51,851 nucleotides of DNA from the IMG/VR virus record IMGVR_UViG_3300006793_000049, positions 1 to 51,851 of that record; one strand, 5' to 3'. Below, piece by piece: positions 1 through 51,851 of the stretch. Both the position numbers and the translations under genes were made by a program. Numbering within the stretch: the stretch's first letter is position 1; every line of letters starts with the position of its first letter. This stretch comes from a virus. Below the pieces are notes generated by a model. It was not told where the DNA came from. It saw only the letters and a program-made list of their open reading frames with translations, and ran no database searches.

Positions 1-333
1 ATCAAAGCTCTTGATGCAAATGCTCAAGTAGTAGTCAATGGTGAACCTAGCAATCAAGCTGAGTACGAAGCCAATGTAAAATATATCTCTGGTGCAGATG
101 AGAATGGCAGTGCTATTTACAAAGACACACAGGATTTTACATGGAGTCAAGTATCAGCAAAGAAAGCTGAGTTACAAACTGCCTATGACAATAACAAGTA
201 TCAAAGAGATAGAGCAGATGCTTATCCGTCAATTCAAGACCAGTTAGATATGCAATACTGGGATAGTGTTAATAGCACTTCTACTTGGAAAGACGCAGTA
301 GCAAAAGTTAAATCAGATAATCCAAAGGGGTAA
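1..333 (+). CDS. Partial gene, C-terminal end of a tail-associated protein
   Basis: The frame is open from base 1 to the TAA at 331-333, so only the last 110 residues are seen and the start lies outside the window. The C-terminus carries a short module (YPSI, then DQLD, then W, then VKSDNPK) that recurs in a similar form at the end of the next gene. From memory, this kind of ending is common on small tail-fibre-region proteins of marine phages. The role, a structural or tail-fibre accessory protein, is inferred from position upstream of other virion genes. I see no catalytic motif. Confidence 0.7.
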   Translation: MKALDANAQVVVNGEPSNQAEYEANVKYISGADENGSAIYKDTQDFTWSQVSAKKAELQTAYDNNKYQRDRADAYPSIQDQLDMQYWDSVNSTSTWKDAVAKVKSDNPKG

Positions 334-337
334 ACAA

Positions 338-664
338 ATGGCACAACTAAGTACAAAAGTAAAAGAGTATTTAAAAGCTAACAGTGTAAATACTGTAGAC
401 TTTCAAGCTGATGTTCTTTTACAGGATGATGGTCAAGGTGCATACATTAAAGAGTGGAATATCTCTGGTGTAGCTAAACCTACTGATGACCAGTTAGCGA
501 CATATGAAACTGTTGCTAATACTGCTGAGTCAAATGCTACTGTAGACGCAACTCGTAAAGCTGCGTATGGTGATATAGGCGAACAACTTGATGAAATTTA
601 TCATAATATGGACGCTTGGAAAACCAGAATACAAGGCATTAAATCAGATAATCCTAAGAGCTAA
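338..664 (+). CDS. Small tail-region protein sharing a C-terminal module with its neighbour
   Basis: 108 residues. It starts 4 bases after the preceding stop with AAAGGGG just upstream. The last 30 residues (YGDIGEQLDEIYHNMDAW, then IKSDNPKS) match the end of the upstream gene in pattern, while the N-terminal halves differ. This suggests a duplicated or shared interaction module. No enzyme motif is visible and the function is unknown. It probably belongs to the same tail operon. Confidence 0.75.
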   Translation: MAQLSTKVKEYLKANSVNTVDFQADVLLQDDGQGAYIKEWNISGVAKPTDDQLATYETVANTAESNATVDATRKAAYGDIGEQLDEIYHNMDAWKTRIQGIKSDNPKS

Positions 665-666
665 AA

Positions 667-867
667 ATGAAAATAGATCTCAAGACTGTATTACCGTACA
701 TAGTACTGGCAGCTACCATAGCTATGTCTTGGGGAATGTTTTCTGAAAGACTTAATGCGGTTGAAAAGAAAGTAGATTCCGTAACACAAATGCAACAAGA
801 CATTGCCATTATCAAAGAGAAGATAGTGTGGATGGAAAATTGGTTAGTAACAACACCTAATAAGTAG
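667..867 (+). CDS. Small membrane-anchored coiled-coil protein
   Basis: 66 residues. One hydrophobic segment lies at about residues 9-25 (VLPYIVLAATIAMSWGMF). A charged heptad-like helix follows (LNAVEKKVDSV, then MQQDIAIIKEKIVWMENWL). This layout is seen in phage accessory membrane proteins near lysis or tail genes, such as XhlA-like and spanin-like proteins, but nothing here identifies the family. It begins 2 bases after the preceding stop. Confidence 0.65.
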   Translation: MKIDLKTVLPYIVLAATIAMSWGMFSERLNAVEKKVDSVTQMQQDIAIIKEKIVWMENWLVTTPNK

Positions 868-885
868 GGAAGGGGGCACGGCTAA

Positions 886-2736
886 ATGCCATTCGTAAAA
901 TTAACAGCGCCTCCAGGGGTTATCACAGACATCACAGATTACCAAGCGCAAATGCGTTATACTAACGCGGACAAGGTGCGCTTCTTTCAAGGGTATGCAG
1001 AGAAGATAGGTGGCTGGACTAAGAGGTTTAGCTCCGCACAAATCAGTGGCGCATGCCGAAACATTCTACCTCATCGCGATCTCAACGGAACCAAGATGAT
1101 TCTCATGGGAACATCAACCCATGTTTACATTGAGTACTCTGGTGTAGTATATGATGTCACGCCGTATAGAACAGATTCAGCAACACTAACTAATCCCTAT
1201 ACAACGGGAGCAGCAGGCACTAATGAAGTAACAGTCACTCACGTTTCCCATGGTTTAGCAAACACTGACCCAGGTTCTCGTGTGGTTATTGACACGGCAG
1301 TTACCTTAGATGGTATTACAATTGCAGCGGGAGAATACGTAGCAACTTATTTAAGTGCTAACACTTACAAAATTACAGGCACAGGAGCAGCAGCATCTGG
1401 AGGAGTAACAGGCGGAGGTTCAGTTACATTACGTTACTTAGTAAACAACGGTCCTTCTGATGGTCTAACAGGTTATGGTTATGGTGTAGGTTTATGGGGA
1501 CAATCCTCTTGGGGTACAGCAAGAAGTACATCAGGTATTGTTTTGTCACCAAGAGTTTGGTCAATGGATGCATGGGGTGAGGACATTGTTGCATCTGTAG
1601 GTGGCGGCGAAGATACTATTTATTATTTTGATATCAGCGCTTTTATTGCATCTCCTACTACTTTTCGTGGGACAACACTAGCTTACTATGTCACAAATAC
1701 TTTAAGCGGTGATGCTTCACAGATTCCATCAAAGGTCGGGCAAGTTATGGTATCTACTCCTGATAGACACCTAATTGCATTTGGTTGTAATCCTGTGGGT
1801 TCATCAGACTATGATCGAATGACAGTGCGCTTTTGTAATCAAGAAGATTTTCAAACATGGACACCTCAGTTAGTCAATACAGCAGGTGAACAAAGACTAG
1901 GTACAGGTACAAACATTGAGGCTGTTGAAAAAGGGCGTGGTCAAATATTCTTATGGACAGATGTAGATGTGTATTCTATGCAGTTTATTGGTCCACCATT
2001 TACATTCTCATTCTCAGTGTTAGGAGAAATCTCTGGTACTATATCTAAGAACGCGGCAACCACAATAGAAGGTGCTTCATTCTGGATGGGTGTGGATAAC
2101 TTCTACATGTATGATGGTGCTGTGCGTACTTTAGAATGTCCCGTATTGACACACATCTTTAATAACTTTAACCAAGTTCAGCGTGAGAAAGTTTTCTGCG
2201 GACAAAACATTAAGTTTAACGAGCTATGGTGGTTCTATCCATCGCAAGGTTCTTTAGATGTAGATAAGTATGTCATCTATAATTACATTGACAAGACTTG
2301 GTCTATTGGAGATTTAGGCAGAACAGCTTGGGCAGATTCTAATATCTATTCCAATCCTTTAGCGATTGATTCTTCTGGTATTCAATATAACCAAGAAGAT
2401 GGGGTAGATGCAGCAGGCAGTGCGATCACTGCTTTTGTGGAAACAGGTTTCTTTAATGGTGATCAGAATGGCGACAATGTTTATTTCTTAGATAGGGTGA
2501 TTCCTGACATTACATTTAAAAATGGTACAGCCATGAAGTTTACATTAAATAGTAAAATATACCCGCAAGATGCCTTGATAACTAAAGGACCATTTACTAT
2601 TAACGCAACTGACCCTGAGTTAGATTTTCGCGCTAGAGGTAGATCCTTCCAAGCCAGGTATGAATCTGATACAACAGGAGTGTCATGGAGATTAGGCACG
2701 TGGCGTGCGGACGGTAGACAGGATGGATTAAGGTAA
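886..2736 (+). CDS. Tail-hub or DNA-stabilisation-type structural protein
   Basis: 616 residues, rich in aromatic, Gly and Thr residues with a beta-rich look and no signal peptide. The N-terminus (APPGVITDITDYQAQ, then DKVRFFQGYAEKIGGW) resembles head-completion and tail-hub proteins of marine podoviruses that are usually compared with P22 gp10-like stabilisation proteins. That assignment is from memory of the family and is not proven here. The ribosome-binding region is a copy of the dispersed octamer (872-879), ending 6 bases before the ATG. The last base of the stop codon is the first base of the next ATG, so the two are translationally coupled. Confidence 0.65.
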   Translation: MPFVKLTAPPGVITDITDYQAQMRYTNADKVRFFQGYAEKIGGWTKRFSSAQISGACRNILPHRDLNGTKMILMGTSTHVYIEYSGVVYDVTPYRTDSATLTNPYTTGAAGTNEVTVTHVSHGLANTDPGSRVVIDTAVTLDGITIAAGEYVATYLSANTYKITGTGAAASGGVTGGGSVTLRYLVNNGPSDGLTGYGYGVGLWGQSSWGTARSTSGIVLSPRVWSMDAWGEDIVASVGGGEDTIYYFDISAFIASPTTFRGTTLAYYVTNTLSGDASQIPSKVGQVMVSTPDRHLIAFGCNPVGSSDYDRMTVRFCNQEDFQTWTPQLVNTAGEQRLGTGTNIEAVEKGRGQIFLWTDVDVYSMQFIGPPFTFSFSVLGEISGTISKNAATTIEGASFWMGVDNFYMYDGAVRTLECPVLTHIFNNFNQVQREKVFCGQNIKFNELWWFYPSQGSLDVDKYVIYNYIDKTWSIGDLGRTAWADSNIYSNPLAIDSSGIQYNQEDGVDAAGSAITAFVETGFFNGDQNGDNVYFLDRVIPDITFKNGTAMKFTLNSKIYPQDALITKGPFTINATDPELDFRARGRSFQARYESDTTGVSWRLGTWRADGRQDGLR

Positions 2737-2933
2737 TGGCATTATACAGCAGACCCGCATACCCAGAACCTTCATACAAAGAAAGAACAGAAGGAAAGAT
2801 TGATGTCAGAACATATGACGCATTAATACAGGTTTTAAAACTAAGGGATTACTCAGAAGAGAATCCGCCAGTAAAGATAGCAGACCAAACAGAGATTAGA
2901 GCAATGGCTTGGTTTTTAGGAGATCATAATTAA
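2736..2933 (+). CDS. Small conserved virion-region protein
   Basis: 65 residues, coupled on both sides by TAATG overlaps with the large structural gene upstream and the gene downstream. It is charged and probably helical, with no cysteine, signal peptide or known motif. The tight packing suggests a minor virion or assembly factor. The function is unknown. Confidence 0.65.
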   Translation: MALYSRPAYPEPSYKERTEGKIDVRTYDALIQVLKLRDYSEENPPVKIADQTEIRAMAWFLGDHN

Positions 2934-3274
2934 TGTCAACATTATACAAGTCAGTAGGTTTTACTTTAACCGCAACAACTTTAACTACAATATACACATG
3001 CCCAACCGAAACAGAAACTATTGTTAAAACGATACAAACTACCAATCACACCACATCAGGCAATATAGGACTAAATGTTTTTGTTAACAAGAGTGGTACC
3101 GATTATGATATAGCTCACCATGTATTAGACAGTAAAGATTCTTTAAATGTTATTGATGGCACGCTTGTCCTTGAGCAAGGTGACATTTTAAAACTACAAG
3201 CAGATACAGCTAACAAGCTCAGTGGTTTGGTTTCATTCTTGGAGGTCAGAAGTGATACAAAAAATCCGATATAA
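2933..3274 (+). CDS. Small beta-rich structural protein
   Basis: 113 residues, Thr- and Val-rich with alternating hydrophobic strands (TTIYTCPTETETIVKTI) and an ending LEVRSDTK. The composition and size resemble small phage decoration or tail-accessory proteins. A gene of similar character lies at 51508-51813. No enzymatic motif is present. It ends just before an intergenic region that holds a promoter and a dispersed-octamer copy. Confidence 0.65.
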   Translation: MSTLYKSVGFTLTATTLTTIYTCPTETETIVKTIQTTNHTTSGNIGLNVFVNKSGTDYDIAHHVLDSKDSLNVIDGTLVLEQGDILKLQADTANKLSGLVSFLEVRSDTKNPI

Positions 3275-3290
3275 TTTTCACCGTGCCCCC

Positions 3291-3319
3291 TTGTATTTAG
3301 GGCATAAAAAGGGTATAAT
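3291..3319 (+). promoter_or_regulatory. Sigma70-like promoter, probably leaderless
   Basis: The -35 is TTGTAT (3291-3296), the spacer is 17 bp and the -10 is a perfect TATAAT (3314-3319). The expected start lies about 7 bases further at 3326, which is the second of two adjacent ATG codons (3323 and 3326). No Shine-Dalgarno sequence precedes them. An inverted octamer copy (3283-3290) directly abuts the -35. Confidence 0.7.
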
Positions 3320-3322
3320 ATT

Positions 3323-4546
3323 ATGATGCAAGGATACGCAGGTCCAGTACAACAAGGAGATATGGTCGTACGAGCGAACGAAGTTTCGCCAGGTATTACT
3401 GCACTCTTATCAAAACAGAACAGGAAGGGGGCACAGGGAATTTATGAACTTCCTGGAGCACAACAGCCAGTCCCTAATTATTACAACATGGCACTAGACA
3501 ATGTTCAAAACGAGATTCGATCAGCGGCGCGTACGGTTAATGCGATGGCGCCAGAGGGTGAACGACTAGCTTACGTTAACCCACAAGAAGAAGGTATATT
3601 AAAATTATTAGGTGGCGCAGGCGAACCACAACCTGTCACAGGTATACCATCATACTATGTTTCGCAATACAGAGGAGGTAAGCCCGATAAACCTATATCT
3701 AAATCACCCAGGATTTCACAAGGTTTAAGGGATGCTATGAATAAGCGATCAAAAGATACACCACCACCACCACCACCAAGTTCTTCAAAAGACACAGGTA
3801 ATAAACCATATATTCCTATGGTTGCTGGAGGTATTGGAAAAGATGAATTTAAAGATGACAAAAATATAGATAACAATTATGCACAACAAGCATTGATAAA
3901 TGCATATGTTGCAGGAGCAGCTAAACAAGCTCAAGGTGCGGCAGGGGGTAATATAGGACAAGATGCACTACGCGGACTGTCTGCTTTAAAAGGACAAGCA
4001 AATAAAACTTTCTTTAGCAGTGACTATAATAAAATGTTAAATAGAGCAATGAAGTATGGAGATCCTTTAACTACAGGAAACTATTATTTAGGAAGTGCTG
4101 ATAATGATCTTAGAAAAGAAGGTATTTTTGGTGACTATGATACAGAAGAAGGTAAGAGATTAAAGTTTGGTTTAGGTGGGGGAGCTTCTAAGATTGGTGA
4201 CTTCTTTTCTAATTTTGGCTTAATGGGTTTACTAAATAAATTATTCCCAGGGGATGAGATGACTTTCGATGAAAAATTAAAAGCTTACGATGCAATGAAA
4301 GCTCAAGAAGAAAAACAACGTATGAGCAAAGATGCTGGAACTGCTGACTCAACTGGAGAAGATGATACAGATACAGATGATGAAGATGAATCAGAAGAAG
4401 AGTATCCATTCTTTGGTTATAGAAGAAAGGTACAAGTACCTTTATCTCTTGAAGATATTATGAGTAGATATTATAGTTCTGATCCTGATAGAAAAAATAT
4501 TTTAGAAGACCTTGATGCTGCTGTAAAAAGAAGGGATGATTCATAA
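3323..4546 (+). CDS. Virion-region protein with polyproline stretch, unknown function
   Basis: 407 residues. Around residues 147-154 there is a run of prolines followed by serines, which divides the protein. The C-terminal third is very acidic (DEDESEEEYPF). Much of the middle is Gly/Ala-rich and helical. The actual start may be the second Met codon (3326), which coincides with the predicted transcription start. It is probably an internal virion or ejection protein, given that it heads the block leading to the giant protein. The function is not recognised. Confidence 0.7.
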   Translation: MMQGYAGPVQQGDMVVRANEVSPGITALLSKQNRKGAQGIYELPGAQQPVPNYYNMALDNVQNEIRSAARTVNAMAPEGERLAYVNPQEEGILKLLGGAGEPQPVTGIPSYYVSQYRGGKPDKPISKSPRISQGLRDAMNKRSKDTPPPPPPSSSKDTGNKPYIPMVAGGIGKDEFKDDKNIDNNYAQQALINAYVAGAAKQAQGAAGGNIGQDALRGLSALKGQANKTFFSSDYNKMLNRAMKYGDPLTTGNYYLGSADNDLRKEGIFGDYDTEEGKRLKFGLGGGASKIGDFFSNFGLMGLLNKLFPGDEMTFDEKLKAYDAMKAQEEKQRMSKDAGTADSTGEDDTDTDDEDESEEEYPFFGYRRKVQVPLSLEDIMSRYYSSDPDRKNILEDLDAAVKRRDDS

Positions 4547-5424
4547 TGTTAGATTTTTTATTTGGAACTAAAGAAGCACAACAAACTTCAACAACCTCAG
4601 TAGAACTTCCAGAGTATATGGAGAAAGCTGCTAAATCCTTAACGGGAGTAGCAGGTGATGTAGCCAAAGAAGGTTTTATACCTTACACAGGTCCAAGACT
4701 TGCGGCTATGTCGCAAGCAGAAAAAGACGCAATAGCCAGAGCCCAATCACAGACAGGTATCGCGGGTACACAGGTGGGGCAAGCTTATACTGCTGCAACA
4801 GCAGCGGGGGCACCGATTGGTCAAGCCGATCTCCAAAGATACATGAACCCATACATGACTAATGTTGCGGATATCGCAGCAAGAGAAGCGCGAAAACAAT
4901 CTGCCATTGAGCAGCAAGGTATCGCAGCTCAGTCTGCGCAAGCAGGTGCATTCGGTGGGTCGCGACAAGCTGTACTAGAAGCTGAGCGTCAAAAAAATTT
5001 ACAACAAGGGATTGGTGATATCTATGCGCAAGCCCAACAACAAGCTTTTCAAACTGCACTAGGTGCGGCACAACAAGAAAGACAACAACAATTACAATCT
5101 GCTTTAGGTATGGCAAGTACTGGTCAGGCAGGTCAAGCAGCAAGACAATCAGATTTCCAACAGTCTATGGGCATTGGCGGGCTACAAAGACAGATGGAAC
5201 AACAGGCTTTAGACTTGGGTTACTCTACATTTGTACAGGAAAGAGATTACCCAAAACAACAATTAGGATTCTACTCTGATATTTTAAGAGGAGTTCCGAC
5301 AGGTGAAACAAGAACATACACTGGGACACCAGTTCAACAGCCTAGTTTCTTTTCACAGGCGATGGGTTTAGGTGTGCAAGGATTAGGAGTGGCGGCTAAT
5401 TTAGGTTGGCAGCCGTTAGGATAA
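4546..5424 (+). CDS. Ala/Gln-rich helical internal virion protein
   Basis: 292 residues with a long Ala/Gln/Gly-rich helical core (for example QAQQQAFQTALGAAQQERQ), typical of phage internal or ejection proteins that cross the envelope. The N-terminus MLDFLFG and the TYTGTPVQQPSFF stretch near the end are hydrophobic caps. The start ATG overlaps the end of the preceding gene. A dispersed octamer (4806-4813) lies inside the coding sequence. The function is inferred from composition and position only. Confidence 0.7.
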   Translation: MLDFLFGTKEAQQTSTTSVELPEYMEKAAKSLTGVAGDVAKEGFIPYTGPRLAAMSQAEKDAIARAQSQTGIAGTQVGQAYTAATAAGAPIGQADLQRYMNPYMTNVADIAAREARKQSAIEQQGIAAQSAQAGAFGGSRQAVLEAERQKNLQQGIGDIYAQAQQQAFQTALGAAQQERQQQLQSALGMASTGQAGQAARQSDFQQSMGIGGLQRQMEQQALDLGYSTFVQERDYPKQQLGFYSDILRGVPTGETRTYTGTPVQQPSFFSQAMGLGVQGLGVAANLGWQPLG

Positions 5425-6452
5425 TGGCAGATTCATATTCAGATTTTTTAAACTTAGCTGAGACTTTGGGCATACCACTAAATACAAATGATGTAAGTAC
5501 TATTGCCCCGCAACTTCAAGAGCCTCAATCCAACTTAGATACAGCTTTAAGTGGTATTGTTAGTAATATTAAACAAGGAGAGTTTAATAAAAATCAAGGT
5601 CAAGCTATGTCAGACGCGTTAGGAATTATGGATTTGATGGAACAAGAAGGTAATTACAATGTTAAAGATTTAGCCGAAGACATGGAGAAAGCAGGTATAA
5701 TAACTTTAGACCCTGACACTAATATATTTTCAGAAGGAAACGCAAGACGAGACGCCGCAGATTATTTAGCTAGAGAAAAATCTTTTTCTAAGATACCTGC
5801 AGACGATAGATTGCCTTATGATTTTGATATTAAATTAAAAGATAAGCCACCCATCCCAAGTAAAGATAAAAAGGGAGATGATAAAAAAGAAGAAAAAGTT
5901 AAAGAAGATGATAGACCTAAAGGGTTAAAAGATTATTTAAAAGATATTATGTCTGATGGTGATTCTCTGATTGCTTTAGGTAGTGCTATAGCCAGGGGCG
6001 AAGGTTTAGTTGGCGGTCTTCAAGACTTTAATGAAGCCAGAAAAGCAACTAAAGCATTGCAAAGAGAACTTGCAACGCAAGACTTCGAAAGAAAACGTCA
6101 AACAAAATTAGATGAATACACTATCGCAGCTGCTCAAATGGATATTGCTTACAAGCAAAGTCAATTAACTACAGATGAAATTAAAAACGCGCAAAGTGCT
6201 GCACTGTTTGAAGCAACAGCAGAAGGTATAGACCCTACAGACCCTAATTTAACTGAGGAACAGCTATCAAAATATTACGCGATTCTTAATAAGAAAATGG
6301 ATATGATTATCAATAAAGAGAAACCGATGACTACTGGGGCTTTTGGTGAACAAATAGCCATGCAAGCTATACAAGATGCTGTGGGTGGTGAAGGCACAGG
6401 GGCTGTTGGTCAGGGTAATAAACAAATTACCGAATCATATAAAGATTATTAA
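5424..6452 (+). CDS. Helical internal virion protein with lysine-rich linker
   Basis: 342 residues, starting at ATG 5424, which shares its first base with the upstream stop codon. A longer frame from TTG 5406 is unlikely because the overlap and ATG fit coupling better. A very Lys/Asp-rich linker sits near residues 145-175 (KDKPPIPSKDKKGDDKK). The helical, Gln/Ala-rich half that follows is typical of ejection proteins. The context immediately upstream of the giant polyvalent protein supports a virion-internal role. Confidence 0.7.
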   Translation: MADSYSDFLNLAETLGIPLNTNDVSTIAPQLQEPQSNLDTALSGIVSNIKQGEFNKNQGQAMSDALGIMDLMEQEGNYNVKDLAEDMEKAGIITLDPDTNIFSEGNARRDAADYLAREKSFSKIPADDRLPYDFDIKLKDKPPIPSKDKKGDDKKEEKVKEDDRPKGLKDYLKDIMSDGDSLIALGSAIARGEGLVGGLQDFNEARKATKALQRELATQDFERKRQTKLDEYTIAAAQMDIAYKQSQLTTDEIKNAQSAALFEATAEGIDPTDPNLTEEQLSKYYAILNKKMDMIINKEKPMTTGAFGEQIAMQAIQDAVGGEGTGAVGQGNKQITESYKDY

Positions 6453-6456
6453 AGTA

Positions 6457-6488
6457 AAGAGCTTGGCTCTTGAATACACGAAAGTGTA
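6457..6488 (+). promoter_or_regulatory. Two small hairpins in the leader of the giant gene
   Basis: AAGAGC-TTG-GCTCTT (6457-6471) is followed by TACAC-GAAA-GTGTA (6475-6488), which has a GNRA-type tetraloop. The ATG is at 6498 and no Shine-Dalgarno sequence is visible between the hairpin and the start. There is no T-run, so these are more likely translation or mRNA-stability elements than terminators. Confidence 0.5.
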
Positions 6489-6497
6489 ACAAAAAAC

Positions 6498-9400
6498 ATG
6501 GCAGAAGAAGTAACATATAAACCTATAAGTGATTCCAACATAGCTAATATACTAGCTAAAAGTTCTGCCATAGCTTCACAAGGAATCGCCGCTCCTCCTA
6601 AACCTACAAGTGAACAGCTAAAACAAATGGCTGATTCATCTCCCGAAAATTTAAAATATATATTATTATCTGATGACCCGAATGGTCCTCGCATGGCAGT
6701 TCCTAAAGACGCTACAAAAGAAGAAGTACAAGCGTACTTAAAAAATCCTAAACTAGAGCAAAACTTATTTAACCAAGGTTACATATATAAGTTTGGTATT
6801 GGAGCTGAACGCTATGACAACCCCAACGACTTAGATGATACTGCATTTACAAAAGGTTTGAAAGGTGGATGGGCTGGTCTTAAACAGATAGGAGCGGGGG
6901 CACTCGGAACTGTGGCTGATGTTTTAGGCATGGAAGACTTAGAGAAAGCCACCAATGATGCTATCCAAAGATATCAAATACAAGGGATGGCAGATCAGTT
7001 TATCAAAACCAAAGATGGTGAAGTTATTCCTTTTGAAGCATCTATTGAAAAGATATTAACTGAAGAGGATAGAGCCGCGCATTTCTTTGATTGGCTAGGA
7101 TTCAATGTTGGGCAAGGTCTTGTCACTACTATACCCATCTTCGCTGCTAGTATGGTTAACCCTGCACTTGGCGTAGGTATGGCTTACGGTATGGGTGTGG
7201 GTGATTCCAGAATAGCACAGCTAGAAGCTACAGATTTTGAAAAAGCAAACGCAGGATTATCTTTAGCTATTGGTGTACCATACGCGGCAACTGAATATTT
7301 ATTAGGTGCTGGTAGTATATTACAAAGAATGCTTTATCAAAAGTTTGGTAAAGAAGCTACGCGCAAAGGCATAGATAAATTATTAAAACAGTCTACATCC
7401 AAAACCATTGGCAAAGAAACAGGTAAGTCAATAGCAGGCGAATCATTGGCTGAAGGAACACAGGAAGCTCTTGTAGAATCTGCTGGAGTAATTGAAAAAG
7501 CTCTTGACACTGACCAAGAAATAATTGCATCTTTATCCGACTTGTACACTGACAAAGATTTTTATAAAAGAGTTGGTGAATCAGCAGGTGCTGGTGCTGC
7601 GGGTGGTGGACCATTTGGTATTACTGGTGGTATTGTAAAAAGTTATCAAATAAGTGATATTAAAAATATTGATGCTAAAGATTCTAAAGCTTATCAAGAC
7701 AACAGAACTAATGATGATAAAGACCCTGTTGTAATAGACAAGTTAGGTGAAGATTATACAAACAATACCTATACTGTTACAGGTATAAGTTCTAGTAAAG
7801 ATATTGATGACAATGATATAGTAGATGAGGATGGTAATATTGTTACACCTCAATTCCAAGTAATAGGAACGTACGATCGGGGTGGTCAAAGGAAAGTTTT
7901 TCTAAAAGACTTAACACCTGGTGCTAAAAATACTTTCGTTGAAACAGATATAAGTGTATTAGATAGTTTAAATATAATAAAAAAGCCGACAGAAGATAAG
8001 AAAGCAGATACTGTTGATCCCCAAACAGGTGAGGTTGAACAAACCCCTGTATTTGATAAGAGAGAAGATTATGAAAAGATAAATGTAAAACCTCTAACTG
8101 ATAAGAAAAGAGAAAAGCTCATGAACATCTTAAGAGGTAGAGGATATACAGATTCGCAAATGGAATTAATTGAAGCGCAAGGACCAAGGGCTTTATCACA
8201 TGAAGTAGAAAGTGGTTCCAATTATTTAACACCAAAAGAAATACAACAGCTAGGTCAGCTTGGTTACTTACAAGAGATAGAAGGTGAATTTTCTTTAGAA
8301 GTTCCACGTGGTGGACCACGTGCTATTTATACTCCAGCAACATTAAAAGAAATACAAGAGAATACATCTGTAAATAAAAAGACTGGCAAAACTGCTGGAC
8401 GTGAAATCTTAGAAGAAATAATAAACAATAAGGTAGAAAATAAACCGCGTACCTCACCTATTAGAGAGCAAGTCGGAACTACACCCGCCGTGCCCCCCGT
8501 CCCTCAGGAAGAAATTGTTAATCAAGCAGATGAGAAATTAGCTAAAGAAATATCTAAAGTAAGCGAACAGCTTAGAAATCCTAAACTAACGGAAGAGAAA
8601 AGGCAAGAGCTACTTAGCTACAGAGATGTTTTAAATGAGGCATCTGGCGATGTGATGCAACAAGAAGCGCGAGACAGGTATTATGATATGCAAATACTTG
8701 CTAATAGAATTGGGCAAGAAAACCACACACCCGCGGCAATTGAAGGTTACAAAAAAGCGATTGAAGGATTGCGTAAAAGAAAAGGAATTACAGAAGAAGA
8801 TAGAGCTGCAGAAATAAATAGATTCCAAGCTTTGATTAATAGAGCAGAAGGAGACTTAAAAAACTTTAATGTGTTGTATACTTCTTTCGGTTATAAACCT
8901 TTAACAAGGCAACAGCTAAACAGAATAACACAAAAGTCTTTCCCAAACAAAGGCAAAATTCGCGCGCTTTATCAAGGAACAAAAGAGAAACCAATTATCA
9001 AACCTATAGAAGTTTATTCTGTAGATGATTCTACTACTAGAGCACAAGGTGAATTACGCCGAGAAATTAATGACAACAAGATTAAAGCATTACAAAATAA
9101 AACTTACTGGGGAACTGTAGGGCATACATTCTGGAATACAGGATCTGGCTCAATCCCAGGGGGCACGCTGGATGGAGGCAAGTCTGCGTTTTTATATCTC
9201 AAGCCTAGTGTATTTTTACGATTAGCCACTAGTGGGGCTGACACAAGCATAGAGCGTCAAAATCAATTACAAGAACAATATGGTAAGGGTGCCCAAAATG
9301 GTATTACTCCACCGTATTTAAGATTAAAGTTACGTTACACAGATGCGGGTAATCCAATCCTAAGTGTTACAGGGCACGAAGGAAGACATCGAGCAGTATA

Positions 9401-12400
9401 TGCTAGCAGATTAAATCCAGACAAACCCATACCAATTCAGATAGAAATACGTGACGAAAATTTAAAAGCTTTATTTTATGATACAACTATACCAGGGTAT
9501 AAAGGCAGAAGAGACTACGGAGATTTTGTAGGAATTATTCAAGAAGCAGGTATCGAGACTCAAGATTTGGTTATAGATAATATGGACGGTAATCCAGAAA
9601 TGTTAACTAATCTAGATTTAGATATTGGTGGTTTTGTATATAATAATGGTGAAGTAAAACTTGGTAGAATATTTAAAAGAGATGATGACTACAACCCAGA
9701 TCAATTAGTAAACAGTATTAATGACTTGGGTGTTGTTGGTTATCTAGAAACACAGGAAGAGAAAGCTCAGTTTACAAAAGAAGCTGAGAAGGATTTAATG
9801 CGTATTTATCTAGCGATGCGTGCTGAGTTAGATAATATGGGATTAGACTATGTCAACCTGGCTATCCTCAATAGGTGGTTAGATAACTCTAGAACTAGAC
9901 TAGGCAAATTTATTGGCACTTACGATGTTGCAACAGAAGCTATGGATTTTCAGAATCCTCAAGTCATAGAAGTGCTAGGTAAGAAGTATGATAATCTATC
10001 ATACGAGAGCAGATTGAATAGTTTGATGGTAACACTTAGACATGAAGCAATGCACGCCATGTTTAGAAGTGGTTTGTTTACAGACAAAGAGCTTAACATG
10101 TTAAAAGAATTTTCTAAGAAACATTGGGTAGATGCTTTTAATGTTAGAAAAAACTATAGTGGTTTGCCTGGCATGACTGAAGACATAATTATAGAAGAAG
10201 GTATTACTGCAGCATTTGGTGCTTATATTAACAAGAAGTATGTTCCAAAAGGTAGGCTGGCGAAAGTATTTGAAAGATTAAAAGCTTTCTTCTTAGGCTT
10301 ATCAAGAGCACTATTTAAAACAGGTTATACAAATCCTGCTCAATTATTCGATGCAATTGATAACGGAGAATTTAAAAGAAGAATGCAAGAGCGTAAACGT
10401 TTAGTATTAAATAATACTATAGCGAATAACACCCAACAAAGTTTAGAGAAACGTAGCCCTTCAACAAAAATTAAACAAAGACGAACTCCATTTGTTGCTA
10501 TTACTGACATACCAGAATCGCAACCAGGATACAACTACAGCCAAGAATATATTGATGAACCATCTTCCCCAGAGATAGATAAGTATATACCAGGCACACG
10601 CCAAAGTTTAAGATCCTCTACTCGACAAATGGAAAATGACATTGCTAGAGAATCACGAGCAGATGAAACAAATACAGCCTCACCTGAAAGTATTGGCACA
10701 CCTGCGCGTATATTTTCCCACGCCAGAGTATGGGCTAAAAAATATCCTGTGTTTGAAAAGCTATTTAGTGCTGTAAGTTCACGTGATCAAAAGTCTAGAG
10801 AATTACAAAGTCAATTCGTAGCAACCTTAAGTAAAAAGTTTATGAAAGTAATGCGTAATCCAGAGTATGCTAAACTAATTAATAAAGCATTAGAAATATC
10901 TCAGCAAGTTAAGGGTCGTTACAGGATGAATGAGAATGGTCAAATAATTTTTAGAGCTGAGAGAAATGGAGATGGCGGAGATAGTACAGTAAAAGCAGGA
11001 GAAGTTGTAGTATTGGAAGGTGACTTAGCGGAAGCTTATGAGAATGTGCAAGAGGCTGTACAAATGATGCACAAAGAAATCGTTAGAGGTTTACTAGCTA
11101 ATGATTCTGCTACAGATTTATTATCAAATACTATTCAGACTTTAATAACTTTAAATGCTATAGATGTAGATGCTAAAACATTTTTAAATAATACTAAATC
11201 AATTACTGAGCTCACTGAAAATGATTATGAAAATTTAAGTTACACAGACATACTTCAATTAACTAATGCTGTAAAAGATTTTAAGGAAGCTGTGGGTGAT
11301 AACGCGGAAATATTAATTAACTTACAGCTAACTGCTAAAGAAGGTCAAGGTGTTATTGCTAGATTAAATACATTACTAGGACAGGCTGATAAAGAGGGGG
11401 CACCTGGGACTGGATTGTTGGCACTTACTTCTGAGCTGAGAAAGTATAATGACTTCACAAAGACAGACTATGTACCACTACAAAGATACGGCAGTCATTA
11501 CATTGTCGTAAAAGATAAAGACGGTAAAACCGTAGATTATAGAATGTTTGATAAGGTACGCTTTGGTGTTGTCAAACAAGATGAAGAAAAAGAAGTTAGA
11601 GAAGCATTACAAAATAAATACGGAGGTAACCCTGATGTAACTATATCAGGAACTAAACCTGTTACTATTAATGATTTAAGAAGAGATGTTCAAGCTGATC
11701 TAAATACTATAGACGCAGCCGCACAATTTTTATCAGACACTAATAAAGAAAAATATAATGAAATAAGAAAAGAAATAGAAACAACTTTAAATAAAGGTAC
11801 TGATATTACTAATGGTGTAGTCCAAGGATACAGTGCTTTCATACAACCGCGTAAACAGTCGGGAGGTATACCAGGATACAGTACTGATTTCGCAAGAGGG
11901 TTGACTCAATACGGTTTAGCCAGCAGTAACTTCGCGGCAGGTAATAGATTCAATAAAACTATAGCAGACGCTTATCGAGGTACGCAAGATCCTAAGCAAG
12001 CAGATGTTAGTTTACGTGATGCTTCTAGTAAGTGGTACAAATATGTTATGGACCCAAAACAAGAGTTAGCCCAAATTCGTAGGCTAGGTTTCTGGTATTA
12101 TTTGGGAGGTAATATATCTTCTGCTTTCTTACAGCTAATGAGTATTGTACAATTTAGTGGTCCAATTTTAAGCACAATATCTGGGCAGAAACAATCCGCA
12201 GCTGTTGAGTTAGTGAAAGCATTTAATGACGTAAGAAAAATGTTAGTGTTCAATGGTAGAAAATTTGAAGATGTGTTCTTAAATTTTGATAAGTTACCAG
12301 AAGATGTCAGAGAAGATGCTATGGCTGACATATATAATGGTACAATCAAACAAGGTATGGCAGCACACGAAGCAGGGATGCCTGTAGGTGGTGGCACAGT

Positions 12401-13760
12401 TAGCCAAAACCAAATTAGACAAAGGGCACTAAGAACATTTGAGAACACTGTCATTGGTGGTGTCTTTAATACCTTCGAAACAATTGCACGTTTAACTGCA
12501 TATATTGCCTCCCACAGGATGATGCAAAAACCAGACGCCATGGAAAGCGCAGTTAACTTCTTTAATACAGACGCAGATTTTAGAGGCAACGTAAATAGAA
12601 ATGGCGGAGTCGCTACACCTAGAATAGTAGCGCAACAAGTATTAGAAGAAACTTTTGGTGTGTACGGTAAATTAAATAGACCACAATATATGCGTGGTTG
12701 GGGTTCAGCTTTCTTTTTATTCCAAACTTACATAAGTCAGATGTTTAGCTTAATGACTAGAATGTTATTAAGGCAAGGTACACCTGCGCAAAAAGCGGCG
12801 GGCAGAAAAGCTTTAGCTAAAATGTTAGTTATGATAATGATTACTGGTGGGTTTTTTGGTATGCCTGGCATGGATGACGCTCTTTGGGTTAAAGATTTAT
12901 TAACTAGGTTAGTAACAGGAATAGATAGAGATTCAAGGTCAGAGTTTAGAAATATGCTAGCTGAAGTATCGGGACCTAAGGTAGCAGAATTTTTTGAGAA
13001 TGGTATTATAAATACTCTAGCAAACGTAGATGTGCAAAGAAGATTATCTTTCGGAGCTGTACCAGGTTCTGGACAAATGAGAGCCGTCTTGAGTATGATG
13101 GGATTAAATACTGGAGCAAGAGCTGAAGAATTTTTAGGAGCACCTGGTGCTATTTTTTTCCAAAATGCTAGAAATATTCTACAAGCTTACGAAGCTACAG
13201 GAGAATTTCCTGCGAAAGAATTAGCATATGCAGTAACCCCCACGTTTCTTACTAACTTATTGAAAGCAAATGATATTGCAGAAGATGGTAGAGTAGAGAG
13301 TAGATATGGCACAGTGCTAACTGAAGACGCTACTTTATATGACGCTTTCTTACAAGGTATAGGTTTTTCACCTACTAAAATTACAAAGGAAAGAGAGTTG
13401 CTTAGATTAGAACGTTTAAATTCTGGAAGAAATTCTCAAGTACAATCTAGAATGAATAGAAAAGTTACTACCGCTTACAGAAAAATATTTTTAGGTATGA
13501 TTAAAAAGGATTTTGAATCACAGCTAGAAGGTCAAGAGGATTTAAAAGAGTTATTAATAGAATTATATGCATACAACTCTAGGCAAGATTGGACAAACCA
13601 ATTGAATGTTGATGTGCAAAGATTAGCTATGGAAGCGATGAAAGATTTATCAAAAGAATACAGAGTTCTAAAAGGTGGCTCCACAAACATACAACAAAAT
13701 TTGAAAGACGCAGAAGGTCTGGGCGTAGAGTATGATTTCCCTAGCCCAAACCCTCAATAG
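6498..13760 (+). CDS. Giant polyvalent virion protein with HExxH metallopeptidase motif
   Basis: 2420 residues, by far the largest gene. Visible landmarks are a hydrophobic Gly/Ala segment at about residues 205-235, a GHEGRHRA motif at about 959-966 (ParB-like or polyvalent-domain style), an HEAMH zinc-protease motif at 1182-1186 with acidic residues downstream (IIIEEGITAAFGAY), a helical C-terminal half, and a membrane-like stretch near 2100-2120 (AKMLVMIMITGGFFG). This fits large polyvalent proteins that phages carry inside the virion and inject, combining several enzymatic and membrane domains. Four copies of the dispersed octamer lie in the gene (6896, 8490 inverted, 9159, 11396). Its stop lies 2 bases from the stop of a convergent gene. 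The individual domain activities are inferred. Confidence 0.75.
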   Translation: MAEEVTYKPISDSNIANILAKSSAIASQGIAAPPKPTSEQLKQMADSSPENLKYILLSDDPNGPRMAVPKDATKEEVQAYLKNPKLEQNLFNQGYIYKFGIGAERYDNPNDLDDTAFTKGLKGGWAGLKQIGAGALGTVADVLGMEDLEKATNDAIQRYQIQGMADQFIKTKDGEVIPFEASIEKILTEEDRAAHFFDWLGFNVGQGLVTTIPIFAASMVNPALGVGMAYGMGVGDSRIAQLEATDFEKANAGLSLAIGVPYAATEYLLGAGSILQRMLYQKFGKEATRKGIDKLLKQSTSKTIGKETGKSIAGESLAEGTQEALVESAGVIEKALDTDQEIIASLSDLYTDKDFYKRVGESAGAGAAGGGPFGITGGIVKSYQISDIKNIDAKDSKAYQDNRTNDDKDPVVIDKLGEDYTNNTYTVTGISSSKDIDDNDIVDEDGNIVTPQFQVIGTYDRGGQRKVFLKDLTPGAKNTFVETDISVLDSLNIIKKPTEDKKADTVDPQTGEVEQTPVFDKREDYEKINVKPLTDKKREKLMNILRGRGYTDSQMELIEAQGPRALSHEVESGSNYLTPKEIQQLGQLGYLQEIEGEFSLEVPRGGPRAIYTPATLKEIQENTSVNKKTGKTAGREILEEIINNKVENKPRTSPIREQVGTTPAVPPVPQEEIVNQADEKLAKEISKVSEQLRNPKLTEEKRQELLSYRDVLNEASGDVMQQEARDRYYDMQILANRIGQENHTPAAIEGYKKAIEGLRKRKGITEEDRAAEINRFQALINRAEGDLKNFNVLYTSFGYKPLTRQQLNRITQKSFPNKGKIRALYQGTKEKPIIKPIEVYSVDDSTTRAQGELRREINDNKIKALQNKTYWGTVGHTFWNTGSGSIPGGTLDGGKSAFLYLKPSVFLRLATSGADTSIERQNQLQEQYGKGAQNGITPPYLRLKLRYTDAGNPILSVTGHEGRHRAVYASRLNPDKPIPIQIEIRDENLKALFYDTTIPGYKGRRDYGDFVGIIQEAGIETQDLVIDNMDGNPEMLTNLDLDIGGFVYNNGEVKLGRIFKRDDDYNPDQLVNSINDLGVVGYLETQEEKAQFTKEAEKDLMRIYLAMRAELDNMGLDYVNLAILNRWLDNSRTRLGKFIGTYDVATEAMDFQNPQVIEVLGKKYDNLSYESRLNSLMVTLRHEAMHAMFRSGLFTDKELNMLKEFSKKHWVDAFNVRKNYSGLPGMTEDIIIEEGITAAFGAYINKKYVPKGRLAKVFERLKAFFLGLSRALFKTGYTNPAQLFDAIDNGEFKRRMQERKRLVLNNTIANNTQQSLEKRSPSTKIKQRRTPFVAITDIPESQPGYNYSQEYIDEPSSPEIDKYIPGTRQSLRSSTRQMENDIARESRADETNTASPESIGTPARIFSHARVWAKKYPVFEKLFSAVSSRDQKSRELQSQFVATLSKKFMKVMRNPEYAKLINKALEISQQVKGRYRMNENGQIIFRAERNGDGGDSTVKAGEVVVLEGDLAEAYENVQEAVQMMHKEIVRGLLANDSATDLLSNTIQTLITLNAIDVDAKTFLNNTKSITELTENDYENLSYTDILQLTNAVKDFKEAVGDNAEILINLQLTAKEGQGVIARLNTLLGQADKEGAPGTGLLALTSELRKYNDFTKTDYVPLQRYGSHYIVVKDKDGKTVDYRMFDKVRFGVVKQDEEKEVREALQNKYGGNPDVTISGTKPVTINDLRRDVQADLNTIDAAAQFLSDTNKEKYNEIRKEIETTLNKGTDITNGVVQGYSAFIQPRKQSGGIPGYSTDFARGLTQYGLASSNFAAGNRFNKTIADAYRGTQDPKQADVSLRDASSKWYKYVMDPKQELAQIRRLGFWYYLGGNISSAFLQLMSIVQFSGPILSTISGQKQSAAVELVKAFNDVRKMLVFNGRKFEDVFLNFDKLPEDVREDAMADIYNGTIKQGMAAHEAGMPVGGGTVSQNQIRQRALRTFENTVIGGVFNTFETIARLTAYIASHRMMQKPDAMESAVNFFNTDADFRGNVNRNGGVATPRIVAQQVLEETFGVYGKLNRPQYMRGWGSAFFLFQTYISQMFSLMTRMLLRQGTPAQKAAGRKALAKMLVMIMITGGFFGMPGMDDALWVKDLLTRLVTGIDRDSRSEFRNMLAEVSGPKVAEFFENGIINTLANVDVQRRLSFGAVPGSGQMRAVLSMMGLNTGARAEEFLGAPGAIFFQNARNILQAYEATGEFPAKELAYAVTPTFLTNLLKANDIAEDGRVESRYGTVLTEDATLYDAFLQGIGFSPTKITKERELLRLERLNSGRNSQVQSRMNRKVTTAYRKIFLGMIKKDFESQLEGQEDLKELLIELYAYNSRQDWTNQLNVDVQRLAMEAMKDLSKEYRVLKGGSTNIQQNLKDAEGLGVEYDFPSPNPQ

Positions 13761-13761
13761 T

Positions 13762-15000
13762 TTAGCACATCCAAGAAACCCAATCTTTAGATTTCTTTTT
13801 GATAGGCTCATCAACTACTACAGGCACTTGAAAAGTAACACCATATTCTGGGTGGGTAAACCATAAAGCTTGTTGAGGTCTCTCAGATGTGAATCGGTTT
13901 GAGTAAGCGTATTCATCATAACCCTTTGTAGAGCCATTAACGATACACCCCTTTAATGATATGTACTGATGGTAGTGACCCATAATTACATAGTCAATTG
14001 TTTTATTTTGGTTGTGGTATTCCTGTTTAATCTTCTGGACACCACGTGCAATAGGTCCAAGCATTCCCACAATTCCCGTGCCCCCCGCTACTCCGAGGCG
14101 ATCACCATGGGTCAATAAATAGTTAACACCATACACTTTATATACTGTATCAAAACCTGTAGGTATTTGGAACTGTATTCTCTTATCATTTTTAAAATGC
14201 CTAGATAATAAATTGTATAACATCCAATCGTAATTAGTTTTCGCGGCTTGCTTGTGGCGGTATTGTTTATATGTGCGAGAGTGGTTACCAAATGTACAAG
14301 GTACAAACACTTTACCAAATACATCTGCAAATTTACCTAACGCCCATGTTAAATTGTCTAGTAAATCTAAGACGTGTTCTATATTAGAACCATCATTACT
14401 TTCAGCTAGCTCATCATGAATATCACCCGAGATCATATCACCACCTAACGCACAGATAATACCAGGATACTTAGGGTTAACCATGTGGTTAGTACATAAG
14501 TCTATGGTTGTATTGATAACGTTCTTGAATCTTCTTAATGCTATGGTTCTATCATACTCATTGATATTATTGACCGCTTCTTTATAGACTACTTCACCCC
14601 AGTGAAAGTCAGATAGGAATATAGTAGGCACACCAGGTGCCCCCTTGGCGGGCGTATTCTTTGTCAACCACTTGGGTGGTTTGACTACATGATTATCTGC
14701 TTTAAGTAGGCTGTCTTTCAGTTTCTGGTGGGAAAGATTTTCTTTAGCTAGTAAATCTACTTGTCTTTTAATGTCACGAATTTCTGCGTCGTGTGCGTAC
14801 TGCTGTTCAATCAGTGCTGCCTCAGCGTCGGGGGGCACCGTTGTAGGTTTAACACCCTGTAGTTGGGCTTGTTCAATTCTCTCTATGAGAGTAGTGCGCG
14901 GTATTCCTAGTTCCCTAGAGGCTGCCGCTTTGTTGCCTTTATTTCTAATGACTGCATTTAGAGCGTCAATTAGTATGCTTTTTGCTGTAGTTTTTGCCAT
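13762..15000 (-). CDS. HTH-metallophosphoesterase fusion protein
   Basis: 412 residues from ATG 15000, chosen because AGGAG precedes it; the longer frame to 15207 runs through a divergent promoter. Residues 1-35 hold a Fis-like helix-turn-helix (NKAAASRELGIPRTTLIERI). A helical linker follows. The remainder is a calcineurin-like phosphoesterase with the expected motifs in order: LSDFHWGE, GGDMISGD, GNHSR, LTHGD and GHYH. The Asp, His and Asn residues for two metals are present. The family cleaves phosphodiesters or phosphomonoesters, and the substrate here is unknown. It is the only gene on its strand between two plus-strand blocks and has its own upstream region. Three octamer copies lie inside. 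Confidence 0.85.
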   Translation of the reverse strand: MAKTTAKSILIDALNAVIRNKGNKAAASRELGIPRTTLIERIEQAQLQGVKPTTVPPDAEAALIEQQYAHDAEIRDIKRQVDLLAKENLSHQKLKDSLLKADNHVVKPPKWLTKNTPAKGAPGVPTIFLSDFHWGEVVYKEAVNNINEYDRTIALRRFKNVINTTIDLCTNHMVNPKYPGIICALGGDMISGDIHDELAESNDGSNIEHVLDLLDNLTWALGKFADVFGKVFVPCTFGNHSRTYKQYRHKQAAKTNYDWMLYNLLSRHFKNDKRIQFQIPTGFDTVYKVYGVNYLLTHGDRLGVAGGTGIVGMLGPIARGVQKIKQEYHNQNKTIDYVIMGHYHQYISLKGCIVNGSTKGYDEYAYSNRFTSERPQQALWFTHPEYGVTFQVPVVVDEPIKKKSKDWVSWMC

Positions 15001-15044
15001 AATTATCTCCTGTAGTGCGCGAATATTACCACGTTTTTTCACCC

Positions 15045-15073
15045 TTGTCAAGCAAATAATGATATGGTATACT
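15045..15073 (+). promoter_or_regulatory. Sigma70-like promoter, leaderless
   Basis: TTGTCA (15045-15050), a 17-bp spacer ending in ATGG, then TATACT (15068-15073). The predicted start at about 15080 is exactly the A of the next ATG. The extended ATGG-TAT form recurs upstream of other phage genes. It drives the 15.1-17.9 kb plus-strand operon. Confidence 0.8.
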
Positions 15074-15079
15074 CTTTGT

Positions 15080-15196
15080 ATGAAACTCACAGAAGAAATA
15101 AAAATAACAGCACCTGTTGTTAAAATTGGTGGTGATGCAGTAAAGGTTGAAGCACCCCAATCAGAAGCCTCATCTGATTCTTCACCATCTAAGTAA
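15080..15196 (+). CDS. Small leaderless first gene of the lysis-region operon
   Basis: 38 residues (starts MKLTEEIKITAPVVKIGG, ends in an Ser/Pro-rich tail). The same frame continues upstream, but the promoter places the transcription start at this ATG and no Shine-Dalgarno sequence exists. It is slightly acidic, with no motif and no known function. Confidence 0.6.
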   Translation: MKLTEEIKITAPVVKIGGDAVKVEAPQSEASSDSSPSK

Positions 15197-15205
15197 GGAT
15201 ATATC

Positions 15206-15445
15206 ATGAAAAACCAGAGAGTAAGAAAAGAACCATTGGGTAAGGGAGTGGATAAATACAGAGAGAAAGTACGTTATCCTAATTTAGAAGTAGCTAGACC
15301 TTATGTTAAAAAAATATCAAAAGCTATTGATACAGTTAAAAAAACTTATGAAGATATTAGAGATAAAAAGACTGTTAAAAATCCAGTTAAAAGAAAACAA
15401 ATTAAAATAGCTAGAAGAAAAGATTTAGAAAAGAAATATAAATAA
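15206..15445 (+). CDS. Small basic protein
   Basis: 79 residues, about one third Lys/Arg, helical. AAGGATAT precedes the ATG. The last base of its stop is the first base of the next ATG (TAATG). The strong positive charge suggests nucleic-acid binding. No family is recognised. Confidence 0.65.
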   Translation: MKNQRVRKEPLGKGVDKYREKVRYPNLEVARPYVKKISKAIDTVKKTYEDIRDKKTVKNPVKRKQIKIARRKDLEKKYK

Positions 15446-15669
15446 TGCCAATCACTAGAGCACAAACATATCAGCAAATTAAAAGCGGTACAAAAAAGAA
15501 ACCTAAAAAGAAAAAGTTTTCTACACCAGGCTCTAGAGCTAGGGCTAAAGCTGGTAAGATAAAGAAAGCTATTCTATCTCAACAAAGAGGAGAAAAATCT
15601 CCGCAAGGTAGAGTAGTAATGAGAGGATTTGTTAAGGCACTATATGATAAAGTCAAAAACAAAAAGTAA
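15445..15669 (+). CDS. Small basic protein
   Basis: 74 residues, very Lys-rich (GTKKKPKKKKFSTPGSRARA), coupled to the gene before it by TAATG. It overlaps the next gene by 26 bases. It is probably nucleic-acid binding or virion-packaged, judging from charge only. Confidence 0.6.
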   Translation: MPITRAQTYQQIKSGTKKKPKKKKFSTPGSRARAKAGKIKKAILSQQRGEKSPQGRVVMRGFVKALYDKVKNKK

Positions 15670-15838
15670 ATCTACCGTAAACAAAGCAGGTAATTATACT
15701 AAGCCTAGTATGAGGAAGGCATTGTTTAATAGAATAAAAGCTGGCGGAAAAGGTGGAGCCCCAGGACAGTGGTCAGCACGCAAAGCACAAATGCTAGCCA
15801 AACAATATAAATCAAAAGGCGGAGGTTACAAATCATAG
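15644..15838 (+). CDS. Conserved marine-phage small basic protein (STVNKAGNYTKP type)
   Basis: 64 residues from ATG 15644. The sequence pattern STVNKAGNYTKPSMRKALF followed by AGGKGGAPGQWSARKAQ is one I recognise as widely conserved in marine phages and annotated as hypothetical. It is basic and has no catalytic motif. Its conservation implies a real function despite the small size. It overlaps the preceding gene's end in another frame. Confidence 0.75.
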   Translation: MIKSKTKSKSTVNKAGNYTKPSMRKALFNRIKAGGKGGAPGQWSARKAQMLAKQYKSKGGGYKS

Positions 15839-15839
15839 G

Positions 15840-15938
15840 ATGGAATCAATTTGCAAATCTTGTGGGCACAATTGTCACTGCAGTAACTCCTCTCAATGCC
15901 ATTGTGGTTGCGCAAATTGCGCACACGGAAAGGAATAA
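15840..15938 (+). CDS. Cysteine-rich metallothionein-like peptide
   Basis: 32 residues beginning ATG at 15840, one base after the preceding gene's stop codon (TAGG-ATGG context). It contains eight Cys (residues 5, 8, 12, 14, 20, 22, 24, 27) and four His, arranged as CxxCGHxCxC and CxCGCxxCxH. Dense CxC and CxxC spacing with no other core is the hallmark of metallothionein-like or small zinc-binding peptides. It lies in an operon of tiny genes, and GGAGG upstream (within GGCGGAGG) can serve as ribosome-binding site. Metal binding is inferred from the residues. Confidence 0.7.
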   Translation: MESICKSCGHNCHCSNSSQCHCGCANCAHGKE

Positions 15939-15940
15939 AA

Positions 15941-16099
15941 ATGCCAAAGGGACCAGGAACATACGGAAGCAAGGTGGGGAGACCTGCCAAAAAGAAAACA
16001 AAAAAACCAGCAATGGGACCAGCTGGAAAATTGACAGCAAAACAGAAAAAGCTACCCGATTTTCTAAAGGAAAAAATACAAAAGTCAAAGAAGAAGTAA
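15941..16099 (+). CDS. Small basic protein (MPKGPGTYGSKVGRP type)
   Basis: 52 residues from ATG 15941, with AAAGGAAT just before. The N-terminus GPGTYGSKVGRPAKKK is a recurrent signature of small marine-phage proteins. The rest is Lys-rich. The stop overlaps the next ATG (TAATG). It is probably a nucleic-acid-binding or virion accessory protein. The function is unknown. Confidence 0.7.
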   Translation: MPKGPGTYGSKVGRPAKKKTKKPAMGPAGKLTAKQKKLPDFLKEKIQKSKKK

Positions 16100-16359
16100 T
16101 GGCGTTAACTAAATCACAGAAAAGTTTAAAGGCTTGGACCAAACAGAAGTGGCGTACTAAATCTGGTAAGCCATCTACTCAAGGTCCAAAAGCTACAGGT
16201 GAAAGATATTTACCATCTGCCGCTATCAAGTCTTTATCCTCTGGTGAATATGCAGCGACTACCGCTGCGAAAAGAAAAGCTAAAGCTGCTGGTAAACAAC
16301 ATGCATCGCAACCAAAGAATATAAAAAAGAAAACTAAAAAATTTAGGAAGGTATCGTAA
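16099..16359 (+). CDS. DUF5872-like small basic protein
   Basis: 86 residues starting at the ATG that overlaps the preceding stop. The pattern KSLKAWTKQKWRTKSGKPS, then GPKATGERYLP, is one I remember as the DUF5872-type family, common in marine viruses and of unknown function. A longer frame to 15862 exists but crosses two other genes. The C-terminus is Lys-rich. Confidence 0.7.
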   Translation: MALTKSQKSLKAWTKQKWRTKSGKPSTQGPKATGERYLPSAAIKSLSSGEYAATTAAKRKAKAAGKQHASQPKNIKKKTKKFRKVS

Positions 16360-16754
16360 TGTTTAATTTATTAGTAGGTCCTCTGGCATCTCTACTAGGA
16401 GACACAGTTAAAGGATTTGTAGCTACTAAGAAAGCTAAAGCTGATTTAGCTTTAACAGAAATAAAAGCACAGAAAAGTTTAAAGGAACAACAGATCGCAG
16501 GAAAGATTGGATGGGAAGCATCCGCTGTAGATCAAATGAAAGGGAGCTGGAAAGATGAAGTAATTTTACTAGCCCTGTTAATTCCAGCGGTGCTAGTTTT
16601 TATTCCTGGTTGGACACCACATATTAAAGCAGGGTTTGAAGCCTTGCATAGTCTACCAGATTACTATAAACATTTATTATATATCGCCTGCTCAGCTAGC
16701 TTTGGTATCAAAGGGGCTAAAGGTGCTATGGGATTAATAACTAAAAAGAAATAA
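16359..16754 (+). CDS. Putative holin
   Basis: 131 residues. It has an amphipathic N-terminus, a helical charged region (residues 20-60), then hydrophobic segments at about 68-86 (EVILLALLIPAVLVFIPGW) and 103-122 (LLYIACSASFGIKGAKGAM), and ends KKK. Two or three membrane spans with a basic tail, directly upstream of a lysozyme, fit a holin that opens the inner membrane for the endolysin. The ATG overlaps the stop of the gene upstream. Confidence 0.65.
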   Translation: MFNLLVGPLASLLGDTVKGFVATKKAKADLALTEIKAQKSLKEQQIAGKIGWEASAVDQMKGSWKDEVILLALLIPAVLVFIPGWTPHIKAGFEALHSLPDYYKHLLYIACSASFGIKGAKGAMGLITKKK

Positions 16755-16867
16755 TGTATCAATTAGAAATATTCACATATAAGATTATCGCTAGTGTATA
16801 TAAACTATTTGAAAAAGAAAAACCTAAAGATGAACATGAAGTTCATTGGGGTATAGGAGGCAGATAA
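16754..16867 (+). CDS. Tiny gene coupling holin and lysozyme
   Basis: 37 residues (MYQLEIFTYKIIASVYKLF, then a charged tail EKEKPKDEHEVHWGIGGR). Both ends overlap neighbours by TAATG, so translation passes from holin to this peptide to lysozyme. Its last codons contain the AGGAGG that serves the lysozyme start. The amphipathic N-terminal half could associate with membrane. The function is unknown. Confidence 0.6.
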   Translation: MYQLEIFTYKIIASVYKLFEKEKPKDEHEVHWGIGGR

Positions 16868-17313
16868 TGTTTGAAAAACTTAAGGAGAGAATAAAAGAAC
16901 ACGAAGGATTTAGGTCTTATGTTTACAAGGATTCATTAGGATTCGCAACCATAGGATACGGTCACTTGGTAACAAAGGAGGACAACTATGAAGAAGGTAT
17001 TGAATACAGTCAAGAACAACTTGATGCCGTCTTTGAAGATGATTTTGAAAATGCCTGTGATTGCGCTCAATTGGTCGCTGACAATTTTAATATCAATTTT
17101 GACGAGCACCCAGAACCTGTTAAAGAAGTTCTTATAGAAATGGTATTTCAGTTAGGTGTTGGAGGGGTAAGTAAGTTTAAGAAATTTCTTGGACACTTGT
17201 CTACTAACACCTATCATTTTGCCGCGGACGAAATGCTCAATTCACGTTGGGCAAAACAAACACCTATGCGTGCAGAAAAATTATCATATACAATTAGAGG
17301 ACTAGCCTACTAA
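16867..17313 (+). CDS. T4-type lysozyme (GH24 endolysin)
   Basis: 148 residues from ATG 16867, with AGGAGG 6 bases upstream. The N-terminal motif EHEGFRSYVYKDSLGFATIG places the catalytic Glu13, Asp22 and Thr28 as in T4 lysozyme (E11, D20, T26). It cleaves the glycan strand of peptidoglycan. There is no signal peptide, so release depends on the upstream holin. The length is close to the family norm of about 160. Confidence 0.9.
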   Translation: MFEKLKERIKEHEGFRSYVYKDSLGFATIGYGHLVTKEDNYEEGIEYSQEQLDAVFEDDFENACDCAQLVADNFNINFDEHPEPVKEVLIEMVFQLGVGGVSKFKKFLGHLSTNTYHFAADEMLNSRWAKQTPMRAEKLSYTIRGLAY

Positions 17314-17314
17314 C

Positions 17315-17953
17315 GTGGCTTTCCTAGTAGCCAATGTGCCGCCTGTTGAAGTCCTTGTTAAGAAGGAATATCTTTATGACTTTCAGAGGGGGCACGGTGA
17401 ATACGAACCAGGGTTATGGATCACCGCAAAATCTATCCAAGGTCGCGCATTATATTTTGAGACCTATCTCTATGAGACAGGAGCTCTATATGATAAGCTT
17501 CCTATCTCGGCTTTTGTTTGGAAAGAAACGAAGGAAGAGATGGAACTTGAAGACCTAGAGCTTTGGGACTGTTTCAGCTACCACATCTCAGTTATACAAA
17601 AGGTGAGTGTAGGGTCGGGGAAATGTAAATACAAGGCTCCAAACGGGAATTTTTATTATGGGGAGTATTTATATACTATAGATAGTTGTCATCCCGAATA
17701 TAATATACCAGATATTGGGTATTCTGAGGTACCTACACAACATAAGTCCTTTAATATAATACAATTAGACAACGGATATTTCGCCGCTCAGCCTAACAAT
17801 CGGGTAATATTCTACGATAAGTCTTTATCCCCAAAGAAGATGAGGTTCCCAGACTACAAGGTTTCAACTATTGAATATGGTGTGGAAAATAAATCTAAGT
17901 ACACCGCAGGGGATGATACTAATTTCTTTTATGAGTTCGAAGAACAAAGCTAG
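17315..17953 (+). CDS. Conserved protein of unknown function
   Basis: 212 residues from GTG 17315, one base after the lysozyme stop and coupled to it. AGAGGA inside the lysozyme end can act as ribosome-binding site. It is rich in aromatic residues and seems beta-rich (YLYDFQRGHGEYEPGLWIT, EYLYTIDSCHPEYN). It holds an octamer copy at 17388. No family is recognised. A compact hairpin follows directly. Confidence 0.65.
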   Translation: MAFLVANVPPVEVLVKKEYLYDFQRGHGEYEPGLWITAKSIQGRALYFETYLYETGALYDKLPISAFVWKETKEEMELEDLELWDCFSYHISVIQKVSVGSGKCKYKAPNGNFYYGEYLYTIDSCHPEYNIPDIGYSEVPTQHKSFNIIQLDNGYFAAQPNNRVIFYDKSLSPKKMRFPDYKVSTIEYGVENKSKYTAGDDTNFFYEFEEQS

Positions 17954-17967
17954 GCAAGAAGCCTAGC
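17949..17967. terminator. Bidirectional hairpin between convergent genes
   Basis: GCTAGGC-AAGAA-GCCTAGC is a perfect 7-bp stem that overlaps the plus-strand stop codon and lies 17 bases from the minus-strand gene's stop at 17984. The T-tract is weak, so efficiency is uncertain. Its position between convergent transcription units supports termination in both directions. Confidence 0.6.
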
Positions 17968-17983
17968 CCATTCCTCTTATAAT

Positions 17984-18184
17984 TTACTTCTGTGGTATTC
18001 TTAATACGTTAGGGAAGTATTGATTTTCTTTATAAAAATTAAAAGCCCAGTACCAATCGTCTTTATATTCTGCTCTCGCGTACTGTTCTAATTCTGAGTC
18101 TCCGTCTGTTCCTGCAGTATTAAAGATGTTTAAACATCTATTAACAAATGAGTTAGTTACGGAGAAAGTTCTTGGGTTTGCCAT
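17984..18184 (-). CDS. Small protein, unknown function
   Basis: 66 residues, with AAAGGAG before ATG 18184. It overlaps the preceding gene by 28 bases. Features include NSFVNRCLNIFNTAG, then DDWYWAFNFYKENQYFP. No known family. It is the last gene of the minus-strand unit. Confidence 0.7.
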   Translation of the reverse strand: MANPRTFSVTNSFVNRCLNIFNTAGTDGDSELEQYARAEYKDDWYWAFNFYKENQYFPNVLRIPQK

Positions 18185-18354
18185 AGTTTCTCCTTTATTG
18201 ATATCTCAGCCAAGGCTCTCCAGTAGTCCTTGTCTTTGATTGAGAGTGTAGCAAACTTTTGCTTAGAAGTCAAGCGTCTACTGCTGAATAGCAGGTATAG
18301 CTTTTTTGCAAGGCTATCGTATTTAGTTTTAAAAGGATAAGTATCTGTTTTCAT
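18157..18354 (-). CDS. Small basic protein, unknown function
   Basis: 65 residues, with CAGGAG 6 bases before ATG 18354. It is Lys-rich and helical, containing KDYWRALAEISIKEKLW. It sits downstream of a terminator-like hairpin and of the minus-strand promoter at 18506-18534, so its expression may depend on read-through. Confidence 0.7.
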   Translation of the reverse strand: MKTDTYPFKTKYDSLAKKLYLLFSSRRLTSKQKFATLSIKDKDYWRALAEISIKEKLWQTQELSP

Positions 18355-18372
18355 TTTGCTCCTGTAATAAAA

Positions 18373-18402
18373 AAAGGAGCCAGCATTTCTACCAGCTCCT
18401 TT
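18373..18402 (-). terminator. Rho-independent terminator or attenuator
   Basis: On the minus strand AAAGGAGC, a 14-base loop and GCTCCTTT form an 8-bp stem that runs into a T-run (CCTTTTTTTATTA). It lies after nrdB and also after a promoter (18506-18534), but before the next gene. Confidence 0.7.
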
Positions 18403-18505
18403 GTACGGTTGTGGAAAAAAGAGATCCCCAAACTGTTCTTAAACATATCGTCTAAGAGAAGTAAGGTTCTTCGTGCCCCCCTGTCTCCAATTTAATCTTA
18501 TAGTA

Positions 18506-18534
18506 ATAATACCATAAGTTAGTCAATTTGTCAA
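18506..18534 (-). promoter_or_regulatory. Sigma70-like promoter at the end of nrdB
   Basis: On the minus strand there is a perfect TTGACA (18534-18529), a 17-bp spacer ending ATGG, and TATTAT (18511-18506). The -35 overlaps the nrdB stop codon region. The predicted transcript starts near 18499 and meets the hairpin at 18402-18373. Confidence 0.75.
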
Positions 18535-19496
18535 GAGGAAAATGCATCACCCCAATCTCCTTGAACTGCGCCCTTTGCGTATTCAGTAGCTCTAGTTTCG
18601 AAGAAGTTTTCGTGTGCCTGTCCGTTGACAATATAGTCTACCCATTCCAATGGGTTTGACTTTACTCCGTAGTTAGGCTTCAAGCCTAGCTGAAGTAATC
18701 TTCTGTCCGCCATATAATGTACATAGTTCTTAACTTCTTGAGGAGTTAAGCCTTCGACTGGACCCTGCTCAAATGCTAGATCAATAAACTTTTCTTCCAA
18801 AGTTACCATGTCTCTACATATATCATACAGTGACTTTTTAAATTGATCATTCCAGATGTGTGGCTTCTCATCTAATACAGTATGTAAAAGTTTAATCATG
18901 TTTTCAACGTGGTGATTCTCATCTCTGATAGACCACGCTACAATTTGCCCCATACCTTTCATCTTACCGAAGCGCTGAAAGTTTAGTAGCATAATAAATG
19001 AACCAAACAATTGCAAGCCTTCACCGAATGCAGAGAACACTGCCATGTCACGAACGATCTTCTCTTCTTCCGTGCCCCCTTTATTTTCCCAAAGATAGTT
19101 ATGTTTGTCTGCCATCTCTGCGTACTCTTGGAATGCTTTATACTCTCTGTCATCCATACCAATAGTATCATTCAGCAGTGAATAACTATGCGCATGGTTA
19201 GCCTCCGACGTAGCAATAGCGGATAACATCATACGCACTTCTGGTTTCTTGAACATGGGTATATACACATCCATATAGGCTTGTGCAATGTCTACGTCAC
19301 CTTGGGTAAAGAACGTTAAAATCTGTTTCACTAGATTCTTTTCTGCATCATTCATCTTAGAGTTCCAATCATTTACATCTTCATGCAATGGAACTTCACT
19401 GGGTAACCAGTGCATCTTTTGTTGTTGGTCATAGGCTTCAAACGCCCATGGATATTCAAATGGTTTATAGTACTCTCTTCCTTTAAATACTGACAT
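18531..19496 (-). CDS. nrdB: Ribonucleotide reductase class I small subunit
   Basis: 321 residues. It supplies the tyrosyl radical for reduction of ribonucleotides. The di-iron ligands and radical Tyr are visible: Asp in QGDVDIAQAY, then SEANHAHSYS (Glu, His, and Tyr seven residues after the Glu), then GEGLQLFGSF, then DENHHVENM. AAGGAG precedes ATG 19496. It follows nrdA by 9 bases in the same operon. An octamer copy lies at 19072. Confidence 0.93.
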   Translation of the reverse strand: MSVFKGREYYKPFEYPWAFEAYDQQQKMHWLPSEVPLHEDVNDWNSKMNDAEKNLVKQILTFFTQGDVDIAQAYMDVYIPMFKKPEVRMMLSAIATSEANHAHSYSLLNDTIGMDDREYKAFQEYAEMADKHNYLWENKGGTEEEKIVRDMAVFSAFGEGLQLFGSFIMLLNFQRFGKMKGMGQIVAWSIRDENHHVENMIKLLHTVLDEKPHIWNDQFKKSLYDICRDMVTLEEKFIDLAFEQGPVEGLTPQEVKNYVHYMADRRLLQLGLKPNYGVKSNPLEWVDYIVNGQAHENFFETRATEYAKGAVQGDWGDAFSS

Positions 19497-19505
19497 ATAT
19501 TCTCC

Positions 19506-21263
19506 TTATGCTTCGCAAGCCACGCATGCGGCTTCTTCTTGTTGATAGTCTTGTCTTATAGTTCTTTCTATCTGGTTAGATAGATTTTCTACTTTCTTTA
19601 AAGCTTGGCTTCTCATGTAGTAAAGTGTTTTTACTTTACCTTTCCACGCCCTCAAGTGAATACCATGTAATGTTTTGGTGTCCACGTCTGGCGGTAAGAA
19701 CAAGTTTAAACTTTGTGATTGACAGATGTATTGTTGTCTGTCTGCCGCTAGATCAACTAGCAATTTCTGGTCCATCTCGATAGCTGTTTTAAATATAGAT
19801 TTCTCTTGTTCTGATAAGAACTCTAAGTGCTGTACACTACCCCCATTAGTCACAATAGATTTCCAAACTTCTTTATTGTTTCTATCATGCTTTAATAATA
19901 CTCTCTCTAAGTATTTATTTTTCATAAGGAATGTACCGCTCAAAGTCTTTTGAGAAAACGCATTTGCGCGTAGCGGTTCGATAGATGGAGAAGTTCCCCC
20001 ACAAATTACAGATGAAGAAGCATTAGGAGCAATGGCAATGACATGTGAATGTCTTAGCCCTGTGCCCTCCATGTCTGCGGGAGAACCCCTCTCTGCTCCC
20101 AGCTTTTGATTAGCAGATTGAGCCTCTTTGTTTATATGCTTAAATATATAGTCATTGATATCTTTAGACATATCATCATCCATTGCTACTTCTCTCTTCT
20201 GAAAGTAACTATGTAACCCCATTGTACCCAAGCCAATGGCTCTTTCACAACGCGCTGAGTTAACTGCACGCCACATGTAAGAGGGGGCACTTGTAATGAA
20301 ATGCTCTAAAACATTGTCAAGCATACGCACCAAATCTTCTATGAATAATTTATTATCTTTCCACTCATCAAAGTATTCTAAGTTCACTGAGGATAAACAA
20401 CACACCGCAGTTCTATCTTTTGCAGTTGGTAGTGTAATCTCAGAACATAAGTTTGAGTGATTAAATTTTAATCCCAGTTTCTTCTGTGATTCTGGCAGTG
20501 CTGCATTCACTGTGTCAATGAATGAGATATATGGCTCGCCTGTAGCTATCCTTGTTTCTAGAATCTTAATCCATAAAGTTCTAGCATCAAGAGTTTTAAT
20601 AACTTGTTTAGTATGGGGATCAATTAAATCCCAAGCCTCGCCTTTTTGTACAGCCTCCATGAAAGCATCTGATACATTGATACCGTGGTGTAAGTTTAAA
20701 TTTTTTCTATGGATATCTCCGCCTGTAGGTTTTCTCATTTCAATAAACTCTACAATCTCTGGGTGTGATACATCCATGTAGGAAGCGTAGCTACCACGGC
20801 GTGTTGCGCCTTGATGAAAGGCAGTCATCTGTGAATCGACCACGTGCATGAAAGGAATAACTCCTGTAGTTTTATTACCAATACTTGTAGCCATACCCTG
20901 TGATCTAACATCACCCCAGTAGCCACCAATACCGCCGCCCATACTAGACAACCATATGTTCTCAGTATAGTGATCTGCTAAACCTTCACGTGAATCATCT
21001 ACATAATTTAAGAAGCAAGATATAGGTAGCCCTCGTGTTGTACCTCCGTTGGATAGAACAGGTGTGGAAAACATAAACCATAACTTACTAGCGTAGTCAT
21101 ATAATCTTTGTGCGTGTGCTTGATCATCCGCAAATGTTTTTGCTGCTCTGGCAAAGCCGTCTTGAGGACTAGCCTCAGTAGGTAGTAAGTATCTGTCTTT
21201 TAGTATTATTTTGCCAGACTCTGTCAAGAGTTCATCGCGAGAGTAGTCTATATTTATTTTCAT
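19506..21263 (-). CDS. nrdA: Ribonucleotide reductase class I large subunit, short form
   Basis: 585 residues from ATG 21263, chosen because AAGGAG precedes it at about 7 bases; the frame extends further upstream without one. Catalytic features are LPISCFLNY (first redox Cys), NHSNLCSEI (Asn, radical Cys, Glu), AVCCLSSVNLEYF (second redox Cys), the tyrosine pair in VKTLYYMRSQA, and a C-terminal CVAC. The N-terminal ATP-cone seen in full-length enzymes is absent, so allosteric activity control is probably lost, as in many phage versions. It forms a complex with NrdB to raise dNTP supply. Confidence 0.92.
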   Translation of the reverse strand: MKINIDYSRDELLTESGKIILKDRYLLPTEASPQDGFARAAKTFADDQAHAQRLYDYASKLWFMFSTPVLSNGGTTRGLPISCFLNYVDDSREGLADHYTENIWLSSMGGGIGGYWGDVRSQGMATSIGNKTTGVIPFMHVVDSQMTAFHQGATRRGSYASYMDVSHPEIVEFIEMRKPTGGDIHRKNLNLHHGINVSDAFMEAVQKGEAWDLIDPHTKQVIKTLDARTLWIKILETRIATGEPYISFIDTVNAALPESQKKLGLKFNHSNLCSEITLPTAKDRTAVCCLSSVNLEYFDEWKDNKLFIEDLVRMLDNVLEHFITSAPSYMWRAVNSARCERAIGLGTMGLHSYFQKREVAMDDDMSKDINDYIFKHINKEAQSANQKLGAERGSPADMEGTGLRHSHVIAIAPNASSSVICGGTSPSIEPLRANAFSQKTLSGTFLMKNKYLERVLLKHDRNNKEVWKSIVTNGGSVQHLEFLSEQEKSIFKTAIEMDQKLLVDLAADRQQYICQSQSLNLFLPPDVDTKTLHGIHLRAWKGKVKTLYYMRSQALKKVENLSNQIERTIRQDYQQEEAACVACEA

Positions 21264-21315
21264 GTTTGCTCCTTTATTAATTTTGAATGTTTCTCGAGGC
21301 GAGTTTGCCATCCTA

Positions 21316-22572
21316 TCACAACTTAACGGGAAACACAAGACCGTCTTGTACTTTTATATATCCCGCTTCCTCCATAGCTTTGACAGTCTGCTCAGATTCA
21401 CCAGGTGCGAGAGTTCTTCGAAGAAGTTCTCGCTTAAAGTGTCGAAGGTGGATGTATCCTTGCTTCGAATTTGTCATGGTTTCTTTAGACCATACTGCCA
21501 TATCTTGCGCTAGTTTACCCGCCCTAGCCATTCCAAAGCCTGCCAACGCACGAGGCATAGCCTCTTCTACTTCAAACATTAAGTCTTTAGTTCTCTGCCA
21601 ATGGTCCCAAGTAATAATCTTATCCTTGGAACTGCTGGCTGAGATAGCTAGAGATACTTTAATAAAGTGTGATACTCTACGTTGTGTATACTCAGCTAAG
21701 TTTGCATCAGTTGGTATTGGATCAAGTCCTGTTTCAATATCTTGATTGATCTTATCAAATGCTCGGTCATCAAATCTCATTGGTCCATACATCTTAGCAA
21801 TCTCAGCTAAGTCATGTCTGAGATTTACAATAGTTGCATCAGATACTCTATCTTGTAATAAAGATTGAGGGATCTTTTCACCATCATAAAACACAGGAAT
21901 GATTCTAGATAATAGACCTTGTGATCTGGCATCTTCTGGTAAGTTATCCACGAACTGCTCGGGTGTAGCACATGCGATCCAATTTAAACAAGGACCTTTA
22001 ATAATATGCTCACCCGCAGTCTTGGTCTTATGTGAGTATTCTTCTTTACTATCCCACATATCAGTCAAGAACATTTGTAGGTAACGCTCATGTCTTGATA
22101 GAAATGTACCAAGCTCTGAAGTTACTAATGTCAATGACCCATCAAAAAATTCTTCACCCATTGTAGATAATCTCATGTCTAGTCTTGAAGCCTTAGACAT
22201 ATCCACTGCTAATTTTTCTGGGGTAATTCTATCCTGTATACAATACAAAGGAAACTCTTTCAAACCGTACTCAGCTAACCCCGAATTAAAATTCTCGTGA
22301 TCTGTTTTTGTACCTATAGGTGTTGTTAGTTTACGAAATATTTTACTGAATGGTAGAATCAAACTTACTGATTTGTTTCGCCCAGGTCCAGCTACAAGCA
22401 CGACGAATATATTCGCACGTATATCGTAGTTAGCCATAGGCATCCACACTCTTCTACCTAATGCACCAGACACAGATGACAGTGCCGCCCAAGTTCTAAA
22501 CAACTTAGGTATCGGACTTTTTTCTGTAGCCTTTACACATGCATCTATATAGTCTTTATATATTCGCGCCAT
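21316..22572 (-). CDS. DUF3987/primase-helicase-like ATPase
   Basis: 418 residues. The N-terminal pattern (ALSSVSGALGRRVWMP, then NIFVVLVAGPGRNKSVSL) matches the P-loop entry of DUF3987-type phage replicative ATPases. The P-loop at 61-68 is unusual, with Asn where the last Gly would be (GPGRNKS). Later, GEEFFDGSLTLVTSELGTF resembles a Walker B-type region. A replicative-helicase role is inferred from the neighbouring polymerase. The start is preceded by AAAGGGGG, formed by an octamer copy (22574-22581). Confidence 0.65.
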   Translation of the reverse strand: MARIYKDYIDACVKATEKSPIPKLFRTWAALSSVSGALGRRVWMPMANYDIRANIFVVLVAGPGRNKSVSLILPFSKIFRKLTTPIGTKTDHENFNSGLAEYGLKEFPLYCIQDRITPEKLAVDMSKASRLDMRLSTMGEEFFDGSLTLVTSELGTFLSRHERYLQMFLTDMWDSKEEYSHKTKTAGEHIIKGPCLNWIACATPEQFVDNLPEDARSQGLLSRIIPVFYDGEKIPQSLLQDRVSDATIVNLRHDLAEIAKMYGPMRFDDRAFDKINQDIETGLDPIPTDANLAEYTQRRVSHFIKVSLAISASSSKDKIITWDHWQRTKDLMFEVEEAMPRALAGFGMARAGKLAQDMAVWSKETMTNSKQGYIHLRHFKRELLRRTLAPGESEQTVKAMEEAGYIKVQDGLVFPVKL

Positions 22573-24115
22573 CGTGCCCCCTTTCCCATGTTTTCATATT
22601 CTTCCATGTGTTACCCACCTCTACAGAGGAAGGTATCACCAGTGTTCTAGTACCTACTTGAATAGGATTAGTCATACACTCAACGATCTTAGGCATCAGC
22701 TCATCTACCTTTTCAGTAGGAACCTGTCCTAAAATCGCGTCGTGTACTTGTCCCAATACTTGAACACCATCATCACATAACTCATTCCACACTCGATATA
22801 ATCCCATGTTCAATAAATCACCAATAGTAGATTGAGGTACGTAAGCAATAGCACCACGTAATGTAGTGGCATCATCCAGCCTGCCCCAGAATTGTCTGCG
22901 TCTACCAATAGGAGTAGTTAGTGTCCCAGTATTTAACAACTCATTTGCTATACTGTCATGCCATTTACGTATTCCAGGGAACGCGCCAGGCACATCAACA
23001 TACTGAGTCTTTTCACCATATACTTTACCATATGCTAGAAGCTCATCAAAACCAGCTTTAGGATCTTGTTGATGCCAGCGATTGACAGAATCAAGACTGA
23101 CCACTCCGCCATAATAAAGTAATTGGAATCGTGTAGCATGTGCTACTTTAATCTTCAGATGTCTAGCCAAAGACGCGGCTGACAAACCATAGTTAGTACC
23201 ATGACCTGCGCGCTTACACATATCCCTAAAACTAAACTGTAAGTAATAAGGATTCTCGGCTAGCTGTCTCTCTTGTTTAGGATCGCCACTCCAACCCATG
23301 TTTTTCCAGACCATTTTAACCACAGTGGTATGCAAGTCACCACTCTCACAAGCATCAATATATCCTTGGTCGTCTGTTAAGTAGGCAACCACACGGGATT
23401 CCGCTTGCTCTAAGTCTGCGTAGAACATAGTCATACCTTCATCGGGTATAAATATTTCGCGCAAGTCTTTCGTTATGTTTTGAAGATTAGTTCCTGTACC
23501 CCAAGGGGCTTCTGAAGATGACCAACGACCTGTCTCTGTACCTGCCACATTATAAGAACAACGAATACGATTATCTTTGTCTCTATCTGTATCAAGCACA
23601 CCAAGTTGTTTGTCGATATCGCGCAACGCAAGGATAGCGTTGGCAAATACTTTTGCTCGTGGGTAGTTCTCTCTTAGTTTTTCAAGAGCCTCACGATCTG
23701 TTGAAACTTTTGACTTACCTTTTTTATATGACATGATCTTAGGTATACCTAAGTGTACATAAAATAAATCCTGTAATTGTTTTGGTGAGGCGTGGTTTAA
23801 GTCTTTACCTGTTGCCGCTTGTGAAAAGAGATTCAACATTCTCTCTAATTTCAAACGCGCTTTTTTCAAGGGGGCACGCATGTTCCTAACTTTCTCTAAG
23901 TCAACGCGTAAACCCTTCTGCATCATTGCCATCGCAGGCTTGAGGCTGTCTAGTTCAAACTGATATGTCTTGGTTGTAGTATCGTCTAGTTCTTTCTTGA
24001 TCTTCTGCCAAATCTCTAGCGTTACCGCACAGTCAAGGGCGCAGTAAGTCCAGAGTGTTTGCTCAGAATCTAGCTCGATATTTTGTATATCTACGTTCTT
24101 TATTATTTTTGCCAT
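22556..24115 (-). CDS. DNA polymerase A, C-terminal part (exo III motif and polymerase domain)
   Basis: 519 residues from ATG 24115 (CAGGAG upstream). It opens with the 3'-5' exonuclease motif III (Tyr24-x3-Asp28, TYCALDCAVT), then the polymerase domain: TETGRW (193-198), motif A DLEQAESR (234-241), motif B Arg297, Lys301 and Tyr309-Gly310, and motif C at His458-Asp459. Motif C reads HDA instead of the usual HDE. Exonuclease motifs I and II are not here but in the gene at 24643-25728. The two products must presumably assemble for proofreading. It overlaps the next gene by 17 bases. Confidence 0.9.
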   Translation of the reverse strand: MAKIIKNVDIQNIELDSEQTLWTYCALDCAVTLEIWQKIKKELDDTTTKTYQFELDSLKPAMAMMQKGLRVDLEKVRNMRAPLKKARLKLERMLNLFSQAATGKDLNHASPKQLQDLFYVHLGIPKIMSYKKGKSKVSTDREALEKLRENYPRAKVFANAILALRDIDKQLGVLDTDRDKDNRIRCSYNVAGTETGRWSSSEAPWGTGTNLQNITKDLREIFIPDEGMTMFYADLEQAESRVVAYLTDDQGYIDACESGDLHTTVVKMVWKNMGWSGDPKQERQLAENPYYLQFSFRDMCKRAGHGTNYGLSAASLARHLKIKVAHATRFQLLYYGGVVSLDSVNRWHQQDPKAGFDELLAYGKVYGEKTQYVDVPGAFPGIRKWHDSIANELLNTGTLTTPIGRRRQFWGRLDDATTLRGAIAYVPQSTIGDLLNMGLYRVWNELCDDGVQVLGQVHDAILGQVPTEKVDELMPKIVECMTNPIQVGTRTLVIPSSVEVGNTWKNMKTWERGHDGANI

Positions 24116-24132
24116 TGCTTTTGTCTCCTGTG

Positions 24133-24363
24133 TTACTCATAGTCTCTCTCAATTATCATGTCGATATAGTGTTTTGCTTTTAATAAATCTTGTTTGCCTC
24201 CTTTGTCTTTATGCCTGCAGATATATTTGATTGCGTTACCTTCTGCAAAAAGAAAATTGTTTTGATTAACGAACTCAGAGGGTTGTATCTTATATTTTTT
24301 GTAGTGGTCACCGCCCACCTGTGTACTGTATGCTGTTGTTGCTTTATTATTTGTATAACTCAT
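24133..24363 (-). CDS. DUF3310 family protein
   Basis: 76 residues. The signature GGDHYKKYKIQPSEFV, then EGNAIKYICRHKDKGGKQDL, then KHYIDMIIE, is the DUF3310 pattern found in many phages near nucleotide or replication genes; the biochemical role is unknown. Its ATG overlaps the end of the upstream gene. It lies between the two halves of the DNA polymerase. Confidence 0.88.
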   Translation of the reverse strand: MSYTNNKATTAYSTQVGGDHYKKYKIQPSEFVNQNNFLFAEGNAIKYICRHKDKGGKQDLLKAKHYIDMIIERDYE

Positions 24364-24634
24364 CTATGCCACCTATAATATTAAATATTTCTTCCCTTAC
24401 ATTCTTCGCATTTAATTGTGCATAGTCGCACACAATACTGAAATCTTCTGTCTTTCCTCTCAGCCAAATCTTGGCTCGTTCTTTGTTTGATAAACTCTCT
24501 CGGGACTTGTTCTCTGTGAGAAAGTCTGATATCGCTTGGTCTATTACTGATCTCCACAATCGTACTTCACTTTCGATAGTTACTAAATCATTTGGTATAT
24601 GTAACTCCGCAAAGTATGGAGCACGTTTGGTCAT
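24347..24634 (-). CDS. Small protein within the split polymerase locus
   Basis: 95 residues, helical (LVTIESEVRLWRSVIDQAISDFL). No clear Shine-Dalgarno sequence is visible at ATG 24634, so translation may be coupled to the polymerase N-terminal gene that ends at 24643. It has no homing-endonuclease motif (no HNH, GIY-YIG or LAGLIDADG). The function is unknown. Confidence 0.65.
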   Translation of the reverse strand: MTKRAPYFAELHIPNDLVTIESEVRLWRSVIDQAISDFLTENKSRESLSNKERAKIWLRGKTEDFSIVCDYAQLNAKNVREEIFNIIGGIDELYK

Positions 24635-24642
24635 TATTACAT

Positions 24643-25728
24643 CTATTCATCTCTCTTAGTACTCTTTGAAAACTTAGCCATAGTTTTCCAAGCACCCTCG
24701 TTTGTGTATATCGAACCTAAAAAGCCTAAGCCTTTCTGTTGTTCGGGCTGTAGTGCATGCTGGGCATGCATTGTATCGTGGATAGTTCCATTGACTGTGA
24801 TGTTGTATTTATATTCTAACCACGACACATCATACGTTTGATTTTGAGCGACCTTAGTAATCTTCTCGTTCTCAAGAACACGCTTTATCCAAGCCCAAGC
24901 TCGTTGCTCATGGGCAGGGTCGGTCCAATAGTTTTGGAGTACGTTGCGCTTGTCTTTGAATGGTATAACGAGAGCGACAGTATCGCTTGGAGCGAAACCA
25001 ATACAAGTAATAAAACCGCCCCCTGTTTCAATGTCGAAACTGAGTGGCTGATCTGTGTTATTCTCTCTAATAAATTTTTGTTCGAAGTCCTCGAGGTCTT
25101 TGATGTCTGGTTCAATCCATAACTCTCTTTCTTTTATTTTGATTTGTGGTGTGTTGGATTCCTCGACAGCCTTCCTAATATCTGCTAAGACAATAGGACG
25201 GAAGTCGAAGTTTCTAATAACGGCACTAGGACTAAACGTAGGCATAACTTTGGTCCCACCTGTGAGGTCCGATTTAAGAATGGTTCCCCTGTAAGTACCT
25301 ATCTTGTCTAGTCCTGTCAGCGCCCATAACGCAACGCTACCCATGGCAATAATGACATTAGGTTTGCACGCGTTAAGCTCGTTTTGCAACCGCTCTAATT
25401 CACTCTCGTATTCTTCTTTTAAAAAGCCGAAGCCATGCACAGGATACTTGGAGCGCCACTTATTCTCTTTACTAAACTTAGAATAGTTCTTCTTGTTCAT
25501 AAAGAAATGGGCGGGGTTCTCTTGTGCAGGCTTCTGAGCGAGAGCATGCGTAAGCAAACAGTTCTCCACATTTAGTTCTAATATCTCACACATTTTGTGA
25601 AACATTTTTCCCGTACTACCAATCATGATTTCACCAAGACGTTGCTCATCCGTAGTTGGAAAATCAAATACGAAAGCTATCTTGCAATCACCGTTAGGTT
25701 GTTGTGAAGGTACTGTCTGCTTAGTCAT
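24643..25728 (-). CDS. DNA polymerase A, N-terminal part (UDG-like domain and exo I/II motifs)
   Basis: 361 residues. Residues 14-190 resemble the uracil-DNA-glycosylase superfamily (IIAMGSVALWALTG at 126-139, PTFSPSAVIRN at 163-173), a fold found at the front of several phage polymerases. Exonuclease motif I is FDIETGGG (Asp232, Glu234), and motif II is NQTYD (Asn296, Asp300). The protein ends soon after YTNEGAWK (341-348), just before where exo III would come. Exo III starts the gene at 22556-24115. Start 25728 follows the upstream stop by one base. Confidence 0.85.
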   Translation of the reverse strand: MTKQTVPSQQPNGDCKIAFVFDFPTTDEQRLGEIMIGSTGKMFHKMCEILELNVENCLLTHALAQKPAQENPAHFFMNKKNYSKFSKENKWRSKYPVHGFGFLKEEYESELERLQNELNACKPNVIIAMGSVALWALTGLDKIGTYRGTILKSDLTGGTKVMPTFSPSAVIRNFDFRPIVLADIRKAVEESNTPQIKIKERELWIEPDIKDLEDFEQKFIRENNTDQPLSFDIETGGGFITCIGFAPSDTVALVIPFKDKRNVLQNYWTDPAHEQRAWAWIKRVLENEKITKVAQNQTYDVSWLEYKYNITVNGTIHDTMHAQHALQPEQQKGLGFLGSIYTNEGAWKTMAKFSKSTKRDE

Positions 25729-25729
25729 G

Positions 25730-26167
25730 TTAGAGTATTCTCTTTACTGTTGGTTGTAGAATATCTTTATTCTGCCCCACCATCTCGTGCTTGATTAAGC
25801 CCTTGAAGGTTTTGCCAATTGCCATCTCTAGCAATTCACTGTAAGGCAGGTCTTCCACATGACCCATGTCTAACCCGTTGGTTAGAAACGACTTCAATCC
25901 TGTTGCAGGATTGTTTACTTTCAAGGCGTTAGGTGTAGCCCAGAACTCCATACGAGTTGGCTGTGCGTCCTTGAGTTTCTCGTCAGTTAAATCTGAGTCG
26001 ATCACTCCAATCGCCTTAACGTTTACTTTGATGAGGGGGGTATTATTTTGACCCACTTCATCCGCTCTATAAGAAGTTATAGAGAACTCATAACTACCCT
26101 CTGGTAGCACGACAGATTCTGGCGTGTCATTGGGTGTCATGTTTAAAAAGTCAGCAACATTCGACAT
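25730..26167 (-). CDS. Putative ssDNA-binding or DUF669-like protein
   Basis: 145 residues. VLPEGSYEFSITSYRADEVG, then PLIKVNVKAIG, then TFKGLIKHEMVGQ, gives a beta-barrel-like pattern resembling DUF669/ssDNA-binding proteins next to phage recombination ATPases. The stop of the Sak4-like gene overlaps its ATG. The assignment rests on pattern and neighbourhood. Confidence 0.55.
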   Translation of the reverse strand: MSNVADFLNMTPNDTPESVVLPEGSYEFSITSYRADEVGQNNTPLIKVNVKAIGVIDSDLTDEKLKDAQPTRMEFWATPNALKVNNPATGLKSFLTNGLDMGHVEDLPYSELLEMAIGKTFKGLIKHEMVGQNKDILQPTVKRIL

Positions 26168-26970
26168 TATTTATCTCCTTTCGTATTGCTCTCTTTGAGT
26201 TTAGACTGCGCATTACTTTGAATAGAATCAAATAACTTTTGCAAGTTAAGTTCAATGTTCGGCTCTATTAAAGACGGCGCGGTAACTTTCAGATCCATTC
26301 TATGGTCTGACATTGTACGTAACGTGCGCTCTGTTCCTTTACTAGATGAACGAGTATCTATTCTGCATACACAGTTAAAGTACCTACCTATCTTAGTAGA
26401 TAACTTCGAACCGACAGATGTTGGATATGCTTTTGACACACCCAAATCGCCTTCCATATACTGCATGTGCGTGGTTACCACTACATTACATTTCACTTCA
26501 TTGCCTGTGATATATTGTATAATGTTCTGGACATCACGCGCCGCCGCTCCCCACTCGGGTTGGCTGGCTTGCTCTGTTGGTTTCTTATTGTTAAAGACAA
26601 GAGCCGCTCTCAAAGCAGCTTCGCCTAACAGTGTGAGGGAATCAATTACTAAAACTGTATCGTCTCCCCACTCTTTCACAGGACCTAAGTCTTCATCGCC
26701 ATCTTTCCAATGGGATAACAAACGTGCCCCTCGTCTAAACGAGTCCGCCTGTCCTAGTGAATCTCTTAACGTAACATATGAAACGTTCTGTACTGCCTCG
26801 GGTTTTAAAAACTCGGGCAAGATATCAAGTCCGTCATCATAGTCTAGTATACGTAATTTTTTACCTGCGTTAGCTAAACTCGCTAGAGCAGATGTCTTAC
26901 CACTACCACTATCTCCGCAGAGTAATAGCTTGGTAACACTTGTTGATTTATGTTTACTTATGTTTGCCAT
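26167..26970 (-). CDS. Sak4-like RecA-fold ATPase (single-strand annealing)
   Basis: 267 residues. Walker A is GDSGSGKT (19-26), followed by RILDYDDGLDIL and a Walker B DTVLVIDSLTLL. This pattern fits the AAA_24/Sak4 family of phage recombinases, which pair single-stranded DNA with help from an SSB. It sits beside a putative ssDNA-binding protein and a RecB-like nuclease. A consensus promoter (26996-27023) lies directly upstream. Confidence 0.82.
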   Translation of the reverse strand: MANISKHKSTSVTKLLLCGDSGSGKTSALASLANAGKKLRILDYDDGLDILPEFLKPEAVQNVSYVTLRDSLGQADSFRRGARLLSHWKDGDEDLGPVKEWGDDTVLVIDSLTLLGEAALRAALVFNNKKPTEQASQPEWGAAARDVQNIIQYITGNEVKCNVVVTTHMQYMEGDLGVSKAYPTSVGSKLSTKIGRYFNCVCRIDTRSSSKGTERTLRTMSDHRMDLKVTAPSLIEPNIELNLQKLFDSIQSNAQSKLKESNTKGDK

Positions 26971-26995
26971 ATACTGGTCTCCTATAATGTTTTGA

Positions 26996-27023
26996 ATTAT
27001 ATACTATTAAAAAGATTTGTCAA
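26996..27023 (-). promoter_or_regulatory. Near-consensus sigma70 promoter for the recombination/replication operon
   Basis: On the minus strand there is a perfect TTGACA (27023-27018), a 16-bp spacer and a perfect TATAAT (27001-26996). The predicted start near 26989 leaves a short leader before ATG 26970, with GGAG (TAGGAGACC) ahead of it. It likely drives the Sak4, polymerase and nrd genes. Confidence 0.85.
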
Positions 27024-27028
27024 GAAAA

Positions 27029-27988
27029 TTATTTACCACCCTTGATAACTTCAAGTTCTTGTGGTTTTGTTTCTTCTAAATCTGGGTGATACTCTTGGTG
27101 AAAGTCATTACCAAAGAACATTCCCCTTTGTGATTTCGCATGAGCACATGCTTCTCTATATCTGCAACCGCCGTAGTTTCCACATGATGTAAAGTTCGCG
27201 GGATAGTATTGCGAGCTAGCATATACATCTGATATACTAAGATGATGCAACGTATCATTGTACCACTCATCAATTAATTCTTTAGGTACAGTGTATACTT
27301 GTCTTGCAAACCTTGTGAAGTTCGCGCCTGTCTGCACCGCATCAATGATGAAGCCATCCACAGGTAACTTCAATACTTCACGACACGCCCAGATGTATGC
27401 GAACACTTGGTTGTTGGGCATATAGCCATTGAAATACCAGTCTGACAAAGCAGTCTTAGTTGTCTTGGTGTCAACCAGGTACAGCCTGTCATCAATAGAA
27501 ACAATCTTATCTATTCGACCGCTGAACCTATGACCTTGGTCACCAATGGGTACTTCAAACCTTTGCTCTAGTGCTGGCGATCCGTCTGGCATGGTAGCTA
27601 GCTTTAGCTTATCATCCCAGAACTCTTCTGCTTTCCAAACAACCGCTCGGAGCGCCGCCTCTAAACCTCTTGCATTTTCATCAGCAAGTTTTAAATCCTC
27701 ACCGTAATCACGCAAGACCATAGCTACCGCACGTTTTGTAGATTCACTTTTAGTTAACCCCTCGTGCCTCGCTTTGTCTAGTTCTTCTAAGCCATGGTGT
27801 ACTGCGGAACCAAATCCTGTAGCACTTGAGTAGCTTGTAGATTTCCAACCGTCTAACACAGACAGCTTGTAATATCTAGGGCAAGCTAAGAAAGAACTTA
27901 GGCTTGAAGTGTCCCATATCTTTTGGATGGGCTGATTGTTTTCATCCCATACAAACTTTCTAATTCTTGGTAATTCGTTCTCACTCAT
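27029..27988 (-). CDS. RecB/Cas4-like PD-(D/E)XK nuclease with probable Fe-S cluster
   Basis: 319 residues. Nuclease motifs appear in order: GSAVHHGLEE, GRIDKIVSID, LVDTKTTK (the D-x-K core) and NNQVFAYIW (the Q-x3-Y motif). One Cys near the N-terminus (FLACPRYYKL) and three near the C-terminus (SCGNYGGCRYREAC) match the 4Fe-4S arrangement of AddB/Cas4-type exonucleases. It probably resects DNA ends for the Sak4-like recombinase encoded downstream. Confidence 0.85.
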   Translation of the reverse strand: MSENELPRIRKFVWDENNQPIQKIWDTSSLSSFLACPRYYKLSVLDGWKSTSYSSATGFGSAVHHGLEELDKARHEGLTKSESTKRAVAMVLRDYGEDLKLADENARGLEAALRAVVWKAEEFWDDKLKLATMPDGSPALEQRFEVPIGDQGHRFSGRIDKIVSIDDRLYLVDTKTTKTALSDWYFNGYMPNNQVFAYIWACREVLKLPVDGFIIDAVQTGANFTRFARQVYTVPKELIDEWYNDTLHHLSISDVYASSQYYPANFTSCGNYGGCRYREACAHAKSQRGMFFGNDFHQEYHPDLEETKPQELEVIKGGK

Positions 27989-27998
27989 TGTTGTCTCC

Positions 27999-28238
27999 TT
28001 ACTTTATAGATGGTAGTATAACATTAGGTCTATACTCCACGTAGTTCTCAATCAAATCTGACGGTACACACTTCAACATCAAACCCTCTATGTCATTAAG
28101 TTCTTTTGATATATTTGCGCGTGCTATCTCACAATTATTAACATCGGGATAAAGAAATTCAGATGCCATGTTGATACATTTCTGATCATCAACAGGACCC
28201 AAACATAAATACCCTATTAAAAATACTACAGTTTTCAT
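27999..28238 (-). CDS. Small possibly exported protein
   Basis: 79 residues. The N-terminus MKTVVFLIGYLCLGP is short and hydrophobic like a signal peptide or membrane anchor. The remainder has Cys residues (QKCINMA, NNCEIA, LKCVP) that could form disulphides outside the cytoplasm. The start overlaps the preceding stop by 4 bases. The function is unknown. Confidence 0.65.
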   Translation of the reverse strand: MKTVVFLIGYLCLGPVDDQKCINMASEFLYPDVNNCEIARANISKELNDIEGLMLKCVPSDLIENYVEYRPNVILPSIK

Positions 28239-28468
28239 GTCTCTGACACTAACATATCAAGTATATTCTTTTCAAATTTCTTAGGTGCTTTTGTTGTTGC
28301 GCTCTTTTTGGATATACGTTTACCGCTTGACTCCGCCTCACGTACGTTGATACGTGTAGCTTTTAAATAGTCTACTATTTTTTGAATAGCTACGTCATCA
28401 TTGGACAACTCAACTGAATCTTTCTCCAATAATTCTGTAGGTATTTCTATCTCTGGCTTATCACTCAT
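28235..28468 (-). CDS. Small protein, unknown function
   Basis: 77 residues, with AAGGAG before ATG 28468. It is charged, with a basic middle (RISKKSATTKAPKKFEKN). No motif is recognised. Part of the minus-strand accessory operon. Confidence 0.65.
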   Translation of the reverse strand: MSDKPEIEIPTELLEKDSVELSNDDVAIQKIVDYLKATRINVREAESSGKRISKKSATTKAPKKFEKNILDMLVSET

Positions 28469-28477
28469 CTTATCTCC

Positions 28478-28786
28478 TTAATGTTTTGTTGAGGTGTCAG
28501 TCTTTGTGGAAGAGAATACAGAACTCATTGCGTCCCCTGTCTTGTTGTTATTCTTTTCCATCTCGTCAATCATTGGTCCCGCTGTTGTGAATGTATGTAG
28601 TACATCCGCTAGTAAACCAAAGCTACCCATTGTTCCATACTTTAGTAAAGACAATCTCATTCCTATCTCATATAGCGCTGATATAATAACATCAGTATCA
28701 TAATCTTTTGATACATCCAACAGCGGGTCTCTCAAACTTTCTACACATGCTTCAAACGAAGCACGATATTGTTTATCATCTGTCAT
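28478..28786 (-). CDS. Small helical protein, unknown function
   Basis: 102 residues, with CAGGAG before ATG 28786. It is mainly helical (DVIISALYEIGMRLSLLKYG) with a Ser/Thr-rich tail. No family is recognised. Confidence 0.65.
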   Translation of the reverse strand: MTDDKQYRASFEACVESLRDPLLDVSKDYDTDVIISALYEIGMRLSLLKYGTMGSFGLLADVLHTFTTAGPMIDEMEKNNNKTGDAMSSVFSSTKTDTSTKH

Positions 28787-29109
28787 ATTTTTTCTCCTGT
28801 ATTTGTGTCAACAATCTCTAGTTCCTTGACATCATCTAAGATGTGCATGATTTCTACACCATCATCAACTTGATTAATTTTAAGTACATCATATTTTGTA
28901 GGGTCTCCTTCCCCTGTTTCTTCAGCCAACTTCTTGTATGCTTTAATGTACTGATAGATACGCATACGTAAAGTGAAAGGCTTGTCATTCTTAATGATAA
29001 ACCTAGGTGATTCATCACTTGTTGGATCATCAATTGCCTTAACGATTTTTTCTAAAGCGATTGAAATATCTGTCCAACGGTAAAGGTTGCCCGTCTTTGC
29101 CTTCTTCAT
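28783..29109 (-). CDS. Small protein, unknown function
   Basis: 108 residues, with CAGGAG 8 bases before ATG 29109. Charged and helical (RIYQYIKAYKKLAEETGEG). It overlaps the previous gene's C-terminal coding by 71 bases in another frame and the next gene by 4 bases. Confidence 0.65.
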   Translation of the reverse strand: MKKAKTGNLYRWTDISIALEKIVKAIDDPTSDESPRFIIKNDKPFTLRMRIYQYIKAYKKLAEETGEGDPTKYDVLKINQVDDGVEIMHILDDVKELEIVDTNTGEKI

Positions 29110-29251
29110 TGTTCAACTCCTGTAAATATTCGTGGTCATTTGGATCAAACATGGGATCATTTTCAAATTCTTCCACATCAAAATCCTCTTCTAGTTCTAG
29201 GGTTTCATCTAATAAGTAGTCATCCCCTGTTGTGTATTTACGTTTTGCCAT
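29039..29251 (-). CDS. Small acidic protein
   Basis: 70 residues from ATG 29251, chosen because GGAG precedes it; the frame extends further upstream without a ribosome-binding site. A strongly acidic middle (LDETLELEEDFDVEEFENDP) could mimic nucleic acid or bind a basic partner, but that is only a possibility. The C-terminal third overlaps the next gene by 71 bases. Confidence 0.6.
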   Translation of the reverse strand: MAKRKYTTGDDYLLDETLELEEDFDVEEFENDPMFDPNDHEYLQELNNEEGKDGQPLPLDRYFNRFRKNR

Positions 29252-29259
29252 GCTTACTC

Positions 29260-29394
29260 CTATCCTATTATATTTAATACAACACCTATAGCTAACAGAA
29301 TAAATACTCCGTATGTAGATACCCACATCATTGCACCTGTTATTCTATTACATATATCTTCCAAGATAATTAGATTCAATCTCTGCCACTCCAT
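29260..29394 (-). CDS. Tiny membrane protein
   Basis: 44 residues (MEWQRLNLIILEDICNRITG, then one membrane span MWVSTYGVFILLAIGVVLNIIG to the end). It starts inside the end of the upstream gene in a different frame and stops 9 bases before the next ATG. A single C-terminal transmembrane helix is the only feature. It has no strong ribosome-binding site and may depend on coupling. Confidence 0.55.
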   Translation of the reverse strand: MEWQRLNLIILEDICNRITGAMMWVSTYGVFILLAIGVVLNIIG

Positions 29395-29807
29395 TCTTTT
29401 ATGTTCTTTATTGTTGTCACTCTGAAATCAGAGAGAACTTCTTTCCCTGTAATTTTCGCTGGTGTTTCTTCTACTAAAAACATTTCTGCCACATGCTCTG
29501 TGCCATCCTCTAGTTCCACTAGCGTATTTACAAGTGTATATCCTGCATTGAGTTCCATATCACACACGGCTGCGTAAACGTTATCATCTTTAACATGATA
29601 CAGCTCGCCTTTGATTCTGTATTTACACACCTTGTTATCGTAGTGTCTAAATGTTATTGGATAACTGTGCAAGAAATCTTTGATAGTATAATTACTATCT
29701 ACGGTTATTGCTTTGCCGATTCTTTTTTGTTTTGCCATTAGCCCGTTGAGTCTTTCTCCCTTTTTGAGAGTTCCGTACACGAACACTAATCTTTTTTGTT
29801 TTACCAT
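29376..29807 (-). CDS. Gamma-glutamylcyclotransferase (AIG2/GGCT-like)
   Basis: 143 residues. The N-terminal VFVYGTLKKGERLNGLM is the phosphate-loop-like signature of the GGCT/AIG2 family, which releases 5-oxoproline from gamma-glutamyl amines. The rest (IKGELYHVKDDNVYAAVCDMEL, GTEHVAEMFLVEE) fits its small beta-barrel. It lies in the same early region as an amidoligase and a class II amidotransferase, a combination linked to peptide or amine modification. Its first 113 bases overlap the end of the upstream gene. Confidence 0.82.
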   Translation of the reverse strand: MVKQKRLVFVYGTLKKGERLNGLMAKQKRIGKAITVDSNYTIKDFLHSYPITFRHYDNKVCKYRIKGELYHVKDDNVYAAVCDMELNAGYTLVNTLVELEDGTEHVAEMFLVEETPAKITGKEVLSDFRVTTIKNIKEWSGRD

Positions 29808-30150
29808 TCTCTCCCTTCATGTTTTCGCGTAGCCATTCTTTGAGTTCAGAACGACAGAGTAATTCTGTCATAAAGTTTCCAAAGGAATTAACTACTGTCT
29901 CTTCTTCTTTATCTTTAAGTTGATACTGATAGTACGCAACGTGCATACACTCATGTATCACTACATTCACAGCATCAGCACCACCGCGTTCAATCATTTC
30001 CTTATCAAGATAGATTTTATACGGCGGTTTCTGTACGAATGTACCTTGTGCCTCACTTACTTCATACATGATATCATGGGGGGCACATATTAATTCCACC
30101 GAAAATGGTCCGATAGTTATATATTTAGGTAGCTTCTTACTCTTCGCCAT
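29695..30150 (-). CDS. Small HExxH zinc-metallopeptidase-like protein
   Basis: 151 residues from ATG 30150, at the predicted transcription start. Residues 62-73 read NVVIHECMHVAY, with HECMH at 66-70, the zinc-binding motif of metallopeptidases; a helical region with acidic residues follows. It resembles SprT-like or ImmA-like small phage peptidases. The C-terminus is a basic tail (GKTKK, RKTQRANGKTKKNR) that could bind DNA or a partner. The tail overlaps the next gene by 113 bases. The substrate is unknown. Confidence 0.7.
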   Translation of the reverse strand: MAKSKKLPKYITIGPFSVELICAPHDIMYEVSEAQGTFVQKPPYKIYLDKEMIERGGADAVNVVIHECMHVAYYQYQLKDKEEETVVNSFGNFMTELLCRSELKEWLRENMKGENGKTKKISVRVRNSQKGRKTQRANGKTKKNRQSNNRR

Positions 30151-30155
30151 AGTTT

Positions 30156-30184
30156 TGTATACCATGTATCATGTTCTTTGTCAA
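30156..30184 (-). promoter_or_regulatory. Sigma70-like promoter, leaderless
   Basis: On the minus strand TTGACA (30184-30179), a 17-bp spacer ending ATGG, then TATACA (30161-30156). The ATG at 30150 is 5 bases after the -10, at the expected transcription start. Confidence 0.75.
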
Positions 30185-30210
30185 GTAAATTCTCGAATTT
30201 TCTCGAGTTT

Positions 30211-30363
30211 TTATGGATGTGAAACCACACCCACTTCATCTTTTCCTTCTTCATCTTCGCTCCACCTTTCCATTATCTGTTCACCTGTTGAATCATCTAT
30301 GTAATAGATGTGACCATTGATAGTAATATATACGCAGTCATTTGCTCGCACATCTATCTTCAT
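30211..30363 (-). CDS. Small acidic protein
   Basis: 50 residues from ATG 30363, with GGAGAGAAAGA directly upstream. It overlaps the preceding gene's stop as ATGA. The sequence is MKIDVRANDCVYITINGHIY, then an acidic tail (EDEEGKDE). It looks like a small beta-hairpin with an acidic C-terminus. No family is recognised. Confidence 0.65.
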   Translation of the reverse strand: MKIDVRANDCVYITINGHIYYIDDSTGEQIMERWSEDEEGKDEVGVVSHP

Positions 30364-30581
30364 TCTTTCTCTCCGTCATTGTGTCGGGGTGTGTGATACA
30401 ACCAACCCAAGTCACTGACCTCTTGCCTGTTAAATGCTTCGACAAATTGTCGGACATTAAAATATTTAGGGTTGTGTTCTGCTGTACCTACGCCACTATC
30501 AAGGAATCTTTGCAGTTCTTCATCCGTCACTTCGTCGGTTGGATTCCAATAAGCTATGTCCCATACGTTATTATCCTTCAT
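30360..30581 (-). CDS. Small acidic protein
   Basis: 73 residues from ATG 30581, with GGAGACAC upstream. A longer frame exists but lacks a ribosome-binding site. It contains IAYWNPTDEVTDEELQRFLD and is charged and helical. The function is unknown. Confidence 0.65.
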   Translation of the reverse strand: MKDNNVWDIAYWNPTDEVTDEELQRFLDSGVGTAEHNPKYFNVRQFVEAFNRQEVSDLGWLYHTPRHNDGEKE

Positions 30582-30777
30582 TGTGTGTCTCCAACCAATT
30601 AAAGTATGCCTTGTGGTCATCTATTTTCTTTTTAGGAAAAGCGTCATAACATTCAGCCAGTCTCTCTATCATAAATGATTTCATTTCTTTGTCTGATATA
30701 TGCTCATCCATAAATTCATATACATGTTTAGCAAACAGATAGTTGTCTCTTGGTATCTTGCTTTGTTCTTCTGTCAT
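30571..30777 (-). CDS. Small helical protein
   Basis: 68 residues, with GGGAGAG upstream of ATG 30777. It is predicted helical (AKHVYEFMDEHISDKEMKSF). It overlaps both neighbours by 11-50 bases. No motif is recognised. Confidence 0.65.
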   Translation of the reverse strand: MTEEQSKIPRDNYLFAKHVYEFMDEHISDKEMKSFMIERLAECYDAFPKKKIDDHKAYFNWLETHNEG

Positions 30778-30949
30778 TGGTTCTCTCCCTTTCTTGTATA
30801 ATATTTTTAATGCTAGTGACTGAACGATTGGCTAATGTCTTGTCAATCTCAGCTACCTCATCTTGCATAAGTATGATTCGCTTATCTAGTATCTCTATCT
30901 CGCGTCTCAATTCTTCTACCCTGTCTTGCAGTATACTACTACTCACCAT
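30728..30949 (-). CDS. Small coiled-coil protein
   Basis: 73 residues from ATG 30949. Residues 5-40 form a clear coiled coil (LQDRVEELRREIEILDKRII, then DEVAEIDKTL), followed by a basic tail (RTNDRRTKQDTKRQ). This suggests oligomerisation and possibly nucleic-acid contact. The longer frame upstream is inside the neighbouring gene. Confidence 0.6.
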   Translation of the reverse strand: MVSSSILQDRVEELRREIEILDKRIILMQDEVAEIDKTLANRSVTSIKNIIQERERTNDRRTKQDTKRQLSVC

Positions 30950-31466
30950 GTAATCTCTCTTTCTCTTTGAACCACTGAGGTTTTGCACGACCCTTCTCCC
31001 ACTTGGCAAAGTATTTTTTCTCATGGAAATAATAATTGCGGTATGCTTCTACGGGATTGTCTTTGTTCTTGTACTCGTCGGGCATACACTGTGGTATGGT
31101 TGTCATATCTATGTTGTTATCTTTGCAATAGGATTCATGTATGTCTTGTTTGAATCTGTTGATTACCTCAAGGATTCTTTCTGACTTATGAATCTTACCA
31201 AAGCGATAGATGTATTCAACATTGATTTGATTTGCGTGTTGATACGCCCACATAAAATTGTAGTAGCTATCGCCTACCCATCTAGTCATGGGGTGATTGG
31301 GATATGCAGTCTTATATACTGTGTCGCCCTTGACCAGCTGTGGGATCTGATTGCGGACAGCAGTAGATAACATCTGACAAGTTTCCAATAACATTTTAGG
31401 TACATGCTTGTCACATAGGTTTCGTGCTGACACTTCACTGTCTGGGTTTAGATAAAATAGATTCAT
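30939..31466 (-). CDS. Conserved phage protein of unknown function
   Basis: 175 residues. The pattern LCDKHVPKMLLETCQMLSTA, then PNHPMTRWVGDSYYNFMWA, then PVEAYRNYYFHEKKYFAKW, then PQWF, is one I remember as conserved in cyanophage and other marine phage genomes. The invariant Cys, His, Lys, Asn and Arg residues suggest an enzyme, but I cannot name the reaction. The ATG overlaps the upstream stop (ATGA). Confidence 0.75.
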   Translation of the reverse strand: MNLFYLNPDSEVSARNLCDKHVPKMLLETCQMLSTAVRNQIPQLVKGDTVYKTAYPNHPMTRWVGDSYYNFMWAYQHANQINVEYIYRFGKIHKSERILEVINRFKQDIHESYCKDNNIDMTTIPQCMPDEYKNKDNPVEAYRNYYFHEKKYFAKWEKGRAKPQWFKEKERLHGE

Positions 31467-31588
31467 TGTTTGTCTCCCTTTGCTTTATGTTTGAGTTGAA
31501 AGTATTTCAGTGCTTGTTGAATACTCATGTCTCCGTTGATTGATTTCTTTTTAAGTTGTTCGTACTCTAGTCTTTCTCGTTCTGTCAT
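31463..31588 (-). CDS. Tiny helical protein
   Basis: 41 residues (MTERERLEYEQLKKKSINGD, then MSIQQALKYFQLKHKAKGDKQ). The stop overlaps the next ATG as ATGA, and GGGAG within its last codons serves the downstream gene. It overlaps the upstream gene's end by 38 bases. Charged helix with no known function. Confidence 0.6.
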   Translation of the reverse strand: MTERERLEYEQLKKKSINGDMSIQQALKYFQLKHKAKGDKQ

Positions 31589-31733
31589 TGAGCCTCTCTT
31601 CTATAAACATGTATGCCATGTGCAGTTGGATATCTTTCTCTACAATTTCGCGTTGCATAATCTTATATGCAGACGCATATCCTACACACGCCATAGTAAT
31701 CATCATCAAGAACAATAATAAATTAGTTGTCAT
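31551..31733 (-). CDS. Small membrane protein
   Basis: 60 residues. One hydrophobic N-terminal helix (NLLLFLMMITMACVGYASAY) is followed by a charged, basic tail ending RKTRVRTT. Probably an inner-membrane protein with a cytoplasmic tail. GGGAG lies before ATG 31733. Confidence 0.6.
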   Translation of the reverse strand: MTTNLLLFLMMITMACVGYASAYKIMQREIVEKDIQLHMAYMFIEERLNDRTRKTRVRTT

Positions 31734-31908
31734 CTCTTTTCTCCCTCGCTAATTGAGCGTTGTTCTCTCTCCACGATTGTGCTTCTGCTTCTGCAAATGC
31801 TTGCCTGTCTTCATCTAATTGCTCAAGCATTTTCATTTCATAATCTTCTAGATTATCTTCGTGTCGTCTTTCTTCTAGTTCCATTAGCCATGCTTTTACT
31901 TTACCCAT
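31723..31908 (-). CDS. Small charged helical protein
   Basis: 61 residues from ATG 31908 (GGAAC upstream). It is an almost continuous charged helix (LMELEERRHEDNLEDYEMKM, EQLDEDRQAFAEAEAQ), probably coiled coil. The function is unknown. Confidence 0.6.
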   Translation of the reverse strand: MGKVKAWLMELEERRHEDNLEDYEMKMLEQLDEDRQAFAEAEAQSWRENNAQLAREKRDDN

Positions 31909-32095
31909 TTTGTTCCTCGCTTTCTTCTTGAGTATATTGCTCAAGTATTTTATTGAAGTGTTCGGTTGCTTCGAACCACCCCTGTGCTATGAGTTCGTCA
32001 TCAGTCATTTGGTCTTGCTCTTTGTATCTATCTAAACTATCTGACAATTCAGAGTTCAGTCTGATAATTTCCGTCTGTAATTTACTTATAGTCAT
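31901..32095 (-). CDS. Small coiled-coil protein, leaderless start
   Basis: 64 residues if translation begins at ATG 32095. The -10 box TATAAT ends at 32102, so the transcript should begin at about 32095. The alternative ATG at 32101 abuts the -10 and cannot be in the mRNA. The sequence is helical (ISKLQTEIIRLNSELSDSLD), then acidic. It is the first gene of a box-controlled unit. Confidence 0.65.
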   Translation of the reverse strand: MTISKLQTEIIRLNSELSDSLDRYKEQDQMTDDELIAQGWFEATEHFNKILEQYTQEESEEQNG

Positions 32096-32101
32096 GTCCA
32101 T

Positions 32102-32146
32102 ATTATATTCCTTTCATGATTAAAGTCAAGTTGTTATTGTGTCGCA
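32102..32146 (-). promoter_or_regulatory. TGCGACA-box promoter
   Basis: On the minus strand TGCGACA (32146-32140), 10 bp, TTGACT (32129-32124), 16 bp, TATAAT (32107-32102). The same heptamer and spacing recur at four other minus-strand promoters, pointing to a shared activator. Confidence 0.78.
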
Positions 32147-32347
32147 CCGAGTATACGCGACAAATATCCGAGATAAATCCGAGGGTCTATAAAATTGTAA
32201 ATCTGACCCCCACATCCCTCTAATATACGATTTAAAATATATATTTATTTATTTATATAGTATATATTTGGGCGTGGCACCCTTCAGTTTTACCAACCCT
32301 CGTGTTTATGTCGGACTTATGTCGCATATCTACGTGAGGAAAATACA
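32147..32347. other. AT-rich intergenic region with origin-like features
   Basis: This gap between minus-strand genes holds CCGAGTATACGCGACA (32147-32162), repeated with one change at 36428. It also has two ATCCGAG-like repeats and an A/T-only stretch at about 32230-32268. A second inverted heptamer (TGTCGCA, 32320-32326) lies near the right end. No gene is visible. It could be a secondary origin or an upstream regulatory platform. Confidence 0.5.
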
Positions 32348-33085
32348 CTATGCTACCATGCGATAGCCATGCTCACTCCAACCTCTAACTTTTGGACTGT
32401 TAAAGGTGGGTAATATAGTGCCGTAAGATAAACTCACCATAGCATATGCTAAGTTATTTGGTATAGCTTTAATGCTAGGTGGTCGTAGCTCAGGTAAAAC
32501 TCTATCGGGGGATAGAGAATCACCACTCGCGTTAAAGTATGGTACTGATACCTTAGCTTTAGGATACAAGTTAGGATATGATCTCCATATAGAGGGTTGC
32601 TTCAAGATTTTACGCATAACTTTATGCCTAGGTTCTTCGGGCAAGGACTCTTGCATCCAGTGTTGGCGATTCATTCTTGTACCAATGATAGCAGTACAGT
32701 AGAAGCTATCGAAAGCATTTCTATTTTTGTTCTTAGTATCAGCCACAGATTGCATAGCTTTACGTGTACCAGATTCAGTCTCAATCAGATTGAATCTATG
32801 CAACCCTTCGTATATAGGTGGCTTGACTTTAACGACTACCCACTTAACGTCTTTGAGATACTCGTTGTTGTAGCATGAGAAGTAATTACGTATGATGTTT
32901 AAGTCATACTTATCACTGATTGGCTTAGATAAAGCGTCATAGTTGACAGTATTCTTGTTGATTAATAAAGCTGATGATCTGTTCTTGACCATGTATAGCT
33001 TTTGAATATAACCGTTAACTTCATGGAAAGCTATCAGTGATTTGTGTCCGTATGGACAAGGCGTTAGCTTTAGTTTTCTCGTCAT
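32348..33085 (-). CDS. Protein of unknown function linked to amidoligase operon
   Basis: 245 residues. It has PCPYGHKSLIAF near the start, then a mixed alpha/beta pattern with basic regions. No family is recognised. It is coupled to the amidotransferase gene by a one-base overlap (TAATG) and shares the box promoter upstream of the amidoligase, so it may be a third component of that modification system. AAGGGGG within an octamer copy (33090-33097) precedes the start. Confidence 0.65.
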   Translation of the reverse strand: MTRKLKLTPCPYGHKSLIAFHEVNGYIQKLYMVKNRSSALLINKNTVNYDALSKPISDKYDLNIIRNYFSCYNNEYLKDVKWVVVKVKPPIYEGLHRFNLIETESGTRKAMQSVADTKNKNRNAFDSFYCTAIIGTRMNRQHWMQESLPEEPRHKVMRKILKQPSIWRSYPNLYPKAKVSVPYFNASGDSLSPDRVLPELRPPSIKAIPNNLAYAMVSLSYGTILPTFNSPKVRGWSEHGYRMVA

Positions 33086-34002
33086 TACAGTGCCCCCTTC
33101 TTATCTATTAAGTCATCAAACACGTCATACAAATCCAACTCAGATGCACTGACCAAATCGCTCAGCATTTGGGCGGTACCTGTTGGGTTGTGGTAGACCA
33201 CCTCGGATATGTCTGCTTGGCTTAGCCCCGCAAGGTCGCCTAAGTTGTATGGCTCGTTATCATCACACAAGTCCATAGATTTTTCGGCGTTTGTTTTACT
33301 TACACTTTTGTCGTATTCAAATGTGTTTGAATCATATGAGTATGGATTCCATGCGGAATTGAATGATATGTATTTGTTCTTAGGCTTGCTAGATATGGTA
33401 TCAGTTTGAACATCATAATCGCTACCCATACCACGATTGATTGAGTATGTATTGGATAGCCACATGTTATCCATAGTTTCACCATGGTCCTCGTTGGCAA
33501 TAGTAAACTTACCATTGGAACCGTCAAGGAATAGCAGTTTATCAGAGCCGATTGAATCTTCAATCATCTCTAACCAATCCTTGTTGTATATAAGTTCGGG
33601 ATTGTTAGATAGCATTGGACGTAGTACCCACTTGACATATTGGTGTGTATCAGATTTGTCTACATCAATCATTGGTGTGGGTAATTGTGGACCGTTATGC
33701 ATTAACCATATGTCCCTGTTGTGTTGCTTCTTGTTAAGCACTTCGAATGGGTGGCAGTTAGCTTTGTTAGTACCACCGTTAGTTGTGAATCTGAAGTGTA
33801 AACCCATTGGGATTTTCATATCTTTGTATTTATCCCAGAGTTTGATAACATCATACTCATTGTTTGGCAGTTCTTTGAATGTTTGAATCTTGCCGTCTGC
33901 AAGAAACATACCACCAAATCCGTCTGAATTGTTGGAGTATGCTGACTTGAGTAAATTAGATTTTAACTCACTTGCATTGTCGCTTTTAATAATTAAACAC
34001 AT
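33085..34002 (-). CDS. Class II glutamine amidotransferase (Ntn-hydrolase)
   Basis: 305 residues. The N-terminus is Met-Cys2, the nucleophile after Met removal, followed by family motifs: NSDGFGG (25-31), LHFRFTTNGG (68-77), CHPFEV (83-88) and LMHNGP (100-105). Such domains release ammonia or transfer an amide from glutamine. It is coupled to the amidoligase by one base (TAATG). The C-terminal third is unassigned. The pairing suggests that glutamine-derived nitrogen is supplied to, or removed from, an amidoligase product. Confidence 0.82.
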   Translation of the reverse strand: MCLIIKSDNASELKSNLLKSAYSNNSDGFGGMFLADGKIQTFKELPNNEYDVIKLWDKYKDMKIPMGLHFRFTTNGGTNKANCHPFEVLNKKQHNRDIWLMHNGPQLPTPMIDVDKSDTHQYVKWVLRPMLSNNPELIYNKDWLEMIEDSIGSDKLLFLDGSNGKFTIANEDHGETMDNMWLSNTYSINRGMGSDYDVQTDTISSKPKNKYISFNSAWNPYSYDSNTFEYDKSVSKTNAEKSMDLCDDNEPYNLGDLAGLSQADISEVVYHNPTGTAQMLSDLVSASELDLYDVFDDLIDKKGAL

Positions 34003-35270
34003 TAGCTTTCCTCACTTTCGTTTTGTATATTTTTAGCTTTACCCTTAGTATAGCCCTTGCGAACTAGCCATGAGAACAGGTAAGGGTATTGACCTCTGCT
34101 CTCAGATTTAGTCATGTACCGTACATAGTTGGTATATGATAAACTATTTACTGATTCTGTATCTTTGTCAATGCCTACAGTCTTAACAAAGTTGCATAAA
34201 GAATCTACAAATTCAAGGTTTCTAAATATACCTTGCTTTGCAATATTACCTCTGAATATACGGAACTCAATAGTACGTGGCTTGTGCGTTGCCAATGCTT
34301 CGTATTTATCAGAGCGTTGTAAACTATCTTTTAGGTTTTTAGATTTAAAGGCTGACCATTGGGCTGAACTACGCCCCGCAATACGCTCAATGAAGTCACG
34401 ATTGTGCTTACCATTGACGAACACCAATAGCTTGCCAATATCTAGGGGTGTCACGCTTGTACGATCTACGTGTATATGCATACCACAAGTTGAGGTATTC
34501 CATGATGATAGTTGATCTGCAAAACCTTTCTCGCAGAAATCTGACCAACGTTTCTTTTGAAATGATAATGTAGCGGGTGCAGTCACGATTTCGAAACCAT
34601 TATTAAGTGACCCGTCATGCTTACATATTGCGAAGCCTCGTAGTATTTGTTCCACATCTTCAGCAATTTCGTATGAGGCACTTGATCGTCTTTCTACTTC
34701 GATTTCAGCTCCCATAAGTCGCTTCTCGTTGCCATGATACAGTGGTGATAGCTCGTTAGTCACATCATAGTCGTATGAGTGAACACCATTTTCGTCATAA
34801 TCTGCTTCATCATCTTCATAGGGGTAATCATCATCATGATAGTATTGCCCGTCATCATCATGGTATCTATAACTACTACTAAGACAGGATTCACAAACGT
34901 AGGTATCAGTACCCTCTATATAGGTTAGTTCTTCAGTATTCTCTACATTCTCGCAATCATCACAGGTTGAAAATTGATACTGTATATCGTTGCGTATTTG
35001 ATTTGCCAATACTTGAAGTTTGTGTATTGGAAATGAATTATTACGTAGTTCGTCAACTGTAGAAGTTTGTGTTCTCCACATGTTTATCTCATTGTGAACA
35101 GAAGTATGTAAGTCTATAGCAAATTGGTATAACTCACCGTCATCAAGATTAAGGACATCTTGGAATTTCTCGACACTACGGTTGCACTCAAAGTAAAACG
35201 TTTTTAGATAGCTATACAATGATACACTTAGCAATTTAGTAGTGCGTAGTCTAGTCAATAATGTAAACAT
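34002..35270 (-). CDS. Putative amidoligase (glutamine-synthetase-like fold)
   Basis: 422 residues. A treble-clef or ribbon zinc-binding motif lies at Cys103, Cys106, Cys126 and Cys129, then an Asp-rich linker (137-160), then amidoligase motifs: GAEIEVE (187-193), KHDGSL (217-222), FEIVTAP (226-232), CGMHIHVD (262-269) and TIEFRIFRGN (333-342). The family ligates amines to carboxylates with ATP and is found in phage peptide-modification operons. GAGG precedes ATG 35270. A box promoter is directly upstream. Confidence 0.82.
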   Translation of the reverse strand: MFTLLTRLRTTKLLSVSLYSYLKTFYFECNRSVEKFQDVLNLDDGELYQFAIDLHTSVHNEINMWRTQTSTVDELRNNSFPIHKLQVLANQIRNDIQYQFSTCDDCENVENTEELTYIEGTDTYVCESCLSSSYRYHDDDGQYYHDDDYPYEDDEADYDENGVHSYDYDVTNELSPLYHGNEKRLMGAEIEVERRSSASYEIAEDVEQILRGFAICKHDGSLNNGFEIVTAPATLSFQKKRWSDFCEKGFADQLSSWNTSTCGMHIHVDRTSVTPLDIGKLLVFVNGKHNRDFIERIAGRSSAQWSAFKSKNLKDSLQRSDKYEALATHKPRTIEFRIFRGNIAKQGIFRNLEFVDSLCNFVKTVGIDKDTESVNSLSYTNYVRYMTKSESRGQYPYLFSWLVRKGYTKGKAKNIQNESEES

Positions 35271-35302
35271 GTAAACCTCACTTTCATAACATTATTAAAG
35301 AC

Positions 35303-35347
35303 AGTATAACACTAAGTGCGAAAATGTAAACTGTACATTGTGTCGCA
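35303..35347 (-). promoter_or_regulatory. TGCGACA-box promoter for the amidoligase operon
   Basis: On the minus strand TGCGACA (35347-35341), 10 bp, TTTACA (35330-35325), 16 bp, TATACT (35308-35303). The spacer contains half of an 11-bp inverted repeat (ACTAAGTGCGA at 35311-35321 with TCGCACTTAGT at 35343-35353), so a repressor or dimeric regulator could bind across it. Confidence 0.8.
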
Positions 35348-35383
35348 CTTAGTAAGAAGTTTTCAAAGTCAATTTTCCACATA

Positions 35384-35650
35384 TCAACTGTTGTTAATAG
35401 TAGTGCTATCGACTTTGATTTCAGTTTCAATGCTTAAAGAATTGTTAGCATATAGCGACACAAATCCCTGTTTTTTAAGCAGTGTATTAAACCTAGAATA
35501 CGTAGCTGGATAAGGCACTCCAGCACGTTCTAGGAATGGTGTTTCGGTATTTAGTGAACTAAATGCGTAGTTATATAGTGCAGTCACATTACCAAACACT
35601 TTGATATCGTCAAGGAAATTAGCCCTTGTTGTGTATACAGTTTTAGCCAT
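35384..35650 (-). CDS. Small protein, unknown function
   Basis: 88 residues. It contains FLDDIKVFGNVTALYNYAFS and RAGVPYPATYSRFNTLLKKQ, a helical pattern that could be a small DNA-binding fold, but no HTH is convincing. It overlaps the upstream gene by 8 bases and is likely coupled. Confidence 0.6.
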   Translation of the reverse strand: MAKTVYTTRANFLDDIKVFGNVTALYNYAFSSLNTETPFLERAGVPYPATYSRFNTLLKKQGFVSLYANNSLSIETEIKVDSTTINNS

Positions 35651-35864
35651 TATTTACCCCCCATTTATTGCGTAAGTTATTGATTGTTAGGCTATTGTTA
35701 GTAAACTCTGATTTTGCTTCGATATAATCCATAAATCTCAGCTTATCAAATCGGTTGTTTGATCTCGCTAATATGTGCGTTATATCCTCAACCATAGCTT
35801 TGGTTGGATTATGCTTTGCAATTAGTTCAGCGAATTCAATAAAATCTTTTCTTGTTAATGCCAT
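35643..35864 (-). CDS. Small helical protein, unknown function
   Basis: 73 residues (FIEFAELIAKHNPTKAMVED, then RFDKLRFMDYIEA). It is the first gene downstream of a box promoter. Its ribosome-binding region reads ATGGGGGCATAAAATG, a one-base variant of the dispersed octamer. The function is unknown. Confidence 0.65.
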   Translation of the reverse strand: MALTRKDFIEFAELIAKHNPTKAMVEDITHILARSNNRFDKLRFMDYIEAKSEFTNNSLTINNLRNKWGVNNG

Positions 35865-35888
35865 TTTATGCCCCCATTAATTAAATCT

Positions 35889-35933
35889 AGTATGCCATAA
35901 CCATTTTCAGAGTCAATGGCACATTCTGTCGCA
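35889..35933 (-). promoter_or_regulatory. TGCGACA-box promoter
   Basis: On the minus strand TGCGACA (35933-35927), 10 bp, TTGACT (35916-35911), 16 bp, CATACT (35894-35889). It precedes the gene at 35864 with a short leader. Confidence 0.78.
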
Positions 35934-35941
35934 CCTAGCAA

Positions 35942-36172
35942 TTATCTGCTAGATGCTAATTTCATATATTTTGCATAGTCTGGGTGTTGTTGAGCCTTAC
36001 GAAGTAAAGCCACGCGACCACCATCTGAAAGCCTTTGATTTTCAGATTTAAACACATAACCCGTAAAAACGGATTTTGCAGGATTTTCATAGCGGTCTTT
36101 TTGACCGTTAAATATAGGTGATTTTCCTAAAGGTAGGAAACCACGCCCAATGATGCCCATGTTTGATTTCAT
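35942..36172 (-). CDS. Small basic protein, unknown function
   Basis: 76 residues. It is Gly- and Lys/Arg-rich in the first half (MGIIGRGFLPLGKSPIFNGQ) and helical later (VALLRKAQQHPDYAKYMKLA). Coding is preceded by GAGAGG and a box promoter. It is among the first genes of the early region, so a host-takeover role is possible but unproven. Confidence 0.65.
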   Translation of the reverse strand: MKSNMGIIGRGFLPLGKSPIFNGQKDRYENPAKSVFTGYVFKSENQRLSDGGRVALLRKAQQHPDYAKYMKLASSR

Positions 36173-36204
36173 AATTTATTGCCTCTCAATCAATTTCTAA
36201 ATTC

Positions 36205-36248
36205 AGTATGACAGATTGAATTTTAAAGTCAATGTCAAAACTGTCGCA
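36205..36248 (-). promoter_or_regulatory. TGCGACA-box promoter
   Basis: On the minus strand TGCGACA (36248-36242), 9 bp, TTGACT (36232-36227), 16 bp, CATACT (36210-36205). A TTGACA also lies just upstream of the -35 used here. Confidence 0.75.
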
Positions 36249-36406
36249 CCCCCAACAACCGTTTAATAGTATGATAAATAACTAATGAGATCGACCTACA
36301 TTTGAAATAGTTATTTAAAAAGTCTATTAAATCAGTTGTTAAAAGTAGGTTAGAGTATGACACCATGATTTAAAATAGCAAGGTTATTTTGGTCACATGG
36401 GGCGGG

Positions 36407-36486
36407 TTGTCGCAGTGCGACAATTAGCCGAGTATATGCGACACTATATCCTGCGACAAAATGCCTGATGCGACATATAGTCGCAC
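36407..36486. repeat. TGCGACA palindrome and array
   Basis: A perfect 17-bp palindrome TTGTCGCA-G-TGCGACAA (36407-36423) is followed by direct heptamers at 36437, 36452 and 36469 and an inverted near-copy at 36480. Spacings between starts are 21, 15 and 17 bp, near or above one and a half to two helical turns. The same heptamer sits at fixed distance upstream of nearby minus-strand promoters. It may be an operator array for the same regulator, or origin iterons. Confidence 0.75.
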
Positions 36487-36555
36487 TTTATTTTGGTCAT
36501 GGGGTACCCTACGATTTTCACGCATCAGTACTTCATGCCTACAAGTGTAGGTGAA

Positions 36556-36571
36556 AGCCCCCGAAGGGGCT
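36556..36571 (-). terminator. Hairpin with UUCG tetraloop
   Basis: On the minus strand AGCCCC-TTCG-GGGGCT forms a 6-bp GC-rich stem capped by the very stable C(UUCG)G loop, 12 bases after the stop of the 54-residue gene. Only TTT follows, so it is terminator-like but the T-tract is short. Confidence 0.6.
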
Positions 36572-36582
36572 ATCATCTAGAC

Positions 36583-36747
36583 TTATCTGTTAGCTGTGGC
36601 AACTTGTCTCGCAAACCAGAGTGAGTCGATTTGCCACACTTTGTACACAGGTGCGACTTTTTGTCCCATGTAAATTTTGTTAGTTCTGTTTTTCACCTTA
36701 CGCTTGAGCCAACCGTAAGATTTAGATTTTAATAATGTATTTTCCAT
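36583..36747 (-). CDS. Small basic early protein, leaderless start
   Basis: 54 residues from ATG 36747 (MENTLLKSKSYGWLKRKVKN, then VYKVWQIDSLWFARQ). It is basic with several Trp residues. The ATG lies 6 bases after a -10-like TCTACT (36754-36759), part of a box promoter, so the mRNA would be leaderless. It is the right-most minus-strand gene with such a promoter and may be a very early gene. Confidence 0.6.
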   Translation of the reverse strand: MENTLLKSKSYGWLKRKVKNRTNKIYMGQKVAPVYKVWQIDSLWFARQVATANR

Positions 36748-36753
36748 ATATCA

Positions 36754-36798
36754 AGTAGAACATATCCCGAAAGAAAAGTATATGCGCAATATGTCGCA
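36754..36798 (-). promoter_or_regulatory. TGCGACA-box promoter (weak core)
   Basis: On the minus strand TGCGACA (36798-36792), 10 bp, ATACTT in the -35 position (36781-36776), 16 bp, TCTACT (36759-36754). The poor -35 but exact spacing suggests stronger dependence on an activator. Confidence 0.6.
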
Positions 36799-37012
36799 GG
36801 GGTTTGGGGCTTGTGTTCGTGGTTTGTTCAGTATATACGACTCATATACTGGAGTAATAAATTATTACTATAGAAGAATAGTAGAGATGATTAGAGGGGG
36901 GAGGGGTCTAAAATCCAAACCCCACCCCAAAAAACTACGTGTGCACATACATACATAATGCATCAAAAAAAATTTTAGCAAAATTTCAGGACCTTCCTAC
37001 CTTCCCACCTTT
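36799..37012. other. Non-coding region with operator-like palindrome and G/C tracts
   Basis: CAGTATAT-N7-ATATACTG (36829-36851) is a perfect 8-bp inverted repeat. TAATAAATTATTA follows. At about 36894-36930 a G-rich run (GGGGGGAGGGG) is followed by CCCCACCCC, which can nearly pair. I see no gene. It may be operator and strand-opening DNA. Confidence 0.5.
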
Positions 37013-37219
37013 TCAGGGAGCGGGCGGGCGTTTGTGCTTGTCGATATATTCCTTGAGGCTGAGGTCGACCCTGTCTGATTTTCGCGTGCCCCCTTGACTG
37101 AGGAAGTCCGCCAGCAGGTCGGCAAATTGGTTGGGGCTTAAGCCATGTGACAACACACGCAATAAGCGCGAAATTCTTTTTTTGATTTTGTCGTTTGATA
37201 ATATGCGATGATGACCCAT
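37013..37219 (-). CDS. Possible small regulatory protein
   Basis: 68 residues, basic and helical (DKIKKRISRLLRVLSHGLS, then NQFADLLADFLSQGG). There is no clear Shine-Dalgarno sequence. It could be a small DNA-binding protein encoded divergently from terS and expressed from the promoter at 37310-37339. An octamer copy lies inside (37086-37093). Reality of the gene is moderate. Confidence 0.45.
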   Translation of the reverse strand: MGHHRILSNDKIKKRISRLLRVLSHGLSPNQFADLLADFLSQGGTRKSDRVDLSLKEYIDKHKRPPAP

Positions 37220-37232
37220 AGGCTTTTTGTTC

Positions 37233-37274
37233 GAGGGGGCACGCCGAGTGAGGTCAGCGTTTTAAAGCCCCCTC
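37233..37274. repeat. Inverted repeat built on a dispersed octamer copy
   Basis: GAGGGGGC (37233-37240, part of GGGGGCAC) pairs perfectly with GCCCCCTC (37267-37274) across a 26-base loop. It lies in the leader of the minus-strand transcript and upstream of the terS promoter. Confidence 0.6.
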
Positions 37275-37289
37275 TCTTACAGGAGACAC

Positions 37290-37302
37290 CCGCGAAGCGG
37301 GA
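37290..37302. other. GC-rich hairpin in the divergent promoter region
   Basis: CCCGC-GAA-GCGGG is a 5-bp stem, located where the minus-strand transcript from 37310-37339 is expected to begin. It may stabilise the 5' end or act as a regulatory site. Confidence 0.45.
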
Positions 37303-37309
37303 TACTAGA

Positions 37310-37339
37310 ATAGTACCACAACAGCCCTTGTTTATACAA
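37310..37339 (-). promoter_or_regulatory. Minus-strand promoter overlapping the terS promoter
   Basis: TTGTAT (37339-37334), 18-bp spacer ending TGTGG, TACTAT (37315-37310). Its -35 shares the CTTGT-TTAT-ACAAG palindrome with the opposite promoter, so the two cannot be occupied together. Confidence 0.55.
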
Positions 37340-37356
37340 GAGGGGTATGTTATAAT
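37328..37356 (+). promoter_or_regulatory. Late promoter for terS, leaderless
   Basis: TTGTTT (37328-37333), 17-bp spacer, perfect TATAAT (37351-37356). The ATG at 37365 is within 2 bases of the predicted start, and no Shine-Dalgarno sequence precedes it. Confidence 0.75.
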
Positions 37357-37364
37357 TTTTTAAC

Positions 37365-37829
37365 ATGGATAAAAATAAACCCTTGACAGGTCGGCAAGAA
37401 TTATTCTGCCAGGAATACATTAAAGACCTAAATTCAAAAGCAGCGGCAAAGCGCGCAGGTTACTCAGACAAAGTGGCTGACGCGAAGTCGTATCAGTTTT
37501 TGAAAATGGATCGTATTCGAGATCGTGTAGCGGAGCTCAAGCAAGATTCTATGCGCAGGCTACAACTTGACGCGGATGACATTTTGCGCCGATTAGTTCG
37601 TATTGCAGATGCAACTGAACAAGAAGGGGATTATAGTGCGGCTATTCGAAGCCTGGAGTTGTTAGGTAAACACAAAGCGTTGTGGACTGACAAGACAGTT
37701 AATGAAACAACTATTATGAATGCATTTGCATCAGGTAATTCAGAAGAAGATATCCAGCGTGACGTGGAGCGATTGAAAAGAATCGCAACACCTAAACTTA
37801 AAGTAGTATCAGGAGACAAAAAGAAATGA
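37365..37829 (+). CDS. terS: Terminase small subunit
   Basis: 154 residues. LTGRQELFCQEYIKDLNSKAA, then AAKRAGYSDKVADAKSYQ, is the classic DNA-binding N-terminus of Terminase_2-type small subunits. The middle (QLDADDILRRLVRIADAT) is the helical oligomerisation region. It recognises phage DNA and recruits the large subunit. The stop overlaps a following ATG (ATGA). Confidence 0.88.
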   Translation: MDKNKPLTGRQELFCQEYIKDLNSKAAAKRAGYSDKVADAKSYQFLKMDRIRDRVAELKQDSMRRLQLDADDILRRLVRIADATEQEGDYSAAIRSLELLGKHKALWTDKTVNETTIMNAFASGNSEEDIQRDVERLKRIATPKLKVVSGDKKK

Positions 37830-37927
37830 TTTTAACACCAAGGCTAGAGCTGTACACAGGACAAAAAGATGTGGATACTTATTCTCAAATAGTTTTGTGG
37901 GGCGGCGTTGCTTACATCACAGAATAA
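37826..37927 (+). CDS. Tiny open frame between terS and terL
   Basis: 33 residues (MILTPRLELYTGQKDVDTYS, then QIVLWGGVAYITE), coupled to terS by ATGA and overlapping the terL start by 20 bases. GGAG precedes it at 6-8 bases. It could translate ribosomes into terL. Whether the peptide itself matters is unknown. Confidence 0.45.
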   Translation: MILTPRLELYTGQKDVDTYSQIVLWGGVAYITE

Positions 37928-39485
37928 TTCTCAAGCCACAGTAGAAGATAGAGACGCAGCAACTAGGCTAGCAGTCAAACAAGCGCGTGATGACTTACTA
38001 GCATTTGTAATGCTGATGAACCCTAGCTTCAATGTGGGACCTCACCATAGACTGTTATGCGATGAGTTAATGAAATTAGAACAAGGCGATACTGACCGTC
38101 TAATGGTATTTGTATCTCCGCGTTCATCTAAGTCGCTTATTACTTCAACATACTTTCCAGCTTGGGCGCTGGGTCGTAATCCTTATTGGCAGGAAATTGC
38201 AGTATCTCACTCAGATGACTTAGCTACTAAGTTTGGTAGAGCTATTCGTGATATTATTAATACCACAGCCTACAACACTATATTCCCTAAAGTAAAAATT
38301 AAAAAAGATAATCGCGCAGCAAACTCTTGGGCACTAGAAGAAGGCGGCAAAGTAGCAGGAAGTTTCTTAGCTGCAGGTTCTGGCTCAGGTATCGCTGGTT
38401 TTGGTGCGCACTTAGCAGTTATTGATGACCCAATCTCTGAGCAAGATGCGTATTCTAAGACAAGGCGTGAACAATTAAACGAATGGTATGCTTCTGGTTT
38501 ACGAACACGACTAATGCCAGGTGGAAAAGTTGTGCTGGTGATGACAAGGTGGCACGAAAATGACTTAGCAGGTCACTTGTTAAAGCAGCAAGAGGCTTCA
38601 CCCCTAGCAGATAAGTGGAATGTTGTACGAATACCTGCGCTAAATACTGCAGAATCTTCAGAACAACTAACAAAAGCTAGAAACTCTCTAATTGAACAGG
38701 GGTATTTATCAGAAACGTACCCTGAACCTAAGCTTGGTGAGTCTTTCTGGGGGGCACCTGATCGCGAAAATGGATTTTGCTGGTCAACGGAGGACATTAT
38801 TCGTACAAAGAACAACACACCCCCGTTTAAATTTGACGCATTGTACCTACAAAGCCCATCATCTGAGACAGGGGGCATCATTCAAGTAGATTATTGGCAA
38901 GATTGGAGCAGTGAAGACCCTCCTGAATGTGATTTTATCATACAATCCTGGGATACAGCGTTCTCTACCCGCACAACTGCAGACTATTCTGTAATTACTA
39001 CGTGGGGTGTCTTTAAAAAGGACGAACTTAGCATGGCAAACATGGTATTGCTAGGAATGGAGAAGGGTCGCTGGGATTTTCCTACACTAAGACAGAAAGC
39101 TGTGGACAAATTTATGAAACATAAGCCAGATTCCATAGTGATTGAGAAAAAAGCTTCGGGTCAATCGTTAATTCAAGACCTAAGACTAGCAGGTTTACCT
39201 ATACAAGAGTATCAACCTGATCGAGACAAAGTATCACGCGCATATGCTATCAGTTCTTTGTTTCATAACGCAAGAATCTACGCACCACTAGATAAAGTGT
39301 GGGCAAAAGAAACTATTGAAGAGTGTCGCCAGTTCCCATCGGGACCTCATGACGATATTGTAGACTCTGTTACACAAGCAGTGCTATATGTACGTAATGG
39401 CGGGTACTTAGAACATAGTGATAATTCATGGCTTGACTTAGACGAGTCATCAGTGTATAATAGAAAACGCAGACGTTATTATTAA
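37908..39485 (+). CDS. terL: Terminase large subunit
   Basis: 525 residues from TTG 37908 (no ATG fits; a GTGGGGCGG run precedes it). ATPase P-loop variant SPRSSKS (70-76), Walker B HLAVIDDP (168-175), coupling region LVMTRWHENDLAGH, and the C-terminal RNase-H-like nuclease with IQSWDTAFS, SIVIEKKASG and GPHDDIVDS acidic residues. It packages DNA into the prohead and cuts it. An octamer copy lies at 38750. Confidence 0.93.
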   Translation: MLTSQNNSQATVEDRDAATRLAVKQARDDLLAFVMLMNPSFNVGPHHRLLCDELMKLEQGDTDRLMVFVSPRSSKSLITSTYFPAWALGRNPYWQEIAVSHSDDLATKFGRAIRDIINTTAYNTIFPKVKIKKDNRAANSWALEEGGKVAGSFLAAGSGSGIAGFGAHLAVIDDPISEQDAYSKTRREQLNEWYASGLRTRLMPGGKVVLVMTRWHENDLAGHLLKQQEASPLADKWNVVRIPALNTAESSEQLTKARNSLIEQGYLSETYPEPKLGESFWGAPDRENGFCWSTEDIIRTKNNTPPFKFDALYLQSPSSETGGIIQVDYWQDWSSEDPPECDFIIQSWDTAFSTRTTADYSVITTWGVFKKDELSMANMVLLGMEKGRWDFPTLRQKAVDKFMKHKPDSIVIEKKASGQSLIQDLRLAGLPIQEYQPDRDKVSRAYAISSLFHNARIYAPLDKVWAKETIEECRQFPSGPHDDIVDSVTQAVLYVRNGGYLEHSDNSWLDLDESSVYNRKRRRYY

Positions 39486-39495
39486 GGATTGATTT

Positions 39496-41919
39496 ATGGC
39501 AGTAGAAAAACAATTTGACATTCCAGAGGGAGAAGAACTATCTCTCTTTGAAGACTTACCAGAAACACCAGAGCAAGACACTAATGTAATGGCAACACCT
39601 GATGGTGGTGCAGAGATTACACTAGAAAATAAAGCAATGGCAGAAGAAGCTGAGGCAATGGGTCTCTTTGACGATATGGAGATGAGCCCTGATGCAATGC
39701 AGCATGATGCGAACCTCGTAGATTTTATAGATGACAAAGAGCTAGGCGCTATTGGCAATGAGCTACAAGATTCATTTGAACGTGACAAACAATCAAGAGA
39801 TGAATACGATTCTATTGCCGAAGATGGTGTAGACCTTTTAGGTTTTAAAGCAGAAGAAAGCGATGAGCCATTTCCTGGAGCATGTGCTTCTTCACATCCT
39901 GTACTATCACAGGCGGTTGTAAAGTTTCAAGCAAAAGCATATAAAGAATTATTTCCCACTGAAGGTCCAGTGCGTACACGAATTGTTGGTTTACAAACTC
40001 AACAGAAAATGGAGCAAGCAAATCGTGTGCGTCACTTTATGAATTATCAAACACAAGTTCAAATGCCTGAGTATGGTCCTGAGCTCGATCGTTTGCTATT
40101 TTATGTAGCGCTTTATGGTTCTGCATTTAAGAAAACATATTGGGATGTTAGTTTACAAAGACCAAGAACTGAATATGTTAAAGCACAAGATTTTTACATT
40201 GACTACTACGCGTCGGATTTAGAAACTGCTGAGAGATTTACTCACAAGTATTCTATGTCTATGAATCAAATCAAAAAGTTTCAGATGGCTGGAACATTTG
40301 CTGATGTAGAAGTTAATGATAGTTACTTAGATGAGTCAGCTGCTCAAGAAGCTTCTGATGAAATCTTAGGTGTGACTAAACCATATGGTGATACTGACCG
40401 TGTAGAAATTTTAGAGATGCACGTTAACTTAGATTTACCAGGCTTCGAAGATCCAGATGGATTAAAACTTCCTTACATTGTTCACATGACAGATGAAGGA
40501 AAGATTCTGGCAATTCGCAGAAACTGGAATGCAGAAGATTTTAAAAAAGAAAAAAAATTATACTTCACCCATTACTACATGATTCCTGGTTTAGGTTTCT
40601 ATGGTTATGGATACTTACACTTGATTGGAGGCTTAACCAAAACCGCAACATCATCTATGAGACAATTAGTAGATGCAGGTACGTTCGCAAATTTACCTGG
40701 CGGATTCAAAGCACACGGACTACGAGTGTTAGCACCAGACGAGCCTATAGCTCCTGGTGAGTGGAGAGAAGTTAATAGTCCTGCGGGTGACTTAGGTAAA
40801 TCATTACAACCTTTACCATTCAAAGAACCTTCAGGAACTTTATTTAATTTAATGCAGTATGTTGTTAATGCTGCAAAAGAGTTTGCTGACTCGACCGACA
40901 ACATAGTAGACCAAGCGTCAAACTATGGTCCAGTCGGTACAACAATGGCTTTGCTTGAGCAAAGTTCAAAGTTGTTCAGCGCTGTGCACAAGCGTCTGCA
41001 TAACGCCCAATCCAAAGACCTGCGAATCTTAGCGAGATTAGATTTTGAGTATCTTCCTGATCTGTACCCGTATGAGGTCGCAGGTGGTGCACAGCAAGTT
41101 TTCAAAAATGATTTTAATTTAAAGTCAATTGATGTTCTTCCTGTCTCTGATCCAAACATGCCAACTGAAGCGCATCGCATAGCAAAAATTAATGCCATCA
41201 TGCAGATAGCACAACAGAATCCAAATGCATATAACATGGAACAAATAGGCATGGAATTATTTTCTGCAATGGGTATTGAAGAGCCTCAAAGATATTTGAA
41301 GCAACAGCAACAACCTATCTCTGCAGACCCTGTAACGGAAAACATGGCATCTATGAAAGGTGCCCCTCTCACCCCGAGACCAGATCAAAACCATGATGCT
41401 CACATTGTATCTCATGCCTCGATGCTGCAGAATCCTGCATACAAAGGAAACCCTGTAATGATACAAACTTTATCATCTCACATTCAAGATCACTTGGCTA
41501 TGAAATACCGAAATGAAGTAGCGCAAATGATTGGCGATCCTCAGATTGTACAAGCCATGATGTCAGGTCAACCACTTCCACCAGAAGTAGAAAATCAAAT
41601 TGCCTTGCTTACAGCAAATGCATCAGATTCTATTATGAAGTTAGATGAAGAAAAACAAAAGATTATGTCTGGCGAAAAGAAAGATACGCAAGAACAACAG
41701 ATTGAATTGCAACAACAAGATTTAGAACTACGCAAAGCAAGACTAGCCTTAGACGCAAAGAAGCATCAAGACGAAATGACATTAGAAGAATCAAAAGTAA
41801 TTATCAATGATGAAAATACTGATCTCGAACGCGAGCGTAAGATGGCAAAAGATGCTATGGACATGGCAAAGCAAGGAATACAAAACGCAAAGATAATGAT
41901 TAAACGAGAGGAGCTGTAA
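39496..41919 (+). CDS. Portal protein (P22-like, large)
   Basis: 807 residues directly after terL. The N-terminus is acidic; GFKAEESDEPFPGACASSHP and the following helical region fit large podovirus portals. Features include DRLLFYVALYGSAFKKTYWD and later DSTDNIVDQASNYG. The last 150 residues are Gln/Glu-rich coiled coil, like the barrel of P22-type portals. It forms the DNA entry ring. The stop overlaps the next ATG by one base (TAATG). Confidence 0.85.
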   Translation: MAVEKQFDIPEGEELSLFEDLPETPEQDTNVMATPDGGAEITLENKAMAEEAEAMGLFDDMEMSPDAMQHDANLVDFIDDKELGAIGNELQDSFERDKQSRDEYDSIAEDGVDLLGFKAEESDEPFPGACASSHPVLSQAVVKFQAKAYKELFPTEGPVRTRIVGLQTQQKMEQANRVRHFMNYQTQVQMPEYGPELDRLLFYVALYGSAFKKTYWDVSLQRPRTEYVKAQDFYIDYYASDLETAERFTHKYSMSMNQIKKFQMAGTFADVEVNDSYLDESAAQEASDEILGVTKPYGDTDRVEILEMHVNLDLPGFEDPDGLKLPYIVHMTDEGKILAIRRNWNAEDFKKEKKLYFTHYYMIPGLGFYGYGYLHLIGGLTKTATSSMRQLVDAGTFANLPGGFKAHGLRVLAPDEPIAPGEWREVNSPAGDLGKSLQPLPFKEPSGTLFNLMQYVVNAAKEFADSTDNIVDQASNYGPVGTTMALLEQSSKLFSAVHKRLHNAQSKDLRILARLDFEYLPDLYPYEVAGGAQQVFKNDFNLKSIDVLPVSDPNMPTEAHRIAKINAIMQIAQQNPNAYNMEQIGMELFSAMGIEEPQRYLKQQQQPISADPVTENMASMKGAPLTPRPDQNHDAHIVSHASMLQNPAYKGNPVMIQTLSSHIQDHLAMKYRNEVAQMIGDPQIVQAMMSGQPLPPEVENQIALLTANASDSIMKLDEEKQKIMSGEKKDTQEQQIELQQQDLELRKARLALDAKKHQDEMTLEESKVIINDENTDLERERKMAKDAMDMAKQGIQNAKIMIKREEL

Positions 41920-44309
41920 TGACATTTCCTATTGTCGGATCAAATATACCAGGAGGTGCTTTTAGCATTGATAATTCCCTAAGATTTAATGATGATGATG
42001 GACCATCTTTACAAAGAACTCCATCAAGTGCAGGGAATAGAGCAGTTTGGACTTGGAGTGCTTGGTTAAAAATAAATCCTTTAGGGACTCTTAATATTTT
42101 CACTGCAGGTGGTTGGAGTGCAGGACAAGACGGAACAGGACTTGCCTTAATTAATGGTCAATTTTATTCTTATTGGAACACTCCCTCATCACCTACCATT
42201 TCATCTGCACTTTTTAGAGACCCATCAGCTTGGTATCATGTGGTTTTACAAGCGAATACATCAACTTTAAAATTATATGTAAATAGTGTTGAACGCAGTT
42301 CCAAGTCAATTAGTGGTAATGGTGCTATTAACAACACAAATGAAATGGTAATGGGTAGATACTCCAATACAACTGGTGGGTATTTTGATGGCTACATGGC
42401 AGAGGTACACTTTATAGACGGAACTGCAAAAGCACCTACAGACTTTGGTGAATTTGATGAAGATAGTGGTATATGGAAACCAATCGAATACACAGGAACG
42501 TATGGCACGAATGGTTTTTATTTAAAGTTTAACAACACAGGTAATATAGGTGAAGATAGTTCAGGTAATGATAATACATTTTCTCCAACGAATTTATCTG
42601 GACCAACAGATATTACAACAGATACACCGACTAATAACTTTGCTACTTTTAATTCATTATTTAAAAGAACATCAGTCAATCCTACTTTTTCAGAAGGAAA
42701 TTGCAAAGTAGTACAAGGTGCTTCTAATGGAATAGCTTATTCAACACAAGGTGTATTTAGTGGTAAATGGTACGCAGAAATAAAAGTAGATAATGTAGGC
42801 ACTGCTACTTCTTGTGGAATTTTAGAGCCATTAGCATATGACAATGGCAACCCAGACACCCAAGCAATTTATTATCAGAGTAATGGTAATAAAAATAACA
42901 AAGGCTCAGCTAGTTCTTATGGTGCGAGTTATACAACAGGTGATATTATTGGTATTGCTCTTGACGCAGATAATGGAACATTAGCATTTTATAAAAATGG
43001 TGCTTCTCAAGGAACTGCTTTTACAGGATTAGATACAAACACTACATGGCTTATTGGTTGTCATGGATATATAAATAGTGGTAGTAGTGGTCAATCTGGT
43101 AATTATGGCAACCCACCATTCTCAATCTCATCTGGCAACAGTGACGATAACGGATATGGAAACTTTGAATACGCACCACCCTCTGGCTATCTAGCACTAT
43201 GTACTCAAAACCTAGCAACTGAATCACCCCCTACGATTGATGATGCAAGTCAATATTTTAATACCTTAACTTGGAGTGGAGATAATACGACAAGAAGTTT
43301 TACAGGTGTCGGATTTTCACCTGATTGGGTTTGGATTAAAAATCGTAATTCATCTGGCGGTCAAGTTGTTTATGACAGTGTTAGAGGAAATGGTAAACAA
43401 CTTCAAACTCATGAAAGTGGTGCTGAACAAACAAATCCCCAATTTGGCTATGTATCATCTTTTAATTCAGATGGATTTACTTTAACGCCTGGTACTTATA
43501 GTGGCTATGAAAGTGGTAATGTTAATATGTCTGGTCGTACTTATGTTGGTTGGAATTGGAGAGGCTCAGATTCTAATGCAGTTTCTAACACTGATGGCTC
43601 AATCACATCTACAGTATCAGCTAATCAAACTGCAGGATTTAGTATTGTTACTTATACAGGAAATGGCTCTGATAATTCCACTATAGGTCATGGACTAGGC
43701 AAAGCACCTGCTATGATAATTTTAAAAGGTCGTAGTAGTGTAGAGGATTGGATGGTTTATCACAAAGATTTAACCGCAGGAAGTGAAATAAAATTAAACA
43801 GTACCTCTGCTCAAGCTGATGATGTGAACAATGCAACTTGGGGAGATAATCACCCTAGTTCAGTTGGCTCAAGTACCTTTGCGGTTGGGTATGCAGGAGA
43901 TAGTAATTCAAATGGAACTACCTATGTTGCCTACTGTTTCGCAGAAATAGAAGGCTACTCTAAATTTGGCAAGTTTTCAGGCAATTCAAGTTTGGATGGT
44001 CCATTTATTCACACAGGCTTTTCTACTAAATGGGTAATGTATAAAAATATTACTAGTGCAACCGATTGGATGATACTTGATGACAAAAGAATTCACAATG
44101 CAAGTAATTCACAACTTGATTATTTAGAGCCTAATACTTATGACCCAGAGGGTGATATGAGATTAGAATTTTTAAGTAATGGATTTAAGCTTAGAGAAGA
44201 CTCTGAAAGTGGTGCTAAATTTAATGTAACTGGAGAAACATATATCTACATGGCATTTGCAGAAAACCCATTTGTAACATCAGGCGGAGTACCTGTAACA
44301 GCCCGATAG
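41919..44309 (+). CDS. LamG/SPRY-type multidomain surface or receptor-binding protein
   Basis: 796 residues. The first 200 residues are a LamG/concanavalin-like sandwich (VWTWSAWLKINPLG, AWYHVVLQANTSTLKLYVN, GYMAEVHFIDG). A SPRY-like region follows at about 270-380 (GKWYAEIKVDN, DIIGIALDADNGTLAFYKNG). The C-terminal half has a repeated pattern (GFSPDWVWIKNR at about 470; FSTKWVMYKNITSATDWMIL at about 705; LGKAPAMIILKGRSS). These beta modules commonly bind glycans. It sits between portal and scaffold, unusual for a tail fibre, so a capsid-surface role is also possible. Confidence 0.75.
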   Translation: MTFPIVGSNIPGGAFSIDNSLRFNDDDGPSLQRTPSSAGNRAVWTWSAWLKINPLGTLNIFTAGGWSAGQDGTGLALINGQFYSYWNTPSSPTISSALFRDPSAWYHVVLQANTSTLKLYVNSVERSSKSISGNGAINNTNEMVMGRYSNTTGGYFDGYMAEVHFIDGTAKAPTDFGEFDEDSGIWKPIEYTGTYGTNGFYLKFNNTGNIGEDSSGNDNTFSPTNLSGPTDITTDTPTNNFATFNSLFKRTSVNPTFSEGNCKVVQGASNGIAYSTQGVFSGKWYAEIKVDNVGTATSCGILEPLAYDNGNPDTQAIYYQSNGNKNNKGSASSYGASYTTGDIIGIALDADNGTLAFYKNGASQGTAFTGLDTNTTWLIGCHGYINSGSSGQSGNYGNPPFSISSGNSDDNGYGNFEYAPPSGYLALCTQNLATESPPTIDDASQYFNTLTWSGDNTTRSFTGVGFSPDWVWIKNRNSSGGQVVYDSVRGNGKQLQTHESGAEQTNPQFGYVSSFNSDGFTLTPGTYSGYESGNVNMSGRTYVGWNWRGSDSNAVSNTDGSITSTVSANQTAGFSIVTYTGNGSDNSTIGHGLGKAPAMIILKGRSSVEDWMVYHKDLTAGSEIKLNSTSAQADDVNNATWGDNHPSSVGSSTFAVGYAGDSNSNGTTYVAYCFAEIEGYSKFGKFSGNSSLDGPFIHTGFSTKWVMYKNITSATDWMILDDKRIHNASNSQLDYLEPNTYDPEGDMRLEFLSNGFKLREDSESGAKFNVTGETYIYMAFAENPFVTSGGVPVTAR

Positions 44310-44322
44310 GAGGGGGCACGGT

Positions 44323-44601
44323 ATGGCTAAAGACCCAAGACTAAAGAGAGCGGGAGTAAGCGGATTTAATAAACCGAAGCGTACTCCTAATCACCCGAAG
44401 AAGTCACACGTTGTGGTGGCAAAAGAAGGCGACAAAGTTAAAACAATTAGATACGGTCAACAAGGCGTATCAGGCGCTGGTAAAAATCCAACAACTGCAA
44501 AACAAAAAGCTAGAAGAAAATCATTCAAAGCAAGGCACGCGAAAAATATATCTAAGGGTAAAATGTCTGCAGCTTACTGGGCTGATAAAAGCAAGTGGTA
44601 A
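44323..44601 (+). CDS. Small basic conserved phage protein (FKARHAKN type)
   Basis: 92 residues, Lys/Arg-rich. The C-terminal SFKARHAKNISKGKMSAAYW is a pattern I remember from many marine phage genomes (DUF6321-like). An octamer copy (44312-44319) supplies the ribosome-binding region. The stop overlaps the next ATG. It may bind DNA. Confidence 0.72.
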   Translation: MAKDPRLKRAGVSGFNKPKRTPNHPKKSHVVVAKEGDKVKTIRYGQQGVSGAGKNPTTAKQKARRKSFKARHAKNISKGKMSAAYWADKSKW

Positions 44602-45158
44602 TGAAAGAACTTAGACTATTATTTTTTATATTGTTTGCGTTCACATTTGTAGCTGTTGCTACAGATTTAAAAGCTGAAACCAACACGGTGTCTTCAACCG
44701 TAGTTACAAACTCCACACCACCTACAGCTAATGCCCCATCCGTAATTAATTCTAACAGTGATATTTGTAAAGTTGGAGTTGGCTCTAGTGTGCAAAATAA
44801 TGTTTTAGGTTTTGCTACAGGTTATGTAATAGATGATGCGCTATGTCAAAATTTAAAATTGTCTAGGTCATTGTACTCAATGGGAATGAAAGTTGCTGCA
44901 GTATCTGTACTATGCCAAGACCCTCGTGTCTTTGACGCGATGACAGATGCAGGGACTCCGTGCCCATATAATGGTGCCATAGGAACAGAAGCTCAAGATG
45001 GTTGGAAGAATAATCCAGAGAGTATTCCTGATGGAAGTAAATATAAAATAGATTACGTTGAAGCCAACAAACCAGAAACACAGGAGCTTAGTGATGCGGA
45101 CAATGCTTTATTATTTAAAACTTTGTTTATTCTTACTACTGGTATCCTTATCTTCTAA
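44601..45158 (+). CDS. Secreted or membrane-associated protein
   Basis: 185 residues from ATG 44601. A clear signal peptide (MKELRLLFFILFAFTFVAVA) ends near LKAET. A Thr/Ser/Asn-rich region follows, then Cys residues (ICKVGVG, LCQNLKL, LCQDPRV, PCPYNG) that could pair outside the cytoplasm. A hydrophobic C-terminus (ALLFKTLFILTTGILIF) suggests a membrane anchor. Its end overlaps the next gene by 65 bases. The role is unknown. Confidence 0.7.
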   Translation: MKELRLLFFILFAFTFVAVATDLKAETNTVSSTVVTNSTPPTANAPSVINSNSDICKVGVGSSVQNNVLGFATGYVIDDALCQNLKLSRSLYSMGMKVAAVSVLCQDPRVFDAMTDAGTPCPYNGAIGTEAQDGWKNNPESIPDGSKYKIDYVEANKPETQELSDADNALLFKTLFILTTGILIF

Positions 45159-46548
45159 AGCAGACTGCCTTCCTGACATAGAAGGACTTTGTATTCCTGG
45201 CGTTACAATCACAGAAGATACACAAGTTGACATTGTTGAAGAAGACAAAGGTACAGAAATTGTTACTACAACCACAACTACTGTAACTACCACTACTACC
45301 GCAATCACTAACGAAGATTCAGGAGACATTCTTGATGGTAATAATAGCTATGTCACTACAACTAAACAAGGCGATATGGATTACGATTGGGGTGGTGAAG
45401 GACCTGCAAATATTACTAGTGGTAACTCTTGCTATGGTCTTGGTTCCGATAAATGTGCACAGATAACAGGTGGTGGTAATTCAACATCTACTATGGGTGT
45501 GCCAGGTATGGGCACAACATTTATAAATACAATTGACATATCTGATTTAGAAATAGATAATGGTGGAAAAGTTAAATATACAATAGAGGTAGACAAACAA
45601 GATGCTCAAGATAGAATATACATGCACATTACAGGACTTAACGGAACTAGTCAAGTCTTTTCAGGTACTGACATCTTGTCTGAATCTGGAGTATCAACAG
45701 GCTACCAATCTTATAAAGGTTCTTTCGATTTCGGTGGCGTTCTAAAAACATTAAAGATTGAAATAGGCGGTAGAGATATTAATCTTGCTGTAGGTCCTGT
45801 GTTTGACGATGTGTCTGTTAATGTATTTTACAATGTTATCAATACAATTGTTGAACAACAAATTACCTCAGTGGAAGAAATAGTTTACCTTAATATTTTT
45901 GATCCTGTAGAAATAGAGTTCGCAACAGAAGTTATTGAGTTTAATGATATTACTGTAGATGAGGCAGGAGATATAGAGTTTGCTCCTATAGAATCACAGC
46001 CAGAAGAAGTATCATATGAAACTGTAGAACTAGAGATACAGGAGTTTGAATTGAATATTCCAGAACCTGAAGTTGCTAGTGTAGAAATAGAAGCTGAGAT
46101 GGAATTAGAAATAGAAATGGAAGTAGCCCAGATAGAGGAAGTAGTAGATGAGCAACCAACAGAAGAAGAAGCAACAGAACCCGATAGCGAAACTACTGAG
46201 GAGCCCGTTGTGGAAGTTAAAGATAGTACCGAACAAGAAGACGTACAACAGGAAGAAGCTGAAGAGCCTAAAGAACCTGTAAAAGAACCTAGCGCCAAAG
46301 AGAAAGCGGCAACTAAAGTAGTAAAAAAGATTGATGACAAAGCTAGATACGATGAATCAAATCAAATAAAAACATTAATAGTAATGCAAATCTTAGGCAA
46401 TACTAAAACATTTTTCGATACTCAATCAACAATACAAGATGCAAATGTTAATGAGTATTTGAATAAAGTAATAGATGACCCATACGGTGATTTATTTATA
46501 GCAGAGCAGGGACAAATAATGGAGGAAATAATAAATGCCCAGTATTGA
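45094..46548 (+). CDS. Secreted acidic protein with Thr-rich linker
   Basis: 484 residues from ATG 45094 (CAGGAG at 7 bases). A signal peptide (MRTMLYYLKLCLFLLLVSLS) is followed by DCLPDIEGLCIPG. A Thr run (residues 50-66) leads to a beta-sandwich-like domain (YTIEVDKQDAQDRIYMHITG, LKTLKIEIGGRDINL). From about 270 to 420 there is a highly acidic Glu/Val-rich repeat region. A helical tail ends it. No known family. It may sit in the envelope or on the virion. Confidence 0.7.
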   Translation: MRTMLYYLKLCLFLLLVSLSSKADCLPDIEGLCIPGVTITEDTQVDIVEEDKGTEIVTTTTTTVTTTTTAITNEDSGDILDGNNSYVTTTKQGDMDYDWGGEGPANITSGNSCYGLGSDKCAQITGGGNSTSTMGVPGMGTTFINTIDISDLEIDNGGKVKYTIEVDKQDAQDRIYMHITGLNGTSQVFSGTDILSESGVSTGYQSYKGSFDFGGVLKTLKIEIGGRDINLAVGPVFDDVSVNVFYNVINTIVEQQITSVEEIVYLNIFDPVEIEFATEVIEFNDITVDEAGDIEFAPIESQPEEVSYETVELEIQEFELNIPEPEVASVEIEAEMELEIEMEVAQIEEVVDEQPTEEEATEPDSETTEEPVVEVKDSTEQEDVQQEEAEEPKEPVKEPSAKEKAATKVVKKIDDKARYDESNQIKTLIVMQILGNTKTFFDTQSTIQDANVNEYLNKVIDDPYGDLFIAEQGQIMEEIINAQY

Positions 46549-46993
46549 GTATCAAGGAATGAAGTTTTCTGGAGGGAAATTCTTCATTATACTTTCACTG
46601 ATCGGTGCCATTGTAGGTGGTGGCTGGTCTGGATATAAATTTTATGATGACTATCTTACAATGAAAGCACAAGTGCAAGAATATACAGCACCTGACTTAT
46701 CAAAGTATGATGAACAACTTGCTGTTTTAAAATCAGAGCTAGACATGATCTTAGATGAGATTAACCTAGTGGCTTCAGTAGCCAGGGATTTGAAGACAGA
46801 CATGAAAATGGATTTACGTCAGATGAACGGGGACATTCGGCATATTACTGAGATCGTAAATGATGTTGAAGACAGGCAGAAAGCTGACACAAGAGAGATA
46901 TTTGATGAGCTTAAGATTATTGAAGATGAATTAAAACTGGAGTTAGATAAGTCTTTAAATAATCCACTGTCAGGCTTGACATCTAAAAAGTAA
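46535..46993 (+). CDS. Membrane-anchored coiled-coil protein
   Basis: 152 residues. One membrane span (FFIILSLIGAIVGGGWSGY, residues 16-34), then a long coiled coil (LAVLKSELDMILDEINLVAS onwards). It overlaps the secreted gene by 14 bases. Spanin-like or envelope-scaffold roles are possible. The function is unknown. Confidence 0.7.
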   Translation: MPSIEYQGMKFSGGKFFIILSLIGAIVGGGWSGYKFYDDYLTMKAQVQEYTAPDLSKYDEQLAVLKSELDMILDEINLVASVARDLKTDMKMDLRQMNGDIRHITEIVNDVEDRQKADTREIFDELKIIEDELKLELDKSLNNPLSGLTSKK

Positions 46994-47005
46994 TTACTAT
47001 ATAAT
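46976..47005 (+). promoter_or_regulatory. Sigma70-like promoter for the chaperone genes
   Basis: A perfect TTGACA (46976-46981), 18-bp spacer and perfect TATAAT (47000-47005). The predicted leader of about 47 bases ends in AAAGGAGG before ATG 47059. Confidence 0.78.
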
Positions 47006-47058
47006 ATACATAGCTGCCGTAAGGGGCTAATTAACTTCGCTTGCAAAGGAGGTATATT

Positions 47059-47457
47059 ATGACAAGCCTAGAACAATACAATCCATTTTGGATAGGATTT
47101 GATGACCTGTTCAGTAGAATGGACTCATTCAAGTATACATCATTCCCACCATATAACATTAAGAAAGTAGACTCTGAAAACTATGAGATCGAAATGGCTG
47201 TGGCTGGTTTTACCAAAGATGATGTGACAGTAAAGTATGCAGAAAATACTTTAACCATCACGGGTAAAAAGAAAGACAATCAAGAACCCAATCAAATAAT
47301 ACACAAGGGTATATCTGAAAAGAACTTTACTAAGAAGTTCCAATTGGCAGATGACTTTGTAGTTGAAGATGCAGGGTTGCAAGATGGGCTGCTTTGTGTT
47401 AAACTTAAAAAAATAATTCCTGAAGAAAAGAAGGAAAAGATTATTAACATTAAGTAA
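47059..47457 (+). CDS. Hsp20/alpha-crystallin small heat-shock protein
   Basis: 132 residues from ATG 47059 (AAAGGAGG at 6 bases). The alpha-crystallin domain is clear: NYEIEMAVAGFTKDDVTVKY, ENTLTITGKKK, HKGISEKNFTKKFQLAD and DGLLCVKLKKIIPE. These proteins hold unfolded proteins in soluble form without ATP. In this phage it precedes a GroES-like protein, scaffold and capsid, so it may help capsid folding. A hairpin follows the gene. Confidence 0.92.
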   Translation: MTSLEQYNPFWIGFDDLFSRMDSFKYTSFPPYNIKKVDSENYEIEMAVAGFTKDDVTVKYAENTLTITGKKKDNQEPNQIIHKGISEKNFTKKFQLADDFVVEDAGLQDGLLCVKLKKIIPEEKKEKIINIK

Positions 47458-47467
47458 TCAAACTTTC

Positions 47468-47491
47468 GGGGGTATCTTTCCAGGTGCCCCC
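47468..47491 (+). terminator. GGGGG/CCCCC hairpin after hsp20
   Basis: GGGGG (47468-47472) pairs with CCCCC (47487-47491) of an inverted octamer copy. TCTTTAGG follows. It looks like a weak terminator or mRNA end-protection structure. Confidence 0.5.
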
Positions 47492-47513
47492 TCTTTAGGT
47501 CACAGGAGAACCA

Positions 47514-47732
47514 ATGTTAGATCAAGTTAAGAATTATAAAGAACGTATGCAAAAAGTTTTGGCAGAAGCAATTGCTGCCAATAATCAGCAACTCCTTAGT
47601 GGATCAGCTGATGACTACGCAGCCTACAGATTTCTTGTAGGTATAGGTCAGACACTAAACGATATGTCTGATAGACTAGAAACGGAGTACAAGAAATTGT
47701 ACAAAGACATTGCAGGAGGTAATGATGAATAA
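47514..47732 (+). CDS. Small helical protein, unknown function
   Basis: 72 residues, with CAGGAG upstream of ATG 47514. It contains MLDQVKNYKERMQKVLAEAI and FLVGIGQTLNDMSDRLETEY, mostly helical. It overlaps the GroES-like gene by 8 bases. No family is recognised. Confidence 0.7.
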   Translation: MLDQVKNYKERMQKVLAEAIAANNQQLLSGSADDYAAYRFLVGIGQTLNDMSDRLETEYKKLYKDIAGGNDE

Positions 47733-48054
47733 ACTACCAAAGCCGCAAGGCTACCGTATGTTACTGAAACCATGGGAACCACCAATATCAACATCAGGTG
47801 GAATCTTATTATCTGACCAAACCAGAGAGCTAGCAAAGTTTGCTTGCGTGGTATCTCAAGTAATTGAGATGGGTCCAGAGTGTTATAAGAATATGGACAA
47901 ATCAGAAACAACATGGTGTAAAGTAGGAGACTATGTGCTTACAGGAAAGTACGTTGGACTAAAGTTCAAGTATGAAAACGAAGACTATTCTATCATCAAT
48001 GATGATGAAGTAGTGGCAATCGTACCAGAGCCAGATAAAATAAAACACAGATAA
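47725..48054 (+). CDS. GroES-like co-chaperonin
   Basis: 109 residues from ATG 47725, with GCAGGAGG 5 bases before; ATG 47722 is the alternative. The Cpn10 pattern is visible: GYRMLLKPWEPP, TSGGILLSDQTRE (mobile-loop region), VVSQVIEMGP, KVGDYVLTGKYVGLKFKYEN and YSIINDDEVVAIV. Like T4 gp31 it could pair with host GroEL to fold the capsid protein. It sits two genes upstream of the capsid module. Confidence 0.85.
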   Translation: MNKLPKPQGYRMLLKPWEPPISTSGGILLSDQTRELAKFACVVSQVIEMGPECYKNMDKSETTWCKVGDYVLTGKYVGLKFKYENEDYSIINDDEVVAIVPEPDKIKHR

Positions 48055-48058
48055 GCAC

Positions 48059-48088
48059 TTGCAATATACCCACAAAATGTGGTATTAT
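48059..48088 (+). promoter_or_regulatory. Sigma70-like promoter before the scaffold gene
   Basis: TTGCAA (48059-48064), 18-bp spacer ending TGTGG, TATTAT (48083-48088). A leader of about 40 bases with a small GCGT-GAA-ACGC hairpin leads to GGAGG before ATG 48134. Confidence 0.6.
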
Positions 48089-48133
48089 ATTGTTCACAGC
48101 GTGAAACGCAGTTCGCAACTGACGGAGGTATAA

Positions 48134-49111
48134 ATGATAGAAGACCCAAAACAAGAAGAACTTAATCAAGAGGATGAACTCGAGATTGAGATTGATGAAG
48201 GGGGGCACGAAGAGAGCCAACCTGAAGAGCAGCCAGCTCCAGAACCAGAAACTCCCGAAACTGATGAAGTTGAAGATGAAGATCCTGTAGAGGAAGAAAC
48301 ATCTGAATTAATTCCAGAAGAAGAGGAAGAGTCTGATGACAAAACCAAATATGGCAAACGAGCTGAGAAGCGAATCAAACGCCTAGTCAAGCAACGTAAG
48401 GAGCTTGAGGAAAAATTAAAATCACTAGAAGATGAGAAACAAAAGTTTCAGTCTGAACGTGAAGAACTTCTAGGTAGATCCGCAGAGTCAGAACTAGCTG
48501 CAGTTACGCAGTACGGTGACAGACTTAAGGCTCAAGAGAGAGAAGTACTAGCTACTCTTAAAGATGCTAAATCAAATGGTGATGTAGATAAAGAAATAGA
48601 AGCTACCGATAAGTTAGCTTCGATTAAAGCTGAGTCTCTCATTGTTAAACAGTACGAAGAGAAAGCTAAGTCAGCTTCTACTAAAAAAGTTTCTGCTGAA
48701 GAAACTGTTGAGAAGCCGCAAAATAACACTCCTGTCCCAGACAGAAGAGCTATTCAGTGGCAGAAAAGAAACTCATGGTTTGGTGGGCAAAACCAATCTG
48801 AAAAGATTATGACCCAAGCAGCCATGGTAGTACACAAGGAGTTAATAGATGAAGGTATATATCCTGACGCTGATCCTGGTGAGTACTATAGTGAACTTGA
48901 TGCTCGCATCCGTTCTGAGTTTCCTGAAAAATTCAAGACAGCGAGTACAGCGAAAAAAGTACAAGTAGTAGCGGGTGGAACGCGCACTTCCCCCAGTGGC
49001 AAACAGAAAGTCACATTGACTAAATCAGAGGTAGACACTGCTAATAAGTTAGGAGTATCTTTACAAGAATATGCGCGACAAAAAATGCGCCGAGATGGAA
49101 CGGCGGGATAA
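48134..49111 (+). CDS. Head scaffolding protein
   Basis: 325 residues. The N-terminal 80 residues are extremely acidic. A Lys/Glu coiled coil follows (about 75-185, RKELEEKLKSLEDEKQKFQS). The C-terminal part is basic (VTLTKSEVDTANKLGVSLQE). Acidic plus coiled-coil plus basic tail, directly upstream of the capsid genes, is typical of podovirus scaffolds that direct prohead assembly. An octamer copy lies at 48201. Confidence 0.82.
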   Translation: MIEDPKQEELNQEDELEIEIDEGGHEESQPEEQPAPEPETPETDEVEDEDPVEEETSELIPEEEEESDDKTKYGKRAEKRIKRLVKQRKELEEKLKSLEDEKQKFQSEREELLGRSAESELAAVTQYGDRLKAQEREVLATLKDAKSNGDVDKEIEATDKLASIKAESLIVKQYEEKAKSASTKKVSAEETVEKPQNNTPVPDRRAIQWQKRNSWFGGQNQSEKIMTQAAMVVHKELIDEGIYPDADPGEYYSELDARIRSEFPEKFKTASTAKKVQVVAGGTRTSPSGKQKVTLTKSEVDTANKLGVSLQEYARQKMRRDGTAG

Positions 49112-49122
49112 GGAGTAGATGA

Positions 49123-49590
49123 ATGACACAGGCTACTAAGACAACTCGAATAACGCGAGCTTCGGGTACTCGCAAAAAGACGTGGACTCCACCGAGCAAA
49201 TTGGAAACTCCAAAAGCTCCAGAGGGTGTTCACTATAGATGGGTTCGACATGAACTCTTGGGTGATGATCACGCAGGAAATGTTCATGAAAGAACACGTC
49301 AAGGATACGAGCCAGTTAGACCAGAAGAACTTGGCGGCGACTGGCAAGCGGATGTTTTAGACACAGGTAAACATGCGGGTATAGTTAGAACAGGTGATTT
49401 GATTTTGATGAAGGTTGATCAAGAAATTGCTGACCAAAGAAACGAATACTTTTCTGACAAAACCAAAGCTGCAGAGGGAGCAGTCAACTCTGAGTTGCAG
49501 AAAAACAATAGCGCAGTTGCACCTATAAGCCAAGACGAACAATCTTCCGTCTCAGTAGGCGGGGGAAGGAACGCAAAGTTTGAGGACTAA
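49123..49590 (+). CDS. Conserved head-region protein
   Basis: 155 residues. The pattern HYRWVRHELLGDDHAGNVHE, then TRQGYEPVRPEEL, then GLILMKVD-type strand (RTGDLILMKVDQEIADQRNE), is one I remember from marine podovirus head operons. It lies between scaffold and the capsid genes. It may be a minor capsid or decoration protein. Confidence 0.72.
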   Translation: MTQATKTTRITRASGTRKKTWTPPSKLETPKAPEGVHYRWVRHELLGDDHAGNVHERTRQGYEPVRPEELGGDWQADVLDTGKHAGIVRTGDLILMKVDQEIADQRNEYFSDKTKAAEGAVNSELQKNNSAVAPISQDEQSSVSVGGGRNAKFED

Positions 49591-49605
49591 TCGTTTGATT
49601 ACCTC
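49582..49605 (+). terminator. Hairpin after the conserved head gene
   Basis: GAGG, then TAATC-GTTT-GATTA, then CCTC, forms a bulged stem across the stop codon region. TGCTTTGC follows. It may be a weak terminator or an mRNA processing site. Confidence 0.45.
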
Positions 49606-49638
49606 TGCTTTGCAACATAATAACAACGGAGGTAAAAC

Positions 49639-50238
49639 ATGGCATATGGTTTAAAACCAGTCAAGCACGCTAAAGGTGGTCTCGTAAGAACCAATAACTT
49701 TAGTGGTGTTAATGGTTACAGAGTTGCTGCCACTGCTCCTAGTGCATTCTTCGAAGGCGATCTCGTGACTTTCTCAGGAGGTAACATTGTTACCGATATG
49801 GGAGCAGCATCACCAGGCGCAGTCGTAGGTGTTTTCTGGGGCGCAGAATATGTAGACAATGCATCAGGCGAAGTAAAATTTGTCAGAAGCATTCCAGCAT
49901 CAACTGTAGCTAAAGATAAGTACAAAGTGTACGTATATGATGATCCAGATATCATCTTTCAAATCGAAGCAGATCAAGATACAACAGCTATCGCAGCTGC
50001 TGACGTAGGTAAGAACGTACAAATCGTAGCATCACCAACAGGTAGTGCTATCACACACAAATCAGGTCTTGTAGCAGATTCTAGCACAAAGAACACAACT
50101 AACACATTCCCACTAACTGTACTAGCTAGTGCGGAGTTAGATGATTCTTTCACATCAGCTGGAACATCTATGGATATTTTGGTGAAAATAAATACTCATC
50201 AATTTGGACTAGGCGCTACTGGCGTAACAGGTATATAG
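49639..50238 (+). CDS. Putative capsid decoration or head structural protein
   Basis: 199 residues, with GGAGG upstream. MAYGLKPVKHAKGG begins a pattern I have seen in marine phage structural proteins. It is beta-rich (AATAPSAFFEGDLVTFSGGN, AVVGVFWGAEYVDNASGEVK) with no enzyme motif. It sits immediately upstream of the major capsid gene, which fits a decoration or stabilising protein. Confidence 0.7.
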   Translation: MAYGLKPVKHAKGGLVRTNNFSGVNGYRVAATAPSAFFEGDLVTFSGGNIVTDMGAASPGAVVGVFWGAEYVDNASGEVKFVRSIPASTVAKDKYKVYVYDDPDIIFQIEADQDTTAIAAADVGKNVQIVASPTGSAITHKSGLVADSSTKNTTNTFPLTVLASAELDDSFTSAGTSMDILVKINTHQFGLGATGVTGI

Positions 50239-50249
50239 GAGGATAAATT

Positions 50250-51158
50250 ATGGCTATATCAAGAGCACAAATCCTTAAAGAACTTGAGCCAGGTCTTAAT
50301 GCGATTTTTGGTACTGAATACAATAGGTACGAAAATGAGCACGCCGTCTTGTTCGATGAGGAAACATCAAACAGAGCTTTCGAAGAAGAAGTACTCTTCC
50401 CAGGCTTTGGTAATGCAGGTGAGAAGTTCGAAGGTGCACCAGTATCTTACGCCGATTCAGGTGAAGGATATGTATCACGATACACTCACAAAACTGTAGC
50501 ATTAGCATTCTCATTAACTGAGGAAGCTATGGAAGATAACTTATATGATAAGTTGTCAACCAGACTAACTAAAGCTTTAGCAAGAGCGATGGCTTCTGCT
50601 AAGCAACTTACTGCAGCTAACGTGTATAACAACGCATTCAGCGGTTCATACACAGGCGGTGATGGGCAACCATTAATTTCTAATGCACACCCATTACAAA
50701 ACGGCGGTTCAGGTTCTAACAGACCTGCTACTTACGCTGACTTATCTGAGACATCATTAGAAACAGCATTAATTGATATTGCTGGTCTAACAGATGACAA
50801 AGGTGTGCCAGCTGCAATTCAAGGTAGAACCTTACACATCCCAAGACAATTAGTATTTGTTGCCGAGAGATTAATGAAATCTCCAAACAGAGTAGCAACT
50901 GCTGACAATGATATCAATGCTATCAACTCTATGGGTATGCTTCCTGGTGGATACTATGTGAACCACAGATTCACAGACACTGATGCATTCTTCATTAGAA
51001 CTGATGCTCCTAACGGTATCAAAATGTTCAACAGAGCAGCTATGAATACTAAGATGGAAGGTGACTTTGAAACAGGTAATGTACGATACAAAGCCAGAGA
51101 AAGATACAGCTTCGGTTGGTCTGACTGGAGAAGTGTCTACGGAAACCAAGGTGCTTAA
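50250..51158 (+). CDS. Major capsid protein (Mu gpT-like)
   Basis: 302 residues, with AGGAGG upstream. The pattern LEPGLNAIFGTEYNRYENEH, then FEGAPVSYADSGEGYVSRYT, then ALAFSLTEEAMEDNLYD, then HPLQNGG, then RQLVFVAERLMKSPNRVATA, matches Mu-like major head subunits (gpT family), which have the HK97 fold. The length is close to the family norm of about 300. It is followed by a strong hairpin. Confidence 0.88.
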   Translation: MAISRAQILKELEPGLNAIFGTEYNRYENEHAVLFDEETSNRAFEEEVLFPGFGNAGEKFEGAPVSYADSGEGYVSRYTHKTVALAFSLTEEAMEDNLYDKLSTRLTKALARAMASAKQLTAANVYNNAFSGSYTGGDGQPLISNAHPLQNGGSGSNRPATYADLSETSLETALIDIAGLTDDKGVPAAIQGRTLHIPRQLVFVAERLMKSPNRVATADNDINAINSMGMLPGGYYVNHRFTDTDAFFIRTDAPNGIKMFNRAAMNTKMEGDFETGNVRYKARERYSFGWSDWRSVYGNQGA

Positions 51159-51172
51159 TCACTAATTCGGAT

Positions 51173-51199
51173 AGGGGGTTTACCATAAAGGTGCCCCCT
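51173..51199 (+). terminator. Hairpin after the major capsid gene, containing an octamer copy
   Basis: AGGGGG (51173-51178) pairs with CCCCCT (51194-51199), with an inner ACC/GGT pairing and an ATAAA loop. TTCCTTTAAC follows. The 3' arm is an inverted dispersed octamer. It is probably a partial terminator that lowers expression of downstream genes relative to the capsid. Confidence 0.6.
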
Positions 51200-51260
51200 T
51201 CCTTTAACTATTAACACCATAGACTGCAAAAGCAGACTATATAACAAAGGAGTATAGACT

Positions 51261-51464
51261 ATGGGAACAACAACTTTTTCAGGACCAGTAAACACACAAT
51301 CTGTTATTGGTCTTAACGTATACACAGTGGCTACTGCACCAGATGGTGTAGAAGGTCAAATTGCATATTTCTCAGATGGAGCTGCAGGGTCTGCAATCTT
51401 AGCTTTCTATGATGGAAGCAACTGGAAAAGATGCGACACTGGTGCTACAATAGCATCGTCTTAA
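51261..51464 (+). CDS. Small structural protein
   Basis: 67 residues (MGTTTFSGPVNTQSVIGLNV, then a beta-rich region with GSAILAFYDGSNWKRCDTG). AAAGGAG precedes the ATG. It resembles small head or tail accessory proteins. The function is unknown. Confidence 0.7.
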   Translation: MGTTTFSGPVNTQSVIGLNVYTVATAPDGVEGQIAYFSDGAAGSAILAFYDGSNWKRCDTGATIASS

Positions 51465-51471
51465 TTTTAAC

Positions 51472-51489
51472 GGGGGAGGCAACTCCCCC
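51472..51489 (+). other. Intercistronic hairpin with GNRA tetraloop
   Basis: GGGGGAG-GCAA-CTCCCCC is a perfect 7-bp stem capped by a GNRA loop, with no T-run after it. It is more likely an RNA stability or processing element than a strong terminator. Confidence 0.6.
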
Positions 51490-51507
51490 ACAACAAGGAG
51501 TTTATAA

Positions 51508-51813
51508 ATGGTAAGATCAGATTTAAGACCCGTAACCAGAACAACAGACGGTCGTGTGACTTACACTGATGGTGGTTCAGACTACGTAGGAAGAACAAGA
51601 CTACAAGGTATGATTATTGCTAATGATGGTGTGGGTGCAGGTAGCGTGGTTTTCTATGACAATACATCTGCAACAGGTACAGCTTTATTAACTATTGACG
51701 TACCTCAAGGTGATGTAATGAACATTGGATTACCAGATGCAGGTGTTCTTTTTAAAACAGGCATTTACGTAGATTTAACAAACATTTCACGAGTAACTTT
51801 ATTCGTTCAGTAA
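51508..51813 (+). CDS. Small structural protein
   Basis: 101 residues, with AAGGAG upstream. It starts MVRSDLRPVTRTTDGRVTYT, then a beta-rich pattern (GSVVFYDNTSATGTALLTID, GIYVDLTNISRVTLFVQ) that fits small phage capsid or tail accessory sandwiches. It is followed after one base by an octamer copy serving the next start. Confidence 0.7.
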   Translation: MVRSDLRPVTRTTDGRVTYTDGGSDYVGRTRLQGMIIANDGVGAGSVVFYDNTSATGTALLTIDVPQGDVMNIGLPDAGVLFKTGIYVDLTNISRVTLFVQ

Positions 51814-51822
51814 GGGGGGCAC

Positions 51823-51851
51823 GTGGCAACTTCTGGCACATACACGTTCAG
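51823..51851 (+). CDS. Partial gene at the right edge (head-tail completion type)
   Basis: It starts GTG 51823, with an octamer copy (51815-51822) as ribosome-binding region, and continues past the window end. Only MATSGTYTF is visible. From memory, this start is common on head-to-tail joining proteins of marine podoviruses. Joining directly to base 1 gives a stop within about 11 codons of the join, so the next sequence is missing. Confidence 0.55.

Follow-up and report, generated by a model that had tools for sequence, protein, structure and literature searches.

A TGCGACA dyad at the leftward promoters of a podovirus-like contig recurs in other phages and upstream of regB-regA, suggesting host RegA as a candidate activator

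Which protein acts at the TGCGACA boxes that precede leftward promoters of this viral contig, and is it encoded by the phage or by its host? The window (the whole stretch of DNA that was analysed, 51,851 bases) comes from an uncultured aquatic phage and is a podovirus-like genome, judged by the genes it encodes (terminase, portal, GroES-like protein, DNA polymerase A and ribonucleotide reductase). Its genes run leftward from ~36.7 kb to 18.5 kb and the late genes run rightward from 37.4 kb. Neither Rfam nor tRNA scanning of the window gave a match, and a text search for TGCGACA in the literature returned nothing but noise.

Table 1. TGCGACA-associated promoters and further TGCGACA sites in the window
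Feature	Span	Strand	Box or half-sites	-35	Spacer	-10	Remarks
Replication-operon promoter (first gene 31901-32101)	32102..32146	-	32146-32140	TTGACT 32129-32124	16 bp	TATAAT 32107-32102	
Amidoligase-operon promoter (operon 35270-32348)	35303..35347	-	35347-35341	TTTACA 35330-35325	16 bp	TATACT 35308-35303	
Promoter of small genes 35864-35384	35889..35933	-	35933-35927	TTGACT 35916-35911	16 bp	CATACT 35894-35889	
Promoter of gene 36172-35942	36205..36248	-	36248-36242	TTGACT 36232-36227	16 bp	CATACT 36210-36205	
Promoter of gene 36747-36583	36754..36798	-	36798-36792	poor		TCTACT 36759-36754	
Sixth promoter	36354..36397	-	36397-36391 (decayed, TGTGACC)	TTGCTA 36381-36376	16 bp	CATACT 36359-36354	same register
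Array of five TGCGACA half-sites	36408..36485	both	36408-36414 (-); 36416, 36437, 36452, 36469 (+)				upstream of sixth promoter
Isolated TGCGACA	32320..32326	-					between amidoligase-operon end and replication-operon promoter; no in-register promoter; retained in most relatives

The initial annotation described five box promoters with 9-10 bp between box and -35 and a 16-bp spacer. Four of them (32102, 35303, 35889, 36205) have exactly this layout (Table 1). The fifth (36754) has no recognisable -35 hexamer; its distance from box to -10 (32 bp) fits the 31-32 bp of the other promoters, and its -10 fits as well. At spacings of 9-10 and 16, the hexamers of the four complete promoters score 9-11 of 12, and random positions of the same region do as well with a frequency of 0.0034 to 0.0004. 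The list of boxes was incomplete, as the isolated minus-strand copy, the array and the sixth promoter had been overlooked. In relatives, this sixth promoter carries TGCGACA 9 bp upstream of its -35, the same distance as that of the window's own decayed box. Nor is the heptamer almost absent elsewhere with a single late-gene copy, as had been stated: the window holds 13 copies (mean of 100 dinucleotide shuffles, 3.75; maximum, 10), of which 11 lie within 32140-36798 and two in coding sequence (4709 and 51432).

Conservation of the box in related phages had been named beforehand as a test that could refute its role, and the box withstood it. Among loci of relatives, it was found within 200 bp upstream at the replication-operon promoter in 12/15, at the amidoligase promoter in 16/20 and at the gene 36583 promoter in 12/17, with a chance expectation of ~0.008 per locus. 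Counts within 200 bp of the called start were lower for genes 35643 (2/18 loci) and 35942 (5/17). Since boxes followed by a good promoter occur in this region in most of these relatives, the shortfall may partly reflect start calls.

TGCGACA is one half of a dyad, TGCGACA-N3-TGTCGCA, that abuts the -35. At the window's five promoters the dyad scores 8-12 of 14, with a perfect upstream half-site and a degenerate downstream half; the promoter at 35889..35933 reaches 12/14 (TGCGACAGAATGTGCCA). With 13 of 14 matches, TGCGACA-TAT-AGTCGCA (36469-36485) is the window's best dyad; it lies inside the array, which also contains TGTCGCA-G-TGCGACA (36408-36422). In the aligned boxes of relatives (group A) the second half is weak, with T, G and C at +10, +11 and +13.

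Searching viral contigs for a pattern of box, TG and promoter, in that order, retrieved three that are nearly devoid of nucleotide similarity to the window; their site is a perfect dyad (best, TTGTCAATGCGACATTTTGTCGCATTGACAA). The 22-mer TGCGACANNNTGTCRCATTGAC, consisting of the dyad and TTGAC, was present in at least 120 viral stretches compared with one for its reversal, and the phages carrying it range from 32 to 61% GC. TTGAC is a selected feature of the scan matches because the scan pattern included it; the window family was not selected for TTGAC. In boxes of the same phages with the selected 22-mer left out (group B), the dyad exceeded 1 bit at three positions. Clustering by blastp of 12 whole motif-bearing records, which may be incomplete, found no gene family common to all; most have a structural module in common, and two (G016 and G022) are without a terminase or portal match to the rest. 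Intergenic copies of the dyad also precede promoters in cultured Ochrobactrum and Caulobacter phages; these matches have E-values of 2-8, and sequence agreement alone would not carry them, so that they depend on their layout and their location between genes. The layout in Ochrobactrum phage OC is the same as that of the dyad promoters described here, and in phiCbK the dyad lies 11 bp further upstream, which is one helical turn. The dyad was not enriched in the cultured phages nearest by terminase (HTVC023P, HTVC027P, 023Pt_psg01, CRP-902, CRP-810 and DSL-LC04), which are thus of no help in naming a host.

The position of the dyad relative to the promoter is sharply defined. On host chromosomes, -10 boxes are most frequent at exactly 23 bp past the dyad (41/152 sites; mean per offset, 5.8), and the same 23-bp peak appears in the other phages (16/195; 6.0). 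In the window family the peak is at 22 bp (8/43; 2.1), the spacer being one base shorter. These peaks put the centre of the dyad near -43, the position seen in class II activation. The likeness to CRP and lambda cI lies in a dimer site that abuts the -35 with its centre near -42; the dyad is not a CRP or cI site, however, and a Fis-type regulator would be expected to bind it. The activator-like geometry recognized initially is therefore upheld, the box being conserved and half of a dyad directly 5' of the -35 in a fixed register.

Outside viruses the 22-mer is rare, with only 54 stretches across bacterial and archaeal genomes totalling 257 billion bases. Its carriers are Pandoraea, Nitrosomonas, Porticoccus, other proteobacteria and phage-like contigs, including one from a Pelagibacteraceae assembly. 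The motif was detected in 23/26 Nitrosomonas genomes (reversed control, 0-1). N. europaea has ~17 dyads, mostly before genes for FecI-type sigma factors, a TonB protein, TonB-dependent receptors and a c-type peroxidase, as named from reading of the translations rather than by family search, and many of these dyads adjoin poor host -35 hexamers.

The strongest result is the position of the dyad at regB-regA. In 17/26 Nitrosomonas genomes a dyad of at least 12/14 lies 1.38-1.59 kb upstream of regA and at most ~280 bp upstream of the regB frame, and at this position two further genomes score 10-11 of 14. In shuffled 3.9-kb stretches the score is ~10 as a rule and 13 at most. A regB-promoter dyad of at least 12/14 was also found in Rhodocyclales, Porticoccus, Pandoraea and one gammaproteobacterium (14/14). 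Because the non-Nitrosomonas genomes of this first set had been chosen for holding the 22-mer somewhere, we drew an unselected gammaproteobacterial sample. Five of its nine genomes with RegA and enough upstream sequence have a dyad that scores 12-13 of 14 between -1366 and -1504, and a further genome has 11/14. No dyad was found upstream of regA at 20 alphaproteobacterial or 29 SAR11 loci. Perfect dyads in SAR11 chromosomes were restricted to a phage-like contig and to unrelated GC-rich palindromes. Both results count against the RegA reading that follows.

RegA itself accompanies the motif. An orthologue was present in all 12 motif-bearing bacterial genomes tested, against 11/55 other gammaproteobacterial genomes (E 1e-25), using as query the R. 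sphaeroides PrrA sequence, which had an 83% match in an alphaproteobacterial genome. Of the 12 orthologues, 11 retain the recognition helix HRRTLQR, the Pelagibacteraceae protein among them; the Bdellovibrionales orthologue reads HRRSLQR. The dyad core of the other phages and host chromosomes, GCGAC-N5-GTCGC, fits the RegR box GNGRCRTTNNGNCGC, as quoted in PMC5506826, at every fixed position except TT. The published RegR/PrrA/RegA boxes (Bradyrhizobium, Rhodobacter) thus resemble the dyad in its core, and in beta- and gammaproteobacteria the dyad is found at regB-regA itself. The published sites show more degeneracy and a variable spacing, whereas the dyad described here is sharp and stands in a fixed promoter register. 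A search of the literature found no site consensus for RoxR.

We conclude from the spread of the dyad among phages without a common regulator gene, its place at regB-regA and its fit to the RegR box that the best candidate activator is host RegA/PrrA/ActR rather than a small phage protein. On these sequence comparisons, the dyad is very probably the RegA box of beta- and gammaproteobacteria. A host response regulator of the RegA/PrrA/ActR/RegR type, with its Fis-type helix-turn-helix, would bind the boxes; a RegA dimer would occupy TGCGACA-N3-TGTCGCA just upstream of the -35, with its centre at about -43, and would touch RNA polymerase carrying the host housekeeping sigma factor. This contact would switch on the phage's leftward genes (amidoligase operon, small genes and replication operon), which may be early genes. 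That RegA activates the window's own promoters seems likely, with the lesser confidence that follows from their poor second half-sites.

The small phage proteins at 36583, 35942, 35384 and 37013, put forward as regulators in the initial annotation, are not supported as candidates, as the dyad also occurs in phages without these genes, and without any gene common to all, and the same dyad lies in bacterial chromosomes before regB-regA and TonB/FecI-type genes. More generally, a phage-encoded DNA-binding activator of middle promoters, with convergence or old borrowing behind the likeness to the host box, would agree with the small unassigned genes that adjoin the boxes, several of which are conserved in the family. 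One phage protein (P0001, 13762-15207) combines a Fis-type helix-turn-helix (HTH_8) with a phosphoesterase-like part. This protein was rejected, however, being confined to near relatives (2/16 records), and with no gene family common to the 12 motif-bearing records, as far as they are complete, we consider a phage activator unlikely. Chance clustering of the heptamer would account for the degenerate downstream half-sites and nothing else; the excess over shuffled sequence, the conservation in relatives and the abundance of the 22-mer in viral contigs leave it next to no probability. The box is almost certainly a functional regulator site.

Repression as well as activation is known for regulators of the RegA type, and the dyad touches the -35, so that RegA or another host protein might instead repress the phage promoters or hold them until the redox state changes. 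The centre near -43 and the poor -35 hexamers that accompany many N. europaea dyads favour activation and make repression improbable. NtrC sites (TGCACC-N5-GGTGCA) share the geometry of the dyad, and the Nitrosomonas regulon consists mostly of iron, TonB and FecI genes rather than respiratory ones, as might be expected if another host regulator, of the Fis/NtrC type or another fold, recognised the dyad and regB-regA were merely one of its targets. The regB-promoter dyad recurs across several orders, as autoregulation predicts, and matches the RegR box as quoted; recognition by such a regulator is consequently very unlikely. In Methylomonas, TonB-type genes are reported to be RegA-dependent, although ChIP supported direct binding only at feo (PMC13274454).

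Phage use of a host response regulator is already known from the Pho boxes of cyanophages, which are bound by host PhoB (Zeng and Chisholm 2012, as cited in PMC10976474) and for which PMC10976474 reports gel shifts. This is the closest known case, since both concern phage promoters with operators, here putative, of a host two-component response regulator, through which phage genes follow host physiology. Unlike the Pho boxes with their gel-shift binding, the boxes described here would be those of a redox regulator, RegA; their motif is a different one, known from sequence comparison, and it occurs both at several promoters of a single genome and across many unrelated proteobacterial phages. 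Nothing relevant on phage promoters with RegA, PrrA, ActR or RoxR was found in the open-licence papers searched. If correct, our reading would mean that widespread aquatic viruses couple their gene expression to an established redox sensor of the host, a second case beside PhoB. We regard as evenly balanced the broader proposition that a wide set of aquatic proteobacterial phages uses the host redox master regulator RegA as a transcription switch, with infection proceeding according to the host's respiratory state. Experimental RegA/PrrA studies reported degenerate sites and no strong consensus (PMC5506826, PMC4263372), a point that also counts against the RegA reading; the dyad would supply a sharp one for beta- and gammaproteobacteria, with which the RegA regulon becomes searchable and the phage-host link directly testable.

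With perfect upstream and degenerate downstream half-sites, the window's promoters would probably be bound more weakly, or cooperatively with the array at 36408-36485. Arrays like this one are also present in L025, L033 and L036.

Just after the sixth promoter, whose decayed box (TGTGACC) keeps the spacing of the other promoters, a long hairpin is predicted on the minus strand (-32.9 kcal/mol, z -4.05). No convincing gene was found in this hairpin stretch, and portions of it recur in relatives. It could give rise to a small RNA or serve as a leader.

Upstream of the same promoter, the window carries an array of five TGCGACA half-sites. The corresponding position in the relatives L003, L004, L005, L007 and L027 is occupied by a near-perfect palindrome, CCGACAATATATCGAACAAAATTCGATATATCGG, set between two boxes. 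The palindrome resembles an operator recognised by some other protein. A lone box also lies past the end of the amidoligase operon, within a highly conserved stretch in which no promoter in register with it was found.

Features of the window and its relatives
Feature	Location	Strand	Remarks
Fis-type HTH protein, 481 aa	window 13762-15207	-	N-terminal Pfam HTH_8, rest phosphoesterase-like
Polymerase domain	window 22556-24115		own gene
Uracil-DNA glycosylase domain fused to 3'-5' exonuclease domain	window 24643-25728	-	one protein
Conserved stretch with the lone box	window 32300-32345
Hairpin stretch	window 36236-36370	-
Box-flanked palindrome CCGACAATATATCGAACAAAATTCGATATATCGG	L003 about 2095-2166; L004 about 5039-5109; also L005, L007, L027

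In many other phages (L056, L059, L071, L114 and others), a hairpin rich in G and C, CCCCCGAAGGGGG, immediately precedes the dyad TGCGACA-N3-TGTCGCA, giving the impression that every unit starts directly behind a terminator. Most Pandoraea matches (L167, L169, L174 and other loci of this genus) share a tandem dyad, CGCGACAACTTGTCGCACC-TGCGACA-N3-TGTCGCATTGACA.

Among the proteins of the window, the HTH_8 protein was found again in near relatives only, and the polymerase domain is encoded apart from the glycosylase-exonuclease protein.
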